64,000 bases of DNA from Acidithiobacillus sp. AMEEHan (GCF_030996345.1 NZ_CP118747.1:1176001-1240000), one strand, 5' to 3'. Counted from the stretch's first letter, positions 1-64,000 are shown. The notes: a model not told the origin generated them from the sequence alone. Made by a program: numbers and translations.

Positions 1-1
1 T

Positions 2-793
2 TACGGTTTTGTCATCGCTGGTGCCGATGTGCGCCATGTGCCCATGCTGCCGGGTCTCGATTTCTTCGACGAATTGGAAAAGGCGATGAAAGCGGCGTGG
101 CCCAGACCCAAGATGCTGGTTATCAACTTTCCGCATAATCCCACCGCGGAAGTGGTCGATCTCGATTTTTTCGCACGCATCGTCGAGTTTGCCAAGGAGC
201 ACCGCATCTGGGTGGTACATGATCTGGCCTACGCTGATATCGTCTTCGACGGCTATCAGGCGCCGAGCTTTTTGCAGGTGCCGGGAGCCAAGGATGTGGG
301 GGTGGAGTTTTTTACCCTCTCCAAGAGCTACAACATGCCCGGCTGGCGGGTTGGTTTTGCGGCGGGCAATCCCAAGCTGATCGGCGCCCTGGCGCGCATC
401 AAGAGTTATCTCGATTATGGCACCTTCACGCCCATCCAGGTGGCCTCCATCACCGCTCTGGAAGGGCCGCAGGACTGTGTCGAAGAAATTCGCACGATGT
501 ACGAACAGCGGCGCGACGTTCTCTGTGACGGATTGCATGCGGCAGGCTGGGAGGTGACTCGTCCCAAGGCCACCATGTTTGTCTGGGCACGGATTCCGGA
601 AGGGTTGCGCAGCAAGGGATCGCTGGAGTTTGCCAAGATGGTGCTGGAGCGGGCGAAGGTGGCAGTCAGTCCCGGTATTGGTTTTGGTGAGCTCGGGGAT
701 GAATATGTGCGTTTCGGTTTGGTCGAGAACGAGCATCGCACTCGGCAGGCCATTCGCGGCATCAAGCAGATGTTTCGTGAGGGTTGGGGATGA
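2..793 (+). CDS. alaC: Alanine/glutamate-pyruvate aminotransferase AlaC-like, 5'-truncated by window edge
   Basis: Class I/II PLP-dependent aminotransferase. The frame is open from base 2, so the true start lies before the window and 263 residues are visible. Supporting motifs are [10 protein letters not shown], the substrate/PLP region [13 protein letters not shown] and [15 protein letters not shown], whose lysine is expected to form the Schiff base with PLP. This [13 protein letters not shown] block is typical of the AlaC/YfdZ subgroup, which makes alanine from pyruvate and glutamate. It is followed at once by hom and thrC, the usual alaC-hom-thrC arrangement in beta- and gammaproteobacteria, and its TGA overlaps the hom ATG. 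Family is firm; exact amino donor is inferred. Confidence 0.85.
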
Positions 794-2112
794 GTACCGA
801 TAGCCGTCCAGTACGTGTGGGTATTCTGGGCATGGGTACCGTGGGACAGGGTACCGTGCGCGTGTTACTGCGCAACGCCGAAGAAATTACCCGCCGGGTG
901 GGACGTGACCTGCGTTTGGTCCATGCTGCGGTGCGCAGTCCGCAGCGGCTGGAAGGACTCGCCTTCCCGGGCCGGATCAGCGCCGATCCGTGGGCGGTGG
1001 TGCGTGATCCCGAGGTCGATGTGCTGGTCGAGGTCATGGGGGGCACCGGACTCGCGCGCGAGCTGATCCTCGCCGCCATTGACAGCGGCAAGCATGTGGT
1101 TACCGCCAACAAGGCGCTGCTCGCTGAGCATGGCAATGAGATCTTCGCCGCCGCGCAGCGCCGCGGCGTGATGGTGGCCTTTGAGGCGGCGGTAGCCGGG
1201 GCCATTCCCATCATCAAGGCGATCCGTGAGGGGCTCGCCGGCAATCGTATCCATTGGTTGGCGGGCATCATCAATGGCACCAGCAACTATATCCTCACCC
1301 AAATGTTTCGCGAGGGCTGGAGCTTTGCCGAGGCCTTGGCCAAGGCGCAGGAGCTCGGCTATGCCGAGGCCGATCCTGCCCTGGACGTGGATGGTGGCGA
1401 TGCCGCGCACAAGATCACCCTGATGGCCTCCATCGCCTTTGGCATTCCGGTGGATTTTGCCCACTGTCATGTGGAGGGTATCCGCTCGCTGCAGGGCGAG
1501 GATGTGCACTATGCGGCGGAGCTCGGTTACCGCATCAAGCTCTTGGGCATTGCGCGACGGCGCGACGATGGCGTCGAGTTGCGGGTGCATCCGACCCTGA
1601 TTCCACAGGATCACTTGCTTGCGCACGTGGAAGGTCCTTTCAATGCGGTGCTCGCCGACAGCGATGCCGCCGGTCAGAGTCTGTATTACGGCCGCGGTGC
1701 CGGCGGGGATCCGACGGCCAGCGCGGTGGTCGCTGATCTGGTGGACGTGGCGCGGACGATGACCGCCGATCCCAGCAATCGGGTACCGCATCTGGCCTTT
1801 CAGGCGGATGCCCTCAGCCCCTTGCCCTTATTGCCCATGGCCGAAGTCGAAAGCGCTTATTACCTGCGTATTCAGGCGGAGAATCGCGCCGGGGTTCTCG
1901 CCCAGGTGGCGACGATCCTGGCGGAATATCAGATTTCCATCGAGGCGTTGGTGCAGCGCGAGCGACCCGGTGCCGCATCGGTCCCCATCGTTTTGCTCCT
2001 GCATCGTTGTCGTGAAGGTGACCTGGAGCAGGCCATCGCTCGTATCGAGGCTCTTGCCGTCGTCAGCGCGCCGGTGCTGCGCCTGCGCGTCGAGGCCCTG
2101 GACGAAGGCTGA
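790..2112 (+). CDS. hom: Homoserine dehydrogenase
   Basis: Reduces aspartate semialdehyde to homoserine in the Thr/Met/Ile branch. The N-terminus carries the nucleotide-binding motif [11 protein letters not shown] (about residues 12-22), followed by a catalytic domain with TANKALL and the substrate region [11 protein letters not shown]. An ACT domain ends the protein ([21 protein letters not shown] onward), consistent with feedback control by threonine. At 440 residues it matches the usual monofunctional enzyme. I chose ATG 790, which overlaps the alaC stop as ATGA and sits about 7 nt after a GAGGG. An in-frame TTG at 784 would add two residues. No aspartokinase domain is fused. Confidence 0.93.
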
Positions 2113-2134
2113 TTTCCACGCAAGGATCTTTGAC

Positions 2135-3268
2135 ATGACCCGTTATACCGGAATTATCGATCGCTACCGTTCGTATCTGCCTCTGGCTCCCGACACTGAG
2201 GCAGTTTCTCTGGGAGAAGGCGATACGCCGCTTATCGAATGCATCAATCTCCCGCGCCAGTTGGGTTTCGACCTACGACTCTTCGTGAAATTCGAGGGAC
2301 TCAATCCCACCGGATCCTTCAAGGATCGCGGTATGACCATGGCGGTGACCAAGGCCAAGGAAGACGGCAGTGAGATGATCATCTGTGCCTCGACCGGCAA
2401 TACCTCTGCCGCTGCCGCCGCTTATGCGGCGCGGGCGGGGATGCGCGCCTTCGTCGTCATTCCCGAAGGCAAGATCGCGCTCGGCAAGCTGTCGCAGGCC
2501 ATGATGCACGGCGCCCTTGTCCTGCAGATTCGCGGCAACTTCGATGCCGGTATGCAGATCGTCCAGGACGTGGCGGCCAACGCTCCCATCACCCTGGTCA
2601 ATTCGGTCAACCCCTATCGTCTGCAAGGGCAGAAAACGGCGGCCTTCGAGATCATCGAGGCCCTGGGCGAGGCGCCGGACTACCATGCCCTGCCGGTAGG
2701 TAACGCCGGCAACATCACTGCCCACTGGATGGGCTACTGCGAGGCCACGGACCCGCGCTGTGATGCCCAGGACGTCCTCACCGGCGCCTGCAAGTTCTGT
2801 GCTGGGCAGTGTCCTTACGGACATCGGACGGGTGCCAGCAAGCGTCCGAAGATGCTCGGCTTTCAGGCGGCAGGGAGCGCGCCTTTCATTGCTGGTGACT
2901 TCGTGCGCGAGCCCGAGACCATCGCCACCGCGATTCGCATTGGCCGCCCGATGTCCTGGGAGCAGGCGCACCAGGTCGCGAAAGAGAGTGGCGGCTGGTT
3001 CGCTGCCCACAGTGATGCGGAAATCCTCGAGGCGCAGCGCTGGCTAGCGCAGTATGAGGGTGTCTTCTGCGAGCCAGCCTCGGCGACCTCCGTCGCTGGC
3101 GTGGTGGCCGCCGCCCGCGCCGGCAAGATCGAGGCCGGGGCAAAGGTGGTTTGTACCCTGACAGGGCACGGCCTGAAAGATCCGGACACCGCCATTGCCC
3201 AGGGAGGTTCGGTGGTCACTGTCGACGCAAATCTGGAGGCGGTGCAGCGCGCCATTCTGGAGCGCTGA
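2135..3268 (+). CDS. thrC: Threonine synthase
   Basis: Converts O-phosphohomoserine to threonine and follows hom directly. PLP-lysine motif NPTGSFKDRGMT (K63), ASTGNTSAAAAAYAARAG phosphate-binding loop and the GNAGNITAHW segment (about residues 189-198) identify the fold-type II enzyme. Start ATG 2135 lies 22 nt after the hom stop; longer in-frame extension upstream is a shadow of hom. At 377 residues it is longer than the roughly 350-residue short-class enzymes I know. The extra length falls in a cysteine-rich stretch (C202, C209, C219, C222, C226) just before the RPKMLGFQAAG block, which could hold a metal or disulfide. Downstream gene overlaps by one base (TGATG). Confidence 0.93.
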   Translation: MTRYTGIIDRYRSYLPLAPDTEAVSLGEGDTPLIECINLPRQLGFDLRLFVKFEGLNPTGSFKDRGMTMAVTKAKEDGSEMIICASTGNTSAAAAAYAARAGMRAFVVIPEGKIALGKLSQAMMHGALVLQIRGNFDAGMQIVQDVAANAPITLVNSVNPYRLQGQKTAAFEIIEALGEAPDYHALPVGNAGNITAHWMGYCEATDPRCDAQDVLTGACKFCAGQCPYGHRTGASKRPKMLGFQAAGSAPFIAGDFVREPETIATAIRIGRPMSWEQAHQVAKESGGWFAAHSDAEILEAQRWLAQYEGVFCEPASATSVAGVVAAARAGKIEAGAKVVCTLTGHGLKDPDTAIAQGGSVVTVDANLEAVQRAILER

Positions 3269-4227
3269 TGGCAAGACTGGGCCTGTGGCTCGCGGGCCTC
3301 CACGGACTGCCCGAGGAAAGGCTCGGCACGTTGCTGCCGAGGCTCTGGGGGCAGGGGAAGGCCGAGCGCTTGGCGGCGCAATCGAGTTTGGAGGCTGCGG
3401 GTCGGCTCTTGGGCTTTTCCGCGCCGCTGCCGGCAGCCGCCCTGCTGGCATGGCAGGAAGGCGTGGACTGCGCCGGTGACTGGGTACTGGCTCTGGAGCC
3501 GGTGGCGATTGGCGGACAGGCGGGGAGGGCAGTGCTGCAGCCCGTCGGTACGCTGCCAGAGGCTGAGGATGCTGCATTGTTCGCTGCAGCCCAGGCCCAT
3601 TTCGTCGCCATGCCCTGGCGGCTGCGGCGAGGCCGGCAGCGTTGGTACCTGTGCAGCCGCTCCCCCCTCGCACTGCATACTCCCGACCCCAACACGGTGT
3701 GGGGGCACGAACCCTTGGTGGAGCGTATTCAGGGTGCCGATGCCCGCGCCGTGCATGCCTTTCTCAATGAATTGCAGATGCTGCTCGCCGCGCATTCCCT
3801 CAATGAAAGGCGTAGTGCCGAGGGTCTCGACCCCTGGTGTTACTTCTGGCCCTGGGGTGAGGGAAGCCTGCCTGACGAGCGTCCGCAAAACCCCTGGACC
3901 CATTTGGCCGCGACCGGCGAGGAGCTGCGCGCGGCCAGGCAGTGGCTGGGGCTGGCGGACTGGATTCCCAACCAGGATCCATGGCCCGAAGCCCTCCTGT
4001 GGGTATGGCCGGAGGATTGGCGTTTTCCCGAGGTGGCGGCCCAGTTCGAGCAGCAGGCAGCCACATTGCAAGGCTTTCGCCGAGGCAGTGGTGCCATCGA
4101 TCTCTATACCGGGCTGCTCGCCCAGGGAGATGGTGTGGAGCATTTGCAGCTCTCACCGGGCAGCCGTTGGGCCTTCTGGCGTCGCCGCAGGCAGCCGGGC
4201 GGGACGCTGCGACACGGACATTGGTAG
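3268..4227 (+). CDS. RpfE-like conserved protein upstream of recJ
   Basis: A 319-residue protein of unknown biochemical role. The stretch AVHAFLNELQMLLAAHSLNE followed by a Trp/Gly-rich WPWGEG segment is typical of the RpfE-type conserved proteins encoded next to recJ in Xanthomonas and many betaproteobacteria. No signal peptide or membrane span is evident and the protein is rich in Trp, Leu and Ala. The start ATG 3268 overlaps the thrC stop (TGATG), and recJ begins 2 nt after its stop, so the genes are probably co-transcribed and translationally coupled. The family assignment comes from motif memory and synteny. The original RpfE regulatory role in virulence should not be transferred. Confidence 0.6.
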   Translation: MARLGLWLAGLHGLPEERLGTLLPRLWGQGKAERLAAQSSLEAAGRLLGFSAPLPAAALLAWQEGVDCAGDWVLALEPVAIGGQAGRAVLQPVGTLPEAEDAALFAAAQAHFVAMPWRLRRGRQRWYLCSRSPLALHTPDPNTVWGHEPLVERIQGADARAVHAFLNELQMLLAAHSLNERRSAEGLDPWCYFWPWGEGSLPDERPQNPWTHLAATGEELRAARQWLGLADWIPNQDPWPEALLWVWPEDWRFPEVAAQFEQQAATLQGFRRGSGAIDLYTGLLAQGDGVEHLQLSPGSRWAFWRRRRQPGGTLRHGHW

Positions 4228-4229
4228 CG

Positions 4230-5993
4230 ATGCGACGTCCGGAAATCTGCACGCGGAAAGTCTCTGCGGAAGTGGAGTCGGCAGCGCTGGCATTAGGCTA
4301 CAGCCCCTTGCAGGCGCGTCTCATTGCCGGTCGGCTGGGCGTGGAGCATGCCGGATGCTTGGCCGATCTGCTATCGGTGAAGCTCGCGCAACTGAGTCCT
4401 CCCGACCTGCTCCCCGACATCAAAGTCGCTGTGCAAGCCACCATCGACGCGCTGCAACGACGCCTGCCGATTCTCCTCATCTCTGATTATGACGCCGATG
4501 GCGCCTCCGCCCACGCGGTGCTGAAACTGGCCTTTCGCGACCATTTTTTCGTCCCAGAAGAGCGGCTGCATAGTTATATCGGCCACCGCCTGCGCGACGG
4601 TTATGGCGTCTCGGAGAACCTCACCGAGCGCATTCTCGCCGAGGCTCCGCGTCCGGCCCTGCTGATCACCGCCGATCAGGGCAGCAGCGATCAGCAGCGC
4701 ATTGCCCGCCTGCAGGCGGCGGGCTTTACCGTCATCGTCACCGATCACCACGGGGTGCCGCAAGCTGGCCCACCCCCCGGCGCCGTGGCGTGCGTCAATC
4801 CGGTCCGCTGCGATTCGCATTTTCCCGATCCGTACATCGCCGGTGTCCATGTTGCCTGGCTCTACTGCTGCGCCGTGCGCCAAGGATTGCAGAGGGCGGG
4901 CTTGCTGCCGGCAGACGCTCCCAAACTGGGCGACTTGCTGGACTTGGTGGCCTTGGGGACGGTGGCGGACTGTGTGGATTTGGCCCGTTCCCCCAATAAC
5001 CGAGCGGTCATCGCGCGGGGTCTGCGCTTGATGAATGGCCCTCGCCGTCGGCCGGTCTGGACCGCCCTCGCCGCTATGACCCGTAGTGGTGCACAGATTG
5101 ACGCGGCCACCCTGGCCTTTCGCTTTGCACCATTGATCAATGCCCGTGGCCGCCTCGATTCGGCGCAGGACAGCGTGCGACTGTTTCTGAGCGAGAACTT
5201 GCCCGAGGCGGAGAGTCTCGCCGTCGTGCTTCTGGAAGATAACCAGGTGCGCAAGGCGGTGCAGGCGCAGATGCTGCGTGGGGCACAGGGGCAGATACAG
5301 GAACAGCTGCGTGCCGGCGCTGCGGCGCTGTGTATTTTTGATCCCGCGGGGCATCCGGGGGTGCAGGGAATCTGCGCGGCCAAGATCGTTGAGGCGACAG
5401 GTCGACCGGTGGCCTTTTTTACTCCCAAGGAAGATCCTGAGCTCGTCAGCGCTTCGCTGCGCAGTATTGGCAGTTTTCATGTGCGGGACGCTCTGGCCGA
5501 GATCGCCATTCGGCACGCCGATGCTTTCCTGGCTTGGGGCGGCCATGCCGGGGCAGGAGGCGTCACTCTGCGGCGCAGCGCCCTGGATGCCTTTCGCAGC
5601 GCCTGGGCAGAGCTGGCGGCGGCACATTTTGCGGAAGAACCGCTCGGCCCGCGCATCTGGACCGATGGCATCCTGCCGACGCTCCCAAGCCTGGAACTAT
5701 TGCAGGAAATCAGCGAATTGGAGCCTTTTGGTCGGCAATGGGAGGCCCCCCTCTTTGTCGGGGACGGGACGATCAGCAGCCTACGACCGGTGGGCGATGG
5801 CCGCCACCTGAAGCTCGCGCTGCGCATGGGCGGCGAGGGTTTCGACGCCATCTGGTTCTTCGCCAGCGAGGATGGTGAGCATCCGGTGCAGGTCGGCCAG
5901 CAAATCCGTTTCGCCTATGCCCTGGAGCGCAACCACTGGCGCGGTGAATCGCGCCTGCAACTGCAGATTCGTCACGCCGAACCCAGCGCCTAG
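4230..5993 (+). CDS. recJ: Single-stranded-DNA-specific exonuclease RecJ
   Basis: 5'-3' ssDNA exonuclease of the DHH phosphoesterase family, used in recombination and mismatch/base-excision repair. Visible metal-binding motifs are ISDYDADGASA (about residues 84-94), VTDHHGVP (DHH at 172-174), GTVADCVDL and the INARGRLDSA motif. The DHHA1 region has the WGGHAGAGGVTL signature and the C-terminus forms the usual OB-like tail. Length (587 residues) fits the family. I chose ATG 4230 immediately after the preceding stop; the longer open frame upstream is a shadow of the neighbouring gene. Downstream is a 50-nt gap with a short GC hairpin (about 5995-6007) lacking a T-run. Confidence 0.94.
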   Translation: MRRPEICTRKVSAEVESAALALGYSPLQARLIAGRLGVEHAGCLADLLSVKLAQLSPPDLLPDIKVAVQATIDALQRRLPILLISDYDADGASAHAVLKLAFRDHFFVPEERLHSYIGHRLRDGYGVSENLTERILAEAPRPALLITADQGSSDQQRIARLQAAGFTVIVTDHHGVPQAGPPPGAVACVNPVRCDSHFPDPYIAGVHVAWLYCCAVRQGLQRAGLLPADAPKLGDLLDLVALGTVADCVDLARSPNNRAVIARGLRLMNGPRRRPVWTALAAMTRSGAQIDAATLAFRFAPLINARGRLDSAQDSVRLFLSENLPEAESLAVVLLEDNQVRKAVQAQMLRGAQGQIQEQLRAGAAALCIFDPAGHPGVQGICAAKIVEATGRPVAFFTPKEDPELVSASLRSIGSFHVRDALAEIAIRHADAFLAWGGHAGAGGVTLRRSALDAFRSAWAELAAAHFAEEPLGPRIWTDGILPTLPSLELLQEISELEPFGRQWEAPLFVGDGTISSLRPVGDGRHLKLALRMGGEGFDAIWFFASEDGEHPVQVGQQIRFAYALERNHWRGESRLQLQIRHAEPSA

Positions 5994-6046
5994 TCCCGCG
6001 AGGCGGGCGGCTATCGTCACAATCCTTCACGGAAAAGTTTTTGAAG

Positions 6047-7006
6047 ATGGCGTTGGCCTCGCCGTACTATCAGCGAATGGTGAATGACATTTCTTGCCCG
6101 CAACAATCATCGGTTCTGCTGATCCTGGGAATGCATCGGAGTGGCACCAGCGCTGTCGCTCGGGCTGTTGAAAGCTTCGGGTTGTCTCTAGGAGATCGAC
6201 TCCTCGGTAGCGCGCCAGATAATCCGAAAGGTTATTGGGAAGACGCCGACGGCGTAGCCCTCAACCAGAGAATACTGGAACAGTGCGCGTTGCGCTGGAA
6301 TGAGGCGCGCATACTCTCGGCAAAACAATTGCTGACTACCGCAGGGGACAGCCTCTGCGCTTCCGCAACAGACCTGTTAGCCAACCGCGTAGCATGCTGG
6401 GGGAGCTGGGCGTTCAAGGACCCGAGAACGCTTCGGACCCTGCCGATCTGGCTACATGCCGCCGGGCAGGCGCAGGTTGAAATTCGGAGTTTGCTGGTTT
6501 TGCGCCATCCCCTGGAAATTTGTGCATCCCTGGCGACACGGAATCAGATGGATTCGCTCCGCGCGCAGTTGATGTGGGCAGCCCATTGGTTACCCTTTCT
6601 ACCGTTGTTACGGGGAGGCAGCATGGCCGTCGTTCAATACGACGAGGTCTTGTCGGCCCCTGTCCGCGTGCTGAGTCGGGTTGCGGAGCAATTGGGCTAC
6701 ACAGTCAATCAAGAAAGTCTGCAGCAGTATGGGAAATGCTTCCTTGATCGTAATCTGCGCCATCACCAGGCCGAAAGCGGAGAGAAACGATTATTGCCTT
6801 TGGTAGCCGATACCTACGCGCTGCTACGGGAGCTTGATGCACTGCCGGCAGAGGCTTTCTGGCTGGCCTGGAAAGACCTGCAGGTACGTCATCGCGAGTG
6901 GTCGGATCTATACGCTTTGCTCGATGCGGAGACCGAGTGGCGGCGGCGCAGACGCGGAGCTTGGTGGAGGTGGTCTCATGGACAGTTCCAACACAGTCGT
7001 GCCTGA
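6047..7006 (+). CDS. Sulfotransferase family protein
   Basis: Likely transfers sulfate from PAPS to a glycan or other acceptor. The 5'-phosphosulfate-binding loop LILGMHRSGTSAVARAVES lies near the N-terminus and a 3'-phosphate-binding segment LLVLRHPLEICASL in the middle; both are classic for the Sulfotransfer family. No signal peptide. The start is uncertain: TTG 6041, ATG 6047 and ATG 6077 are in frame, and I chose 6047 because GGAAAAG lies 9 nt upstream. The reading frame overlaps the following glycosyltransferase by 29 nt. Together they look like a small surface-glycan module placed between housekeeping recJ and copper genes. Acceptor unknown. Confidence 0.75.
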   Translation: MALASPYYQRMVNDISCPQQSSVLLILGMHRSGTSAVARAVESFGLSLGDRLLGSAPDNPKGYWEDADGVALNQRILEQCALRWNEARILSAKQLLTTAGDSLCASATDLLANRVACWGSWAFKDPRTLRTLPIWLHAAGQAQVEIRSLLVLRHPLEICASLATRNQMDSLRAQLMWAAHWLPFLPLLRGGSMAVVQYDEVLSAPVRVLSRVAEQLGYTVNQESLQQYGKCFLDRNLRHHQAESGEKRLLPLVADTYALLRELDALPAEAFWLAWKDLQVRHREWSDLYALLDAETEWRRRRRGAWWRWSHGQFQHSRA

Positions 7007-8006
7007 GCAAGCGACACCACCGTTCCCGGTATTCGTCATCACGCTGATACAACGAGAGGAGCGTCGCGCCCATGTTGCGGCGCTGCAGCGATCGGTTCCC
7101 TATCCGCTCACGGTATTTCCGGCGATCACCCCGCAATCGTATGCCGAGGTCCCAAGCTATGACCAAAGATATCGTCAGCATCACTTTGGCTACGATCTGA
7201 CCTTGGGAGAGCTCGGCTGTTTGCTCAGCCATCGATCGTTATGGGAAGAATGCGTTCGGCGCAATCAGACCTTGTGTATTCTAGAGGACGACGTAGAGTT
7301 ATCTGCAGACTTTTCGGTCATTCTCCATCAGGCGCTAGCAAAAGAATCGCAATGGGACATCCTACGATTTCTCGCGGAGCGTTGGGATCGTTGGCGGGTC
7401 CCCGTTCTTGGACTGAGGGAGGACCGTATCTTGACCCACTATCCACGCCCGGCGATGGGTACCGCGGCGTACCTGATCCAGCCGCAGGCTGCACGTCAAC
7501 TCTTGCGGATGACCGAACGGATCCGTATTCCCGTGGATCAGGTAATGGACCGATTCTGGGTACATCGCATGAAACTGCGGGTGGTGGAGCCGTATCCAGT
7601 CACCATCACCTTGTCTTATCCATCAGCCATTGCAGAACGAGGATGGCAAGCGTGCCATGCTGATCGCCCGCGCCCGTGGTGGCGGCGCCTGCAGCGCGAT
7701 GCACGCAATGGAACGGAGCGATTACTGGGGATTCTCTTCAGCCTGCCCCTGCTGTGGCTCGCATGGCGCTTCTGGTGCAGAACAAAATTCGACTCAAGTT
7801 CTTGCCCTACAGACGTACCGGCGGGAGTCTTTTTTCAGTCAACCACCAGTCAGCAGGAAAAGGCGCGAATCCGCCGCAGGCGCAAGCTGTTGCCAAGAAC
7901 GAAGATTGAGGAAAAGCCCATGGCAACGCCGGCGAGCATGGGATTGAGCTGCACACCCCAGGGCAGAAAGACTCCGGCGGCGAGGGGCAGCAAGAGAATG
8001 TTGTAA
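6978..8006 (+). CDS. Glycosyltransferase family 25 (LPS-type) protein
   Basis: Resembles the GT25 family of LOS/LPS and collagen-type galactosyltransferases. Diagnostic segments are FVITLIQREERRAHV at the N-terminus, LGELGCLLSHRSLWEECV, and CILEDDVELSADF, where EDDVE is the expected metal/sugar-nucleotide DxD-type motif. The GT25 core ends around residue 230-250, but the frame stays open to 342 residues, adding an Arg-rich tail antisense to the 3' end of copA. The overlap with copA is 157 nt. Start ATG 6978 lies inside the sulfotransferase gene (29-nt overlap). Core identification is good; the tail may not be meaningful. Confidence 0.75.
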   Translation: MDSSNTVVPEQATPPFPVFVITLIQREERRAHVAALQRSVPYPLTVFPAITPQSYAEVPSYDQRYRQHHFGYDLTLGELGCLLSHRSLWEECVRRNQTLCILEDDVELSADFSVILHQALAKESQWDILRFLAERWDRWRVPVLGLREDRILTHYPRPAMGTAAYLIQPQAARQLLRMTERIRIPVDQVMDRFWVHRMKLRVVEPYPVTITLSYPSAIAERGWQACHADRPRPWWRRLQRDARNGTERLLGILFSLPLLWLAWRFWCRTKFDSSSCPTDVPAGVFFQSTTSQQEKARIRRRRKLLPRTKIEEKPMATPASMGLSCTPQGRKTPAARGSKRML

Positions 8007-10324
8007 AAGAAGGCCCAGAAGAGGTTGCCGCGAATCCGCCCCAGGGTTTGCCGGGCTGCCCGTAGGGCGGTCACCAGGGTGCCGAGGTCGGGGTGGCTCA
8101 GCGTCACATCGGCGGCCTCCATGGCGATCTCCGTGCCGCTCGCGAGAGCAACCCCGACATCTGCCTGTGCAAGGGCCGGAGCATCGTTGATGCCGTCACC
8201 AATGAAGGCAACCCGCCGACCCTGGGTCTGATACTCCCGGACGACGTTGGCCTTGTCTTGCGGCAGTATCCGTGCATGTACTGCCTCGATGCCGAGTTGT
8301 TTCGCTACCCGATGCGCCGGTATCTCGCCGTCGCCGGTTACCAGGGCCAGATCCATTCCCATCTGGCGCAGCGCCGCGCAAACCGCTGGCGCTTCAGCCC
8401 GTAAGGCATCGGCCACCGCGAGCCAGCCCAGGTAGCGGCCGTCCTGTGCCACAAAGACGATGGTCGCACCGACTGCTTCCTGGGTGCGCAGCTCGTCGTC
8501 CTCGGGGATGGCGATGTTCTGCTGCGCCAGAAACTCCCGTGTCCCCACCCGCACCCAGGCGCCGGCAAGCTGTCCTTCTACCCCTTGTCCGGCTACGGCC
8601 TGGAAATTCTCGGCCTGGAGAACGAGTTCGGGTACCGCGTGGACGATGGCGCGGGCGATGGGATGTTCCGAGTCGCGCTCGACCGCCGCCGCAATCGTCA
8701 GCGCCTCTTGGGCACCACCGCGAGCGACCAGGGTCGGGTGACCGCAGGTGACGGTACCCGTTTTGTCGAACAGTATCGTGTCGACTTCGGCCAGCATCTC
8801 CAGGGCACTGCCCTTGCGAAAGAGGACCCCCAGTTCGGCGGCGCGTCCGGTACCCACCATGATGGCTGCCGGGGTGGCAAGACCCATGGCGCAGGGGCAG
8901 GCGACCACCAGTACGGCCACGGCCGTGGCCAGCGCCAGACTGACGTCAGCGCTGTAGAGCGACCAAAATAGGAAGCTCAGCAGAGCAATGGCGAGGACCA
9001 GCGGGGAAAAGATGCGGATCACCCGGTCGGCAAGGCTCTGGATGGGCAGCTTGCCGCTCTGCGCGGATTCCACCAGGGCAATGATCTGGGCCAGCACCGA
9101 GTCTTTTCCGAGACGCGTGACCTCGATGCGCAGGCGTCCATCCTGGCAGAAGGTGCCGGCATAGACCTCGGCGCCTGCAGCACGTTTCTGGGGAATCGGT
9201 TCACCGTTCAGCATGGCTTCATCGACATGGGCGCTGCCGTCCAGCACCCGGCCATCCGCCGGGACACGCTCCCCGGGGCGCACCAGGAGATGATCGCCGA
9301 GACGCAACTGGCTGATGGCAACTTCCTCTTCCTGCCCTTGCGCGTCGATGCGTCGCGCAGTTTTCGTCTGCAGCTGCAACAGGGCGTAAATGGCCGCCGA
9401 GCTGCGTCCCTTGGCAATCTCTTCCAGATACTTGCCGAGCAGCACGGCGGCAATCACCACGGCCGCCGAGTCGAAGTAGAGATGACGAGCGCTGGCGGGA
9501 AAGACGAAGGGGACAAAAAGTACCAGGCTGCTGTAGAGCCAAGCCGCTCCAGTCCCCGTCGCTACCAGCGAATTCATGTCGGGAGACAGGTGACGATAGG
9601 CAATCCAGCCCGGACGAAAAAAACGCCGTCCGGGCCAGAACAGCACAATACTCGTCAGAATAAACTGCACGCCCTCCCAAAATCTGGGGAGCGGGGCATG
9701 GTTCTGCAGCCAATGCGCGAAGGGCGCCGAGAACGCCGACCCCATTGCCAGAAGAAGAACGATGAGGGCGAGACTGACGGCGAGGAGCACATCACGGCCC
9801 ATGGCGCGGAGGATGGCGGCCTTATGCCCGTCTTCCTCCGCCTCCTCGCTGCGGTCCAGGTTTCTGGCTCCGTAGCCCGCTGTCTGGATGGCGGCAATCA
9901 TCTCGTCGACGGAGATGCTGGCTGGCAGGTAGCGGACTTGCGCGCGCTCCGTTGCCAGGTTGACGCTGGCTTCGAGCACCCCGGTCAGGCGGCGTAGGGT
10001 GCGCTCCACCCGGCTGCTGCAGGAGGCGCAGGTCATCCCCTCCACGGCTAGTTGCGCTTGCGCGCTGAGGGTGCCGTAGCCCGCCTTTTCGATGGCGGCA
10101 ACGACGGCGGAGGCGGGCGTTTGCGCTGGATCAAACTGGATGTCCGCCGTTTCCGTCGCCAGGTTGACGTTCGCTTCCACCCCCGCCACCTTGTTCAAGG
10201 CCCGTTCCACGCGGTTGCTGCAGGAGGCGCAGGTCATGCCCGTCACTCCCACGCGTAGGCGCTGGGTGCTCGGGGTGCGCGCGATCTTCTTGTCGAGGGA
10301 TTCGGGTTTCAGTGTACGGTTCAT
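7850..10324 (-). CDS. copA: Copper-translocating P1B-type ATPase CopA
   Basis: ATP-driven exporter of Cu(I) across the inner membrane. Two N-terminal heavy-metal-associated domains carry GMTCASC (residues 29-35) and a second GMTCASC around residue 98. Then come an eight-helix membrane domain with the ion-pathway motif VACPCAMGLATPAA, the phosphorylation motif LFDKTGTVTCGHP, the SEHPIARAI motif of P1B pumps and GDGINDAPALAQADVGVA. At 824 residues it matches CopA. Start ATG 10322-10324 is unusual because a CueR-type promoter lies right against it, leaving almost no leader. Its 3' end is overlapped by the convergent glycosyltransferase. Copper rather than silver/zinc is inferred from CPC and the double CASC domains. 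Confidence 0.94.
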   Translation of the reverse strand: MNRTLKPESLDKKIARTPSTQRLRVGVTGMTCASCSNRVERALNKVAGVEANVNLATETADIQFDPAQTPASAVVAAIEKAGYGTLSAQAQLAVEGMTCASCSSRVERTLRRLTGVLEASVNLATERAQVRYLPASISVDEMIAAIQTAGYGARNLDRSEEAEEDGHKAAILRAMGRDVLLAVSLALIVLLLAMGSAFSAPFAHWLQNHAPLPRFWEGVQFILTSIVLFWPGRRFFRPGWIAYRHLSPDMNSLVATGTGAAWLYSSLVLFVPFVFPASARHLYFDSAAVVIAAVLLGKYLEEIAKGRSSAAIYALLQLQTKTARRIDAQGQEEEVAISQLRLGDHLLVRPGERVPADGRVLDGSAHVDEAMLNGEPIPQKRAAGAEVYAGTFCQDGRLRIEVTRLGKDSVLAQIIALVESAQSGKLPIQSLADRVIRIFSPLVLAIALLSFLFWSLYSADVSLALATAVAVLVVACPCAMGLATPAAIMVGTGRAAELGVLFRKGSALEMLAEVDTILFDKTGTVTCGHPTLVARGGAQEALTIAAAVERDSEHPIARAIVHAVPELVLQAENFQAVAGQGVEGQLAGAWVRVGTREFLAQQNIAIPEDDELRTQEAVGATIVFVAQDGRYLGWLAVADALRAEAPAVCAALRQMGMDLALVTGDGEIPAHRVAKQLGIEAVHARILPQDKANVVREYQTQGRRVAFIGDGINDAPALAQADVGVALASGTEIAMEAADVTLSHPDLGTLVTALRAARQTLGRIRGNLFWAFFYNILLLPLAAGVFLPWGVQLNPMLAGVAMGFSSIFVLGNSLRLRRIRAFSC

Positions 10325-10330
10325 GGTTGC

Positions 10331-10362
10331 AGGATAAACCCTTTACTTGTTTGTAAGGTCAA
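10331..10362 (-). promoter_or_regulatory. CueR/MerR-family promoter of copA
   Basis: Reading the minus strand, a -35 TTGACC (10362-10357) and a -10 TATCCT (10336-10331) are separated by 20 nt. The long spacer contains an imperfect dyad, CCTTAC...GTAAAG, as MerR-family regulators use. It closely resembles the E. coli copA promoter, where CueR untwists a long spacer when Cu(I) is bound. The -10 lies only 6 nt before the copA ATG, so transcription would begin at or next to the start codon. No merR/cueR gene is present in the window. Confidence 0.75.
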
Positions 10363-10424
10363 GGCCGCTTTCGCCCTTTTCGCTTATACTGGAATTATGG
10401 CCTGTCAGAAAAAAATACCCATTC

Positions 10425-11933
10425 ATGCTCAACAGTGAAAATCTCGTCAACTTGGAACGTTGGCTCTGTTCCGAATACGAGCATCTCGAATATCGTTTTT
10501 TGCAATACCTGCCCAATCGCGCCCGGGTAGTGGTGATTCTCGCCGCGGTATTGGGTGTGGCGTCGGCAAATCTCGCAGCGCTCGGGGCATTGGCCCATAT
10601 ACTGGAGGCCACGTTACACATCAGCGATGCGCGTTTTGGTCTGGTGGGTACGGTAGCCTCGCTCTCCGGGGCGGTACTCACTTTGATCGCCGGGGTCTGG
10701 GTGGATCGGCGAAAGCGCGTGCGCCTGCTGGCCATTTTTGCTGCCAGCTGGGCTCTGGGTATGGCTGCCAGCGGCGCCATTCCAGGTTATCTGGAGCTTT
10801 TGCTGGCGCAAGTCATAGTCGGCGCCAGCGGTATCTCCGTCGGGGCGGTGGTCGCCTCCCTGACCGGGGACTATTTTCCTCCGTCCCAACGCGGCAGAAT
10901 TTTTGGCCTGATTGTAGGTGGTGAGTTGTTGGGTGCCGGAATTGGAATGCTGGTGGCGAGCATCGTCGCCGACCTCCTGGGCTGGCGTTTTGCCTTTTGG
11001 AGTCTGGCACTGTTGGGGTTACTGGGCGTTGTCGTGATACGCCGGTATCTGCGCGAGCCTCAGCGCAATACGATGGAGAGAATTGCCAGCGGTTCCAAAA
11101 GCTCTTCGCGCTCTGACGCTGCCGCGCCGCGTTCCCACAAGGTTGCCGATTTGATTCGCCGGATGGCGATTGCGCCGTATCCCGATCGGGTGATGCGCGA
11201 AGATCCGACTTGCTGGCGGTGGACGCTGGCGGCGCGATACATCGTCACCATTCGTACCAACGTCATTCTCGTCCTCGGCTCGTCGGCCAGTTATTTTTAT
11301 TTCACGGGTCTCTTGGTGTTTGCCGATCTTTACCTCATGCAGCGCTTCGATCTGCCCGCTGATACCGCCAGCATCCTGTTCATGGGTCTGGGCAGTGGCG
11401 GAATCTTCGGGGTTTTGCTCAGTGGCTGGTTCGCAGATCGATTGTTGCATCGGCATATTGTTGCGGCGCGGGTGTGGGTGGCAGCGGGGGCCTTCTTTCT
11501 GACGGTGCTCGCCTTTCTGCCGGCCTTTCTGCTGCACAGCGTCTGGGTGGCGGCGCCTTGTTTCTTTCTGGCGGCCTTGTTTTTGGGCGCTACCAATCCA
11601 ACTCTTGATGCCGCACGTCTCGATATCATGCACTCCCGCTTGTGGGGGCGAGCAGAAAGTATACGCAATCTGGTGCGCTATACCCTCGTGGGTTTGGCAC
11701 CGCTGATGATTGGGCTTTTGGTGGGATATTTCCAGAAAAGCGATGGACAAGGCGCCGAGGCCCTCGGGCATGCCTTTCTGCTTCTGTTAGTTCTGCTGTT
11801 GACCGCTGGCGTCGCCATGGTTTTCGCGGCGTTCACGTATCCGCGCGATGTAGCGACGGTATTGGCCTCCGAGGGCGCACCGCTCTCTGTGACCCCGGAT
11901 GCGGAGCATCCGGAGGTCGAGGTTTCCGCTTGA
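10425..11933 (+). CDS. Major facilitator superfamily transporter
   Basis: A 502-residue inner-membrane protein with about 12 predicted hydrophobic segments. The loop after the second helix reads AGVWVDRRKRVRLLAI, a form of the MFS motif GxxxDRxxRR, and the second half repeats it weakly (GVLLSGWFADRLLHRHIV). A polar loop around residues 210-270 separates the two halves. Start ATG 10425 was chosen because upstream in-frame codons overlap the promoter region; no strong SD is seen. It ends 19 nt before the YdeP-like oxidoreductase, so the two are probably one transcript. Substrate cannot be read from sequence; formate or another organic acid is only a guess from context. Confidence 0.8.
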   Translation: MLNSENLVNLERWLCSEYEHLEYRFLQYLPNRARVVVILAAVLGVASANLAALGALAHILEATLHISDARFGLVGTVASLSGAVLTLIAGVWVDRRKRVRLLAIFAASWALGMAASGAIPGYLELLLAQVIVGASGISVGAVVASLTGDYFPPSQRGRIFGLIVGGELLGAGIGMLVASIVADLLGWRFAFWSLALLGLLGVVVIRRYLREPQRNTMERIASGSKSSSRSDAAAPRSHKVADLIRRMAIAPYPDRVMREDPTCWRWTLAARYIVTIRTNVILVLGSSASYFYFTGLLVFADLYLMQRFDLPADTASILFMGLGSGGIFGVLLSGWFADRLLHRHIVAARVWVAAGAFFLTVLAFLPAFLLHSVWVAAPCFFLAALFLGATNPTLDAARLDIMHSRLWGRAESIRNLVRYTLVGLAPLMIGLLVGYFQKSDGQGAEALGHAFLLLLVLLLTAGVAMVFAAFTYPRDVATVLASEGAPLSVTPDAEHPEVEVSA

Positions 11934-11952
11934 TCGGCAAGCACGATGCACA

Positions 11953-14262
11953 ATGGCTTCCTATACTGAGAATCTAGACAAGATCCGGAGAATGACATTG
12001 CAAAGGAAATCCCAGGTGAATCTTCCCCAACCACCAGCGGGTGGTTGGGGATCGGTGGAGGGCATCGTACATATCTACGGCGAGAGCTGGGCCACACCCG
12101 CGGCTCTGGAGACCCTGGCGCGCCTCAATAAACCCGGCGGTAGCATGTGTACCTCCTGCGCTTGGCCCAAGCCGGTCAATTACCATCCCTTCGAGTTCTG
12201 TGAGAATGGCGCCAAGGCGATTCTTTGGGACACCACTTCGGCGCGTTGCACGCCCAGATTCTGGGACTCGCATACCGTCACTGAGCTGCGTGGCTGGTCC
12301 GACCACGATCTCGAAAAGACGGGACGCCTGACGGCGCCGCTGCGTTACGATCGCGAGCAGGATCGCTATGTTGAGGTCTCCTGGGACGAGGCCTATTCCG
12401 CCATCGGCCAGACATTGCGGCGTCTGCCCAGGGCACAGGTAGTCTTTTACGCCTCGGGGCACGCCGGTCTGGAAGCCTCCTACCTCTACGCTTTGCTGGC
12501 GCGCGTGTATGGCAATAACAACCTGCCGCAAAGCTCCAATATGTGTCACGAGACCACCAGCGTTGGTCTCAAGCGCGTCATTGGCTCGCCGGTAGGCACG
12601 GTAATCTGGGAAGATCTGGCAGAGGCCGACTGTTTCTTTTTCTTTGGTCAGAATCCGGGTGTCAACTCCCCCCGTTTTTTGCATCCGCTCAAGGATGCCA
12701 AAAAACGCGGGGCCAAGATCATCACCTTCAACCCGGTGCGGGAGCAGGGTCTGGTTGGGTTCGTCGATCCCAGTAGCGTTTCGGACATGCTCAGTGGCCG
12801 CGAGACACAAATTTCGGATCAATATCATCAGTTGCGCGCCGGTTCTGACATTGCCGCCCTCACTGGCCTGTGCAAGGCGGTCCTGGAGGCGGATGAAAGC
12901 CAGGGTGGTACGGTCATCGACCATGCGTTCCTGGCCGAACATACCCATGGCGTTGAGGATTTTTTTGATTTTTTACGGGCGACGTCGTGGGCGGCCGTCT
13001 GTGCGGAAACCGGGTTGAGCGAGGACGCTCTGCGCGCGGCGGCAGCGGTCTACATGGCTGCCGAACGGGTGATTGGCGTATATGGTATGGGGCTGACGCA
13101 GCAGGTGCATGGCTCGACCAATGTCGGCATGCTGGTGAATTTTCTGTTACTGCGCGGCAATATCGGCCGCCCCGGTGCCGGTTGTTGTCCGGTGCGCGGC
13201 CACTCCAACGTGCAGGGGCAGCGCACGGTGGGCATCGCGGAAAAAGCGGCACTCGTTCCCATGGACAAGCTGCGCACCCTCTTTGACTTCGAACCACCGC
13301 AACAAGACGGTATGCACATCGTCGAGGTCGGCGAGGCCCTGCTGCGTGGCGAGGTGGCGGCCACGATCAGCCTGGGCGGCAATCTGGTCAGGGCAATGCC
13401 TGACATTGCGCGCTTGCAGGAGGTGTGGCCGCAGCAGCAACTGACGGTGACGGTGTCGACCAAGCTCAATCGCAGTCATTTGTATCCGGGCAAGGAAGCC
13501 TACATCCTTCCTTGCCTGTCGCGTGTGGAAGTCGACAAGCAGGCGACGGGGAATCAAACCGTGACCATCGAAGACAGCTTCTCCATGATCCACCCTTCCA
13601 TCGGTCATCGCGAACCGGCTTCGCCGCAGCTGCGCTCGGAGCTGGCCATTGTGGCGGGCATTGCCAAAGCGACCCTGGAGCTCAGTCCCAAGCTGCTCTG
13701 GGACGACTGGCAGGCAGATTATGGTCGGGTACGCGATCTGATCGCGGCTACCTATCCAGAGGATTTCCATGACTTCAACGCCCGCATTCAAAAGCCCGGT
13801 GGCTTTTGGCGAGTCAATGCGGCGCGCGAGCGAGTCTGGAAGACTCCCAGAGGTAAGGCCGAATTCACTGTGCCGGAACGCCTCAATGCCCTCGATTTTG
13901 CCGATGCGCCGGGTCGCTACCGGCTCATCACCCTGCGCTCCAACGATCAGTTCAATACCACCGTCTATGGCTATTCCGATCGCTTTCGCGGCATCGAGGG
14001 CACGCGCGATGTGCTCCTCATGAACGCCGCGGATATCGCCGATGCTGGCCTGCATCCCGGGCAAAAGGTTTCGCTGCTCAGTGACACGGCGGATGGTATA
14101 GAGCGCCGCGTGGACGGTCTGGAACTCGTATCTTTCGAGATCCCCCGCGGTACCGTTGCCGGGTATTACCCCGAGCTGAATCCGCTGATTCCCCTCTCGG
14201 AGCACGATAAGCTCTCGAAAACGCCCGCCTCCAAGGGGATCGCGGTGCGTCTGGCGAGCTGA
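11953..14262 (+). CDS. YdeP/FdhF-family molybdopterin oxidoreductase
   Basis: Molybdopterin-dependent oxidoreductase of the formate-dehydrogenase-alpha-like group that includes E. coli YdeP. The N-terminus has AGGWG and an MCTSCAWP pair of cysteines (about residues 66 and 69). The SSNMCHETTSVGL motif places cysteine (about residue 198), not selenocysteine, at the expected molybdenum ligand. GNIGRPGAGCCPVRGHSNVQG and TKLNRSH are also YdeP-like, and the C-terminal molydopterin-binding domain has LRSNDQFNTT. E. coli YdeP has been linked to acid resistance; formate oxidation is a common annotation for acidithiobacillus homologues. Start ATG 11953 is used, but ATG 11992 aligns better with the YdeP N-terminus. 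The actual substrate is unknown. Confidence 0.82.
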   Translation: MASYTENLDKIRRMTLQRKSQVNLPQPPAGGWGSVEGIVHIYGESWATPAALETLARLNKPGGSMCTSCAWPKPVNYHPFEFCENGAKAILWDTTSARCTPRFWDSHTVTELRGWSDHDLEKTGRLTAPLRYDREQDRYVEVSWDEAYSAIGQTLRRLPRAQVVFYASGHAGLEASYLYALLARVYGNNNLPQSSNMCHETTSVGLKRVIGSPVGTVIWEDLAEADCFFFFGQNPGVNSPRFLHPLKDAKKRGAKIITFNPVREQGLVGFVDPSSVSDMLSGRETQISDQYHQLRAGSDIAALTGLCKAVLEADESQGGTVIDHAFLAEHTHGVEDFFDFLRATSWAAVCAETGLSEDALRAAAAVYMAAERVIGVYGMGLTQQVHGSTNVGMLVNFLLLRGNIGRPGAGCCPVRGHSNVQGQRTVGIAEKAALVPMDKLRTLFDFEPPQQDGMHIVEVGEALLRGEVAATISLGGNLVRAMPDIARLQEVWPQQQLTVTVSTKLNRSHLYPGKEAYILPCLSRVEVDKQATGNQTVTIEDSFSMIHPSIGHREPASPQLRSELAIVAGIAKATLELSPKLLWDDWQADYGRVRDLIAATYPEDFHDFNARIQKPGGFWRVNAARERVWKTPRGKAEFTVPERLNALDFADAPGRYRLITLRSNDQFNTTVYGYSDRFRGIEGTRDVLLMNAADIADAGLHPGQKVSLLSDTADGIERRVDGLELVSFEIPRGTVAGYYPELNPLIPLSEHDKLSKTPASKGIAVRLAS

Positions 14263-14270
14263 TCGGACGG

Positions 14271-14297
14271 CGATCTCAGAACTGATAGCTGAGATCG
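14271..14297. terminator. Perfect 9-bp hairpin between convergent genes
   Basis: CGATCTCAG (14271-14279) and CTGAGATCG (14289-14297) form a perfect inverted repeat with a 9-nt loop. It lies 8 nt beyond the YdeP-like stop and includes the last codons of the convergent TonB receptor. It could act as a hairpin for ending transcription from the left. There is no T-run, so factor-independent termination is doubtful. Confidence 0.35.
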
Positions 14298-16459
14298 ATG
14301 TTGACCGAGCGCCCCGGTCCAGGCAGGCGGATGCCATAGACAAACGGCGTCTGCCCTAGGTATACCCCGCCGAGGGGCTGGTAATAAAGCTGGTTGAGCA
14401 GGTTTTCCAGGCGCAGGCTGGCCTGCCAGGCGCCGGAGTGGAAGCGTGTGCCAATCTCCAACAGCCCATAACCTGGTGTCTGCAGCTCATTGCGCAGGGG
14501 ATCGACCCGGGTCTCGCTGGCGACCAGGGTTTCCCGGATCCAGTTTTCCCAGTGACCCCAGTCCTGACGTAGGGTGAGGCTGCCATTGAGGGGCATGACC
14601 CGGTAGAGCGGCACATCGAGGCTGAGATTCTCGCCATGGCTGTAGGCCACCTTTCCGTCGAGGAAAAAGTCCCCCCACTGCTGGCGGTGCAGTAGTCGTG
14701 TCTTTCCTTGCAGATCGATCCCCCAGATCAGGGCATTCTGGTTGTGGTATTGCAGGTTCACGAAGCCGCTTTCTGCGCTTCGGTTGGCGACGGTACAGGC
14801 CCCGCCCAGGCTCGTTGAGCAGCGCTCTACCCCGATGTAGTTCTGGATATAATTCACGTACGGAGTGAGCCGCAGATCCCAGTGCGCCTCTTGCAGGTGC
14901 AGGCTGGCGCTGAAGGTGTTACTGGTCTGCGCGCGCAGGCGCAGGTTGCCGATGTAACCGTTGCCATCCCCGGAGAAGCTGTTCATGAACATCGCCATCT
15001 GGTTGCTGGACCAGGGATAGAGCTCATAAAGGCCGGGCGCCTGGACGTTGCGTGCGTAGCCCAGCTCCAGTGCCGTCGATGCGCTGGGGTGGTATTGGAG
15101 AATGGCGCTGAGATCCCAGTTGCTGAAGCTGCGGGAGCGATCGGCGGCATTGAATTGTCCAGGCACGGAGCCCGGCATAGCCGGGTTCCCATACATCATG
15201 GGGTTGTAGCCTTGCACCGGCCCGCTATTCATGTCTACCGCGTCAAAACGCAGACCCAGGCGACTCATCCACTCCGGACTCCAGTGGTGCGACCAGTCGG
15301 CGAAGACGTCGTAGTGATTCTGTCGACCATCGCGGATATTCCAGAAGGTACCCGGGCCCATCATCCGACTGCCCGGTACTGGCGTCCACCAATCGTTCAG
15401 GTGGTAACGGGAAATCTCGATTCCGGTACGCAACAGGTCCTGCGGGCTGAGATCCAGCCCGAACTCCAGACGCAGACCATTCTTTACCCCCTGGGTATAC
15501 ATGGGCATCTCTGCTGCCATGGGGGTGATTTTGTCCGGCAGGAAATTCATCTCGTGCTGGATCAGAACGTTGTAGAGCCGTGCATCGACAAAGCCCCAGT
15601 GAAAGCCACCGCGGTAGTGCAGATTGAAACTGGTCTGCTGGTTGTCGGTCAGATCCATGCGCACGTTGGGGTAGCCCTCATAAGGAATGTGTTGATGACT
15701 GATGCGCAGAGTGAGTTCCTGGGTCTTCCACCGGCCGGCCAGGGTCACGCTCTGGTTTTCGCTGCGAAAGGCCGTCGAGCCCACGGTTTTTGCCGGAATA
15801 TTGGGGGTTGCCGGTTTGAATCCCTTGCCGGCCTGATAATTGTCCCCCTGACTGAGACTGCCGGCATACTGAATGGAAAAATGCGGCGTTGCGCCATACA
15901 CGGAGAGATTTTCTCCATGAATATCGCCATTGCTCTGATAGAATGCGCTAACGCTTCCGCCATAGGTATATGCCTGCGCTGGGCTGGCAAAGACGGGCGC
16001 CGCGGAAGAAACCAACACGGTGCCCCCCAGAGCGTTGCTGGTGACACTTACCGGCGCTACGGTGGGATAGATCGTAATTTCGCCCACCTGATTGGGCGGC
16101 AGATACGACAAGGGTGGAATCATCTGGTTGGGGCAGGCATTGGGGATCGAGATGCCATCCACCCGCAGATTGAGATTGCTGCCCGCGAGGCCATTCAGAT
16201 AGGGCAAGGCGGAAACGCCACCCGAGGCGATGCTCTGGGTGCCACTCACAAAATCCAGCAAGTGGCTGCTGTCCGCAGCGTTTGCGGGATGCCTGAACAC
16301 TTTTGTCTGCTGCCCGACCTCGGTGCGGTCGTGCACCTGTACCTGCACCAGAAGAGGATTGGGATCAATAGTAGTGGGCTTGGCTGTTTCCGCGTGGACC
16401 AGCACGCTAACCGAAATCATCGCCAGATAAATCAAAAATCTCAAGTTTTTTATGATCAT
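14276..16459 (-). CDS. TonB-dependent copper receptor, OprC/NosA-like
   Basis: Outer-membrane active importer (727 residues). A signal peptide (MIIKNLRFLIYLAMISVSVLVHA) precedes a plug domain with LNLRVDGISIPNACPNQM and a beta-barrel ending in YQF, the usual C-terminal aromatic. C109/M113 form a CxxxM motif in the plug and H302/M304 form HxM in the barrel. This matches the CxxxM-HxM copper site known in Pseudomonas OprC. Extracellular loops are rich in methionine (NPMMYGNPAMPG, NQMAMFMNSF, AAEMPM). The start M at 16459 is preferred to the upstream ATG at 16492 because it begins the signal peptide. It is located near copA, separated by the MFS/YdeP pair. Copper specificity is inferred. Confidence 0.82.
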   Translation of the reverse strand: MIIKNLRFLIYLAMISVSVLVHAETAKPTTIDPNPLLVQVQVHDRTEVGQQTKVFRHPANAADSSHLLDFVSGTQSIASGGVSALPYLNGLAGSNLNLRVDGISIPNACPNQMIPPLSYLPPNQVGEITIYPTVAPVSVTSNALGGTVLVSSAAPVFASPAQAYTYGGSVSAFYQSNGDIHGENLSVYGATPHFSIQYAGSLSQGDNYQAGKGFKPATPNIPAKTVGSTAFRSENQSVTLAGRWKTQELTLRISHQHIPYEGYPNVRMDLTDNQQTSFNLHYRGGFHWGFVDARLYNVLIQHEMNFLPDKITPMAAEMPMYTQGVKNGLRLEFGLDLSPQDLLRTGIEISRYHLNDWWTPVPGSRMMGPGTFWNIRDGRQNHYDVFADWSHHWSPEWMSRLGLRFDAVDMNSGPVQGYNPMMYGNPAMPGSVPGQFNAADRSRSFSNWDLSAILQYHPSASTALELGYARNVQAPGLYELYPWSSNQMAMFMNSFSGDGNGYIGNLRLRAQTSNTFSASLHLQEAHWDLRLTPYVNYIQNYIGVERCSTSLGGACTVANRSAESGFVNLQYHNQNALIWGIDLQGKTRLLHRQQWGDFFLDGKVAYSHGENLSLDVPLYRVMPLNGSLTLRQDWGHWENWIRETLVASETRVDPLRNELQTPGYGLLEIGTRFHSGAWQASLRLENLLNQLYYQPLGGVYLGQTPFVYGIRLPGPGRSVNIDLSYQF

Positions 16460-16851
16460 GCTGTTCACTCGAAGGTTTTTCTCATCATCCATGGAAGATG
16501 ATGCTTTGGCGAATGGAATATTTTAATTTATATCTAAGATAAGATTATCCATAAAGTAAAAATTTCATTTTATAGTTAATGAGTAACAATATTCTAATTT
16601 ATCGATCAAACGGGTTGGAGTTTTCCTGGGTTACATACTGTATGGTATTTTTATCCAAGGGGCGGGATGGTAGGCGCAGACAAGACCGTCGGTGCGGACG
16701 TCAACCTTGGCAAGCGCTTTGGCGGAAAAATTTGCTATGATCCATTTCGTCACCCCCAATGGGGTCGAGGACGATCTGGTTTCCTACTTGGTGGGCTTGA
16801 CCGGCGGTGCGCGTGGACGCACCAGAGATGGCCTGCAGTCTCCTACCGGCC
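16460..16851. other. Intergenic stretch, first 200 bases AT-rich
   Basis: No convincing gene. Bases 16500-16660 are markedly AT-rich compared with the surroundings and probably contain the promoter of the TonB receptor. I could not define boxes or a clear Fur or metal-regulator site. Near the far end, GGTGCG (16806-16811) and CGCACC (16818-16823) form a small hairpin about 30 nt after the DUF3617 stop, without a T-run. Longer open frames here contain no recognisable protein. Confidence 0.5.
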
Positions 16852-17358
16852 CTATCCTGCCCCGGGAGCAGCTTGTGGATCGGCAGGCTGCCCACTGTCT
16901 TGGGAGGGGCTCGGACAAGTAGGGCCTACCCAGGACCCGCGCATCGTGGTGGTTTCTCCCACACCCAGTCCCTGGAGGACCTTGCTGCGTTCCACAAAGG
17001 CTTTTCCATCAGCGGATACGTTGGTGACGGAGCGGGTTCGCATTGGATGGCCGGCAACGTCACAGGCTTCGATGACCGTGATTTGCTTACCGGATATCCG
17101 GGATTGTACGGTGTGGCAATGATTCGCCTGCGCTTGTGGCGATATCGGCGGGTGAGTCATGCCCGATCCAATGCAGATTTCTGGCATCTCGCGATGCATC
17201 ATCGCGGCCATCTGAGGCGGCATATCCGGTATCCCCGCCATGTCTATCGACATTCGCCAGCTCCCCGGCTGCAACAGTTGGGGTGCTGCCAGAGCGATGC
17301 CGGGACTGAGCAATAACCCGAACAGAAAGAATCGACATCTTTTCTGTGAGATTCGCAT
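16852..17358 (-). CDS. DUF3617-like exported protein
   Basis: A 168-residue protein with a signal peptide (MRISQKRCRFFLFGLLLSPGIALA, likely cleaved at ALA-AP). The mature part starts QLLQPGSWRMSIDM and later has HCHTVQSRISGKQITVIEACD and MRGSWVGPTC. The pattern of G-x-W near the start, spaced cysteines and a final GxWxGPxC resembles DUF3617 proteins, which are periplasmic and of unknown function. The region around MAGIPDMPPQMAAMMHREM is methionine-rich, which may fit metal contact near the copper genes, but this is speculation. Start M at 17358 was chosen to begin the signal peptide; ATG at 17397 would add 13 residues. Confidence 0.6.
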   Translation of the reverse strand: MRISQKRCRFFLFGLLLSPGIALAAPQLLQPGSWRMSIDMAGIPDMPPQMAAMMHREMPEICIGSGMTHPPISPQAQANHCHTVQSRISGKQITVIEACDVAGHPMRTRSVTNVSADGKAFVERSKVLQGLGVGETTTMRGSWVGPTCPSPSQDSGQPADPQAAPGAG

Positions 17359-17763
17359 GTTTCTACCCACTCTATCCAGAGTCAATAAGGTTGACAAATC
17401 TTATTCTGAAACATTGTCGCTACGGTTTCAATGAAGGGCAGCTCATGGAAGTTGTATCCGCGGCAAAATTGGTCTCGGGATACCCACATGGAACGTCGCG
17501 GAACCGACTAATTTTCCAGCAAGTTCTCAACATTAGGGCCACGGACGCGGCCGAATTCGTGGTCCGTCACTAGCCGTAAGCAAACGGCCGTGAATCCCCA
17601 TCGCGCTCCATCGGCCGTTTCAATCCAGTGGAATACGCCATTTTTCGGCCAGGCTGTTGCCAGTTCCGCTGCGACTGATGCGCTGGGGATTAAAAAGGCA
17701 AATGCGGTGATAACATTGAAGAAGATCATTTACAGGCCAGTTGCGGCCATCATCGGCGTATTA
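17359..17763. other. Intergenic stretch, mostly unexplained
   Basis: About 400 bases between the DUF3617 gene and the end of the proton ATPase, both on the minus strand. It contains one small minus-strand frame with a signal-peptide-like start (listed separately) but no recognisable RNA, repeat or transposase. The lower density of coding here suggests a boundary between separately acquired segments. No direct repeats marking an insertion were found by eye. Confidence 0.4.
17508..17729 (-). CDS. Possible small exported protein or gene remnant
   Basis: A 73-residue frame on the ATPase strand, 34 nt after the ATPase stop. It starts MIFFNVITAFAFLIPSASVA, which resembles a signal peptide with a possible VAA cleavage site, and continues with a Trp-rich segment (TAWPKNGVFHWIETADGARW). 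No Shine-Dalgarno sequence is obvious before the ATG and I do not recognise the family. It may be a true small periplasmic protein, the stub of a longer lost gene, or chance. Confidence 0.25.
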   Translation of the reverse strand: MIFFNVITAFAFLIPSASVAAELATAWPKNGVFHWIETADGARWGFTAVCLRLVTDHEFGRVRGPNVENLLEN

Positions 17764-20061
17764 TTAGCGAGTCAGTCGTCGCAACATGGGAACCTTGATT
17801 TGATCAAGAAAGAGCGTGTAGGCAATGGTTGCCAGGAGCAAAATAGCGATATATTCCCAGGGCACGGGTGACATAATCCATCCGCACACGGCCATCCCGC
17901 TCACGACAAGGATATCTATCAGGCTCGCGGTAAGTAAAAAAGTGCCGGGAAGAGACGCCCATAAATGATGTCTTTCGCGAACCAGAAAGACATTGGCGAG
18001 TCCGGAGAATACCAAGCCAAGGAAATCCAGCGTTTGCAAGGAGTCCAACGAAAGATGGGCGGCGCTACCAATCCAATAGACGGCGAAGATATACACCAAC
18101 CAGGCAACGGCGATTGCCAACGAGGAGATTACCAAGGTACGTACGGCCCAACGATCCGGTTTTTTCGATGGTTGTACATGATCTTCGGCCAGGGACATGG
18201 TGACAAAGTCGTTAGCAAAGAGGAGCAATAACACCAATAGTGGGGTTACCACAAAACGGTGGAAAAGCAAAAATCCCAAGCTCAAGAAGATCGCTACTTG
18301 GAACACTTTGACAATCTTGTTCAGCGTATACGTCAGCATACGTTGATACACGCGACGGCCGGCAATGACGGCGTCCAGGACTCCCTCTAGTCCTGGCGTG
18401 GTCAACACCAGGCTGGCTGCTGCTTTCGCAACGTCGGTAGCACTTTCTACCGCCACGCCCATCTCTGCTTGCTTGAGTGCTGGGGCGTCGTTGACCCCGT
18501 CACCCGTCATCCCGACGATGCTGTTACGCTTTTGCAAGCCTTGTACGAGATGAAATTTGTCCGCAGGAAATACGCCAGCATACACCGCGCAATCATTACC
18601 GAGCTTTTCTCGGTCGCAGATAGCCCCAACCAATCCTAATTCCTTTGCCACGCTTTCTGCTGTAGGAGCGCTGTCGCCGGTGACCATGCGAACCGTCACG
18701 CCCAGTTCCTGCAACTTACCGACGACTTCTTTGGCATCCGGCCGAATGGGATCGGCTAAGGCGAGTAATCCGAGTAGGGTGGGATGCCCATCTGGACCGG
18801 CCGCCACTGCCAGCACCCGCGCACCGGTTTTTGCTAATCTTTCCGTCCGTTCCTGCCATTGCGTATCCTGACAATACGCTGCGATTACCTGCGGGCTTCC
18901 TTTCAATGCACGATAGACCTGTCCCTCTTTTTGAAAGGTGCCCTCGGAGCGCTTCGTGGCAGGATCAAAGGGGACAAAATCGACTCGCGCAGGCGGGACA
19001 AGATGTTGTTTTTGCGTTTCTGCCAGAATGGCCAAGTCAATGGGATCCTGGGTGGAAGCGTCGCTGGCCACGAGCGCCATTTCCAGTAATTCTTCTTTGC
19101 TGTGTCCATCCCAGACGTCCAGTGCCGCCAGTGACAGGCGGTTTTGCGTCAGGGTGCCCGTTTTGTCACTACACAGGTCACGCATCGCCGCTGCTTCTTC
19201 CACAGCGGCGAGTCGCGTTACCAGGACGCCACGGTGGGCAAGATGCAGGGACGCAATCGCCGTAGCCAGAGTGAATGTCGCTGGTAATGCTACCGGAACG
19301 GAAGCCACGAGCAGGATAAGGGCAAAGGGAAGGATCGTGCCGATGGGAAGATTCTCTACCATGGCGTAGGTGAGAATGGCGACGACAAGCAATACATCCA
19401 TCGCCACGAGGTAGCGAACGATGCTCAGCACGAGCTCTTCCAGATGGCTTTTCGAGCCGGCGGAGCGGACCAACTCGGCGGTCTTGCCAAAATAACTGCG
19501 AGAGCCGGTGGCCGTTACCGTTCCGGTTGCTTCGCCCCGCCGAATGATGGCTGCAGAATACAGCGTTTTCGCGGGCCCCACTTCCACGGGCATCGACTCT
19601 CCCGTGAGAGCCGATTGGTCTACAGACACCTGACCGTCGGACACGGTCATGTCCGCGGGCACGATGTCACCCATACGCACATGTACCAAATCGCCAGGCA
19701 CAAGCTCGGACGCAGGAACCTCGGTCCAGCTGCCATCCCTACAGACTTTGGCCTGGATGCGCAGCCGTTCGCGCAAGAGGGAGAGAGCATTCTGCGCCTT
19801 GCGTTCTTGGCTAAAGCTCAATATCCCATTGAAGAGTAACAGCAGGGCGATGACGATGGTTTCTGGCCATTTCTGCAAAACGGCTTCCAGAACAAAAGTG
19901 GCCTCCAACATCCAGGGTACCGGCGCCCAGAATTTGAGCAGAAAAAGTTTCCAGGGTTTCTCCTTCTTCTCAGCGACCTCATTTGGGCCAATTTGCTCGA
20001 GAAGCTTTTGCGCATCCGCTTGGGAGAGTCCAGTGCACGAAGGGGTTACCGTGGCATTCAT
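17764..20061 (-). CDS. Proton-exporting P-type (P3A) ATPase
   Basis: Plasma-membrane H+-ATPase of the PMA1 type, expected to pump protons out of the cytoplasm. Visible: actuator loop SALTGESMPVE (about residue 150-160), helix-4 region ASVPVALPATFTLA, phosphorylation motif CSDKTGTLTQN (D299), KGSPQVI nucleotide site, MVTGDSAPTAESVAKELGL and MTGDGVNDAPALKQAEMGVAV. It lacks heavy-metal domains and the CPC motif, separating it from copA. Length 765 is shorter than yeast Pma1 but normal for prokaryotic P3A pumps. A GAGGGATC lies 3-9 nt before the ATG. In an acidophile this would help maintain near-neutral internal pH. H+ specificity is inferred from the subfamily. Confidence 0.85.
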   Translation of the reverse strand: MNATVTPSCTGLSQADAQKLLEQIGPNEVAEKKEKPWKLFLLKFWAPVPWMLEATFVLEAVLQKWPETIVIALLLLFNGILSFSQERKAQNALSLLRERLRIQAKVCRDGSWTEVPASELVPGDLVHVRMGDIVPADMTVSDGQVSVDQSALTGESMPVEVGPAKTLYSAAIIRRGEATGTVTATGSRSYFGKTAELVRSAGSKSHLEELVLSIVRYLVAMDVLLVVAILTYAMVENLPIGTILPFALILLVASVPVALPATFTLATAIASLHLAHRGVLVTRLAAVEEAAAMRDLCSDKTGTLTQNRLSLAALDVWDGHSKEELLEMALVASDASTQDPIDLAILAETQKQHLVPPARVDFVPFDPATKRSEGTFQKEGQVYRALKGSPQVIAAYCQDTQWQERTERLAKTGARVLAVAAGPDGHPTLLGLLALADPIRPDAKEVVGKLQELGVTVRMVTGDSAPTAESVAKELGLVGAICDREKLGNDCAVYAGVFPADKFHLVQGLQKRNSIVGMTGDGVNDAPALKQAEMGVAVESATDVAKAAASLVLTTPGLEGVLDAVIAGRRVYQRMLTYTLNKIVKVFQVAIFLSLGFLLFHRFVVTPLLVLLLLFANDFVTMSLAEDHVQPSKKPDRWAVRTLVISSLAIAVAWLVYIFAVYWIGSAAHLSLDSLQTLDFLGLVFSGLANVFLVRERHHLWASLPGTFLLTASLIDILVVSGMAVCGWIMSPVPWEYIAILLLATIAYTLFLDQIKVPMLRRLTR

Positions 20062-20502
20062 TGCGATCCCTCATCTGGTAAATCGGAAACATTCACTGTG
20101 AGTTGCTGAAAAACAGGCGGAGAAAGACCAGTATTGGCAACTTCGATGCCCTTATCGGTACCATAGAACCATTGAGTATTCCACGGGGGCCGATGCGCAG
20201 GGATGGTGGGGAATGATACGCGCTGTATAAAAGCGTCGGGCGGGGAGCACGAGCACCTGATAAACGTTCCTGCAGATGGGTTTGGCCAGCCGTCTCCGGC
20301 CCAGCACGGATAGCGCCATATTCAGTATCAGCGGGGATGTCTAGCGGCAGCATAATGGTGTCTTTCGCCTGAATCAGTGGCTTGGGCGATCCCTTCCTTG
20401 CACAAGCTATAGTGTAGCTCGGATGCGACGTTCTTCCGGTGCTGGTCGTTGGCAAGAACTTTGCGCATACTATGCCCCTTTGCCGTTTGGGAATGGTGCG
20501 TG
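20062..20502. other. Intergenic stretch between divergent ATPase and prfB
   Basis: About 440 bases that should hold the divergent promoters of the proton ATPase and prfB. I could not single out convincing -35/-10 pairs. A 120-codon minus-strand frame (20093-20455) has no domain, signal or ribosome-binding site and is rejected. No tRNA or other structured RNA was recognised. Confidence 0.4.
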
Positions 20503-21601
20503 ATGCGTGAAGTGAATGAGATGCGCGCCCTGCGCGACGATCTCCAGGCCCGGTTGGATGGCCTGAGGGGGTATCTTTGACCTCGAAGAAAAGCGGGGCC
20601 GATTAGAAGAGGTCGGGCGGGAGCTCGAGGATCCCGCGATCTGGAATCAGCCGGAGAAGGCGCAGGAACTGGGGCGGGAGCGTGCCAGCCTGGAGGCCAT
20701 CGTGCGGCCGATGGATGAACTCGCCGCCAAGCTTTCCGACAGTGCCGAGATGCTGGAACTCGCCCTGAGCGAAAATGACTCCGAGCTCCTGGCAGCCGTC
20801 GATGTCGATCTCGATCAGGCCCTGGCAGCGGTGGAAAAGCTGGAGTTCCAGCGGATGTTCTCTGGCCCGCATGACGCCGCCGACTGTTTTATTGACATCC
20901 AGGCCGGTGCCGGTGGTACCGAGGCGCAAGACTGGGCGGAAATGATTCTGCGCATGTACCTGCGCTGGGCTGAGGCGCATGGGTTTGCCGCCGAGCTGGT
21001 GGAAGTGTCCGAGGGGGAAGTGGCGGGGATCAAGTCGGCGAGTATCCATGTCAAAGGCGACCACGCTTTCGGCTGGCTGCGCACGGAAACCGGCGTACAT
21101 CGTCTGGTGCGCAAATCGCCTTTCGACTCCGGTAATCGTCGCCACACCAGTTTCGCCAGCGTCTTCGTCTATCCCGAGATTGACGACAGCTTCGAGATCG
21201 ACATCAATCCCGCCGACCTCAAGACGGACACCTATCGGGCCAGTGGCGCGGGTGGCCAGCACATCAACAAAACCGACTCGGCGGTGCGTATCACTCACGT
21301 GCCGACGGGTATCGTGGTGGCCTGCCAGACGGATCGCTCGCAGCACAAGAACCGTGCCGAGGCCATGCGCATGTTGCGTTCCAAACTCTACGAGATGGAG
21401 CTGAAAAAGCGCGAAGCGGAAAAGCAGGCGCTGGAAGAGAGCAAGAGCGATATCGGCTGGGGACATCAGATCCGCTCCTATGTGCTCGATCAGTCACGGA
21501 TCAAAGATCTCCGCACCAGTGTCGAAGTGGGCGATACGCAAAAGGTGCTCGATGGTGGTCTGGACATTTTCATCGAGGCGGCCCTGAAGGCCGGACTCTA
21601 A
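20503..21601 (+). CDS. prfB: Peptide chain release factor 2, with programmed +1 frameshift
   Basis: Releases peptides at UGA and UAA stops. Zero frame from ATG 20503 gives 25 codons ending ...LRGYL then TGA at 20578-20580. Translation resumes in the +1 frame at GAC 20579, giving [13 protein letters not shown] and a total of 365 residues, the same as E. coli RF2. The slip site AGGGGG TATCTTTGAC matches the conserved prfB autoregulatory site: an internal SD-like AGGGGG (20566-20571), the CTT slip codon and a poorly terminated UGA-C. The peptidyl-hydrolase motif [19 protein letters not shown] (GGQ) and the HxPTGIV region are intact. Low RF2 favours frameshifting and hence RF2 synthesis. lysS follows 21 nt later, the usual order. 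Confidence 0.97.
20566..20581 (+). promoter_or_regulatory. Programmed +1 ribosomal frameshift site of prfB
   Basis: AGGGGGTATCTTTGAC contains an SD-like stimulator, the slippery CTT-T and the in-frame UGA recognised by RF2 itself. It is the conserved bacterial RF2 autoregulation element, here complete. Joining 20503-20577 to 20579-21601 restores the full protein. Confidence 0.95.
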
Positions 21602-21622
21602 GGCAGGGAACGAGGACAGGGC

Positions 21623-23107
21623 ATGGAAGAGCGGAACGATCAGATGCAGGTGCGCTGGGAGAAGCTGCAGCGCTGGCGCGAGCTTGGCCGCGCCTATCCC
21701 AATGCCTTCCGGCGGGATGCCGAGGCCGGCGATCTGCAGCGGCGCTGTGCTGACATGGACGCCGGGGCGCTCGAGCAAGAGCCGATCAGCGCCCGCCTGG
21801 GGGGACGCCTGATGACGCGGCGGGTGATGGGTAAGGCGAGTTTTGCCGATCTGCAGGATGGCAGTGGCCGGTTGCAGCTCTTTCTGAGCCGCGATGAACT
21901 GGGTGAGGGCGCCTACGCGCAGTTCAAGGAGCTTGATCTCGGCGACGTGATCGGCGTCGAGGGCACGCTGTTCCGCACCAAGGCGGGCGAGCTGAGCCTG
22001 CGCGTGCACTCCCTGCAGTTACTGGCCAAGGCCCTACGCCCTCTGCCCGAGAAATGGCATGGTCTGAGCGATGCGGAAACCCGCTTCCGTCAACGCTACG
22101 TGGATTTGATCGTTACCGAGCAGACGCGGCGCACCTTTCAGATCCGGGCGGCGACGGTGGCGGCACTGCGCCACGGGCTGGCAGCGGCGCGCTTTGTCGA
22201 AGTCGAGACGCCGATGATGCAGCCGATTCCCGGTGGCGCGACGGCCAAACCCTTCGTCACTCACCACCACGCCCTCGACATGACCCTGTATCTGCGCATT
22301 GCCCCCGAGCTCTATCTCAAGCGGCTGGTGGTGGGTGGGATCGAACGCGTTTTTGAAATCAATCGTAATTTTCGCAACGAGGGCATCTCCACCCGCCACA
22401 ATCCCGAGTTCACCATGCTCGAGTGGTATGAGGCCTATGCCGATTACCACATCGCCATGGATCGCACGGAGCAGCTGATTCGTGCGGCGGCGCAGGCCGC
22501 TCTGGGGCAGACGGAGATCGTCTATCAGGGGCAGGAGATCGACCTCGGCAGACCTTTCGCGCGCTTGAGCGTGGCCGAAGCAGTGCGGGCCTACAACCCC
22601 GATCTGCGGGCTAAAAATCTGCACGACTCCGAAGTCCTTGCTGCAAAATTGCAGGAGCTGGGGATGCCAGTGCAGGCGGGCTGGGGTTGGGGCAAGCGTC
22701 TCATCGAGATCTTCGAAAAGACCGTGGAAACGCAACTGCAGCAGCCTACTTTCATTACCGAATATCCGACCGAGGTGAGTCCGCTGGCGCGGGCCAGTGA
22801 CGCCGATCCCGAAGTCACCGACCGCTTCGAGCTCTTCATTGCCGGGCGCGAACTGGCCAATGGTTTCTCCGAGCTCAATGATCCGGAAGACCAGGCGGAG
22901 CGCTTTCAGTCCCAGGTTCTGGCCAAGGAGGCCGGTGACGACGAAGCGATGTTCTACGATCACGACTATATTCGTGCGCTGGAGTACGGCATGCCGCCCA
23001 CCGCCGGGGTGGGTATGGGCATCGACCGTCTGGTGATGCTGCTGGCGGATCAGCCCAGCATTCGTGAGGTCATTCTTTTTCCCCATCTGCGGCCCGAGCA
23101 GGCATGA
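21623..23107 (+). CDS. lysS: Lysyl-tRNA synthetase, class II
   Basis: Charges tRNA-Lys. An N-terminal OB-fold anticodon domain ([20 protein letters not shown]) leads to the class II catalytic core. Motif 1 is around [17 protein letters not shown], motif 2 is [20 protein letters not shown], and motif 3 is [13 protein letters not shown] near the C-terminus. At 494 residues it is the normal length. It follows prfB by 21 nt, and its stop overlaps the start of lolC (ATGA). Confidence 0.96.
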
Positions 23108-24348
23108 GCCTTTTCGAACTATGGGTGGGCCTACGGTACACCCGCGCCAAGCGGCGCAATCATTTCATTTCCTTCATTACCGGCACGGCTATCCTGGGTA
23201 TGGTGATCGGGGTGGCCGCCCTGATCACCGTCATGGCGGTGATGAATGGCTTCGACCACACCCTGCGCAGCCGCATCCTCGCCGTTACCTCTGACGTCAT
23301 CGTGCAGGGTAACGGGGTGCCGGTACTCGACTGGCGCGAGTCGGAAAAAAATCTCTCGCAGGTTGAGGGGGTGACCGGTGTAGCGCCCTACGTCCAAGCC
23401 CAGGCCATGCTTTCCCATGACGGGCTGGTGAGTGGGGCCTTGGTGGAGGGTATCGATCCGCGGCTGGAAGGACGGGTGAACCGCCTGGCGCAAGACATGA
23501 AAGCAGGTAGCCTCGATGCCCTGCAGAAACATCCCTGGGGGATCGTCCTGGGCAGTGCCCTGGCGCGCCAACTGGGCGCGACCATCGGCAGCAAAGTGAC
23601 GCTGATTTCGCCCAAGGGGGGCGTTACGCCCCTGGGGGTGACGCCCACCTTGCGCCAGTTTACCGTCGTCGGGCTCTTCTCCGTGGGCATCTACGCCTAT
23701 GACAGCGGCATGGCTTATATCAGCCTCCCCGACGCCCAGGCACTCTACAACCTGGGTTCCGGAGTGACCGGCCTGCGCCTGCAACTGCAGAATCCCTTTG
23801 CCGCGCCCGCCTTTGCCGCCCGCCTGCAAAAGATCCTCGGGCCCGCTTTTTACGTGCAGGACTGGACGCAAACCCACGAAAACTTTTTCAAGGCCCTGGC
23901 CATGGAAAAGCTGGTGATGTTCGTTATCCTTTCCCTGATCATTGCCGTGGCAGCCTTCAACATCGTTGCCACCCTGGTGATGGTGGTGACCGACAAGGAG
24001 CCGGATATCGCCATTCTGCGCACCTTGGGCGCGCGGCCCCGCAGCATCATGTTGATCTTCATGGTGCAAGGGGTGATCATCGGCCTCTTCGGTACTGCCT
24101 TGGGTGTGCTCGGTGGCGTGTTGCTGGCGCTGAATATCCCGACCATCGTGCCTTACATCGAGCAGCTCTTTCACGTGCAGTTTCTCTCGCCGGAGGTCTA
24201 CTCCATCAGTCAGTTGCCGTCCCGTCTGGAGCCGGCAGACGTGGTGCATGTGGCCATTGCCGCGCTGCTGATGAGCTGGCTGGCGACCCTGTATCCGTCC
24301 TGGCGCGCCTCCCGCGTCGATCCGGCAGAGGCGTTGCGCTATGAGTGA
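23104..24348 (+). CDS. lolC: Lipoprotein-releasing ABC transporter permease LolC/LolE family
   Basis: Inner-membrane permease of the Lol system that extracts outer-membrane lipoproteins for hand-over to LolA. It has one N-terminal transmembrane helix after [21 protein letters not shown], a large periplasmic domain (about residues 50-265) and three C-terminal helices. The coupling sequence includes [20 protein letters not shown], typical of the FtsX/LolC family. Only one permease gene is present, so LolC and LolE may be replaced by a single homodimerising LolF-type protein, unless another copy lies elsewhere. Start overlaps the lysS stop; the stop overlaps lolD. Confidence 0.9.
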
Positions 24349-25030
24349 TCTCGTCCTGCAGGTGGAACATCTGCGTCATGGCTACAGCTTTGGCGCAGGA
24401 CGTCTGGAAGTGTTGCGCGATGTCAATCTGGAGCTGCGCCGCGGCGAGCGCCTGGGGATCGTGGGCGCTTCGGGGCAGGGCAAAAGCACGCTGATGCACT
24501 TGATGGGCGGCCTGGAACGTCCGAGTGATGGTACCGTGCGGGTACTGGGGCAGGATCTCTACCGCCTGGGGGAGGCCGAGCGCAGTCGCCTGCGCAACCA
24601 CAGCATCGGTTTCGTCTATCAGCTGCATCGCCTGTTGCCGGAATTTACTGCCCTGGAGAATGTATTACTGCCCTTGCTCATCCGCCGGGAGAAGCGGGCC
24701 GTGAGCGAGCCCTGGGCCAAAGAATTGCTCGACCGGGTGGGCTTGGGGCAACGCTATCAGCACAAGCCGGGGATGCTCTCCGGTGGTGAACGCCAACGCG
24801 TGGCCCTGGCGCGTGCCTTGGTTACCCGCCCGGCCTTGCTCCTTGCCGATGAACCCACGGGAAATCTCGACCGGAACGCTGCCGAGGCGGTGCATGCCCT
24901 GATGTTCGACCTCAATGCCGAGCTGGGAACGGCCATGGTGGTCGTGACCCATGAACCCGCCCTGGCGGAACGCATGGCGCGGGTGCTGCATTTGCGCGAC
25001 GGCACTCTACAGGACAGCGCTGCTCTCTAG
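24341..25030 (+). CDS. lolD: Lipoprotein-releasing ABC transporter ATPase LolD
   Basis: ATPase subunit of the Lol exporter. Walker A is GASGQGKST, the signature is LSGGERQRVALARAL and Walker B is LLLADEPTGNLD, with a switch histidine in VVTHEPALAE. Its 229 residues match LolD. The ATG lies 8 bases inside lolC, so the two are translationally coupled. Its stop codon TAG (25028-25030) shares the palindrome CTAG with the stop of the convergent DUF2062 gene. Confidence 0.94.
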   Translation: MSDLVLQVEHLRHGYSFGAGRLEVLRDVNLELRRGERLGIVGASGQGKSTLMHLMGGLERPSDGTVRVLGQDLYRLGEAERSRLRNHSIGFVYQLHRLLPEFTALENVLLPLLIRREKRAVSEPWAKELLDRVGLGQRYQHKPGMLSGGERQRVALARALVTRPALLLADEPTGNLDRNAAEAVHALMFDLNAELGTAMVVVTHEPALAERMARVLHLRDGTLQDSAAL

Positions 25031-25599
25031 TTGCGGTTTTGCCGGCGACGAAACAGGCGCCAGTTGACCCATCCGCGCCAGCCGAGCAGTATGCCGAAGT
25101 AGACGATGGCGGCGAGAGTGGCACCGAAGGGGATGCTACCGATCCAGGTGACCCAGTAGGCGTGCCACAGGCGATCTCCCATGGACAGTAATCCCATGTT
25201 GCCATGCACTAGGCGCTGGATGTCGGCATAATGGATGGTGATGGCCGGGGCTAGGTGCACCTGCTGCAGAAGCCAGTAGCCGAGCTGGTAGGAGGCGTAG
25301 AATACTTCGACAATGGTGAGCGGGCCGGTGACGATGAAGGGCAGCAGCATCGCCAGGGGCACATTGACGTCGATACGCCGCCAGCGGTGCAGGACCAGAC
25401 ACAGAATGAGAATCGTGAGTTCGTGCCCAAAATAGGGGAGGGTGCCGATAAAGGTGCCCAAAGCGCCTGCCCGGGCCAGATTGCTGCGCTTCAGTTGCCA
25501 GTAAGCGCTGTGGGTCAGATAGTGCGTGAAACGTCCCAGAGGGCGTTTACGGAGGATTTCCTCACGGCTCGGGAGGCGAAGAAATGCGGGCAGGCGCAA
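25027..25599 (-). CDS. DUF2062 membrane protein
   Basis: A 190-residue predicted inner-membrane protein with about three hydrophobic segments, including GALGTFIGTLPYFGHELTI and VPLAMLLPFIVTGPLTI. The short helix-breaking P/G pattern and the C-terminal GSIPFGATLAAIVYFGILLG are typical of DUF2062 proteins, whose function is unknown. The start codon appears to be TTG 25599 with AGGA about 7 nt upstream. This places its 5' end 16 bases inside the divergent comEC gene. The stop shares CTAG with lolD. Confidence 0.7.
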   Translation of the reverse strand: MRLPAFLRLPSREEILRKRPLGRFTHYLTHSAYWQLKRSNLARAGALGTFIGTLPYFGHELTILILCLVLHRWRRIDVNVPLAMLLPFIVTGPLTIVEVFYASYQLGYWLLQQVHLAPAITIHYADIQRLVHGNMGLLSMGDRLWHAYWVTWIGSIPFGATLAAIVYFGILLGWRGWVNWRLFRRRQNRN

Positions 25600-27773
25600 A
25601 GGGAATCCTGTCGGGACAAAGAGGCATTAGTCTAGCGAGTCTCGCGCGCTGGTCCAAATCCTGGCCCGGGCTGCTTGCAGTATCGTTGGCGCTGCTGGCT
25701 GGCGTAATACTCTTTCAGGTCTTTACCGCTTTACCCAGCCAGCTGCCAGCCGCTCTGGCGTTGCTGGTCTCTCTCCTCCTGGCCTGGCGCTGGCACCAGG
25801 CGCTTCTGCCCGCGGCCACCGCTTTGGCCTTTCTGATCGCTGGTCTACAGGTGCGGCATTTGCTCGAAAGAGTCCTTCCCGCCGGACAATCGATGACTAT
25901 CACTGGGCGAATTGCGGATATCCCGCAGGAGCAGCGCGGTCAGTGGCGTCTGCACCTGACGCCAGAACGTGCTGAGCCCGCCGCGCTGATGGCGCGTTTG
26001 CCTCCTCTCGTCGAGCTGCATGGAGCCCTACCGGAGATCCCGGTCACTGGCCAGCGCTGGCAACTGGAAATCCGCACAGAGTCCCTGCAGACTCTGCGCC
26101 ACAGCGCCTTTATCGATCTGCCGCGGCAGCGCTTCTGGCAAGGCCTGCTGGGTGCTGGGCGGATCGTCTCCGCCACGCCTCTGCCCGCCTCTTCCTGGCA
26201 TCCACTGGATAGGCTCGCACAATGGCGCAGCCGCGTGGTACAGGCCAGCAACGCCGCCCTGCCGCGAATTTGGGCGGGCTACGTGCAGGCTCTGACGGTG
26301 GGCATCGGTAATCAACTGCCGCCGGCAGTCTGGCAGATCTACCGTGACACGGGGACCGCTCACCTATTGGTGATTTCCGGTTCCCATGTGGCAGTCATCA
26401 CCGGCTTCTTCCTCTGGTTCTGGCGCTCCCTCTGGCGCCGTGTTCCGGTACTCGTACGGCGCTGGCCGGCGCAGCAGGCAGCACTTTTGGCCGCCATTCC
26501 GGCAGCCTGGACCTATGCCTATCTGGCGGGCATGCAAAGTCCGGGGGAGCGCGCTGCCTGGATGATTACCGCCGCCAGCGTGGCGGCCTTGCTCGGCCGC
26601 CGCCACGCGGCGTGGTCCGGCCTGGCCTTCAGTGCGGCGATGATGGCCCTGCTCGATCCGGGGCAGGTCATCGATCTCGGCTACTGGCTGTCGATCTTGG
26701 CGGTGGCGGTACTGATCAGTCTCGGTATGGAGGAGGGCCAGTGGCGCCAGGCCCTGGCGGCACAGTGGCGGGTGTCGATCCTGTTGCTGCCGCTGCTTGC
26801 CTTTCTCTTTGGCAGCATCGCGCTCATCTCGCCGCTGGCCAATCTGCTGGTGATACCGCCGATCGAACTGCTTGCGGTGCCTTTGGCCTTGCTCGGCGCA
26901 GCCCTCTCGCTGGTGGACTGGGAACTGGGCTACCGGCTGCTCTTTCGTCTCGTGGCCGTGGAAATGCAGGCCGTAACGGCCTTGCTCGACTGGCTGCGCC
27001 ATTGGCCCTGGGCCCTGCTGACGGTGACCCCGGAGCGCCTCGGGGCGGCACTCGCCAGCGCCATACTTTTTGCCTTGCTCCTCTTGCCGCGCTATTGGCC
27101 AGGACGGAATCTGGCCTATCTCGGCTTCATACCCTTGCTGGCGCCGGGTACGGGTGGCGACGGCGGTTTCCGCCTGGACGAGCTGGCGATTGGCAAGGGA
27201 ATGGCGGTTTTTTGGCAGGATGGCCGTCATACCGGGCTCTACACCGCCAACCTCTGGCATCGCCCGGACCAACGCGCCCTCCAAGGCGAAATCGCGGCGC
27301 ATCTGCAGAAGGCCGGCAGTTCGCGCCTGGACGTTTGGGTCTTGGGTGATCTTTCCCTGCCGCAACCGGTGCCGACAGCGCAGAAGACCCTTGTGCCGCC
27401 GGGGAATCGCCTGCCGGAATTGGGCCGGCCGGCAAGGGTTTGCGACGGCATTGCCGTGCCCGGCGGGAAAACCTTGCATTTGGCCAAGTTGCAGCCCTGC
27501 GCCCTGCGCCTAGATGCGGGCAAGGTCTTGATCCTCGGTGATATGGATGAGCCTACCCTGAACGCCTTCCTGCGTCCTGCGGATCGTGGTGCGCCACAGG
27601 TCATTTTTGCCCCTTACACCTGGGACGTTTGGCAGCGCCACGCCCTGCTCCAGGCCTTTCCCTACGCCAGCATCCGCTACGTTGGCGAGGGCGGCAGTCC
27701 CTGGCGCTGGGGCGGCGGTCGACTGCAACTGCTGGCTGGCAGCGGCAAGCGGCCTTACTGGGACTTGCCCTGA
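25584..27773 (+). CDS. comEC: ComEC/Rec2-family DNA-uptake channel protein
   Basis: Inner-membrane channel that carries single-stranded DNA into the cell during natural transformation. N-terminal helices lead to a DUF4131/OB-like periplasmic domain (about residues 90-220), then the Competence core with VISGSHVAVITGFFLWFW and AGMQSPGERAAWMITAASVAALL. The C-terminal region (from about residue 525, DELAIGKGMAVFWQDGRHTGLY) aligns in position with the metallo-beta-lactamase-like domain. However, the HxHxDH zinc motif seen in most ComEC proteins is not visible. ATG 25584 has GGAGG 7 nt upstream. Total 729 residues. DNA uptake remains possible, but nuclease activity of the last domain is doubtful. 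Confidence 0.85.
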   Translation: MRAGAKGILSGQRGISLASLARWSKSWPGLLAVSLALLAGVILFQVFTALPSQLPAALALLVSLLLAWRWHQALLPAATALAFLIAGLQVRHLLERVLPAGQSMTITGRIADIPQEQRGQWRLHLTPERAEPAALMARLPPLVELHGALPEIPVTGQRWQLEIRTESLQTLRHSAFIDLPRQRFWQGLLGAGRIVSATPLPASSWHPLDRLAQWRSRVVQASNAALPRIWAGYVQALTVGIGNQLPPAVWQIYRDTGTAHLLVISGSHVAVITGFFLWFWRSLWRRVPVLVRRWPAQQAALLAAIPAAWTYAYLAGMQSPGERAAWMITAASVAALLGRRHAAWSGLAFSAAMMALLDPGQVIDLGYWLSILAVAVLISLGMEEGQWRQALAAQWRVSILLLPLLAFLFGSIALISPLANLLVIPPIELLAVPLALLGAALSLVDWELGYRLLFRLVAVEMQAVTALLDWLRHWPWALLTVTPERLGAALASAILFALLLLPRYWPGRNLAYLGFIPLLAPGTGGDGGFRLDELAIGKGMAVFWQDGRHTGLYTANLWHRPDQRALQGEIAAHLQKAGSSRLDVWVLGDLSLPQPVPTAQKTLVPPGNRLPELGRPARVCDGIAVPGGKTLHLAKLQPCALRLDAGKVLILGDMDEPTLNAFLRPADRGAPQVIFAPYTWDVWQRHALLQAFPYASIRYVGEGGSPWRWGGGRLQLLAGSGKRPYWDLP

Positions 27774-27804
27774 GCGCCCAGAAGGCATGGACCAATGCAG
27801 CGTC

Positions 27805-27834
27805 TTGACCGGATTGCCGTACCCTGCCGATACT
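27805..27834 (+). promoter_or_regulatory. Candidate sigma-70 promoter before mscS-like gene
   Basis: TTGACC (27805-27810) and GATACT (27829-27834) are separated by 18 nt and lie about 65 nt before the channel gene, in the gap after comEC. The fit is 5/6 and 4/6 to consensus. Not tested. Confidence 0.4.
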
Positions 27835-27899
27835 TTCGACAAGATGAATATGTAAGGACGAAGCATGGCGCCTTTCCCAGCATTCCGTAAGCAAGAACG

Positions 27900-29150
27900 A
27901 TGTCTTCCTTGCTGACACTTGCCGTTTCCGTGGCTTGGGCTCTCGTCGGTCTGGGCGTCCTGTTACTGCTCTACTGGCTTTTGGGGCGGGTGCAGCATTG
28001 GTTGCAGCGGCGTTTGGAACGGTGGTTGTTGCATCGGCGCGGTGCCCTGGCCCAGTATCTGGCGCAGCTCCAGTACTTGATCAATGGCTTTCTGCGTTTG
28101 CTATTCCTGGCCTTGGATCTGGTCCTCGCTGCATTCTACCTGACCTTTGTATTGCGCCAGTTCGACTTCAGCCATGCGCTGGGGGTGCATTTTACCCACT
28201 GGCTCAAGCTTTGGTCGGGGCACATCGCCTACCAGGTGCTGATTGCCATCCCCAATCTTTTGGTCGCCATGCTGATTTTTGTGACTGCGCGTGGGCTCGT
28301 CCATGCCAACTCCACCTTGCTCCAGCGGGTAGAGAGGCGGCAGCTACGCTTGCCCTGGATTTCTTCCGATTTAGCGGCACCGACGCGGCAAATCAGTGCG
28401 TTGCTCATCTGGCTTTTTGCCCTTGCCCTCGCCTACCCCTATCTGCCTGGCTCCAGCAGCGCCACCTTTCAAGGCGTTTCGGTCTTGGCGGGCCTGATGA
28501 TTTCTCTTGGTGGGCAGAGTGTGGTGGGTCAGGCCCTGGCAGGGTTCTCCTTGCTCTATTCCCACGCCGTGCGCCCGGGAGAATATGTGGTCATCGGGTC
28601 GACCCGAGGCACTGTGATAAAGATTGGCATGTTTGCCACGCGCATTCGCACGGGCACCGGCGAGGAGGTGAGCATTCCCAATTCCGTGGTGTTTAGTCAG
28701 CCCATCCGGAATTTCTCCCGTGAGGGAGCGGGTGCCCAGCACGTGCTGCAAGTTTCCGTTTCCATTGGGTATGGGACTCCCTGGCGGCAGGTCCATGCCC
28801 TGTTACTCACGGCAGCACAGCGTTGCCCCGGCTTCTTGAACGAGCCCGCGCCCTACGTTCTGCAACAGGCCCTGAGTGATTTTTACGTGGAGTACACCTT
28901 GGTTGCAGGGTTCGATATTACGGTACTGGGTAGTCATGCCCTCACCCTCTCGGCCTTGCATGGTGAGGTGCTCGACATCTTCAACGAAAATGGGGTTCAG
29001 ATCATGTCTCCTCACTATGTGGATGATGCCGCCAGCCCCCAGCAAGTGGCGCCCAATGATCCCTGGGGTCCGGCGCAGCCGCAAGCCCCGTTGTCCGCCG
29101 CGCTCAGCCTTTCCCCTAGCGCCAGGAGCGATGCTCGCGGCATCTCGTAG
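27900..29150 (+). CDS. MscS-family mechanosensitive channel
   Basis: Small-conductance mechanosensitive channel protein that opens under hypo-osmotic stress. Five or so hydrophobic helices precede the MscS pore-lining helix and beta domain: LAGLMISLGGQSVVGQALAG (Gly/Ala-rich pore helix), then YSHAVRPGEYVVIGSTRGTVIKIG and RIRTGTGEEVSIPNSVVFSQPIRNFSR. The C-terminal alpha/beta region is followed by a proline/alanine-rich tail (from about residue 375). The 416 residues make it larger than E. coli MscS (286), with extra N-terminal helices. The ATG has no clear SD, so the start is less certain. Confidence 0.85.
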   Translation: MSSLLTLAVSVAWALVGLGVLLLLYWLLGRVQHWLQRRLERWLLHRRGALAQYLAQLQYLINGFLRLLFLALDLVLAAFYLTFVLRQFDFSHALGVHFTHWLKLWSGHIAYQVLIAIPNLLVAMLIFVTARGLVHANSTLLQRVERRQLRLPWISSDLAAPTRQISALLIWLFALALAYPYLPGSSSATFQGVSVLAGLMISLGGQSVVGQALAGFSLLYSHAVRPGEYVVIGSTRGTVIKIGMFATRIRTGTGEEVSIPNSVVFSQPIRNFSREGAGAQHVLQVSVSIGYGTPWRQVHALLLTAAQRCPGFLNEPAPYVLQQALSDFYVEYTLVAGFDITVLGSHALTLSALHGEVLDIFNENGVQIMSPHYVDDAASPQQVAPNDPWGPAQPQAPLSAALSLSPSARSDARGIS

Positions 29151-29278
29151 TGTTTTCTTTGCGCCAGTGGCCTTGCCGCCTTTGCCGGTGTTTATTGTTT
29201 TTGACCATTTTGACGCGGTGAAAGATACGCCCCTTGTGGTATATTCGGCTGTCTTCACCGGAAGGTCGGGAGGGGTGC

Positions 29279-29896
29279 GTGCAGGATTTGCTGGAACTGT
29301 TTCGTCTGGGGGGCTTTGTCTTGCCCCTTCTCTTGCTGGCGGCGATCATCGCCTTGGCTATCATCGGTAACCGCTTCTGGGTGCTTCGTCGGGCCCGTAT
29401 CGTGCCCGCGGGCTTGGTCGAACGCATTGCCGAGTTGGTCGACGTTGGTAAGGTACCCCAGGCCGTCAAGCAGCTCTATGAGAGCGATACGCCGTTGGCA
29501 CGTATTCTGTTGGTGGCTCTGCAGCATGCGGGAAAACCGCGGGAACTTATTAAGGAAGCGGTGGAGGATGCCGGGCGCCATGAAATGGCGCATCTGGACC
29601 GCTACCTGAATTTTCTCGGCAGTATCGCTGGGGTGGCACCGCTGCTCGGGCTGCTCGGTACGGTCTTTGGCATCATGCATGCCTTTGCTGCGATTGGCGC
29701 GGTGGGTATGGGCGATCCCAAGGCTCTGGCCGGTGGCATTGCCGAAGCCTTGATCACCACTGCGGCGGGCCTGATCGTCGCCATCCCCAGCCTCCTCTTT
29801 TATCGCTATTTCCGCGGACGGGTGGAGGTTCTGGTGTTGGCTACCGAGAAGGACGTCCTGAAACTGGTAAACTTGCTGGCAGGCGGAAAATCATGA
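29279..29896 (+). CDS. exbB: ExbB/TolQ-family proton channel subunit
   Basis: Inner-membrane subunit that couples the proton gradient to TonB or TolA. It has three helices: LFRLGGFVLPLLLLAAIIAL, then AGVAPLLGLLGTVFGIMHAF and LITTAAGLIVAIPSLLFYRYF. The second contains the GLLGTV signature of the MotA/TolQ/ExbB family. I chose GTG 29279 because GGGAGGGG ends 3 nt before it; the frame is open further upstream to TTG 29234. Length 205 is typical. The next gene overlaps by 4 nt. No TonB or TolA gene is adjacent, so ExbB versus TolQ remains open. Confidence 0.87.
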   Translation: MQDLLELFRLGGFVLPLLLLAAIIALAIIGNRFWVLRRARIVPAGLVERIAELVDVGKVPQAVKQLYESDTPLARILLVALQHAGKPRELIKEAVEDAGRHEMAHLDRYLNFLGSIAGVAPLLGLLGTVFGIMHAFAAIGAVGMGDPKALAGGIAEALITTAAGLIVAIPSLLFYRYFRGRVEVLVLATEKDVLKLVNLLAGGKS

Positions 29897-30309
29897 ATTT
29901 TCACTCGCGGGGTGGAAGGAATGAGGAGCCGGAGATCAACGTGATCTCCATGGTCGACATCGTCCTGGTGCTGTTGCTCTTTTTTATGGTCACGACGAGC
30001 TTCGTCCAGCGCAGTCACATCTCGATGCAGTTGCCCAAGGCGCAGCAAGCCGCCAAGGGCGAACCGAAAACCCCCATCACCATTGATCTGAGTGCGACGG
30101 GGCAAGTGGCCATCGACGGCCATGGCCTGCCCATGAGTGATCTGCTGGCCCGCCTCAAGGCTCTGGCTGCCGAGGATCCGGAGCGCGTCATCGTCTTGCG
30201 TGCCGACAAGAACGCCACCCAGCAGTATGTGATCGACGTTCTCGACGCGGCCCAGGCAGCGGGTTTGACGCGCATCAGTTTCGCCACCCTGAGTCAGGCG
30301 GGACGCTGA
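29893..30309 (+). CDS. exbD: ExbD/TolR-family protein
   Basis: Partner of ExbB/TolQ (138 residues). It has a short cytoplasmic N-terminus (NEEPEINVISMVDIVLVLLLFFMVTTSF) with the conserved acidic proton-relay residue in MVDIVLVLL, one membrane helix, then a periplasmic domain (residues 45-138) with ITIDLSATGQVAIDG. It overlaps exbB by the ATGA at 29893. In many proteobacteria the exbBD pair precedes msbA-lpxK-kdsB; here the msbA position is taken by other genes. Confidence 0.9.
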   Translation: MNFHSRGGRNEEPEINVISMVDIVLVLLLFFMVTTSFVQRSHISMQLPKAQQAAKGEPKTPITIDLSATGQVAIDGHGLPMSDLLARLKALAAEDPERVIVLRADKNATQQYVIDVLDAAQAAGLTRISFATLSQAGR

Positions 30310-30312
30310 CCC

Positions 30313-30996
30313 GTGCGCCTGAAAGGGCGCTGGCAGTCCCGCGTCGCCGCGCTGGCTGCCCTGGTGCTGAAGGGAGTTACGCAAAGTCTGCGCTGGCAGG
30401 AAGAGGGCGCCGACCGCGTGCGCGTCTTGCACGAATCTGGACAGCCCATCATTTTGGCTTTCTGGCATGGGCGTCTCGCCCTGATTCCGGCGGCCTACCA
30501 GCGGATAGGCGGGCAACGGGTGAAGATTCTGATCAGCGAACATCGCGATGGCGAACTGATCGCCCAGGTGATGGCGCACTGGGGCTATGAGGCAGTACGC
30601 GGTTCCAGCCGGCGCGGCGCCTTGAAGGGGGCAAAGGGCCTGCTGCGCGCGGCGCGGGAGGGCTACGATCTGGCGATCACCCCGGATGGCCCACGCGGGC
30701 CCCGTGAGCAATTGCAGGCGGGGGTGCTGGAACTGGCGCGTTGGACCGGGCTACCGATTGTTCCGATCACCTTTTCCGCGCGCTGGGGACGTCGCTTTGC
30801 GAGTTGGGACCACTTTCTCTTTCCCCTGCCCGGCAGTCGCGCCGTGGTGCTTTGGGGGGAGCCGATCTACATTGCTGCCGACACCTCCCCGGCCGAGATG
30901 CTCGCTCTGCAGAGGAGCCTGGAGGACGAGATGCGGGCCCAGCGGCAGCGGGCGGACCGCATGATGGGGCGAGTCGAAGAAGGGTGGCAGGGATGA
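30313..30996 (+). CDS. DUF374 lysophospholipid acyltransferase-family protein
   Basis: A 227-residue LPLAT-type acyltransferase. It contains PIILAFWHGRLALIP, the HxxxxD-like site seen in the DUF374 branch as FWHGR, plus EHRDGELIAQVM, GSSRRGALKGAKGLL and ITPDGPRGPREQLQAG. The last is the glycerol-phosphate/lipid-binding TPDGPRGP block. Known members include enzymes that add fatty acids to lipid A. Start GTG 30313 lies 3 nt after exbD. Adjacent genes waaA-like and lpxK support a lipid A role. In Rhizobiales the order DUF374-waaA-lpxK also occurs. The specific reaction is not determined. Confidence 0.82.
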   Translation: MRLKGRWQSRVAALAALVLKGVTQSLRWQEEGADRVRVLHESGQPIILAFWHGRLALIPAAYQRIGGQRVKILISEHRDGELIAQVMAHWGYEAVRGSSRRGALKGAKGLLRAAREGYDLAITPDGPRGPREQLQAGVLELARWTGLPIVPITFSARWGRRFASWDHFLFPLPGSRAVVLWGEPIYIAADTSPAEMLALQRSLEDEMRAQRQRADRMMGRVEEGWQG

Positions 30997-32138
30997 GTTA
31001 TTACGGAGCCAATTATTGGCGTGCCCGCTGGGCGAGCTGGCAGGACGCTCGCGCGGGACGCCTGGCCGAGGCCAACGCCCGCCTGGGGGGGCTGAAGCTA
31101 CCCGGGGATCGTGGCCCGGTGTTCTGGTTGCAGGGCGGCAGCGAGCACGACGATCTGCGGCTGGGCGTCGAGCTCGCGCGGGCGATCAGTGACAAACGCC
31201 GTGATCTGCGCATGATTCTGACCTTTGAACGGGAGGATGCGGCGCTGTTCCCGGAGACCACGAGGGGTATCGAGCGTCTGGGCTACGGTTTTGGCCCCTG
31301 CGCCCATCCCCGTGCCCTGGCCACCACCCTGGAGCGGCTGCATCCCTTGCGCTATCTGGGCCTGGGTCGAGTGCCCAGTCCTGCCCTGGCAAGATTGCTC
31401 GATGAGAAACAGATACCCGCCTTGGCGATCGCCGCCCCAGCCACAGGGACGGTCAGCGCCACTCCTTGGGAGGCCGTGTACCCGCGTAGTCAGGAGCAAT
31501 ACCAGCAGTGGCAGTCGCTCGCCCGCAATGTCGGTCTGCAGGAGCCGGTAGACTTCCTTACGCTGGTGACGGTAGCCCAGGTCGAACCCAATTTTCGCAA
31601 TCTGATTCTTGGCAGCCAGGGCGACGCCCTGTTTTGGGTGACGGGCCTGCAGGAAGGGGACTGGGCTGCCTGGACGGCCGCTTGGCAGAACTCGCCGCTG
31701 CACCGACGTGGGCTGCTTTTTCTCGAAGGCACTGGCGCACCTGTGAGTCTGCCTGTCTTGTCCAAGTGGCGACGAGAGCCGGTGGAAGTGGGCAGTATCC
31801 TGCGGGTGGACGAAGCGCGCTGGCATCCCGCCCTGGCTGCTGCCTGTGACGCCGTGCATCTCCTCGCTGTCGGAACTATGCAGTTATGGCAGATTTTTGC
31901 CGGTGGGCGTCCGCTCAGTCAGGGCTTGGCCCTGCATTGGGCTCTCCCCAGCACCCTGGCCGCCGAGCCGACCCAATTGGCCCAGCCTGCCGCGGTGCTG
32001 CAGCACTGGGCCGCGGTGTTGGCCGAGCCCATTGCGGCGCGGGAAGAGGCCGATGCCTACCGGCGCTATTTCTGGCAGGAGCGGCGGGCGGCAGCGGAGC
32101 GCTTGCCGGAGTTCCTGCAACGGGTCTTCGATTGGTGA
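30993..32138 (+). CDS. Diverged Kdo transferase (WaaA)-like protein
   Basis: A 381-residue soluble protein in the position normally held by waaA, between a lipid A acyltransferase gene and lpxK. GPVFWLQGGSEHDDLRLG resembles the WaaA N-terminal PxxWxHxxSxGE segment, and GGRPLSQGLALHWALP resembles the C-terminal GGHNxLEPxxxGxP region. However, the key Asn and LEP residues of the second motif are absent. The N-terminal TM anchor of E. coli WaaA is also missing. It may therefore be a strongly divergent Kdo transferase, a regulator, or a pseudo-enzyme. ATG 30993 overlaps the previous stop as ATGA. Assignment is by weak motifs and gene order. Confidence 0.45.
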   Translation: MSYYGANYWRARWASWQDARAGRLAEANARLGGLKLPGDRGPVFWLQGGSEHDDLRLGVELARAISDKRRDLRMILTFEREDAALFPETTRGIERLGYGFGPCAHPRALATTLERLHPLRYLGLGRVPSPALARLLDEKQIPALAIAAPATGTVSATPWEAVYPRSQEQYQQWQSLARNVGLQEPVDFLTLVTVAQVEPNFRNLILGSQGDALFWVTGLQEGDWAAWTAAWQNSPLHRRGLLFLEGTGAPVSLPVLSKWRREPVEVGSILRVDEARWHPALAAACDAVHLLAVGTMQLWQIFAGGRPLSQGLALHWALPSTLAAEPTQLAQPAAVLQHWAAVLAEPIAAREEADAYRRYFWQERRAAAERLPEFLQRVFDW

Positions 32139-32145
32139 GCCCGGC

Positions 32146-33147
32146 TTGCTGACCTGGCGTCAGGAGCTGGAGCGGCAGTGGTACGCCGGTGGTGTCGTTG
32201 CCGATCTCCTGCGCCCCTTGGGTGCCATCTATTGTGCCTTGGCAGCGCGGCGACGAGCACGGGCGAGGCGTCTACCCGGAGCCTTGCCGAGCATCGTCGT
32301 CGGCAATCTCAACGTTGGGGGTAGTGCGAAAACCCCTGTAACGATGGCCTTGCTCCGTTACTTGCAAAGCCACTCCTGGCATCCAGCCGCTATTAGCCGT
32401 GGCTATGGCGCGCACCCAGCGCAGGAGCCTTATGTCGTGCTCGCGGACGATTCTCCCGCGTGTGCAGGTGATGAGCCACTGCTGCTGCGGACTGTGGCGC
32501 CGGTTTATCTGAGTCGCGCGCGCCATGCTGGGATTGCGGCCGCCGCCGCCGCGGGACATGACATCGTTGTCCTCGATGATGGCTTCCAACATTTGGTGCT
32601 GCAGCCCAGTCTCTCCCTGGTCCTGCTGCAGGGGGAAAGACCCCTGGGTAATGGTCGTTGCCTGCCGGGCGGTCCCCTGCGCGAAGGGAAAACGGCCCTA
32701 CGCGATGCCGACGCTCTCCTCTGCGACGATGCCGCTGCTGGCAGTGCAGAGCTCGTGGGTGTCGAACTGCCCAGTTTTCGCTTCGAGCAGCAGGTTACGC
32801 GCCTGTCGCGATTGCCCGATTCCACGCAGGAAGTACCACTGCAGGCGTTGTGCAATCGCCATGTCCATGCCGTGACGGGCATTGCCCGGCCAGAGCGTTT
32901 CCAGCATACCTTGGAGTCCTTGGGGGCGCGAGTAACCCTGCATGCCTTCCCCGACCATCATGTCTTTTGCCAGCAGGATCTGGCAGGTATACCCGCTCCC
33001 CTCGTCATCACCCGTAAGGATGCCGTAAAATGTGCGCAATTGGCTGGTCTACCGGAAACTTGGGTGCTGGAGATCGGCATCCACTGGGAGCCATCTTTCG
33101 GCCACTGGCTCGATCAGCGGCTGGCTACCTTGAGGAGTCCACAGTGA
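32146..33147 (+). CDS. lpxK: Tetraacyldisaccharide 4'-kinase LpxK
   Basis: Phosphorylates the 4' position of the lipid A precursor at the inner membrane. The P-loop region reads VVGNLNVGGSAKTPVTMALL. Downstream are AISRGYGAH, GDEPLLLR, DIVVLDDGFQHLVLQ and ALVITRKDAVKC-type blocks of LpxK (ITRKDAVKC near residue 285). The most likely start is TTG 32146, preceded by GGTGAG 6 nt upstream; CTG 32149 is an alternative. An apparent longer frame begins inside the previous gene and is not used. The usual GG-x-GK(T) loop here is GGSAKT, an alanine where glycine is conserved. The gene begins 7 nt after the waaA-like gene; its stop overlaps the next start. Confidence 0.9.
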   Translation: MLTWRQELERQWYAGGVVADLLRPLGAIYCALAARRRARARRLPGALPSIVVGNLNVGGSAKTPVTMALLRYLQSHSWHPAAISRGYGAHPAQEPYVVLADDSPACAGDEPLLLRTVAPVYLSRARHAGIAAAAAAGHDIVVLDDGFQHLVLQPSLSLVLLQGERPLGNGRCLPGGPLREGKTALRDADALLCDDAAAGSAELVGVELPSFRFEQQVTRLSRLPDSTQEVPLQALCNRHVHAVTGIARPERFQHTLESLGARVTLHAFPDHHVFCQQDLAGIPAPLVITRKDAVKCAQLAGLPETWVLEIGIHWEPSFGHWLDQRLATLRSPQ

Positions 33148-33326
33148 AAATCGATCGCCGTTTACTCGACCTACTCGCCTGTCCGGCCTGTAAAGGATCC
33201 CTCCAGCCTTGCGCAGAGCAGCGCGCCCTTTGCTGTCAGCACTGCAAATTGCGCTTTCCTGTCCGCGATGGCATACCGGTCCTCCTGCTGGAAGATGCGG
33301 AACCGTTGGATGGCGAAAGCCAGTGA
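33144..33326 (+). CDS. Trm112-like zinc-ribbon protein (YcaR family)
   Basis: A 60-residue protein. LLACPACKGSL and CCQHCKLRFPVRDGIPVLL contain two C-x2-C pairs in the pattern of the Trm112/YcaR family, often found between lpxK and kdsB. The exact role in bacteria is not settled; eukaryotic Trm112 activates methyltransferases. GTG 33144 overlaps the lpxK stop (GTGA), and its stop overlaps the kdsB start in the same way. Confidence 0.85.
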   Translation: MKIDRRLLDLLACPACKGSLQPCAEQRALCCQHCKLRFPVRDGIPVLLLEDAEPLDGESQ

Positions 33327-34099
33327 GCTTTACCGTTCTCATCCCGGCGCGTATGGCGTCTTCCCGCCTTCCGGGAAAAATGCTACTGCCCATTGCCGAA
33401 CTGCCAATGATCGAGAGGGTGCGTCGTCGTGCGCTGGCCAGTGGCGCGGAGCGCGTGGTCGTCGCGGCAGACGACGAGCAGATTCTGGCTGCAGTGCGCT
33501 CATATGGCGGTGAGGCGGTACAGACCGACGCGCGTCACCGTTGCGGTAGTGAGCGTCTGGCCGAGGCGGCCGAGATTCTTGGGCTGCCGGCCGAGGAGAT
33601 CATCGTCAATCTGCAAGGCGATGAGCCGCAGATGCCGGCGAGCCTGATGCATGCCGTGGCTTCAGCTCTGGAGGGAGATGCTGGCCTTGCGGTGGCAACG
33701 GCGGCAGTGCCCTTGACCCACTGGGAAGATCTGGTCGATCCCCATGCCGTCAAGGTGGTGCTGAACGCCGCAAAGGATGCCTTGTATTTTTCCCGGGCAC
33801 CCATTCCCTGGGATCGTGATCGCTACCCGTTGACAGAAGGTGCCGAACTGCCAGCTGGTCAGCACTGGCGACATCTTGGCCTCTATGCCTATCGAGCAGG
33901 GTTTCTACAGGAATATGCCCGCTGGCCGCGCGCGGCCCTGGAAGAGCTGGAGTCGCTGGAACAACTCCGAATACTCGAACGCGGTTACCGAATTCGGGTA
34001 TGCTGTAGCGACGTCGTTCCGCCGATTGGGGTCGATACCCCTGCGGACCTGGCCCGGGTGCGGGCCGCATTTTCCACCCAGGAGGATTGTTCTGCATGA
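33323..34099 (+). CDS. kdsB: CMP-Kdo synthetase
   Basis: Activates Kdo by transfer of CMP, for lipopolysaccharide core synthesis. [20 protein letters not shown] is the sugar-nucleotide binding start, [11 protein letters not shown] holds the metal-site acidic residues and [11 protein letters not shown] is the KdsB substrate loop. At 258 residues it fits the family. GTG 33323 overlaps the Trm112-like stop (GTGA). ppa starts at the overlapping ATGA of its stop, making the lipid A block and ppa continuous. Confidence 0.94.
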
Positions 34100-34620
34100 A
34101 ATTGAAAGAGATCCCTGCCGGTAAGGCAGTCCCCGATGATATCAACGTCGTGATTGAGATTCCGCAAGGCTCCAGCATCAAGTACGAGGTCGACAAGGCG
34201 TCGGAAGCCGTTTTTGTCGATCGTTTTCTCTTTACCGCCATGCACTATCCGCTGAACTATGGCTTCATCCCCAATACCCTGTCGGATGATGGTGACCCCA
34301 CTGATGTGTTGGTCGTTGCGCCGCAGCCGGTGGCGCCCGGCACGGTCCTGCGTGCCCGTCCGGTAGGCGTGTTGACGATGGAAGATGAGAAGGGTCTGGA
34401 CATGAAGGTGATTGCCGTGCCCCATGCCAAGATTGCACCGGGTTACGAGGCGATCCAGGACGTCAAGGATCTACCGCAGTCCCTGCTCGATCAGGTGCGG
34501 CACTTCTTTGAGCATTACAAGGATCTCGAACCTGGCAAATGGGTAAAACTCAAGGATTGGTCCGGTGCTGAAGCCGCCCGTGACATCATCAAAAAGGACG
34601 TTGCCCGCTTCCCGGGCTAA
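34096..34620 (+). CDS. ppa: Inorganic pyrophosphatase
   Basis: Family I soluble pyrophosphatase (174 residues) that hydrolyses PPi from reactions such as Kds[19 protein letters not shown] near the N-terminus and the core [16 protein letters not shown] hold the expected metal-binding aspartates; [13 protein letters not shown] follows. ATG 34096 overlaps the kdsB stop, with GGAGG 10 nt upstream. The last 56 nt overlap the next gene. Confidence 0.95.
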
Positions 34621-35014
34621 GGCTTGCGCAGAGACCGCCGGTACCTTCCTGGTCCCGGCCTCTGGTGTCGTGCCTGCTGCCTTGCCCTGGGGCCGACTGG
34701 AAGCTGATGGGCCGTTGTGGCAGCGCGTTCCCAGCCGCGACGAATATGGCAACCTGCTTGCCGACTTCCGCATGCTTTTTCCGGGCTTGCGGCGCCACAG
34801 TCGCGACCGGCAACTGCGTACCCTGCGCTTAGTGGGCGGCGTCTTGCAGCGCTACCAGAATTGGGTGGTCTTTGCCGACATCAATCTCCGCATGAATTTG
34901 CTGTGGGTGAGTATCCGCGCACGTCCGGGGCTGACCGTAGAAATACCTGCCGCCATTCTCGAGGAAGTACCGGAGGCCCGCCTGCTGGCGCCCTACTGGC
35001 GCCGCCAGCGTTAG
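34565..35014 (+). CDS. Conserved hypothetical protein downstream of ppa
   Basis: A 149-residue protein with no recognised domain. The C-terminal 100 residues ([40 protein letters not shown]) have the look of a conserved globular protein found in several proteobacteria, function unknown to me. Start GTG 34565 is inside ppa with AAGGA 8 nt upstream, giving a 56-nt overlap. A shorter start at GTG 34670 is possible. Its stop TAG shares bases with the convergent clpA stop (ttag, 35011-35014). Confidence 0.55.
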
Positions 35015-37259
35015 ACGGGAGCGGTCTCCGGCAGACGCAGGACGACCTTGTCTCCTTCCAGCGTTGCACGGATCTGCGTGCCCTTGGGGAGATCGCCAAA
35101 GAGGATGTGTTCCGCTAGCGGCTTTTTCAGTTCCTCCTGAATCAGACGCGCCATTGGCCGCGCACCCATGAGTGGATCGTAGCCTTTCTTCGCCAGCCAG
35201 TCGCGCAGCTCGCTGCTGACCTCCAGGCTATATCCCTTCTGCAGAAGCTGTTCATCCAGCTCCATGAGCAGCTTGTCGACCACATGCAGAATGTCCTCGC
35301 GCGCCAGGGGTGAGAAGGGCACGATCGCGTCGAGGCGGTTGCGGAATTCGGGCGCGAAGATCCGCCGAATGCTCTCCATCTCCTTGCCGGTTTCGTTTGG
35401 CTTCTGGACGAAGCCGATCGCTGCCTTTCCCTGTTCCTCGGCACCAGCATTGGTGGTCATGACCAAGATCACCTGGCGGAAATCGACTTGCCGCCCGCTG
35501 GCGTCGGTGAGTTTGCCATGATCCATCACCTGCAGGAGCACGTTGAAAATATCCGGGTGTGCCTTTTCGATTTCATCGAGGAGAAGAACGGCATGCGGCT
35601 GTTTCAGGATCGCATCGCTGAGCAGGCCAGACTGGTCGTAGCCCACATAGCCGGGCGGCGAGCCAATGAGGCGGGAGACGCTATGCCGCTCCATGTACTC
35701 GCTCATGTCAAAGCGCAGCAAGGGAATACCCAAAAGCTGTGCCAGCTGCCGGGTCAGCTCGGTTTTGCCGACGCCCGTCGGACCGGAAAAGAGGAAGGCG
35801 CCGATCGGTTTCTCGGCGTGCCGCAGCCCCGCACGGGAGAGTTTGATGGCGGCGCTCAGCTCGCGGATGGCGCGATCCTGACCAAAGATCACCAGCCCCA
35901 GATCGCGCTCGAGGTTCTTCAGTGCCGTGCGGTCGTCGAGAGAGACCGACTTGCCCGGGATACGCGCCATTTTCGCCACCATCTCTTCGATGTCATGAAC
36001 GCCGATGCTCTTTTTACGTCGCGATGGCGGCAGCAGAGCCTGCGCGGCGCCGACCTCATCGATGACGTCGATGGCCTTGTCGGGCAGATGCCGGTCGTGG
36101 ATATGCTTGATCGACAATTCCACGGCAGCCCGCAAGGCGGCGTCGGTATAGCGTAGGTGGTGGTGATTCTCGAAGTGCCGTTTGAGGCCCCGAAGGACCT
36201 CGACCGCCTCATCCGGGCTCGGCTCCGGTACGTCGATCTTCTGGAAACGTCGGCTGAGGGCGCGGTCTTTCTCAAAATGCTGACGGAATTCCTGGTAGGT
36301 GGTGGCACCGATACACTTGAGTTCACCTGCTGCCAAGGCGGGTTTGAGCAGGTTGGAGGCATCCATAGCCCCCCGGAAACGGCGCCGGCACCCACGATGG
36401 TGTGGATTTCGTCAATGAACAGGATGGCCTTGGGTTGTCGTTGCAGGGCCTTGAGCACCGCCTTGAGGCGCTCCTCGAAGTCACCGCGGTAGCGGGACCC
36501 GGCGATCAGGGCGCCCATATCGAGGGCATAGATGGTGGCATTTTCGAGAATTTCCGGCACGTTGCCGTACACGATGGCACGCGCCAAGCCCTCGACGATG
36601 GCGGTTTTGCCGACCCCCGGTTCCCCCACGAAGAGCGGGTTGTTCTTGCGTCTGCGGGCAAGAATCTGCAGTGCGCGCTCCAGTTCGTGGGCGCGGCCAA
36701 TGAGCGGATCGATGCGCCCGGCCCGGGCCAGAGCGTTGAGATTGCGTGTATATGCGGACAGCGGATCCTTGCCCGACTTACCCTGCTCTTTGTCGGTTTC
36801 TGGCTCTTCACTTTCTTCCTGGCTGTCGTCGCGGGGATGGCCGTGGGCAAGGTAGGTGACCACGTCCATCCGCGACACATGCTCTTTCTGCAGGAAGTAC
36901 ACGGCATGGGATTCCCGCTCGGCGAAGAGAGCGACCAGCACATTGGCGCCGGTGACGGCATCCTTGCCTGCCGACTGCACATGATATAGGGCGCGCTGAA
37001 TGACTCGCTGGAAACCGATGGAGGGCTGACTGTTGACGGTGCCGGCCTGCCCCAGGGAAGGAATTTTCTTGCTCAGGAATCCCCGCAGTTCGCGCCCGAG
37101 ACGCTTGCGATCGGCGCCACAGGCATCCAGTACCTCTTGACTCGCCGGGTTGTCGAGTAAGGCCAGCAGCAGATGCTCGACCGAGGCATACTCATGCCCA
37201 AATTCGCGTGCCGTCTGAAATGCCTGATTGATGGACTGTTCCAAGGGCTTGTCGATCAT
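35011..37259 (-). CDS. clpA: ATP-dependent protease ATPase ClpA, interrupted by a one-base frameshift
   Basis: AAA+ unfoldase partner of ClpP. The N-domain ([13 protein letters not shown]) and first AAA module (Walker [10 protein letters not shown], Walker B ILFIDEIH) are in one frame. From about 36370 the frame shifts to [21 protein letters not shown] and the second module ([19 protein letters not shown]). The break is at a run of six C on the + strand (36369-36374). A seventh G on the coding strand would restore [12 protein letters not shown] and a 749-residue protein, close to E. coli ClpA. Alternatively both frames reflect a real mutation. It starts 3 nt after clpS, the standard clpS-clpA pair. 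Confidence 0.92.
36369..36374 (-). other. Frameshift site in clpA (G-run one base short)
   Basis: Coding strand reads TCC-GGGGGG-CTATGG. Seven G would keep the frame from SGG into AMDASN. Six are present. Confidence 0.85.
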
Positions 37260-37262
37260 CGC

Positions 37263-37571
37263 TCACTCCTTTTCCATGGTACAGCGCAAGGGATGCTGAT
37301 GCTGACGGGCATCAGCCGTGACCAGGGTGACCTTGGTTTCCGCGAGATCAAAGGGGTAGACCCCACAGATGCCTTTGCCTTGATTGTGCACCTCCATCAT
37401 GATCTGGAAGGCGTCTTCGTGGCTCTTGTGAAAGTATTCTTCGAGGATGCGTACCACGTAGTCCATGGGGGTGAAGTCATCGTTGAGCAGACAGACCCGA
37501 TACAGGCGCGGCTCGCGGGTTTGCGTTTGCCGCTCCAGGACGGGTTGCTGAGGATTTCTTCGCGTTGCCAC
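37263..37571 (-). CDS. clpS: ClpA adaptor ClpS
   Basis: N-end rule adaptor that delivers substrates to ClpAP. LLNDDFTPMDYVVRILEEYF (about residues 28-47) is the highly conserved ClpS segment, including the NDD/MDYV substrate-binding region. A VHNQGKGICGVY stretch follows. Total 102 residues, immediately upstream of clpA. Confidence 0.95.
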   Translation of the reverse strand: MATRRNPQQPVLERQTQTREPRLYRVCLLNDDFTPMDYVVRILEEYFHKSHEDAFQIMMEVHNQGKGICGVYPFDLAETKVTLVTADARQHQHPLRCTMEKE

Positions 37572-37633
37572 ACCAGTACTCCCGAAAACTCTGTCTCTTC
37601 ATTGTGGCGCCTGATCCGGCTCCAGGCAAGGTA

Positions 37634-37663
37634 AAGGGCCGAAGAGAAACCCCTTCGACCCTT
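37634..37663 (-). terminator. Possible terminator of the PpiC-type gene
   Basis: GGGCCGAAG (37636-37644) and CTTCGACCC (37653-37661) pair with one mismatch about 25 nt after the stop on the minus strand. The downstream T-run is only TT-T, so strength is doubtful. Confidence 0.35.
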
Positions 37664-37685
37664 GGACCGCCGCAGTAACGACGAC

Positions 37686-38462
37686 TTACTTGGTGATGTT
37701 GATGGTAGCCTTGCTACGCAGATCCGCTACGAACTTGGCGGCCTCCTGCTGCTGCAGCTGGGCCTTGATACGGTCTTGCATGGAGCTCAAGGAAGGCGGG
37801 GTGACCGGTCGGGTAGCCTGCACTTCGATGATGTGATAACCAAACTGGGTCTGTACCGGACCCACGGGCTTGTCGATGGGCGCCGTTTCCACGGCCTGCG
37901 CGAAGGGTGGTACCACCATGCCGGGAACGATCCAGCCGAGCTCTCCACCGTGTGCGGCACTGCCCTTGTCGATAGAGTACTTTTCGGCAAGCTTGGAGAA
38001 CTTCTGGCCTGCTTTCAGATCCGCCATGATCTTGTCCGCTTCAGCCTTGGTCTTCACCAGAATGTGGCGTACTTCGTATTCCTTCTTGCCCATGGCCGCA
38101 ACAAACTTGTTGTAGGCATTCTGGACGTCGGTTTGGGAAACCGGGTGGGCCTTGACATAGGATTCGATCGCGGCGTCCGCCAGAATCTGCCGCTTGGCTA
38201 GGCTGAGGCGCTCCTGCACGTCAGCGGACTGCGCCAGGCCGTGCTGATCCGCGTACTGCGACAGCACTTCCATGTTGATCAGATTTTGAATGACCTGCTC
38301 GCGAGCGTTGGGCTCTTTCGCGAGATCCGGACTCATGCTCATGATTTCCTGCACCTGGCTGTTGTCGATGGCATGACCATTGACGGTGGCCGCAGGAGCA
38401 GCGAAGACGGGCAAAGAGAAAGCACCGACCATGCCGGCGAGAACAACTGCGCGAAGTTTCAT
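37686..38462 (-). CDS. Periplasmic peptidyl-prolyl isomerase, parvulin (PpiC) type
   Basis: Folding catalyst of exported proteins. Signal peptide MKLRAVVLAGMVGAFSLPVFAA is followed by a SurA-like helical N-domain (about residues 25-120). The parvulin core then begins at EYEVRHILVKTKAEADKIMADL, with FSKLAEKYSIDKGSAAHGGELGWI and TQFGYHIIEVQ, the standard rotamase blocks. Start ATG 38462 was chosen for the signal peptide and GAAGGA upstream; the longer upstream frame is noise. The 258 residues match short parvulin chaperones. Next to the DJ-1-like gene. Confidence 0.9.
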   Translation of the reverse strand: MKLRAVVLAGMVGAFSLPVFAAPAATVNGHAIDNSQVQEIMSMSPDLAKEPNAREQVIQNLINMEVLSQYADQHGLAQSADVQERLSLAKRQILADAAIESYVKAHPVSQTDVQNAYNKFVAAMGKKEYEVRHILVKTKAEADKIMADLKAGQKFSKLAEKYSIDKGSAAHGGELGWIVPGMVVPPFAQAVETAPIDKPVGPVQTQFGYHIIEVQATRPVTPPSLSSMQDRIKAQLQQQEAAKFVADLRSKATINITK

Positions 38463-38511
38463 GCGTTTTCCTTCAGTTTGATTGAGACGAAGCATTATCC
38501 ATGGGGACAGA

Positions 38512-39084
38512 TCAAAGGTAAACCGACGGCCTTTGCAAAGCCGCTTCCACCTCCACTCCCCGTTCCCGGCCAAAGAGCTGGACGACGAGGTCGAGAGCGA
38601 AATCCATGGCGGTGCCCGGACCGCGGGAACTGGTGAGAGCACCATCGACAACGACGGCCGCGGTCTGGAACTGATATTCTGTGCTCTGCGGGTCGAGGGC
38701 GCCGGGATAGCTGGTCACCCTTTTGTCACGCAGAACGTCCAGCTCGGCAAGCAAAGAGGGAGCGGCGCAAATGGCCGCGACCTTCTCTGCACCTGCGCTG
38801 CGTTCGATGATTTTGCTACGCAGGCTGGTGGACTGCCGCAGGCGCTCCACCCCACCCGCGCCACCGGGGAGCAGCAGTAGATCCATCGGCGCGTCGGCGC
38901 ATTCGCTCCAACTGCAATCCGGCAGAAGGCGCACGCCGCGGGAGGCGGTGACCGCAGCTGTGCCATCCACTCCAGCCAGCCAGACCTCTGCCCCGGCGCG
39001 GCGCAGAATGTCGGCGCAGATCACGACCTCCATCTCCTCGCAGCCGTCGGCTATCGGAATGACCACTTTTGGTGCTGGCGCCAT
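38512..39084 (-). CDS. DJ-1/YajL family protein
   Basis: DJ-1/PfpI-superfamily protein (190 residues). The conserved acidic residue is in IADGCEEMEVV (E16/E17), and the nucleophile cysteine is C106 in VAAICAAPSLLAEL. LLLPGGAGGVERL matches the family glycine loop. YajL-type members are linked to protein deglycation or oxidative stress protection. I chose ATG 39084, preceded by GGGGGAG, over ATG 39105, which would overlap the ctpA stop. Lies after ctpA in the same direction. Confidence 0.85.
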   Translation of the reverse strand: MAPAPKVVIPIADGCEEMEVVICADILRRAGAEVWLAGVDGTAAVTASRGVRLLPDCSWSECADAPMDLLLLPGGAGGVERLRQSTSLRSKIIERSAGAEKVAAICAAPSLLAELDVLRDKRVTSYPGALDPQSTEYQFQTAAVVVDGALTSSRGPGTAMDFALDLVVQLFGRERGVEVEAALQRPSVYL

Positions 39085-39105
39085 CTTCTCCCCCTGCATT
39101 CCCAT

Positions 39106-40524
39106 TCAGGCGTCTTTGACCTTGGCGTCGGCGGTTTTATCCCGGCTAGGATAGATCGGTAACGGGATGACTTTTTTTACCGACTTGCCATCCTGCACAA
39201 CGTCGACGGCATTGCCCTGCAGAATCTCCAGGGCCTTGCGCAACACAAAATCTGTCGCCAGATCTGGACCTTCGGACGGCGTCTGCTGTTGCTGGCTGGT
39301 GGCGGTCGGTGTTGGCTCCGCAATCTGGAACTGCGGCTGAACCTTCTGACACTGATTCGGGGCCTTGAGCATTCCCTCTAATTCCGATTCCTTGAGCAAG
39401 GCGGCATCGATCTGCCGTTCTTCCGGGTTGCTGGGGACGATGGCGACATTGGGCACGATTCCTTGCCCCTGAATAGAGCAGCCTGCCGGCGTGTAATAGA
39501 GCGCCGTGGTCAGTTTGAGCGCCCCACCGTTATCCAGAGGGATGACGGACTGCACGGAACCCTTGCCAAAGCTGCGACTGCCGAGCACCAAGGCGCGACC
39601 ATCATCTTTGAGGGCGCCGGTCACGATCTCGGCGGCAGAAGCCGTACCCCCGTTGATCAGTACGATCATGGGGGCACCATGCAACAGATCGGGACCATGG
39701 GCGCGAAAGCGCATATCACTCTCCCCAGTGCGGCCTTTGGTGTAGACGATCAGCCCATGATTCAGGAAAGTGTCGGCAGTTTCCACTCCCGCCTGCAGTA
39801 CCCCGCCCGGATTATTGCGCAAATTGAGAATGAGCCCTTTCAGTTTGCCTTTGGCATCCCTTTCGAGCTGTTTGACGGCCGACTGCACGGCATTGCCGGT
39901 ATTGTCCTGAAACTGGCTGATACGCAGATAGCCATAGTCGGGCGCGATCATCTGATAGCGCACACTCTGTACTTTGATGATGGCTCTCGTCAGGGTGACT
40001 TGCAGGGGAACGCTGTTGTGCGGCCGCAGCAGGGTGAGACTGACCTGGCTACCCGGCTTGCCACGCATCTCGTCCACCGCCTTCTGCAGACCCAGACCCT
40101 CCACCGCTTTGCCATTGATCTTGATGATGAGATCGCCGGCATGAATCCCGGCCTGGGCGGCGGGGGTGCCGTCGATGGGCGTGACCACCCGCAGGAGCCC
40201 ATGATCTGGGGTGATCTCAATGCCCACGCCGCCAAAACGACCATCGGTAAAGACCTGCATCTGTTTCCATTCCTTCGGAGTCAGGTAGGCAGAATGCGGA
40301 TCCAGGGCATGCACCATGCCGGCGATGGCCCCTTGCATCAATTGCTGATCGGAGCTCGGATCGACGTAATCCGATTTGATCAGCGCAAACACTTGACTGA
40401 AGGTCTGGATTTCCTTGAGGGGAATGGTCTGGCTATCTTCCGCCTGGGCGGGAGCTGAACCCAGGGCCAGGACCGCGACGGTCAGGACGGGTAAACAGAT
40501 TTGCAGGATACGCGTCGTCATCAT
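39106..40524 (-). CDS. ctpA: C-terminal processing protease, S41 family
   Basis: Periplasmic tail-specific serine protease. Signal peptide ends near APAQA (about residue 28). A PDZ domain (GVGIEITPDHGLLRVVTPID onward, about residues 99-180) is followed by the S41 catalytic domain. There LILNLRNNPGGVL is typical, NGGTASAAEIV holds the nucleophile Ser and SRSFGKGSVQ the catalytic Lys. The tail (from about residue 395) is Gln/Pro-rich. The 472 residues fit CtpA/Prc. Lies 20 nt after envC, a common envC-ctpA arrangement. Confidence 0.93.
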   Translation of the reverse strand: MMTTRILQICLPVLTVAVLALGSAPAQAEDSQTIPLKEIQTFSQVFALIKSDYVDPSSDQQLMQGAIAGMVHALDPHSAYLTPKEWKQMQVFTDGRFGGVGIEITPDHGLLRVVTPIDGTPAAQAGIHAGDLIIKINGKAVEGLGLQKAVDEMRGKPGSQVSLTLLRPHNSVPLQVTLTRAIIKVQSVRYQMIAPDYGYLRISQFQDNTGNAVQSAVKQLERDAKGKLKGLILNLRNNPGGVLQAGVETADTFLNHGLIVYTKGRTGESDMRFRAHGPDLLHGAPMIVLINGGTASAAEIVTGALKDDGRALVLGSRSFGKGSVQSVIPLDNGGALKLTTALYYTPAGCSIQGQGIVPNVAIVPSNPEERQIDAALLKESELEGMLKAPNQCQKVQPQFQIAEPTPTATSQQQQTPSEGPDLATDFVLRKALEILQGNAVDVVQDGKSVKKVIPLPIYPSRDKTADAKVKDA

Positions 40525-40544
40525 GGTTCCAGAACCTTGCGCTA

Positions 40545-41977
40545 CTAGCGAATGAAATCCAATGGGTTGACAGGGTGACCTTGGCTGCGGATCTCGAGGT
40601 AGAGGCCATCATCGGCCATTTCGCCGCCGCTGCCGACTGCGCCTACCAAGCTACCGGTTTGCAGCTTCTGACCGACCTGTACCGCCGACTTGGCCAAGTG
40701 CCCGTAGATGGCCAGAACGAGGTTGGCTTGCTGGACAATGACGATCTCGCCATAACCACGCAACGGACCGGCGTATAGGACCATGCCCGGGGCGATGGCG
40801 TGCACGGGCGTCCCGGTTGGCGCGGCGAAGGTGATTCCCTGCCAGTTTGGTCCACCCTGCACCCGGGGGTGCCAAAGAGATGACGCACCGGCGCGCTGAC
40901 TGGAGGGGGAAAGCTGCCGCGACCAACGGTGCTGGTGGAGGGCGGGATAATGCTGGGCGTGACCGGCGGAACCGTGGCAATTTGTGGAGGCCGCACCGGA
41001 GTCGGCGGGGGCGGCTGGTGTAGCTCTCTTTGCAGCTGTTCGGCACGTTTTTGCTCGGCAGCCGCCTTGGCTGCGATCTCGGCACGCTGCTGCGCCGCGG
41101 CGCGCGCGGCCGCGCGTCTCTCGGCCGCCGCCCGGGCAGCAGCTTGTTCGGCCGCCCGCCGCTCTGCCGCCAGACGTTCGGCTGCCCGTTTGCGCGCTGC
41201 GGCTTCGGCCGCCGCCTTCTCCGCCGCGAGCTGCTGTGCGTATTGGGCGGAGAGCCGCTGCACCAGCCCGTTCAGAATATTGGCATTTGCCTGCAGGTTG
41301 GCAATTTTGGCCTGATCGGCGGCTATGCGCCGCACCAGTTGTTCTTCCAGTGCGGCGTGCTGATTGCGCTGGACCTCCAGCGTCGCCTCCTGGTGCTGCG
41401 TTTGCGCTGCCAGTTGCGCGAGGTGCGACTCTTGTACCTTCTTTTGATCCTGCGTCTTGACGATCTCTTTGCCCGTAGCCTGGGTCTTGGCGATCAATTC
41501 CAGGCGCGCCTTGGCCAAGGCTTGGTAGTAGACGCTGAGACGCCCGATTTCGGCTGGCTTTTCCGTTTGCAGCCAGACCGCAAGTGGGGTTTCCCCACCC
41601 AACATGTAGGCGGCGCGTAACTGATCCGCAAGGATTTTTTTCTGCGTTTGCAGTTCTTGTTGCAGCTTATCGATCTGGCCTTGCAGCCTATCGATTTCTT
41701 GTTGCGTCTGTTGTCGCTGCCCTTCGATTTTTCTCAACTGAACGTGGGTAGAATGGATGCGCTGGTCGAGTTGTGCGATCTCGGCGCGGAGTTCTGCCTG
41801 GGTTTTCTGTTTATCCGCCAACTGCGCCTGCAGCGCCGACACGTTCTGGTGGATGGACTCCAGGCGGGCCTTGTTCTCGTGGATTTTCTGCGGCAAATTG
41901 CTCGCCTGGGCGGGGCCGATGCCTACCCAGAGAAGGGCACTGCCCAGCAGGACGGCAGGAGGGGTTAGATCTTTCAC
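40545..41977 (-). CDS. envC: EnvC-like septal amidase activator, interrupted by a one-base frameshift
   Basis: Periplasmic activator of cell-division amidases. Signal peptide (to about residue 25, ending AQA) leads to long coiled coils ([20 protein letters not shown] onward). An Ala/Arg/Glu-rich region ([19 protein letters not shown]) precedes a Pro-rich linker. The LytM/M23 domain reads [23 protein letters not shown]. Normal zinc ligands are absent (LYLEIR in place of LHFEVR), as expected for EnvC. The frame breaks at a G-run on the + strand (40865-40869). One more base restores [16 protein letters not shown], a 477-residue protein. It overlaps the gpmI stop by 4 nt. Confidence 0.88.
40865..40869 (-). 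other. Frameshift site in envC (C-run one base short on coding strand)
   Basis: Coding strand reads GGC-ACC-CC-CGGGTG with five C. Six would preserve the frame into [10 protein letters not shown]. The LytM domain lies in the other frame. Confidence 0.85.
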
Positions 41978-43503
41978 GTATGCTCGATGAGACTTTTCCC
42001 GCTCATTTCCGGGGCCTTGGGTAGACCGAGCAGCTGCAGTAGCGTGGGAGCGAGATCCTCCAGCGCGCCGCTTTCCTGCAGGCGAGCGGGGCGACCAATA
42101 TAGAGCAAGGGCACAGGATTGCAGGTATGCGCGGTGTGTGCCTGCCCGGTGTCGGGGTCGAGCATCTGCTCGACGTTGCCGTGGTCCGCCGTGATCAGCA
42201 CCTCACCGCCGCGCGCCCGCACCGCCGGTACGATGCGGCCCAGAGCCTGATCCACGGCCTCCACGGCGGCCTTGGCGGCCTCCAGCTTGCCGCTGTGCCC
42301 GACCATATCGGGGTTGGCAATATTACAGATGATGACGTCATGACGACCGGTCTGCACCTCGGCAACGAGACGATCCGCTAGGTCCCGTACGCTCATTTCC
42401 GGTTGTAGATCATAGGTGGCGACGCTGGGAGAGGGGATGAGAATGCGATCTTCTCCTTCAAAAACCTGCTCTTCGCCACCGTTGAAAAAGAACGTCACGT
42501 GGGCGTATTTCTCGGTCTCGGCGATACGCAGTTGCCGCATCCCAAAGCGGGAAATCCATTCTCCAAAGGTATTGCGCAGGCGGCTTGGTGGAAAGGCCAC
42601 CTGTACGGGAAGCTGCTCGCTGTACTCTGTCAGGGTGACGAAGGCCGAGAGTTTCGGCACGACGGCACGCGGGAAGCCGGAGAAGTCCGGTTCAACAAAG
42701 GCGCGGGTGATTTGGCGGGCGCGATCGGAACGAAAATTGAGAAAGAGAAGGCTGTCTCCGTCCTCCACCCGCACTGCGGGTCCAATCCGCGCCGCAGGCA
42801 CGAACTCGTCGCTTTCCACCTGAGTATAGGCCGCCTCCAGGGCGGTTTCGGCACTCGGATATTCTGTGCCAATACCCTGGGTAATGAGATCGTAGGCCTT
42901 TTGAATACGATCCCAGCGGTGATCGCGATCCATGGCGTAGTAGCGACCAATCAGAGTGGCAAGGTGGCCGCCCTCACGCGCCAGGGCGTCTTCTACTTTC
43001 CGTAGGGATGCCGCTGCGGAGCGCGGAGCGGTATCACGCCCGTCCAGGAAGGCATGCAGATAAACCCGCTCGGCGCCGCGTTCCCGTGCCAGGCGCAAGC
43101 CAGCGATCAGGTGATCTTCGTGGGAGTGGACCCCGCCGGGAGATAGCAGCCCAAGGATGTGTACCGCCTTTCCCTGCTGTTGCGCCGCATCTACGGCCTG
43201 CACCAGCGCGGCATTCCGGTAAAAGCTACCGTCGGCGATGGAACGATTGATCCGCTCGTATTCCTGATAGACGACCCGACCGGCACCGATGTTGATGTGC
43301 CCTACCTCGCTGTTTCCCATCTGCCCGCGGGGCAGGCCCACCGAAGCCTCGGATGCCTGCAACAGGGCGTGCGGGTGGGTCCTCCACCAGCTATCCCAGT
43401 GCGGCGTGTGCGCCAGCGCAATGGCGTTGTCTTCCGCAGCCTCGCGATAGCCCCAACCATCGAGAATGAGCAATACCACGGGGCGAACGGACAATGTATT
43501 CAC
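41974..43503 (-). CDS. gpmI: 2,3-bisphosphoglycerate-independent phosphoglycerate mutase
   Basis: Interconverts 3- and 2-phosphoglycerate; needs Mn2+. [13 protein letters not shown] at the N-terminus and [17 protein letters not shown] (phosphoserine site) are diagnostic. [12 protein letters not shown] near the C-terminus carries metal ligands. At 509 residues it matches the alkaline-phosphatase-type iPGM. It is followed by envC with an ATGA overlap and preceded by glgP. Confidence 0.95.
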
Positions 43504-43540
43504 CTGACTCCTTCACAAACTGTTCCGACACCCGCGGATT

Positions 43541-46090
43541 CTAGCCAAGACTGGCGCCGTCCGCTACCAGGGGCGTCAGATGCCAGATATCAGCGTTGTA
43601 TTCGCGGATGGTGCGATCGCTGGAGAATATCCCGCTCGCCGCCGTATTGCGGATGCTGAAACGCAGCCATTCGTCCTGATCTCGCCACAGTTCCGCTACC
43701 TCCTGCTGTTTCTGCTTGTAACTGGTGAAGTCGGCCAGCACCATCCACGGATCATGCGGCGAAAGGACGGCGTCCAGCAGACAATCAAAAAGGCCAAAAT
43801 CATAGGGATTGAAATAGCCGCTGCGGATGAGCTGCAGGACACGCTCCAGATCCTGGTCGGCATCGACGAAATACTGCGGCTGATACTGGCTGCGCAGGTG
43901 AGCGACTTCCTCGGCATTCAGGCCAAAGAGAAAAAAGTGGTCACCGCCCACGGCGTCACGGATCTCGATGTTGGCACCATCCAGGGTACCGATCGTCAAT
44001 GCCCCGTTCATCATGAATTTCATGTTCCCGGTACCTGATGCCTCCTTGCCAGCAGTGGAAATCTGCTCGGAAAGGTCGGTGGCGGTACAGATCTTTTCCA
44101 TCAGTGACACCCGATAGTCGGGCAGAAATACCACGCGCAGCAGACCATCGGTGTCAGGATCGGCATTGATGGTGCGCGCAATTTCGTTGATGAAGCGAAT
44201 GATGCGTTTGGCCATGAAATATCCCGGCGCCGCCTTGCCGGCAAAGAGCACGTTGCGCGGCGTGAAAGCATCTAGATCGCCGCGCTTGATGCGGTCGTAG
44301 AGGTGCACCACATGCAGGGCGTTGAGCAACTGGCGCTTATATTCGTGGATGCGTTTGACCTGGGTATCGAGCAAGGCGCCGGGGATCATGGCCACCCCGG
44401 TCTGCTCGCCGATGATGTCGAAGAGCGCTGCTTTGTTGGCGGCGCGGATCTTGGCCCAGCTCTTGCGAAACCGACCGTCATCGGCAAAGGGCGCCAGCGC
44501 TTGCAGCCCGGCCAGGTCCCGCTGCCAGTCACTGCCGATCTTGGCGCTGATCAGCTTGCACAGCTCGGGATTGGCAGACTGCAGCCAGCGGCGCGGGGTG
44601 ACGCCATTGGTCTTGTTGTTGAAGCGTTCCGGCCAGAGCTGGTAGAAGTCGTGAAACAGCTCCTGGCAGAGAAGCTCGGTATGCAGAGCAGCAACGCCGT
44701 TGATCGAAAAGCTCCCGACCACCGCCAGATGGGCCATGCGCACCATTGGGTCCGGGCCCTCTTCGATCAAGGAGATACGGCTGAGCAGACTGCTGTCGCC
44801 GGGGTGGGTGCGGGCCACCTCGCGTAGGAAGCGCGCGTTGATCTCGTAAATGATCTCCAACACCCGCGGTAGGAGCTGGCGGAAGAGTCGCACCGGCCAG
44901 CGCTCCAACGCTTCGGGGAGCAGGGTATGATTGGTATAGGCCATGGTGTTACTGGTGATCTTCCAGGCACGGTCCCAAGCCAGGCCGTGCTCGTCGATCA
45001 ACAGGCGCATGAGTTCGGCCACCGAGATGCTGGGATGGGTGTCATTGAGTTGAAAGACGTGCTTCTCGGCGAAGCGGGAGAAATCTCTACCGTGGTTCGC
45101 CACCCAGTCGGCAAGTACGTCCTGCAAGCTGGCAGAGGCGAGGAAATACTGCTGGCGCAGACGAAGTTCCTTGCCGTTTTCGCTGCTGTCGTTGGGGTAG
45201 AGTACCATGCTGATGTGCTCGGCGGCGTTTTTCGCGGCAACTGCCTCGGGGTAGGCTCCCGCGTTGAACTCGCCGAGATCGAAAACGTCGGTGGCGGCGG
45301 CACGCCATAGGCGCAAGGTATTGACGATGCCATTGGCATAGCCGGGAATGGGGATGTCGTAGGGCACGGCCAGAACATCGTGGGTATCTACCCAGCGAAA
45401 GCGATTTTTGCCGGCAGCGTCGAGATAGGCTTCGCTGCGCCCGCCATAGGAAACGCGGCGCACCCGCTCTGGACGTCTGATCTCCCAAGGATAGCCATTT
45501 TTCAGCCAGTGGTCGGGCTCTTCGACCTGTTCTCCATGAATGATTTCCTGGCGGAACATGCCATAAGCGTAGCGGATGCCATAGCCCGTAACCGGCAGGG
45601 CGAGGCTTGCGCAACTGTCGAGAAAGCAGGCAGCCAGGCGGCCGAGGCCACCATTACCGAGGCCAGCATCAGCCTCTTTTTCGGCCAGCTCCGCCAGCTG
45701 CCACCCTTGCGAGCTCAGTGCCGTCTCGGCGGCATCCTCGAGTTTCAGGTTGAGCAGGGTGTTGTTCAGGCTGCGTCCGAGGAGAAATTCCAGGGAAAGA
45801 TAGAACGCCCGTTTCCCTTGCATTGCTGCGCGTTGTTCCTGGGTTTGGTTCCAGCGCTCCACCAGTCGGTCCCGCAGGGCCATGCCCAGGGCGATATAGA
45901 CGCTACGCGAAAACTTGTCGGCAGCCGCCTCGCTGGGCGCAATGCCCAGGCTGCGGAAAAGATAGTGTTGGGTGTCCTGACAAAGGGCCTCGGCATCCAT
46001 GCCCAGAGGAGGGAGAGTACATTCGGCGTTCTTGCTGCGTTTGCGTATCACGACGGACTCCTTCTTCGCTGCCGGACTCAAGCTCAGCAT
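43541..46090 (-). CDS. glgP: Glycogen/alpha-glucan phosphorylase
   Basis: Releases glucose 1-phosphate from glycogen or maltodextrins. An N-terminal FYLSLEFLLGRSLNNTLLNL block and LGNGGLGRLAACFLDS are typical of GT35 phosphorylases. The PLP site is EASGTGNMKFMMNGALTIGTLDGANIEI, containing the Schiff-base lysine and the glucose-1-P pocket. 849 residues matches E. coli GlgP/MalP. No other glg genes are in the window. It is separated from gpmI by 37 nt. Confidence 0.95.
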   Translation of the reverse strand: MLSLSPAAKKESVVIRKRSKNAECTLPPLGMDAEALCQDTQHYLFRSLGIAPSEAAADKFSRSVYIALGMALRDRLVERWNQTQEQRAAMQGKRAFYLSLEFLLGRSLNNTLLNLKLEDAAETALSSQGWQLAELAEKEADAGLGNGGLGRLAACFLDSCASLALPVTGYGIRYAYGMFRQEIIHGEQVEEPDHWLKNGYPWEIRRPERVRRVSYGGRSEAYLDAAGKNRFRWVDTHDVLAVPYDIPIPGYANGIVNTLRLWRAAATDVFDLGEFNAGAYPEAVAAKNAAEHISMVLYPNDSSENGKELRLRQQYFLASASLQDVLADWVANHGRDFSRFAEKHVFQLNDTHPSISVAELMRLLIDEHGLAWDRAWKITSNTMAYTNHTLLPEALERWPVRLFRQLLPRVLEIIYEINARFLREVARTHPGDSSLLSRISLIEEGPDPMVRMAHLAVVGSFSINGVAALHTELLCQELFHDFYQLWPERFNNKTNGVTPRRWLQSANPELCKLISAKIGSDWQRDLAGLQALAPFADDGRFRKSWAKIRAANKAALFDIIGEQTGVAMIPGALLDTQVKRIHEYKRQLLNALHVVHLYDRIKRGDLDAFTPRNVLFAGKAAPGYFMAKRIIRFINEIARTINADPDTDGLLRVVFLPDYRVSLMEKICTATDLSEQISTAGKEASGTGNMKFMMNGALTIGTLDGANIEIRDAVGGDHFFLFGLNAEEVAHLRSQYQPQYFVDADQDLERVLQLIRSGYFNPYDFGLFDCLLDAVLSPHDPWMVLADFTSYKQKQQEVAELWRDQDEWLRFSIRNTAASGIFSSDRTIREYNADIWHLTPLVADGASLG

Positions 46091-46194
46091 AGATCCTTTT
46101 TATGGCCTTGAGAAGCGTCCGCAAGCTTGCCTTTTGCAGATTTCCTCGCCATGGTAGCCGCTCTGGCAAGGTGCGACTGGGGAGCAGCAAACAG

Positions 46195-46581
46195 ATGGCA
46201 AAATCTTTGGCAGACTTTATCCGCGAGGCGCGGGCACAAATCTCTGAAGTTGATTGCGATACGGTGGAGGAATGGCTGGACGCCGGCGAAGATGTGTTGA
46301 TCGTCGATGTGCGTGAAACGGAGGATTTTCGTCGAGCGCGATTGCCTGGAGCCTATCATGTCCCGCGCGGTCATTTGGAGGCGCTGGCGGACCTCGAGTA
46401 TGGCAAGGCGCACCCGGAATTGTCCCGGGCGCGGGAGCGTCGAGTCTTGCTCTACTGCGACAGTGGCACTCGTTCAGCCTTCGCCGCCGTTACCCTGGCG
46501 CAGATGGGCTTCGCCCAGGTCTACAGCCTGGCCGGCGGCATGGTCGTCTGGGAGGCCGAGGATAAGCCCATCGAAATCTGA
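46195..46581 (+). CDS. Rhodanese-domain protein
   Basis: Single-domain sulfurtransferase (128 residues), likely transferring sulfane sulfur or thiosulfate sulfur. VLIVDVRETEDFRRARLPGAYHVP is the N-terminal rhodanese motif, and LLYCDSGTRSAFAA holds the active-site cysteine (C88) in a CxxGxRS loop. No signal peptide. Start ATG 46195 is preceded by GGGGAG; the frame extends upstream to 46102 over the divergent glgP 5' region but begins without RBS. Sulfur-oxidising acidophiles carry many rhodaneses, but its partner is unknown. Confidence 0.87.
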   Translation: MAKSLADFIREARAQISEVDCDTVEEWLDAGEDVLIVDVRETEDFRRARLPGAYHVPRGHLEALADLEYGKAHPELSRARERRVLLYCDSGTRSAFAAVTLAQMGFAQVYSLAGGMVVWEAEDKPIEI

Positions 46582-46582
46582 A

Positions 46583-47527
46583 TCAGGCAGGTAATGCCGC
46601 GCCAAAACTGTCCTGGTAACGCTGCGCAAACTCGGCGTGCGTGAAGTGGTGGTTCTGGGTGCCAGCAACCTCAATCTTGTAAGCGCCCATCAGCGACGCA
46701 ATGCGGCCGCAGGTAGCCCACGGCAAATCGTGCTCCAGGCCATAGAGTAGGCCGGCGCGGTAGGCGTCACCGCAGCCGGTGGGATCGACGACGGCACTGG
46801 CCTTGGCGGCAGGAATCCGAATTTCTTCTGCGCCTTGGTAAATAGAGGATCCCTTCTCGCCCTGCGTGACGATCAATGCCTTGAGCTTGGCGCGCAGGGT
46901 TGTCAGGTCCCAACCCGTGCGCGACTGGATCATCCCGCATTCGTAGTCGTTGACGCTGAGATAGTCGGCCTCGCTGATCATCCGCCGCAGGGTGTCGCCG
47001 TCGAAGAGGGGTAATGCCTGGCCGGGATCGAAAATGGTCTGCACCCCGGCGCTGCGCAGGTCGCTCAGATGTTGCACCATGGCATCGAGTCCGTCGGGGG
47101 CGACGATGCCCCAGCGGCTACCTGCCGGTATGCGACCAGCAAGACGATTGCTGCCCGCCTGCATCATGGCTCCAGGATGGAAGGCGGTGATTTGGTTGTC
47201 ATCGAGGTCCGTGGTGATGAACGCCTGTGCGGTATATTGATCGTCGCGGACCACAATATGGCTACGGGCAATGCCAAGATGCTGCAGATGTTCGGCATAG
47301 GGGCCGAAGTCCTGGCCAACGGTGCCGACGATTAGCGGCTCGCCGCCGAGAAGCTTGAGGTTGTACGCGATGTTGCCGGCGCAACCGCCAAAGTCGCGGC
47401 GCATCTCGGGTACGGTGAAGGACACGTTCAGCATATGCACGCGATCGGGCAGGATGTGCTCCTGAAAGCGGTCCTGAAAGACCATGATGGTATCGAAGGC
47501 GAGGGAACCACAGATGAGGGTCGGCAT
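46583..47527 (-). CDS. PfkB-family kinase, probably adenosine kinase
   Basis: Ribokinase-like sugar/nucleoside kinase (314 residues). ICGSLAFDTIM starts the fold, RRDFGGCAGNIAYNLKLLGG is the substrate GG motif and DPTGCGDAYRAGLLYGL is the ATP/anion-hole motif with the catalytic aspartate. The DFGGCAGNIAYNL form resembles bacterial adenosine kinase-like proteins. The neighbouring metK/ahcY genes support adenosine removal after SAH hydrolysis. Start ATG 47527 has AGGAGA 5-6 nt upstream; a longer frame to 47575 lacks this. It faces the rhodanese gene tail to tail, 1 base apart. Substrate assignment is inferred. Confidence 0.65.
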   Translation of the reverse strand: MPTLICGSLAFDTIMVFQDRFQEHILPDRVHMLNVSFTVPEMRRDFGGCAGNIAYNLKLLGGEPLIVGTVGQDFGPYAEHLQHLGIARSHIVVRDDQYTAQAFITTDLDDNQITAFHPGAMMQAGSNRLAGRIPAGSRWGIVAPDGLDAMVQHLSDLRSAGVQTIFDPGQALPLFDGDTLRRMISEADYLSVNDYECGMIQSRTGWDLTTLRAKLKALIVTQGEKGSSIYQGAEEIRIPAAKASAVVDPTGCGDAYRAGLLYGLEHDLPWATCGRIASLMGAYKIEVAGTQNHHFTHAEFAQRYQDSFGAALPA

Positions 47528-47596
47528 GGAATCTCCTGTTGATTTTTTGCAACGGATACTAGTGGTAATTTGCACGATTGAGGACTAGAATGTAGC

Positions 47597-47611
47597 CATT
47601 GTACGACAATG
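47597..47611. promoter_or_regulatory. Perfect 15-bp dyad upstream of outer-membrane gene
   Basis: CATTGT-ACG-ACAATG is a perfect 6+3+6 inverted repeat, 17 nt before the outer-membrane gene start and in the divergent interval with the PfkB gene. It could be an operator for a dimeric regulator. No regulator gene is adjacent. Confidence 0.3.
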
Positions 47612-47627
47612 TAATGATCAGGTGCGA

Positions 47628-48227
47628 ATGATGTGGGGTTTGGGGCTTGTTTCTGGATTGCTGTTTGCTGGGCTGGTAGCGCTGCCAGCCTCGGCAATGG
47701 CTGCCCCGGACCAGCCGTATGTCAACCTGTTTGGCGGCAACACGTTCTTTGGCTCAGGTAGCCACCTCGATGGCGGGGGTACGGTAGGTCTGCGTGTCGG
47801 GCAGCGTCTGGGGCGGCATCTGGGTATCGAAGCGCAGGTGGCGTCGGCCTTTGCGCGACTCCAAGATCAGAACCAAGGCAACGCCAATCAGTACAGTGGT
47901 TCCGTTATCGGCAACTATTATACCTTTTCCGGGGATTCCTCTCCGTACCTCTCCCTAGGGCTTGGCGCTTCGAGTGACGTCTTCAACCAACAGATTGGTC
48001 GGGGAACATCGCTGATGGGGATCTTTGGCCTTGGCTATGAGCAGCGCATCGGGGATCACTTCGGCCTGCGTTTCGGTGTGCAAGATCACCTTTTGTTCGA
48101 CACCCCGCAGGCGCAGGGCGGGCCGCTGAACAACATTCAAATCACGGGCGGCATCTCCTATTTTTGGGGCGGCAGTGAAGGAAAGCGCGTCTTCCCCATC
48201 GTTGCGCCGACGCAATCCGGGTCTTGA
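47628..48227 (+). CDS. Predicted outer-membrane beta-barrel protein
   Basis: A 199-residue protein with a signal peptide (MMWGLGLVSGLLFAGLVALPASAMA) and alternating amphipathic strands, e.g. GGTVGLRVGQRLGRHLGIEAQV and GIFGLGYEQRIGDHFGLRFGVQDHLL, resembling OmpA-like or OMP-beta-brl 8-strand barrels. It ends in VFPIVAPTQSGS, without the usual terminal aromatic. ATG 47628 is chosen; GTG 47622 and ATG 47631 are also in frame. It lies between the PfkB and metK genes. Specific role unknown. Confidence 0.6.
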   Translation: MMWGLGLVSGLLFAGLVALPASAMAAPDQPYVNLFGGNTFFGSGSHLDGGGTVGLRVGQRLGRHLGIEAQVASAFARLQDQNQGNANQYSGSVIGNYYTFSGDSSPYLSLGLGASSDVFNQQIGRGTSLMGIFGLGYEQRIGDHFGLRFGVQDHLLFDTPQAQGGPLNNIQITGGISYFWGGSEGKRVFPIVAPTQSGS

Positions 48228-48339
48228 GGGTTTTTCGCGCTGGCAATGAGCGCCTTTCAGTTTCTTGTGCTTTGACCCTCTGCTATATTTGCCTCACTTT
48301 TCTGCGATTGACATCGCCAGCAGCCGAGGAGTCGTCCGC

Positions 48340-49509
48340 ATGTCCAAAACCCATCTCTTCACCTCCGAGTCCGTATCCGAAGGCCATCCCGATAAGGTGG
48401 CGGACCAGATTTCCGACGCCATTCTCGATGCGATCCTGGTGCAGGACCCGCGGGGGCGAGTCGCTGCCGAAACGCTAATCACCACCGGCTTGATCGTCCT
48501 TGCTGGCGAGATCACCACCACGGCGCAGGTGGACTACGCCGACGTGGCGCGGCAGACGGTGCGCCGGATTGGCTACGATTCCTCGGAGATGGGTTTTGAC
48601 TGGGCCTCCTGCGCCGTCGTGCAGACTCTCGACAAACAGTCGCCGGACATTGCGCAGGGCGTCGATGAGGGTGCTGGCCTGGACCTGGATCAGGGAGCCG
48701 GCGATCAGGGGCTGATGTTTGGATTCGCCTGCGACGAAACCGACGTGCTGATGCCCACGCCAATCTACTTTGCGCACCGCCTGACCGAACGGCAGGCCCT
48801 GGTGCGCAAGGATGGCCGCTTGCCGTGGTTGCGTCCGGATGCCAAAAGTCAGGTGACGGTGCGCTACGAGGATGGCCGCCCAGTGGCCATCGACGCGGTG
48901 GTTCTCTCGACGCAGCACAGCCCGGATGTGACCCACAGTGACTTGGTGGAAGCCGTGCGCGAGGAAATCATCAAGCCGGTCTTGCCGCCAGAGATGCTGC
49001 ACAAGGGCACTCAATACTTCATCAACCCTACGGGCCGTTTCGTGATTGGCGGACCCGTGGGCGACTGCGGTCTGACCGGACGGAAGATTATCGTCGATAC
49101 CTATGGCGGTCAGGGTAGCCACGGTGGCGGTGCCTTCTCGGGCAAAGATCCCTCCAAGGTCGATCGCTCCTCATCCTACGCCGGTCGCTACGTGGCGAAG
49201 AATATCGTTGCCGCCGGCCTGGCCAAGCGCTGTGAGGTGCAGGTGGCCTATGCCATCGGCATTTCCCAGCCGGTCAGTCTGATGGTCGACACCTTCGGTA
49301 CCGGCGTGATCGACGACGATCGTATCGCCGCCATCGTGCGCGAGCACTTCGACCTGCGCCCCAAGGGCATCATTCAGATGCTGGATCTGCTGCGGCCCAT
49401 TTACGGCAAGACCGCCGCGTATGGGCACTTTGGCCGTGAAGAGCCGGAGTTTACCTGGGAGCGCACCGATCGTGCCGCTGCCTTACGCGCGGCGGCAGGT
49501 CTGAACTGA
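48340..49509 (+). CDS. metK: S-adenosylmethionine synthetase
   Basis: Makes SAM from methionine and [29 protein letters not shown] is the conserved start, [17 protein letters not shown] is the ATP-binding hexapeptide block and [16 protein letters not shown] the P-loop-like GGGAFSxKDPxKVDRS motif. Total 389 residues. ATG 48340 has GAGGAG about 9 nt upstream. The upstream gap holds no convincing SAM riboswitch. ahcY follows with an SAH riboswitch between. Confidence 0.96.
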
Positions 49510-49516
49510 TTTCCTG

Positions 49517-49592
49517 CCCGTGCCGAGGGGCGCTGCAGCCATCGCGGTCTGATGGTCAGGCTCGGCACGGGTCTTTGCTACAACCGCGCTCG
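49517..49592 (+). ncRNA. S-adenosylhomocysteine (SAH) riboswitch
   Basis: P1 stem CCCGTGCCGAG (49517-49527) pairs perfectly with CTCGGCACGGG (49561-49571). Between them is GAGGGGCGCTGCAGCC, the conserved GAGGRGCGCUGC core. A small stem CCATC (49539-49543)/GATGG (49551-49555) follows, and CAGGCTCGG closes it. AACCGCGCTCG (49582-49592) is the 3' pseudoknot partner of GGGGCGC. This is the known SAH riboswitch layout that activates ahcY expression when SAH accumulates. It is located just before the ahcY Shine-Dalgarno AAGGAG (49599-49604). Confidence 0.9.
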
Positions 49593-49615
49593 TCTTTCAA
49601 AGGAGTGATATCCCG

Positions 49616-51022
49616 ATGAATGCCGTGTTGCAAGACCAAGCTGATTACAAAGTTGCCGATCTGTCCCTGGCCAACTGGGGACGTCAGGAGATTCGCATTG
49701 CCGAGACGGAAATGCCCGCCTTGCTGCGGATCCGCGAAAAATATCGTGCCGAACAGCCCCTCAAAGGTGCCCGGATTTCCGGCTGTATCCACATGACCAT
49801 CCAGACTGCCGTCCTCATCGAAACCCTCGTGGCCCTCGGGGCGGAAGTCCGCTGGTCTTCCTGCAACATCTTCTCTACCCAGGATCAGGCGGCAGCGGCC
49901 ATTGCCGCAGCGGGGATCCCGGTTTTTGCCTGGAAGGGCGAGACCGAAGAAGAGTACTGGTGGTGTGTGGAACAGACCATCACCGGCCCAGGGGGCTGGA
50001 GGCCGAACATGATCCTCGACGATGGCGGTGACCTGACCGGTCTCTTGCATGCAAAGCATCCAGAGTTGTTGAGTGAAATCCACGGCGTTTCGGAAGAGAC
50101 CACCACCGGTGTTCATCGCCTCTGGGAAATGCTGAAAGAAGGCAGTCTCAAGATCCCGGCCATCAACGTCAATGATGCGGTGACCAAGAGCAAAAACGAC
50201 AATAAATACGGCTGTCGTCACTCTCTGAATGACGCCATCAAGCGCGCTACTGATCACCTGCTTTCCGGCAAACGCGCCCTGGTGCTGGGTTATGGCGATG
50301 TCGGCAAGGGTTCCGCCGCTTCCTTGCGCCAGGAAGGGATGATCGTGCGGGTGACCGAGGTCGACCCGATCTGCGCCATGCAGGCGTGCATGGATGGCTA
50401 CGAAGTGGTGTCGCCCTATCGGGACGGTGTGGATGACGGGTCGGACGCCTGCATCAACCGGGAGTTGCTGGCGCAGACTGACCTGCTGGTTACCGCCACC
50501 GGCAATTTCAACGTCTGCAACAGTCGCATGCTGGCGGCGCTGAAGAATGGTGCGGTGGTCTGTAATATTGGTCATTTCGACAACGAGATCGATACTGCGT
50601 ACATGCGCAAGGCATGGGCATGGGAAGAGGTCAAGCCGCAGGTGCACAAGGTCTATCGCGATGCGAGCAGTGGCAGTACGGTTGATCCAGCCAGCAATAA
50701 TTACCTGATTCTTCTTTCCGAGGGACGCTTGGTGAATCTGGGTAACGCCACCGGCCACCCCAGCCGCATCATGGATGGCTCCTTTGCCAACCAGGTCTTG
50801 GCGCAGATCCACCTGTATCAGGCAGGCTTTGCGAAGTTGTCCGACGCGGAAAAGGCCAAGGCGATACGGGTGGATGTGCTGCCCAAGCAGCTCGACGAGG
50901 AGGTGGCACGCTACATGGTCGAGGGCTTTGCCGGAGTGATTACGCAATTGACTGCGGAGCAGGCGAATTACTTGGGCGTGCCAGTGGACGGCCCGTTCAA
51001 GAACGACGCCTACCGCTACTGA
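49616..51022 (+). CDS. ahcY: S-adenosylhomocysteine hydrolase
   Basis: Splits SAH to homocysteine and adenosine with NAD+. [21 protein letters not shown] and [15 protein letters not shown] carry active-site residues. The NAD fold is [20 protein letters not shown], and the C-terminus ends YRY, as in the family. At 468 residues it includes the roughly 40-residue insertion typical of many bacterial AhcY. AAGGAG precedes ATG 49616, so it is probably controlled by the upstream riboswitch. metF starts at its overlapping ATGA. Confidence 0.97.
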
Positions 51023-51848
51023 TGAAGGCGCCGGAAATCTCGGTGGAGTTTTTTCCACCGAAGAATTCGGCGGGCGAAGAGCGCTTACGCGAGAGCATGG
51101 CCGCCCTGGCGGCCTTGCGCCCGGCCTATGCCTCGGTTACCTATGGCGCTGGCGGTTCCACCCAGGAGCGCACTCTGGCTACGGTGCGCCTCATCCAGCA
51201 GCAGGATGGCTATGAGGCAGTGCCGCACCTCACCTGCATCGGTTCTACCGAGGCGGGGATTCGGGAGCTTCTGCAGCGTTATCGAGACTGGGGAGTGCGG
51301 CGGATCGTTGCCCTGCGCGGTGACCTGCCGGAAGGTATGGAGAATCCGGGCTTTTTTCGTCACGCCAGCGATCTCGTCGCCTTCATCCGTGACTTTGGTG
51401 GCTTCGAGATTTTTGCTTCCGCCTATCCGGAGGTCCATCCGCAGGCGCAGCATGCGCGCGCCGATCTGGACTATCTCGTAGCCAAAGTCGAGGCTGGGGT
51501 CGATGCGCTCATCACCCAGTATTTTTATAACCCCGATGCCTATCTGCAACTTCGCGATTTATTGCAGCATCGGGGGTAACGGTGCCGATCCTGGTTGGGG
51601 TGATGCCCATCCACAATTATGAGCAAATTGCTCGTTTTTCCGCCCAATGTGGAGCAGAGATTCCGCGCTATTTGCGCTTACTGCTGGAAGCCTACGCCGA
51701 TGAGCCGGAGGCGCAGCGCGAAGTGGCTGCCGACGTGGTCGCGCGCCAGTGCGATCTCCTGCTGCGGGAGGGGGCGCCAGGGCTGCACTTTTACACTTTG
51801 AACCAAGCGGACGCTACCCTCGCCATCGCGCAACGTCTGGATATTTGA
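51022..51848 (+). CDS. metF: Methylenetetrahydrofolate reductase, interrupted by a one-base frameshift
   Basis: FAD-dependent reduction of methylene-THF to methyl-THF for methionine synthesis. The first frame begins ISVEFFPPKNSAGEERL, TYGAGGSTQERTL, then FASAYPEVHPQA and LITQYFYNPDAYLQLRDLL, and stops after QHRG at 51579. The rest (VPILVGVMPIHNYEQIARFS to HFYTLNQADATL) is in another frame from about 51582. One base missing in a run of five G (51572-51576) explains the break; restoring it gives 275 residues, slightly shorter than E. coli MetF. Starts at the ahcY stop (ATGA). Truth of the frameshift is uncertain. Confidence 0.9.
51572..51576 (+). other. Frameshift site in metF (G-run one base short)
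   Basis: CAT-CGG-GGG-TAA has five G and creates a stop. Six G would read CAT-CGG-GGG-GTA-ACG-GTG and continue into VPILVGVMPI. Confidence 0.85.
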
Positions 51849-51872
51849 GCGATTCCACCGCGCTGATATACA
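51845..51872 (+). promoter_or_regulatory. Candidate promoter of phosphoribulokinase
   Basis: TTGAGC (51845-51850), overlapping the metF stop, and TATACA (51867-51872) are separated by 16 nt. The start codon at 51937 has AAGGAG 8 nt upstream. Confidence 0.4.
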
Positions 51873-51936
51873 CTCTTCGCTAATTCGCCGCGTCTGCCGC
51901 GCGCCACCCTTTCTTTGCCTATCAAGGAGCAGTTCC

Positions 51937-52797
51937 ATGTCCAAAAAACACCCCGTCATTGCGGTGACTGGATCCTCGGGTGCAGGTACCACGACCGTTA
52001 AACATGCCTTTCACGATATCTTCCACCGCTTGGATGTCAACCCGGTAGTGATCGAGGGCGATAGCTTCCACCGTTACAATCGCGTCGAAATGCGCGAAGC
52101 GATCGCCAAAGCTGCCGCCGAGGGCAAGACCATCAGCCATTTTGGACCGGAGGGGAATGATTTTGGCGCGCTAGAGGCCCTGTTCCGTCAATACGGCGAG
52201 ACCGGCACCGGCAAGATGCGTTACTACGTGCATGACGATGCCGAGGCCGAGCTGCGCGGCAGCGCGCCAGGAACTTTCACGCCCTGGCAGGACATTCCGT
52301 CGGGTACAGACCTGCTCTTTTATGAAGGTCTGCACGGCGGCGTGAAAACCGAGGAACACGATGTAGCCAACTATGTCGATCTGCTCGTGGGGGTGGTGCC
52401 GGTGGTCAATCTGGAATGGATCCAGAAGATCCATCGTGACAACGCCCAGCGCGGTTATTCGGCCGAGGCCATTGTCGATACCATCCTGCGGCGTATGCCC
52501 GACTATATCCACCACATCACCCCGCAGTTCAGTCGCACGCATATCAACTTCCAGCGGGTACCGATGGTGGATACCTCCAACCCCTTCATCGCCCGCGACA
52601 TTCCCACCCCGGACGAAAGTATGGTGGTGATTCGCTTCAGCGACCACAAGGAGGAGAATTTCCCATATCTGCTGCAGATGATTCCCGGTAGCTTCATGTC
52701 GCGCAAGAATACGATCGTCGTTCCGGGCAACAAAATGGGCTATGCCATGGAGCTGATTCTCGGGCCGCGTATCGAGCGGATGTTGTCGGAGCGCTGA
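51937..52797 (+). CDS. prkB: Phosphoribulokinase, class I
   Basis: Phosphorylates ribulose 5-phosphate to the Rubisco substrate in the Calvin cycle. The P-loop is AVTGSSGAGTTTVKHAF; EGDSFHRYNR follows, with LFYEGLHGGVKTEEHDVANYVDL (Walker-B-like) and FQRVPMVDTSNPF near the end. The 286 residues match the octameric proteobacterial form; some authors call it CbbP. AAGGAGCAGTTCC precedes the ATG. Followed by a strong terminator. Its lone position next to methyl-cycle genes, away from Rubisco, is common in acidithiobacilli by my recollection. Confidence 0.94.
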   Translation: MSKKHPVIAVTGSSGAGTTTVKHAFHDIFHRLDVNPVVIEGDSFHRYNRVEMREAIAKAAAEGKTISHFGPEGNDFGALEALFRQYGETGTGKMRYYVHDDAEAELRGSAPGTFTPWQDIPSGTDLLFYEGLHGGVKTEEHDVANYVDLLVGVVPVVNLEWIQKIHRDNAQRGYSAEAIVDTILRRMPDYIHHITPQFSRTHINFQRVPMVDTSNPFIARDIPTPDESMVVIRFSDHKEENFPYLLQMIPGSFMSRKNTIVVPGNKMGYAMELILGPRIERMLSER

Positions 52798-52823
52798 GTT
52801 CCAGGCGGGAATGGGGTTCAGGG

Positions 52824-52850
52824 AGCCGAGGCTGTCTCCTCGGCTTTTTT
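52824..52850 (+). terminator. Rho-independent terminator after phosphoribulokinase
   Basis: AGCCGAGG (52824-52831), loop CTGTCT, CCTCGGCT (52838-52845), then TTTTTT. The stem is eight perfect pairs and the T-run is immediate. Lies 27 nt after the stop codon. Confidence 0.92.
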
Positions 52851-52874
52851 CTGGAGAATTCACTGCGCGCCGCC

Positions 52875-52902
52875 TTGCAATTGTCGCGTAATTGGCTACT
52901 GT
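52875..52902 (+). promoter_or_regulatory. Weak candidate promoter of the pel operon
   Basis: TTGCAA (52875-52880) and TACTGT (52897-52902) with 16-nt spacing lie in the only gap before pelA, downstream of a strong terminator, so some promoter must be here. An AGGAGG (52914-52919) lies 5 nt before ATG 52925. Confidence 0.35.
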
Positions 52903-52924
52903 AATCAGCACGTAGGAGGGGCGT

Positions 52925-55687
52925 ATGCGTTTGGGTTCTTTCCATCACCTGCGGGTTGCGGTGGTAATTGGGGTTTTGACGTTGCTCTGGGTGGGCTTGT
53001 TGCCTGCACAAGCTGCTTCCCTGCCCAGTGTTGGATTTTACTATGGCGACGGCGCGGCACCTGCGGCGTTCCATGATTTTGACTGGGTGGTCGTCAATCC
53101 TGGAGGCGATCGTTCACCCAGTGCCTTCGCTCCGCAACAAAAGGTTTTCGCCTATGTCAGTATTGGCGAAACGACGCCCGGTGACGATCGTTATGCGCAG
53201 CTTCCGGAATCCTGTGTGCTGGGTCGTAATGCCGCTTGGGGCGGTAAAATCATCGATCTCGCGCATGCGCAATGTCGCGACTTTCTCCTGCAGAAAGTCA
53301 TCGATCCAATCTGGGCGGAGGGATACCGCGGATTTTTCCTGGACACTCTCGACTCCTATGAGGCAGTGACGGAGGGGGCGGCGCGGAAGGCTCAGGAACA
53401 GGGGCTCGTCGATCTGATTCAGGCCATCAAGGCGGCGCATCCGCAGGCACAATTGATTGCCAATCGGGGTTTCTCGGTACTGCCACAGATTCACCAAGAC
53501 CTGTCTGCAGTGCTGGCTGAGTCGCTGTTCCACGAATGGAATCAATCAGCCCAAAGCTATCAGGAGGTGTCGGCATCCAACCGTGAGGCTCTTGTCACGG
53601 AACTGCGTAAGGCGCAATCCTTTGGTCTGCCAGCTATCGTGATCGACTATCTGCCGACAAAACTCAATCGCGAGGGGTGGTGGAAGGATGCCGAGAAGAT
53701 CCGGGCTCTGGGTTTTATCCCCTATGTGACCAATGGCAAGCTGACGGCAGTTGGTGCTGGCTTGCGTGAGCCGATGCCGCGGCATGTCCTGATCCTGTAT
53801 AACAGCACAGGCCCAAAAGAATACAGTGAGGCGTTTGCCGATGGCGCCATGCCTTTGGAGTATCTCGGCTACATTCCCGAGTTCCGGCGTTTGTCCGATG
53901 GCTTGCCCAAAGCTCCCTACGCTGGGGAATACGCGGGGGTGATATTATGGAGTGATGGCGATCCGGTGACTGATGTTGCCGGTCTTTCGCGCTGGTTGCG
54001 TGGCGTGAAACAGGCGGGAATACCACTCCTGCTGATGGGGGATTTTCAGGATGATCTGGATGCCGAATTCTATCAGGCACTGGAAATGTCTCGCCCTCAG
54101 TCGGTCACGACCAGTTCGGCAGAGGTTGTCAGTGCGGCCAAGGAAATGAACTATGAAATGCCGGTGCAGGCCAGCACTCGGGATTTTCTCGCGACGAACG
54201 CCCCAGCGGGCAGCCAGATTTGGCTGCATCTGCGCGACATCTCCGGCAGTAGCGAAGACGCCGCAGCCATCACTCCGTGGGGTGGCTATGTATTGTCGCC
54301 CTACATCTTGAAGACACTACCGAATAAGGACACCCGTTGGCTCATTGATCCTTTTGCGCTGTATCGAGAGGCCCTGCGTTTGCCGCCAATGCCAGTACCC
54401 GATACGACGACCGAAAGTGGACGACGTCTGTTCATGGCGCATACCGACGGCGACGGATTCGTCAGCCGCGCCCAGTTCCCGCCGTACCACATTGCTGGTG
54501 AGGTCTACATGCACCGGATCCTGGAGAAATACAAGTTGCCGTTTACGGGTTCCATCATTGTTGGCGACTTGCTCCCCGGTGATCGTGGACTGTATCCGGC
54601 GCTCGCGCCCCTGGGTACCCAGGTGGCCCGCGAGGTGTTTCGTCTGCCCTATGTGGAAATTGGTTCGCATATGTGGTCGCATCCCTTCAATTGGCCAGCA
54701 ATCGAAGCAGGGAAGGATTACCCCGGTATCAATCTGCCAGTCCCGGGATACAAATTCAGTCCCTACATGGAGGCGGTAGGTGCTGCCAAGTGGATTGATC
54801 AACACCTCGCGCCCCCCTGTAAACAGGTGGTAATTGATCAGTGGTCGGGGGATTGTGAACCCGATGCACGGGTGGTGGGCCTTGCGTATGGGGCCGGATT
54901 GATGAACATCAACGGTGGTGACAGTTATATCAGCAAAAAGGACCCGAGTATCACGGCGGTTCCCCCCATCGGCATTTTTCGCGGTAAATGGTTGCAGGTC
55001 TTTGCTCCAGATGCGAACGAGGATTACTTTACCAACCAATGGCACGGGCCGTTCTGGGGCTATATCAATGTCATCCAGACATTCGAGATGACCAACAAGC
55101 CTCATCGCCTGAAACCGATCGACATCTATACGCATTGGTATACGGCGACCAAACTGGCCTCTCTCTCTGCGCTGGAAAAGGTATATGACTGGGTTCTGAC
55201 CCAATCCATCACCCCCACCTATGTCGCCAATTATGCGCACATCGCGAATAATTTTTTCACCATTCACATCGCGCGCCAAGGTGATGGTTTCTGGATTGGT
55301 AATGCCACTGACCTACGTGAACTGCGTATGCCGAAAAGCCTCGGCTATCCCAACCTCGCGGCCAGCTCGGGCATTGCGGGGTACAACGATACGCCAAACG
55401 GTGCCTACTACGTGCATATGGATGGCCAGGGGTCGGCATTTTTGGCTCTGCAATCCGCGGCCCCGAAGGTACCGTACATCAGGAGCGCCAACGCGCCCAT
55501 CGCCTCTTATCAAGAAAATGCCAATGGCTTTACCGCGCAGCTCGATGGTTTTGTGCCGGTACAGCTCCATCTCGCCAATGTGCAGGGTTGTGAGGTAAGG
55601 CTGAACGGCAAGCCAGCAACAGATTCCGAGCAGATCCAGAGCAGTTCGCAGCGTGTGCGTGTCGATGTCCGCTGCCCGACAAGCTGA
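52925..55687 (+). CDS. pelA: Pel polysaccharide hydrolase/deacetylase PelA
   Basis: Periplasmic enzyme that trims and partly de-N-acetylates Pel, an N-acetylgalactosamine/galactosamine polymer. Signal peptide (to about residue 31, AQAAS). N-terminal hydrolase domain with FFLDTLDSY (about residues 137-145). The deacetylase domain has MAHTDGDGF (D508, D510) and GSHMWSHPF (H582, H586), a metal-binding D and HxxxH pair. These match the arrangement in Pseudomonas PelA. The 920 residues match PelA in length. First gene of the operon; its 3' end overlaps the first PelB-like gene by 23 nt. AGGAGG is 5 nt before the ATG. Confidence 0.93.
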   Translation: MRLGSFHHLRVAVVIGVLTLLWVGLLPAQAASLPSVGFYYGDGAAPAAFHDFDWVVVNPGGDRSPSAFAPQQKVFAYVSIGETTPGDDRYAQLPESCVLGRNAAWGGKIIDLAHAQCRDFLLQKVIDPIWAEGYRGFFLDTLDSYEAVTEGAARKAQEQGLVDLIQAIKAAHPQAQLIANRGFSVLPQIHQDLSAVLAESLFHEWNQSAQSYQEVSASNREALVTELRKAQSFGLPAIVIDYLPTKLNREGWWKDAEKIRALGFIPYVTNGKLTAVGAGLREPMPRHVLILYNSTGPKEYSEAFADGAMPLEYLGYIPEFRRLSDGLPKAPYAGEYAGVILWSDGDPVTDVAGLSRWLRGVKQAGIPLLLMGDFQDDLDAEFYQALEMSRPQSVTTSSAEVVSAAKEMNYEMPVQASTRDFLATNAPAGSQIWLHLRDISGSSEDAAAITPWGGYVLSPYILKTLPNKDTRWLIDPFALYREALRLPPMPVPDTTTESGRRLFMAHTDGDGFVSRAQFPPYHIAGEVYMHRILEKYKLPFTGSIIVGDLLPGDRGLYPALAPLGTQVAREVFRLPYVEIGSHMWSHPFNWPAIEAGKDYPGINLPVPGYKFSPYMEAVGAAKWIDQHLAPPCKQVVIDQWSGDCEPDARVVGLAYGAGLMNINGGDSYISKKDPSITAVPPIGIFRGKWLQVFAPDANEDYFTNQWHGPFWGYINVIQTFEMTNKPHRLKPIDIYTHWYTATKLASLSALEKVYDWVLTQSITPTYVANYAHIANNFFTIHIARQGDGFWIGNATDLRELRMPKSLGYPNLAASSGIAGYNDTPNGAYYVHMDGQGSAFLALQSAAPKVPYIRSANAPIASYQENANGFTAQLDGFVPVQLHLANVQGCEVRLNGKPATDSEQIQSSSQRVRVDVRCPTS

Positions 55688-56516
55688 TCTGGCTGGCGGT
55701 CGGGCGCATCTACTACGCCCGGCGAGTCTGCTGCTTTTTGTTGCGATCGTTCTGGCGGTGATCGCCGGTGTCGCCTGGCAGTATGGTTGGCATGGTCCTC
55801 TATTTTTTCAGGAGACCGCTGCCGATGCGCAGGCGCATCTGGAGAGTGCGGACCTGATGTTGCGCAGCGGTCAGTATACTGCGGCACGAAGACAAATTGC
55901 TCCCGTATTGCGTGAACCCGACGGTCCTTTGTACCGTCAGGCGCGCCTCCTGCAATGGCGGATCGACAAAACGGAAACGCTTGCCATCCCTGCAGACTCG
56001 CCGAAGCGTGAGGCAGCGCTGCGGAGCTTGCGCCCGCAGTTGGCAGGACTGTATGCAATGGGTTCCTGGCCGCTTGCCCAGTGGCAAGCCTTCGCGCGGG
56101 ATGCCTATGCCTTGGGTGCCTACGACCTCAGCGCACAGGCGTGGTTGGCGGCCGCCAGAGCAGACCCGCACGAGCGGGAGGCTGATCAGCTTGCGGCCGC
56201 ACATGCCTGGGCAGCTGGCAGTCAGCCGGCCAAAGCCGGTGCTCTCCTTCTGCAGCTCGCGGCGCAGAGTCAAGACAGCGCACGAGCGAAGCGTTGGTTC
56301 TTGCAGGGGATACGATGGATACAGGGTGGAAAAGGCGCAGAAGCTGCCCTGCAAGGAGCGCAATCGACTCTGCAGAGGTTGCCCCAGCTATGGCAGGATC
56401 ATGAGGTGCTGCTCGCCATGGCGGAGCTGGCCCTCTCTGCTGGTCGCCCGCAGCTGGCCGCAGAGTGGCTGCGTCGCGAATTGTTGCGCAAAGCCCCTGG
56501 CAGGAAGATGTCATGA
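55665..56516 (+). CDS. PelB-like protein part 1: membrane-anchored N-terminal TPR segment
   Basis: A 283-residue protein with one N-terminal transmembrane helix (PASLLLFVAIVLAVIAGVAW, about residues 24-43), then a helical region with repeats of TPR character (AHLESADLMLRSGQYTAARR; AAHAWAAGSQPAKAGALLLQ). Pseudomonas PelB also begins with a membrane helix followed by TPRs, but is one 1,193-residue protein. ATG 55665 lies inside pelA (23-nt overlap); the frame is open upstream to 55653. The next gene starts with overlapping ATGA. Role as the inner-membrane-proximal part of the Pel export apparatus is inferred from order and shape. Confidence 0.65.
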   Translation: MSAARQADLAGGRAHLLRPASLLLFVAIVLAVIAGVAWQYGWHGPLFFQETAADAQAHLESADLMLRSGQYTAARRQIAPVLREPDGPLYRQARLLQWRIDKTETLAIPADSPKREAALRSLRPQLAGLYAMGSWPLAQWQAFARDAYALGAYDLSAQAWLAAARADPHEREADQLAAAHAWAAGSQPAKAGALLLQLAAQSQDSARAKRWFLQGIRWIQGGKGAEAALQGAQSTLQRLPQLWQDHEVLLAMAELALSAGRPQLAAEWLRRELLRKAPGRKMS

Positions 56517-58159
56517 AGATTCGCGCCCTCGCGATCAGCTTCGTTCTCGCGTGGTGCGCGTTGCCAGCGCTTGCCGCTTCGATGCCCTCGGATTGGTGGA
56601 AGGCGCCTGGTAGCCTGGCTTCTGACGACGCAGAATGGCGGGCGAAGTATCTGCAGCAAAAAGAGGTTGCAAATGCCTTTGCCGCGGATTTACAGGCCAG
56701 CCAAAAATCGGGCAAGGGGATGAGTTACCTGGACCAAGGCGGCGTATCACCATCCTGGTACCGGCCACCTTTGGAAGTGCAGCCCTATCCGGCGAAATAT
56801 TCGCAAAAGCTTTACGATCTGGCCTACAGCGCTTTTTTGCAAAGTCATGAACTTGACGAAGCCTACCGGCTGGCTTTCACGGCGGTTCAGAAGCGGCCGG
56901 ATGATCGGCTTTGGCGCCAGCGGCTGATCGAAGTTGCGGGCTGGTTGGGTCAACGCGAAGAGGTGTTACGTCAGCTGCATTGGCTCGCGGAGCATGGCGA
57001 TGCGACGGCACAGGCTAAGGCAATATCGCTGGCCTTGACTCTGGAGCGGCCGGATATCGTCATCAGCATGCTGGCACCGGCGGCACACAGTCGGCCGCTC
57101 AGTGACGCAGAGTGGAAATCCCTGATCTATGCATACGGGCAGCTCGGCGAACCAGACCGTGCGTTGAAGGCCCTCGATTATGCGCTCCAACGTTTCGGCC
57201 CCCGGCGCTATCTGCTGAATCAGAAGGCGTATCTCAGCTATCAGATGGGCGACATCGAAGCCAGCCTGCACGCCTTGCAGCGCAGTGCCGGGCAGTACGG
57301 TTCCGATCCGTCGATAGCGATCGAAGAGGCGCGCCTGTTGTCCATGCAAGGGAATTATCGTCTGGCCTTTGCCGCGCTGGAGCGTGTTCGTGCGCAAGCG
57401 ACCCTGGAAGAGGTTCCGTTTTGGCAACTGTATGCCGTCCTCGCTTGGGAATTGCATGATCATGACGCCGCATTGCAGGCGGAAAAGACGCTCTATCTTC
57501 TGGGCGCTGCCAATCAATATGATTTGCAACGTTTGGTACGATTGACGGGTGAGAAGGAACCCGAGGCGGCTTTGTCGGTGGCCATGCTCGGATGGCGCAA
57601 ATACCATCTCCCGATTTTTTACTTCGAAGGATTGTATTATGCAGCTGCAGCCAAACATTGGGAGACCTTGGGGCAACTGTTGCAAGAGGTGGCAAAGTCC
57701 GACCCGGATGGCCTGCGGAATTTTCCCGCCTACTGGTTGGCGTTGGGGCAATGGGCCAATGCCCGTCTCGACTACCACCTTGCCGGATACGCCTATGCAG
57801 AAGCCCTCCGACGGAACCCTGATGATACTGTCGCCGAAAACAATTTGCTGTGGATGCTCATCGACAGTGGCCAGCTACGTCTGTTGCGCGCCGTTCTGGT
57901 GGGGAACACGGCGCAACCGGAATCGGCCCTGCGCGATGCCGTGCGTAATGCCCTCGAGCGTTTGAATCTGAACCGCCAGGCCCTCTATTTGCCTAGGGAC
58001 CTCGCGAAGGTAGCGCCAAGCGCGCGGGCCCCGCGTTTGCTCAACGAGGCATCTCTCTGGGATAGCACTGGTCAGACCGGTCTGGCTTGGAGCTTGCGTC
58101 GTCAAGCGGCCTGGCAAAGTGCTCAGGAGTTACGCGATATGGATGGGGGTGATCGGTGA
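56513..58159 (+). CDS. PelB-like protein part 2: exported TPR scaffold
   Basis: A 548-residue protein with a signal peptide (MKIRALAISFVLAWCALPALAA). The remainder is mainly helical repeats, e.g. YDLAYSAFLQSHELDEAYRL, LIYAYGQLGEPDRALKALDY and AYLSYQMGDIEASLHALQRS, fitting TPRs. It corresponds in position to the periplasmic TPR region of PelB that binds PelA. ATG 56513 overlaps the previous stop (ATGA). An upstream in-frame extension from 56465 would place the signal peptide internally. The next gene overlaps as GTGA. I expect it to be periplasmic. Confidence 0.7.
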   Translation: MKIRALAISFVLAWCALPALAASMPSDWWKAPGSLASDDAEWRAKYLQQKEVANAFAADLQASQKSGKGMSYLDQGGVSPSWYRPPLEVQPYPAKYSQKLYDLAYSAFLQSHELDEAYRLAFTAVQKRPDDRLWRQRLIEVAGWLGQREEVLRQLHWLAEHGDATAQAKAISLALTLERPDIVISMLAPAAHSRPLSDAEWKSLIYAYGQLGEPDRALKALDYALQRFGPRRYLLNQKAYLSYQMGDIEASLHALQRSAGQYGSDPSIAIEEARLLSMQGNYRLAFAALERVRAQATLEEVPFWQLYAVLAWELHDHDAALQAEKTLYLLGAANQYDLQRLVRLTGEKEPEAALSVAMLGWRKYHLPIFYFEGLYYAAAAKHWETLGQLLQEVAKSDPDGLRNFPAYWLALGQWANARLDYHLAGYAYAEALRRNPDDTVAENNLLWMLIDSGQLRLLRAVLVGNTAQPESALRDAVRNALERLNLNRQALYLPRDLAKVAPSARAPRLLNEASLWDSTGQTGLAWSLRRQAAWQSAQELRDMDGGDR

Positions 58160-59628
58160 GACGCAAGGGTCTGGGCGTTCTGGCGTTGCTGACGGCAAGC
58201 TCTTGCCTGTTTCCGGCCCTGGCCCGCGCGAACGGCGACAATACGGTCTCGTCCCAGTCCGCAGCTCGTGCCGTTCCCGTCCGCCAGCCGACGCCTGACT
58301 CCGACTTTGCGCACGATCCCTTGTATACCCTTGCCGATGCTTTGGCCGCAGCACCCGCTGGCGGCAATGTGACGCGCCATGTGTTGCTTGCCGCGGCACG
58401 TCGGGGCGATTTCCTGCCCGCCATATCCTGGAGTTTGGCGCACGGCTACTGGGGCCTCGCGCAACTGCTGGCCACCAGTAACCCGCAGCCGACGCCGCGG
58501 TGGGTAGAGCTGAGCCTGGCACTGCATGCCCACGATACGCCTGCCCTAGCGCGTCTCTTGCGGCACCCGCAGGGTCTACCGGTGCGCGACCGCATGCAGG
58601 CGCAGATGGAGCTGGGACGTTACCGGCAAGCCCGGCAGGATGCATTGTCGGCTATGCAGACCGATCCGTTTGACCGTCTTCTGCGCCGCCAATATCTGGA
58701 AGCCGTGCGCGAGAGTGCGAGCTTCGTGGATCTTGCGGGCAGCTGGCAAGCGTTCAACGGCCTCAGCCTCTTTGGACCGCGGCTGCGTGGACGGATCGCC
58801 TGGAATGACCGTTGGAGTTTGCTATTTGACGCCGATGCCTTGGCGCAGTCCGCGTCTGCGGCTTCTCAATTGCTCCGCGTGCCCTCGTGGAGTAGCCGTG
58901 ATTTGGTTGGTTTCCGCTGGCAAGATCCGCGCTGGCAGATAGAGGGCTTATTGGGAAGCTATCAGGCCGAACGAAACAATGTGAGCGCGCGTATCTCGCT
59001 TGCCTGGCAAGCGACCGATACGGGCGAATTCTCCGCCAACTTCGATTATCATGACCGCAGTCTGCAAAGCCCTGCCCTCGCAGTGGCAGGCATGGTCAAC
59101 CGCATTGACTTGCAGTGGGCGCAGCGCTTCGGTTCCTGGCTGGGCAACATCGGTGGGGGATGGCGGCAATATCAGGGACAGGATGGGGACGCACTCGGGA
59201 GCGATCGCTTCGGCGAGGTTTCCTTGTTGTGGCGTCATAATCTCGGCCCTTGGGAATTCCAAGTTGGACCCTTCGCCGATTATCACGATCTTACCCGGGT
59301 TACTCAGTTGCAAGGAGTACTGGCTGCCGCGTTGCAACCGGATGCCCGTATCCCGGATCTTATATTGCCCGGTAGTTACGCCGATATCGGAATGCGAGTG
59401 CAGTGGGGAACTTGGGAGCGGGCCATCGCTAGTGATTGGACTCCGTATATCGCCCTCAGTGTGTATCAGAATACCCGGTTTGGGCCGCAATATCAGTTCG
59501 ATGCAGGTTTGAGTACCTCGGTTTTTGGGCCGGATCGGCTGCGTATTGGTTTCGCCCAGGGGCAGGGAGGAAATGGGTTGGCCTTGAATCAGCGCATGGT
59601 GCGCCTCGGATACCGTTTTTATTTTTAA
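58156..59628 (+). CDS. pelB: PelB-like protein part 3: outer-membrane barrel
   Basis: A 490-residue protein corresponding to the C-terminal porin domain of PelB. It has an N-terminal hydrophobic signal (LGVLALLTASSCLFPALARA), a helical region of about 170 residues (ALAAAPAGGNVTRHVLLAAAR; TPRWVELSLALHAHDTPALA), then many amphipathic beta-strands (e.g. RNNVSARISLAWQATDTGEF; WAQRFGSWLGNIGGGWRQYQ). It ends in LGYRFYF, a proper outer-membrane barrel C-terminus. GTG 58156 overlaps the previous stop. Expected to form the Pel exit pore, joined with the PelC ring. Confidence 0.78.
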   Translation: MRRKGLGVLALLTASSCLFPALARANGDNTVSSQSAARAVPVRQPTPDSDFAHDPLYTLADALAAAPAGGNVTRHVLLAAARRGDFLPAISWSLAHGYWGLAQLLATSNPQPTPRWVELSLALHAHDTPALARLLRHPQGLPVRDRMQAQMELGRYRQARQDALSAMQTDPFDRLLRRQYLEAVRESASFVDLAGSWQAFNGLSLFGPRLRGRIAWNDRWSLLFDADALAQSASAASQLLRVPSWSSRDLVGFRWQDPRWQIEGLLGSYQAERNNVSARISLAWQATDTGEFSANFDYHDRSLQSPALAVAGMVNRIDLQWAQRFGSWLGNIGGGWRQYQGQDGDALGSDRFGEVSLLWRHNLGPWEFQVGPFADYHDLTRVTQLQGVLAAALQPDARIPDLILPGSYADIGMRVQWGTWERAIASDWTPYIALSVYQNTRFGPQYQFDAGLSTSVFGPDRLRIGFAQGQGGNGLALNQRMVRLGYRFYF

Positions 59629-59650
59629 GAATCGAACAGGGGGAATCAAG

Positions 59651-60184
59651 ATGAATTGGCGCGCAGTAGTCGTTTCTGTAGGACTGGTGGCTTCGCTTGG
59701 TGGCTGTGCCGGTATGAATGTGCAAACGGCCGGCCCGCTCGCAGACAACAAGGGAGCCACCTGGGCGGTGCTGCCCTTTGCCAATAATACCGAGACTCCG
59801 ATGGCCAATGCCCGTGCGGCGGCGATCGCTGCAGGTACCTTGCAAAGTGAGGGACGGCCGGTACTTGGGAATCTGCCGATCAATACCCGTACCGAAGCCC
59901 TCCTTGGTGGCGACTGGAAGCGGGAATATGCGGACGCCTTGCGTCAGGCGCGTGCCGATGGAGCTCGCTATGCCCTGGCGGGAAGTGTCGATGAATGGGA
60001 TTATCGTGCTGGGATTAATGCCGAACCGGAAGTGGCCATGACGCTGTGGGTGGTCGATGTTGCCAACGATAAGGTGGTGTGGAGTGGGGTGGGCAGTGCC
60101 CACGGCGGAAGCCTGGGACGTGGCGGCACAGGAGGGGTTGCGCAACGCCTGATCCAGCGCCTCCTCAATCGCGCGCTTCACTAG
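59651..60184 (+). CDS. pelC: Pel export lipoprotein PelC
   Basis: A 177-residue lipoprotein. The lipobox is LGGC (C about residue 19), followed by MNVQTAGPLADNKGATWAVLPFANNTETPMA. WAVLPFANNTETP and YALAGSVDEWDYRAG fit the small alpha/beta fold of PelC, which forms a dodecameric ring under the outer membrane that funnels negative charge-guided Pel to the PelB pore. GGGGGAATC lies before the ATG. pelD begins 4 nt after its stop. Confidence 0.88.
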   Translation: MNWRAVVVSVGLVASLGGCAGMNVQTAGPLADNKGATWAVLPFANNTETPMANARAAAIAAGTLQSEGRPVLGNLPINTRTEALLGGDWKREYADALRQARADGARYALAGSVDEWDYRAGINAEPEVAMTLWVVDVANDKVVWSGVGSAHGGSLGRGGTGGVAQRLIQRLLNRALH

Positions 60185-60188
60185 CATC

Positions 60189-61478
60189 ATGGGCATGCTG
60201 ACGGCGCTGCCACGACGGGGCGAGGGCTGGCTCGAGGCAATTCTATTGCCGATCTGTGCATTACTGCTCAGCAATTTTCTGCGTCCCCAGGATCCCCTGT
60301 TGTTCACCCAGGGGTTCCCCTGGTTGATGCTCATCCCCTTGCTTATCGCCTTGCGTTACGCCTTCCTGCCGGCATTGGCTTCCATGGTGATCCTGGCCAG
60401 TGATTTTCTCTGGCATCCCTATCCGCTGGGTGTCAGTCTGGAGCTTGCTGCCGGTACCTTACTGGTGGTGCTCATTGGGTCGGAATTCAGTGCATACTGG
60501 TCGCGGCGCGAGACGGGACGTGCGCTGGAGGAAGAAATTACCGCAACCCGGCTGCGTCAGCTCGCGGATGACCTCTACGTCACGCGAATTTCCCTCGATC
60601 GTCTGGAGCAAAGCCTGCTCTACAAACCGGTTTCTGCGCGTACTGCCCTGGAAGACCTGCGACGTAGCCTCATTGCCAATCGAGGTGTCCTGAACCGGGA
60701 GATCGTATCCCGGGCCTTGTATTTTCTGAATCAGCTTGCCGGGCTACAAGTGGCTGCCTGGTATTCTCGCCCCGCTGCGAATACGCATCCAGTCTTGCTG
60801 GCTAGCTTCGGTGACGTTACCGCACTGAATGAGATGGATCCTGTTTGGCACCAGGCGGTTGCAGAAGGCCAAAGCCAGAATATTGCAGGCCTTGATTTGG
60901 CGCAGATCCAGCAATATCTGTCCGTCCATGTCTGCGGGGAAGAGGCCGGAATCGTATACTATCTCGCCATTGAAGAGATGTCTTTTTTTGCTATTAGCAG
61001 AGAAAACTTGCAGATCGTAGAGGTTTTATTTCAGTACCTCTGTAACTATTCCGAGGCAGTTCAATTTTCTCAGTCATTACTGCAACATTGGTCTGATTGT
61101 CCACCAGAGTTTGCTGTCGATTTTCTGCAACTGCAGCGTTTGGCAAAGATCGTCGCGAAGGTGGGGTTCTGTGTTCGCTACGTTCTGCGGGATGCCCCAC
61201 AAGCGGAGGCGATCGTGCGAAGCATGCAAAACCTGCGTCGCGGATTGGATGTATTGTGGTTGCATCGCGGTGGAAGCGACCTGTATCTGCTGGTTCTGCT
61301 GCCATTTTCTGGCCAAAGTGCGATGGAGGGCTACCTGCGGCGTGTGGAAACCCAGATCCAGGAAAGCTGCCGCAACGAGTGGGAAAAGGTTTTTCAACGC
61401 AGAGATGCCTTGGAGCTCGACGGCAGGGACGCTGTTGTCCAGATTCGCGCCTTCCTCGAAGAGGGAGATTCGCCGTGA
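60189..61478 (+). CDS. pelD: c-di-GMP-binding Pel regulator PelD
   Basis: Inner-membrane receptor that activates Pel synthesis when c-di-GMP is bound. N-terminal helices (about residues 15-98) are followed by a coiled segment (RALEEEITATRLRQLADDLY), a GAF domain (about 145-300) and a degenerate GGDEF domain. RGLD at 351-354 is an RxxD I-site motif of the type that binds c-di-GMP in Pseudomonas PelD, and LHRGGSDLYLLVL replaces the GGDEF catalytic loop, so it should not make c-di-GMP. Arg384/385 (YLRRVE) may be the further contact. Length 429 is close to PelD (455). pelE overlaps its stop as GTGA. Confidence 0.88.
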   Translation: MGMLTALPRRGEGWLEAILLPICALLLSNFLRPQDPLLFTQGFPWLMLIPLLIALRYAFLPALASMVILASDFLWHPYPLGVSLELAAGTLLVVLIGSEFSAYWSRRETGRALEEEITATRLRQLADDLYVTRISLDRLEQSLLYKPVSARTALEDLRRSLIANRGVLNREIVSRALYFLNQLAGLQVAAWYSRPAANTHPVLLASFGDVTALNEMDPVWHQAVAEGQSQNIAGLDLAQIQQYLSVHVCGEEAGIVYYLAIEEMSFFAISRENLQIVEVLFQYLCNYSEAVQFSQSLLQHWSDCPPEFAVDFLQLQRLAKIVAKVGFCVRYVLRDAPQAEAIVRSMQNLRRGLDVLWLHRGGSDLYLLVLLPFSGQSAMEGYLRRVETQIQESCRNEWEKVFQRRDALELDGRDAVVQIRAFLEEGDSP

Positions 61479-62377
61479 TTTTGGTCGCTATCCTTTATTT
61501 TTTTGTTGCCTTGGCGGCATCGTTAGGGGCAAGCGTCATTGCGCCACGGGAGAGGGCATTACGGGGTTGGTTGCCAGCCTGGCTCCTGTTTCTCTTGCTC
61601 AGCGTTTTTCTCCCATTCCTGGGTGCGGTGCTTGCCGTAAGTTATGCGATTGCCCTCCGCTCCGTGCGGCACCGTATTCACGTTGCCGCAGTAGAACCAA
61701 TCCTCGTGCCGGCTCCCGCACGAGACCTTCGTCTACGCATTTCCGTTGCCTCGGAGGGAGCGGTGGCAGGTCGGCTGAGAGGATCCAGGAATCTTGGTCA
61801 GAGGGTGGAGGCACTTTCCCAGATCGTCTCCTCCCGTTTTGCCGAACAAACTCGTTTGCTGCGCTCTGCGTTACGTGACGAAGCCGAAGAGATCCGCTTG
61901 CTGGCCTATGCTGCCTTGGATCAGCGCGAACAGGAAAATACGGAACTCTTGTTAGATCTGCAGCAGGATATTGAACACAGTTCCAGCCCCCGCCTGCGGC
62001 AGCGGCTGCAGGAATATCTAGCCTGGTTGCGGTGGAACATCGACCACACCGATTCTCGTGAGCTGGCCGATCCGTTGCTGCGGAAAGAGGAGGCGAAGCC
62101 TGAGCTTGGCTTCGATGACCAGGCGGTGGAGCCGGCGCCAGCCATGCTGCGAGGGCTGCGTGCATTGGAAATCGGCGCTGCGGGCCAGGCGCTAGAGCTT
62201 TTTCGGCAAGCCGAGCAAGCGAATGTGGCACCGAGTGTGCTTGCCCCCTATCGAGCGGCAGCGCTTTATCTTCAGCGCGACATTCAAGGTTTGCAATCGG
62301 TATACGCAGATCATCCCGAGATGGCTCTCTCTCCGCGTTACGCCGCGTCCTATCGTTTCTGGATAGGTCAGAAATGA
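61475..62377 (+). CDS. pelE: Pel synthesis membrane protein PelE
   Basis: A 300-residue protein with two N-terminal membrane helices (VAILYFFVALAASLGASVIA and LPAWLLFLLLSVFLPFLGAVLAV) and a cytoplasmic helical region with TPR-like repeats (LREALRDEAEEIRLLAYAALDQ type; MLRGLRALEIGAAGQALELF). This is the PelE layout. GTG 61475 overlaps the pelD stop, with GAGGGAG upstream. The next gene overlaps by 4 nt. In Pseudomonas, PelE joins PelD, PelF and PelG in the inner-membrane synthase complex. Confidence 0.83.
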   Translation: MILVAILYFFVALAASLGASVIAPRERALRGWLPAWLLFLLLSVFLPFLGAVLAVSYAIALRSVRHRIHVAAVEPILVPAPARDLRLRISVASEGAVAGRLRGSRNLGQRVEALSQIVSSRFAEQTRLLRSALRDEAEEIRLLAYAALDQREQENTELLLDLQQDIEHSSSPRLRQRLQEYLAWLRWNIDHTDSRELADPLLRKEEAKPELGFDDQAVEPAPAMLRGLRALEIGAAGQALELFRQAEQANVAPSVLAPYRAAALYLQRDIQGLQSVYADHPEMALSPRYAASYRFWIGQK

Positions 62378-63873
62378 TGATGCGTAAATCTGTCGAGTCC
62401 GTGGATGTCCTACTGATTCTTGAAGGGACTTTTCCCTACGTCCGCGGCGGAGTCTCGTCTTGGGTGAATCGAATGATGCAAGGGTTCCCTGAACACCGTT
62501 TCGGCATCATTTTTTTGGGAAGTGCCCGTGACGAATACACCGCCACGCCTTATGCATTGCCGGAGAACGTAGACTATTTTGCGGAATATTTTCTCCATGA
62601 CAATAACGAGCTTCCACCTAAAAAGGTTGAATTGGCGGCTAAGCGACCAGATTTGCAGTCGGTTGAAGTTGCCCATGAGCAAATGAAACAGTGTATCGCC
62701 GGCAAGCAAGAAGGGCTGGATCTTGCCGCTTATGCGAATAACTTCTCGATAAGTCAGCAGATTTTTTTGTATTCCGAATCAGTATGGCAGTATTTCCTTG
62801 CGCGCTATGCAGAGATCCCGGATCAGCCCCCCTTCGTCGATTATTTTTGGACGATTCGCGGTATGCATGCCCCCCTCTGGGTGATCCAGAATGCTGTGAA
62901 AAGGGCACCCCAGGCCAAGATCATGCATTGTCCCTCAACCGGTTATGCCGGCTATTTGGGGGCTCTACTCAGCTATCAGCAAGGTCGGCCGTTGCTCATT
63001 TCCGAGCATGGCATCTATACCAAGGAGCGCCGCATCGACTTGATGCTGGCTCGCTGGATCGAGGAAGACGAAGAATTCTTGCAGCGTGCCGGCCACATTC
63101 ATTATCTACGGCAGCTCTGGATCAATTTTTTTTCCCTGCTCGGTAAAATCACCTACAGCCAAGCCCATAAAATCATCAATCTGTACAGCGGCGTGATTCC
63201 GTTGCAGGTTGCCGATGGCGCCAGCCCCGATAAATTGTGCACGATTCCCAACGGGATTGCGGTAGAGAAGTTTGTCTCCTGTCGCCAAGACTATGCGGCG
63301 AGACAGGACGTTGTGGCATTGATAGGTCGCGTGGTCCCGATCAAGGATATCAAAACTTTTATCCGCACCGCTGCAGTCGCTCGCGACCAGGGGCGTAGCA
63401 CCCGTTTCTGGGTTGTTGGTCCCACGGAAGAAGACGAAGAGTACTTTGCGGAGTGTACGGTGTTGTTGCGTCACCTCCAACTGCAGGAGCAGGTGCAATT
63501 CTTGGGTTTTCGTGCCGTTACAGAGATATTGCAGGAAGCACGTCTCAGCGTATTGAGTTCCATCAGCGAGGGGTTGCCCTTGTCGATTCTTGAGAGTTTT
63601 GCTGCGGGCGTTCCCGTGGTCAGTACCGATGTAGGTTCCTGCCGGGAACTCATCCTCGGCACGAACGCCGATCATCCGCAGGCCGCAGGAAAGGTGGTAC
63701 CCATCGCAGATGCGCAGGCGATGGCGAAAGCAATATACGAACTCTTGGATAATCCCGCGGAGTGGCGGCGCTGTAGCGAGCAGGCGATCGCACGGGTAGA
63801 GAGTCAGTATCGCGAGGAGCAGATGTTTGCCGCATATCGACAGTTGTACGACCAGGCTATGGGAAGGAATTGA
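62374..63873 (+). CDS. pelF: Pel polysaccharide glycosyltransferase PelF
   Basis: Cytoplasmic GT4-family glycosyltransferase that builds the Pel chain from UDP-sugars. VDVLLILEGTFPYVRGGVSSWV is the PelF-type N-terminus and YSGVIPLQVADGASPDKLCTIPNGIAVEKF the linker. LIGRVVPIKDIKTFIRTA starts the second Rossmann domain and SSISEGLPLSILESFAAGVPVVSTDVG holds the E-x7-E nucleotide-sugar motif. 499 residues fits PelF. Three in-frame methionines make the start uncertain by two codons. Overlaps pelE by 4 nt; pelG follows 2 nt later. Confidence 0.93.
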   Translation: MMMRKSVESVDVLLILEGTFPYVRGGVSSWVNRMMQGFPEHRFGIIFLGSARDEYTATPYALPENVDYFAEYFLHDNNELPPKKVELAAKRPDLQSVEVAHEQMKQCIAGKQEGLDLAAYANNFSISQQIFLYSESVWQYFLARYAEIPDQPPFVDYFWTIRGMHAPLWVIQNAVKRAPQAKIMHCPSTGYAGYLGALLSYQQGRPLLISEHGIYTKERRIDLMLARWIEEDEEFLQRAGHIHYLRQLWINFFSLLGKITYSQAHKIINLYSGVIPLQVADGASPDKLCTIPNGIAVEKFVSCRQDYAARQDVVALIGRVVPIKDIKTFIRTAAVARDQGRSTRFWVVGPTEEDEEYFAECTVLLRHLQLQEQVQFLGFRAVTEILQEARLSVLSSISEGLPLSILESFAAGVPVVSTDVGSCRELILGTNADHPQAAGKVVPIADAQAMAKAIYELLDNPAEWRRCSEQAIARVESQYREEQMFAAYRQLYDQAMGRN

Positions 63874-63875
63874 CG

Positions 63876-64000
63876 ATGGCAGGCATTGGCTTTGAGTTGC
63901 GTCGTATTCTTCGCCGAAATAGCTACTTGGCGCTGATCGAGGCCTACGGCTACGCCGGCATTGTCTCATCCGGGCCATGGCTGCTATCGATTTTTGGAAT
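63876..64000 (+). CDS. pelG: Pel membrane protein PelG, 3'-truncated by window edge
   Basis: Only the first 41 residues are visible: MAGIGFELRRILRRNSYLAL, then IEAYGYAGIVSSGPWLLSIF. The AGIGFELR and SSGPWLLS motifs are typical of PelG, a multi-helix inner-membrane protein of the MATE/Wzx-like exporter fold that works with PelF. GGAAGG lies 8-9 nt before the ATG. The remainder is outside the window. Confidence 0.88.
   Translation, partial: MAGIGFELRRILRRNSYLALIEAYGYAGIVSSGPWLLSIFG

Follow-up and report, generated by a model that had tools for sequence, protein, structure and literature searches.

Three genes in the pelB slot of Acidithiobacillus: a probable division of the Pel exporter into three proteins

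In the pel operon of Acidithiobacillus sp. AMEEHan, three genes occupy the place of pelB, raising the question of whether they are the remains of a broken gene or the parts of an exporter that has been divided in evolution. We analyzed a stretch of 64,000 nucleotides (GCF_030996345.1, NZ_CP118747.1:1176001-1240000; hereafter the window) from this genome of 2.63 Mb. A preliminary description of the window had placed three genes in the pelB slot, and three complete open reading frames were found there on the plus strand, between pelA and pelC, confirming that the three-gene arrangement is real. Our combined findings make it highly probable that these genes encode a functional Pel exporter, in which a single-chain PelB has undergone fission into three co-translated, separately exported and reassembling subunits. 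The features of the locus are as follows.

52925-55687, plus strand: pelA, hydrolase/deacetylase (PDB 9cgy_A PelA, E 9.9e-151 over 35-897)
55665-56516, plus strand: pelB part 1, predicted inner-membrane helix (residues 19-39) and about six TPR hairpins
56513-56516, plus strand: stop/start overlap ATGA of parts 1 and 2, seen in the sequence
56513-58159, plus strand: pelB part 2, predicted signal peptide, conserved N-terminal segment (residues 23-95) and about 13 TPRs
58156-58159, plus strand: stop/start overlap GTGA of parts 2 and 3, seen in the sequence
58156-59628, plus strand: pelB part 3, predicted signal peptide, alpha-rich region and outer-membrane beta-barrel ending YRFYF
59651-60184, plus strand: pelC, outer-membrane lipoprotein with lipobox LGGC (PDB PelC 5t10/5t11/9h80_C, 6e-24 to 3e-20)
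60189-61478, plus strand: pelD, c-di-GMP receptor (PelD_GGDEF, 2.3e-29)
61475-62377, plus strand: pelE, start approximate within the open frame 61097-62377; position kept in all relatives
62374-63873, plus strand: pelF, glycosyltransferase (DUF3492, 9e-82, and GT4)

The three parts thus lie in a pel operon in which pelA, pelC, pelD and pelF are present and intact, with PelA and PelC matching the solved PelA and PelC and with PelD and PelF matching their own Pfam families, and in which pelE and pelG were assigned by position. The pelA product also carries a GH114 domain (Pfam, 2.5e-19). The start of part 1, at ATG 55665, overlaps the 3' end of pelA, and in-frame GTG codons are found at 55653 and 55659.

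Correspondence of the three parts to one-chain PelB

The PelB of Pseudomonas aeruginosa consists of 19 TPRs (residues 69-726), an alpha-rich region (727-910) and a barrel (876-1193) (PMC12022489). In hhalign comparisons with profiles of one-chain PelB, part 1 matched the N-terminal region (probability 94.5-98.8), part 2 the middle (99.4-100) and part 3 the C-terminal region (95.4-99.7), and the parts were colinear with one-chain PelB in every group compared. The relation of parts 1 and 2 to the PelB TPRs, on which the preliminary description depended, was thereby upheld: together they form a long TPR scaffold homologous to that of PelB, with six hairpins in the model of part 1 and ~13 in that of part 2, matching the 19 of P. 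aeruginosa. A single polypeptide from the inner to the outer membrane was not found; instead, 14 loci have three open reading frames with overlapping stops and starts. On the P. aeruginosa map, the first cut would fall at about the TPR6/TPR7 border and the second around the border between TPR19 and the alpha-rich region, judging from the models.

Part 2 (548 aa) carries a TPR_15 domain (Pfam, 1.5e-39), and its residues 113-463 match residues 302-651 of P. aeruginosa PelB (PDB 9h80_M, E 2.1e-15). Its AlphaFold2 (AF2) model is a TPR superhelix that begins at residue 98, with medium confidence toward the C-terminal end (pTM 0.45). By alignment, residues 134-233 would correspond to the PelA-binding TPRs 9-14 (the 5wft region, PelB 332-436; the match to 5wft itself was weak), which would place the PelA-binding repeats inside part 2.

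Part 3 (490 aa) was said in the preliminary description to combine another signal with a barrel ending RFYF. It does have a predicted signal and a YRFYF C-terminus, and residues 187-489 match the PelB C-terminal barrel family PF24604 (1.8e-43, 149.7 bits against a cut-off of 31). Because a profile search of part 3 against PDB sequences gave chance-level matches only, the identity of the barrel rests on PF24604 and on the profile alignment. In known PelB, the barrel has a conserved tyrosine (Tyr1103) and the alpha-rich stalk assembles within a dodecamer of PelC; an alpha-rich region and PelC are both present here.

For part 1, the TPR signals in a Pfam search of the part alone were weak, no direct match was found among PDB sequences, and the hits of a fold search were TPR proteins of a generic kind, at E values slightly over 1e-3. 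Its profile matches the N-terminal region of one-chain PelB (best values 1e-14 to 1e-18), and its AF2 model (pLDDT 84, TPR hairpins mostly >90) shows a membrane helix followed by six TPR hairpins. We considered whether the parts have diverged in role, with part 1 a stand-alone inner-membrane protein on the synthase side and an exporter made of parts 2 and 3 only. Such a divergence would fit the conservation of part 1, which is lower than that of part 2, its separate existence in a wider group of two-part loci and its lack of a direct PDB match. Nonetheless, part 1 matches the N-terminal PelB TPRs in both order and count and its gene always adjoins that of part 2, and we regard a separate role as unlikely. 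A split PelB, with part 1 as its N-terminal portion, is the reading that we follow below.

Export signals, junctions and selection

In each of the 14 three-part loci with full coverage, every part begins with a hydrophobic export segment, the lowest export-segment value being 1.47 (part 3 of L029). For the window, the KD12 values of parts 1, 2 and 3 are 3.60, 2.43 and 2.17; as a chance level, among the 40-residue stretches inside one-chain PelB only 1.5% attain a KD12 of 1.69 and 0.6% attain 2.0. One-chain PelBs had no comparable hydrophobic stretch at the projected junctions, with maximum KD12 values of 1.9 and 1.5. The signals of parts 2 and 3 are predicted to be cleavable signal peptides (MKIRALAISFVLAWCALPALA-ASM and MRRKGLGVLALLTASSCLFPALARA-NGD, respectively), in agreement with the earlier claims of a cleavable-looking signal on part 2 and of an export signal restarted at each overlap. 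Conservation is lower over the initial segments of part 2 (22 residues) and part 3 (40 residues) than over the mature parts, yet every three-part locus keeps an export signal even as the signal sequences diverge.

The segment of part 1 is of another kind. The helices of part 1 are longer and more hydrophobic (KD19 2.37-3.12 in 14/14 three-part loci) than the segments of parts 2 and 3 (1.23-2.03), a contrast consistent with an anchor on part 1 and signal peptides on the other two. In the window, the KD19 of part 1 is 2.67 and the AF2 model places a helix at residues 19-39, which bears out, as a prediction, the transmembrane helix proposed earlier for this part. Uncleaved anchoring of part 1 in the inner membrane is likely but not certain; a small-x-Ala motif is conserved immediately after the helix, and cleavage may occur there. 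AlgK, the TPR protein of alginate export, is a lipoprotein. Part 2 does not resemble an outer-membrane-lipoprotein TPR piece of this alginate type (AlgK/AlgE): its signal ends ALPALA-ASM, and a lipobox cysteine is absent from the site where cleavage is predicted.

The overlaps between the genes are also conserved. Those described earlier in the window, ATGA at 56513-56516 and GTGA at 58156-58159, are exact in their coordinates. The first junction is a 4-nt ATGA or GTGA overlap in 14/14 three-part loci and in the 7/7 two-part loci examined, and the second, in each of the 14 three-part loci, is GTGA, ATGA or ATGAATAA. For part 3, Shine-Dalgarno matches are clear and exceed the background; for part 2 they are only modest. 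Every part is under purifying selection, with dN/dS of ~0.07-0.34 (eight pairs).

These findings bear on two explanations in which the three genes would not correspond to three proteins. The probability that the split of a normal PelB is an artefact of a frameshift in sequencing or assembly, or that the gene is a decaying pseudogene, is practically negligible. Frameshifted copies of pelB are known in relatives (in part 2 of L086, and in G775, where the barrel lies in three frames), but no restarted signals were seen at those breaks. Here, identical breakpoints with export signals recur in 14 loci from three genera, the parts are under purifying selection, and one-chain PelB has no signals at these points; on conservation, signals and dN/dS we reject this explanation. 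It is also very improbable that programmed -1 frameshifting or reinitiation at the overlaps yields some fused PelB in addition. Part 2 is indeed placed by its overlap in the -1 frame relative to part 1, and the frames of parts 2 and 3 stay open for some way upstream, but no conserved slippery heptamer was found near either junction, on which ground we reject programmed frameshifting, and a fused product would have a signal peptide buried inside a periplasmic chain. Since the split recurs in 14 independently assembled loci and the parts are homologous to PelB, the view of the preliminary description that this is evolved splitting rather than a frameshift, one that better sequence would not repair by joining the frames, is well supported by the comparison of sequences.

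Distribution and history of the split

The preliminary description had suggested looking for the same split in other Acidithiobacillus pel loci, and it proved to extend over three genera of the family. A PelB barrel was found in 19 of the 29 Acidithiobacillaceae genomes, and 14 loci with full coverage have a three-part pelB; the sole fully covered exception is G009, and one further locus (L043) ends at a contig edge within part 3. Among 39 pel loci sampled across Pseudomonadota, 18 are complete one-chain loci, including one from another class (G258), and the three-part form is limited to Acidithiobacillaceae. An intermediate form, with part 1 separate and parts 2 and 3 in one chain, occurs in five loci (G644, G621, G566, G765 and G675), which belong to four families other than Acidithiobacillaceae; in these, part 1 is set off by an ATGA overlap and the second gene carries a signal. 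G675 also has a frameshift within part 2. A 634-aa short barrel protein (G394/L045) that resembled another split belongs to a different, compact Pel-like locus and was set aside.

In an unrooted tree of PelA, PelD and PelF, the one-chain loci all fall on one side of a branch with SH-aLRT support of 100, and the two-part loci fall outside the group of the three-part family. Constraining all three-part loci into one clade was rejected (p-AU 1.8e-30). Because neither the one-chain nor the two-part loci are split at the second junction, the three-part state is derived there. For the first junction, the spread of one-chain PelB speaks for fission, on a tree that is unrooted. The split at the first junction could instead be the older state, with one-chain PelB arising by fusion, since the tree has no root and the one-chain label changes on it only once; this is doubtful, given that the one-chain form is found in more families, one of them in another class, and it would leave the second junction, where both outer groups are fused, as a derived split. 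It is compatible with the function that we propose for the parts. Stepwise fission, from one to two to three chains, best explains the distribution of these sequences.

Two loci appear to have reversed the last step. The exceptional locus of G009 (L039) is placed next to the three-part loci L041 and L043 and carries parts 2 and 3 in one open reading frame, the stop, start, signal peptide and linker all having been lost in frame. Its anchor distance is 42 aa, as compared to 56-60 in two-part proteins and 81-126 in one-chain PelB. A deletion seems a better reading of this fusion than an ancestral state, parsimony alone being indecisive. The second locus (L095, the same as L010; TL1-5.bin26) comes from another family and sits inside the three-part group, again with parts 2 and 3 in one chain. 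In its order, the barrel exceeded the cut-off in one of nine genomes. Its linker of ~80 residues is without a hydrophobic core, and no hidden signal peptide was found in the other frames at this junction; the best reading is that the locus was transferred and then re-joined. The clean deletion in L039 implies that the part 2 and part 3 pieces lie end to end, and both loci show, at the level of sequence, that the ends of these parts tolerate adjacency.

Proposed mechanism and comparison with known systems

Homology, order, conservation, export signals, purifying selection and the phylogenetic series support the interpretation of the locus as a PelB split into three proteins. We infer the processing, location, docking, translational coupling and function of the three parts and, from the predicted signals, the arrangement already suggested of an inner-membrane anchor, a free periplasmic scaffold and an outer-membrane pore. 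The N-terminal helix of part 1 would hold it in the inner membrane, with TPRs 1-6 close to the PelDEFG synthase. Part 2, exported via a cleaved signal peptide, would supply TPRs 7-19, the PelA-binding superhelix in the middle of the exporter, and part 3, exported via its own signal peptide, would place its alpha-rich stalk within the PelC ring above the barrel. The three pieces would dock end to end and rebuild a periplasm-spanning TPR groove, which would guide Pel and deacetylate it, and the stop/start overlaps would couple translation of the parts and keep their amounts matched.

Published PelB constructs resemble the natural parts and work, by analogy suggesting that such pieces may function. 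PelB 762-1193 with a foreign signal peptide inserts and assembles with PelC (PMC12141448), and soluble PelB 47-880 boosts deacetylation by PelA (PMC12022489). In addition, deletion of pelD alters the biofilm of A. thiooxidans, a related species reported with a pel operon (PMC5852609).

The split in these acid-loving sulfur bacteria suggests that a machine spanning the membranes can be divided where its domains meet and put together again from the pieces. A full-length PelB that bridges both membranes remains a proposal, because the solved structures cover only pieces of it. Natural PelB subunits, soluble or membrane-bound and with defined borders, make it possible to ask which contacts are needed and whether a covalent bridge is required, and would allow the relay to be reconstituted part by part. 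The series of one, two and three chains, with re-joined forms, is a clear case of the stepwise fission of a transport machine. Tentatively, PelB may have evolved through one, two and three chains, being cut at functional borders and occasionally re-joined, such that the three-piece form is a dissociable and possibly regulated handoff line of synthase-side TPR, PelA-binding TPR and pore rather than a fixed membrane bridge.

The closest known system is the PelB of P. aeruginosa (1193 aa; PDB 9h80, 5wft), in which an inner-membrane helix, 19 TPRs, an alpha-rich region and a barrel follow one another as they do here, and which has the same operon neighbours PelA and PelC. However, it is one polypeptide with one N-terminal membrane helix, whereas here there are three polypeptides and three export signals. 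PgaA and BcsC, the exporters of PNAG and cellulose, combine periplasmic TPRs with a barrel, as PelB does. To our knowledge, they are without an inner-membrane helix piece. Both are single chains and have no PelC ring (PMC12141448). In alginate export, AlgK (TPR) and AlgE (barrel) are separate, cooperating proteins, and AlgX, the modifying enzyme, sits on AlgK (PMC9734138). They resemble the split PelB in having the TPR scaffold and the outer-membrane pore as separate proteins, but there is no inner-membrane TPR anchor and the sugar is different.

Complete pel operons have been described in A. caldus and A. thiooxidans (PMC4331095, PMC5852609, PMC6416229), with no split of pelB mentioned in the main-text passages of these papers. 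A 'pelB fission' in aquatic thermophilic species is noted in a figure legend (Fig. 5 iii, PLoS Comput Biol 2020, PMC7112194), where, as here, PelB comes from more than one gene of the pel operon; the searched portions of that text do not include the number of pieces, signals, breakpoints, acidithiobacilli or a step from two to three. In the literature searched, we found no account of a PelB divided into three parts that each have an export signal. Thus, pelB fission and separate TPR and barrel proteins for alginate were already known, and what appears to be new here is a PelB in three parts, each with its own signal.

The segment ahead of the part 2 repeats

Residues 23-95 of part 2 (window 56579-56797), which precede the TPRs and read DWWKAPGSLASDDA...YLDQGGVSPSWYRPP, are strongly conserved in the Acidithiobacillaceae. 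In the two-part relatives, where parts 2 and 3 form one chain, the counterpart of this stretch is shorter or absent. The stretch may be a docking element that was acquired together with the split of PelB.

Genes downstream of pelG

Just past the window end, a wcaG-like epimerase gene lies 3' of pelG (within locus L046:15302-19056). It is followed in the same interval by a second epimerase gene, which appears to be split in two by an insertion sequence with the following transposase.

L046 17011-18264, - strand, transposase of the insertion sequence that appears to split the second epimerase gene

Re-joined, compact and frameshifted loci

Parts 2 and 3 are re-joined in locus L010/L095 (G537, TL1-5.bin26). 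This pel locus is of the Acidithiobacillaceae lineage, yet its host belongs to a distant family, and it was probably acquired by horizontal transfer.

A compact Pel-like locus, L045 (G394), encodes a GH114-only PelA piece of 317 aa, a TPR-barrel protein of 634 aa with a signal peptide, and divergent PelD/E/F.

In locus L086 (genome G675), pelB is disrupted by a frameshift inside part 2, and in a further frameshifted copy (G775:C1:662706-663618) the barrel is spread over three frames. Both have the appearance of decay, unlike the clean three-gene split.
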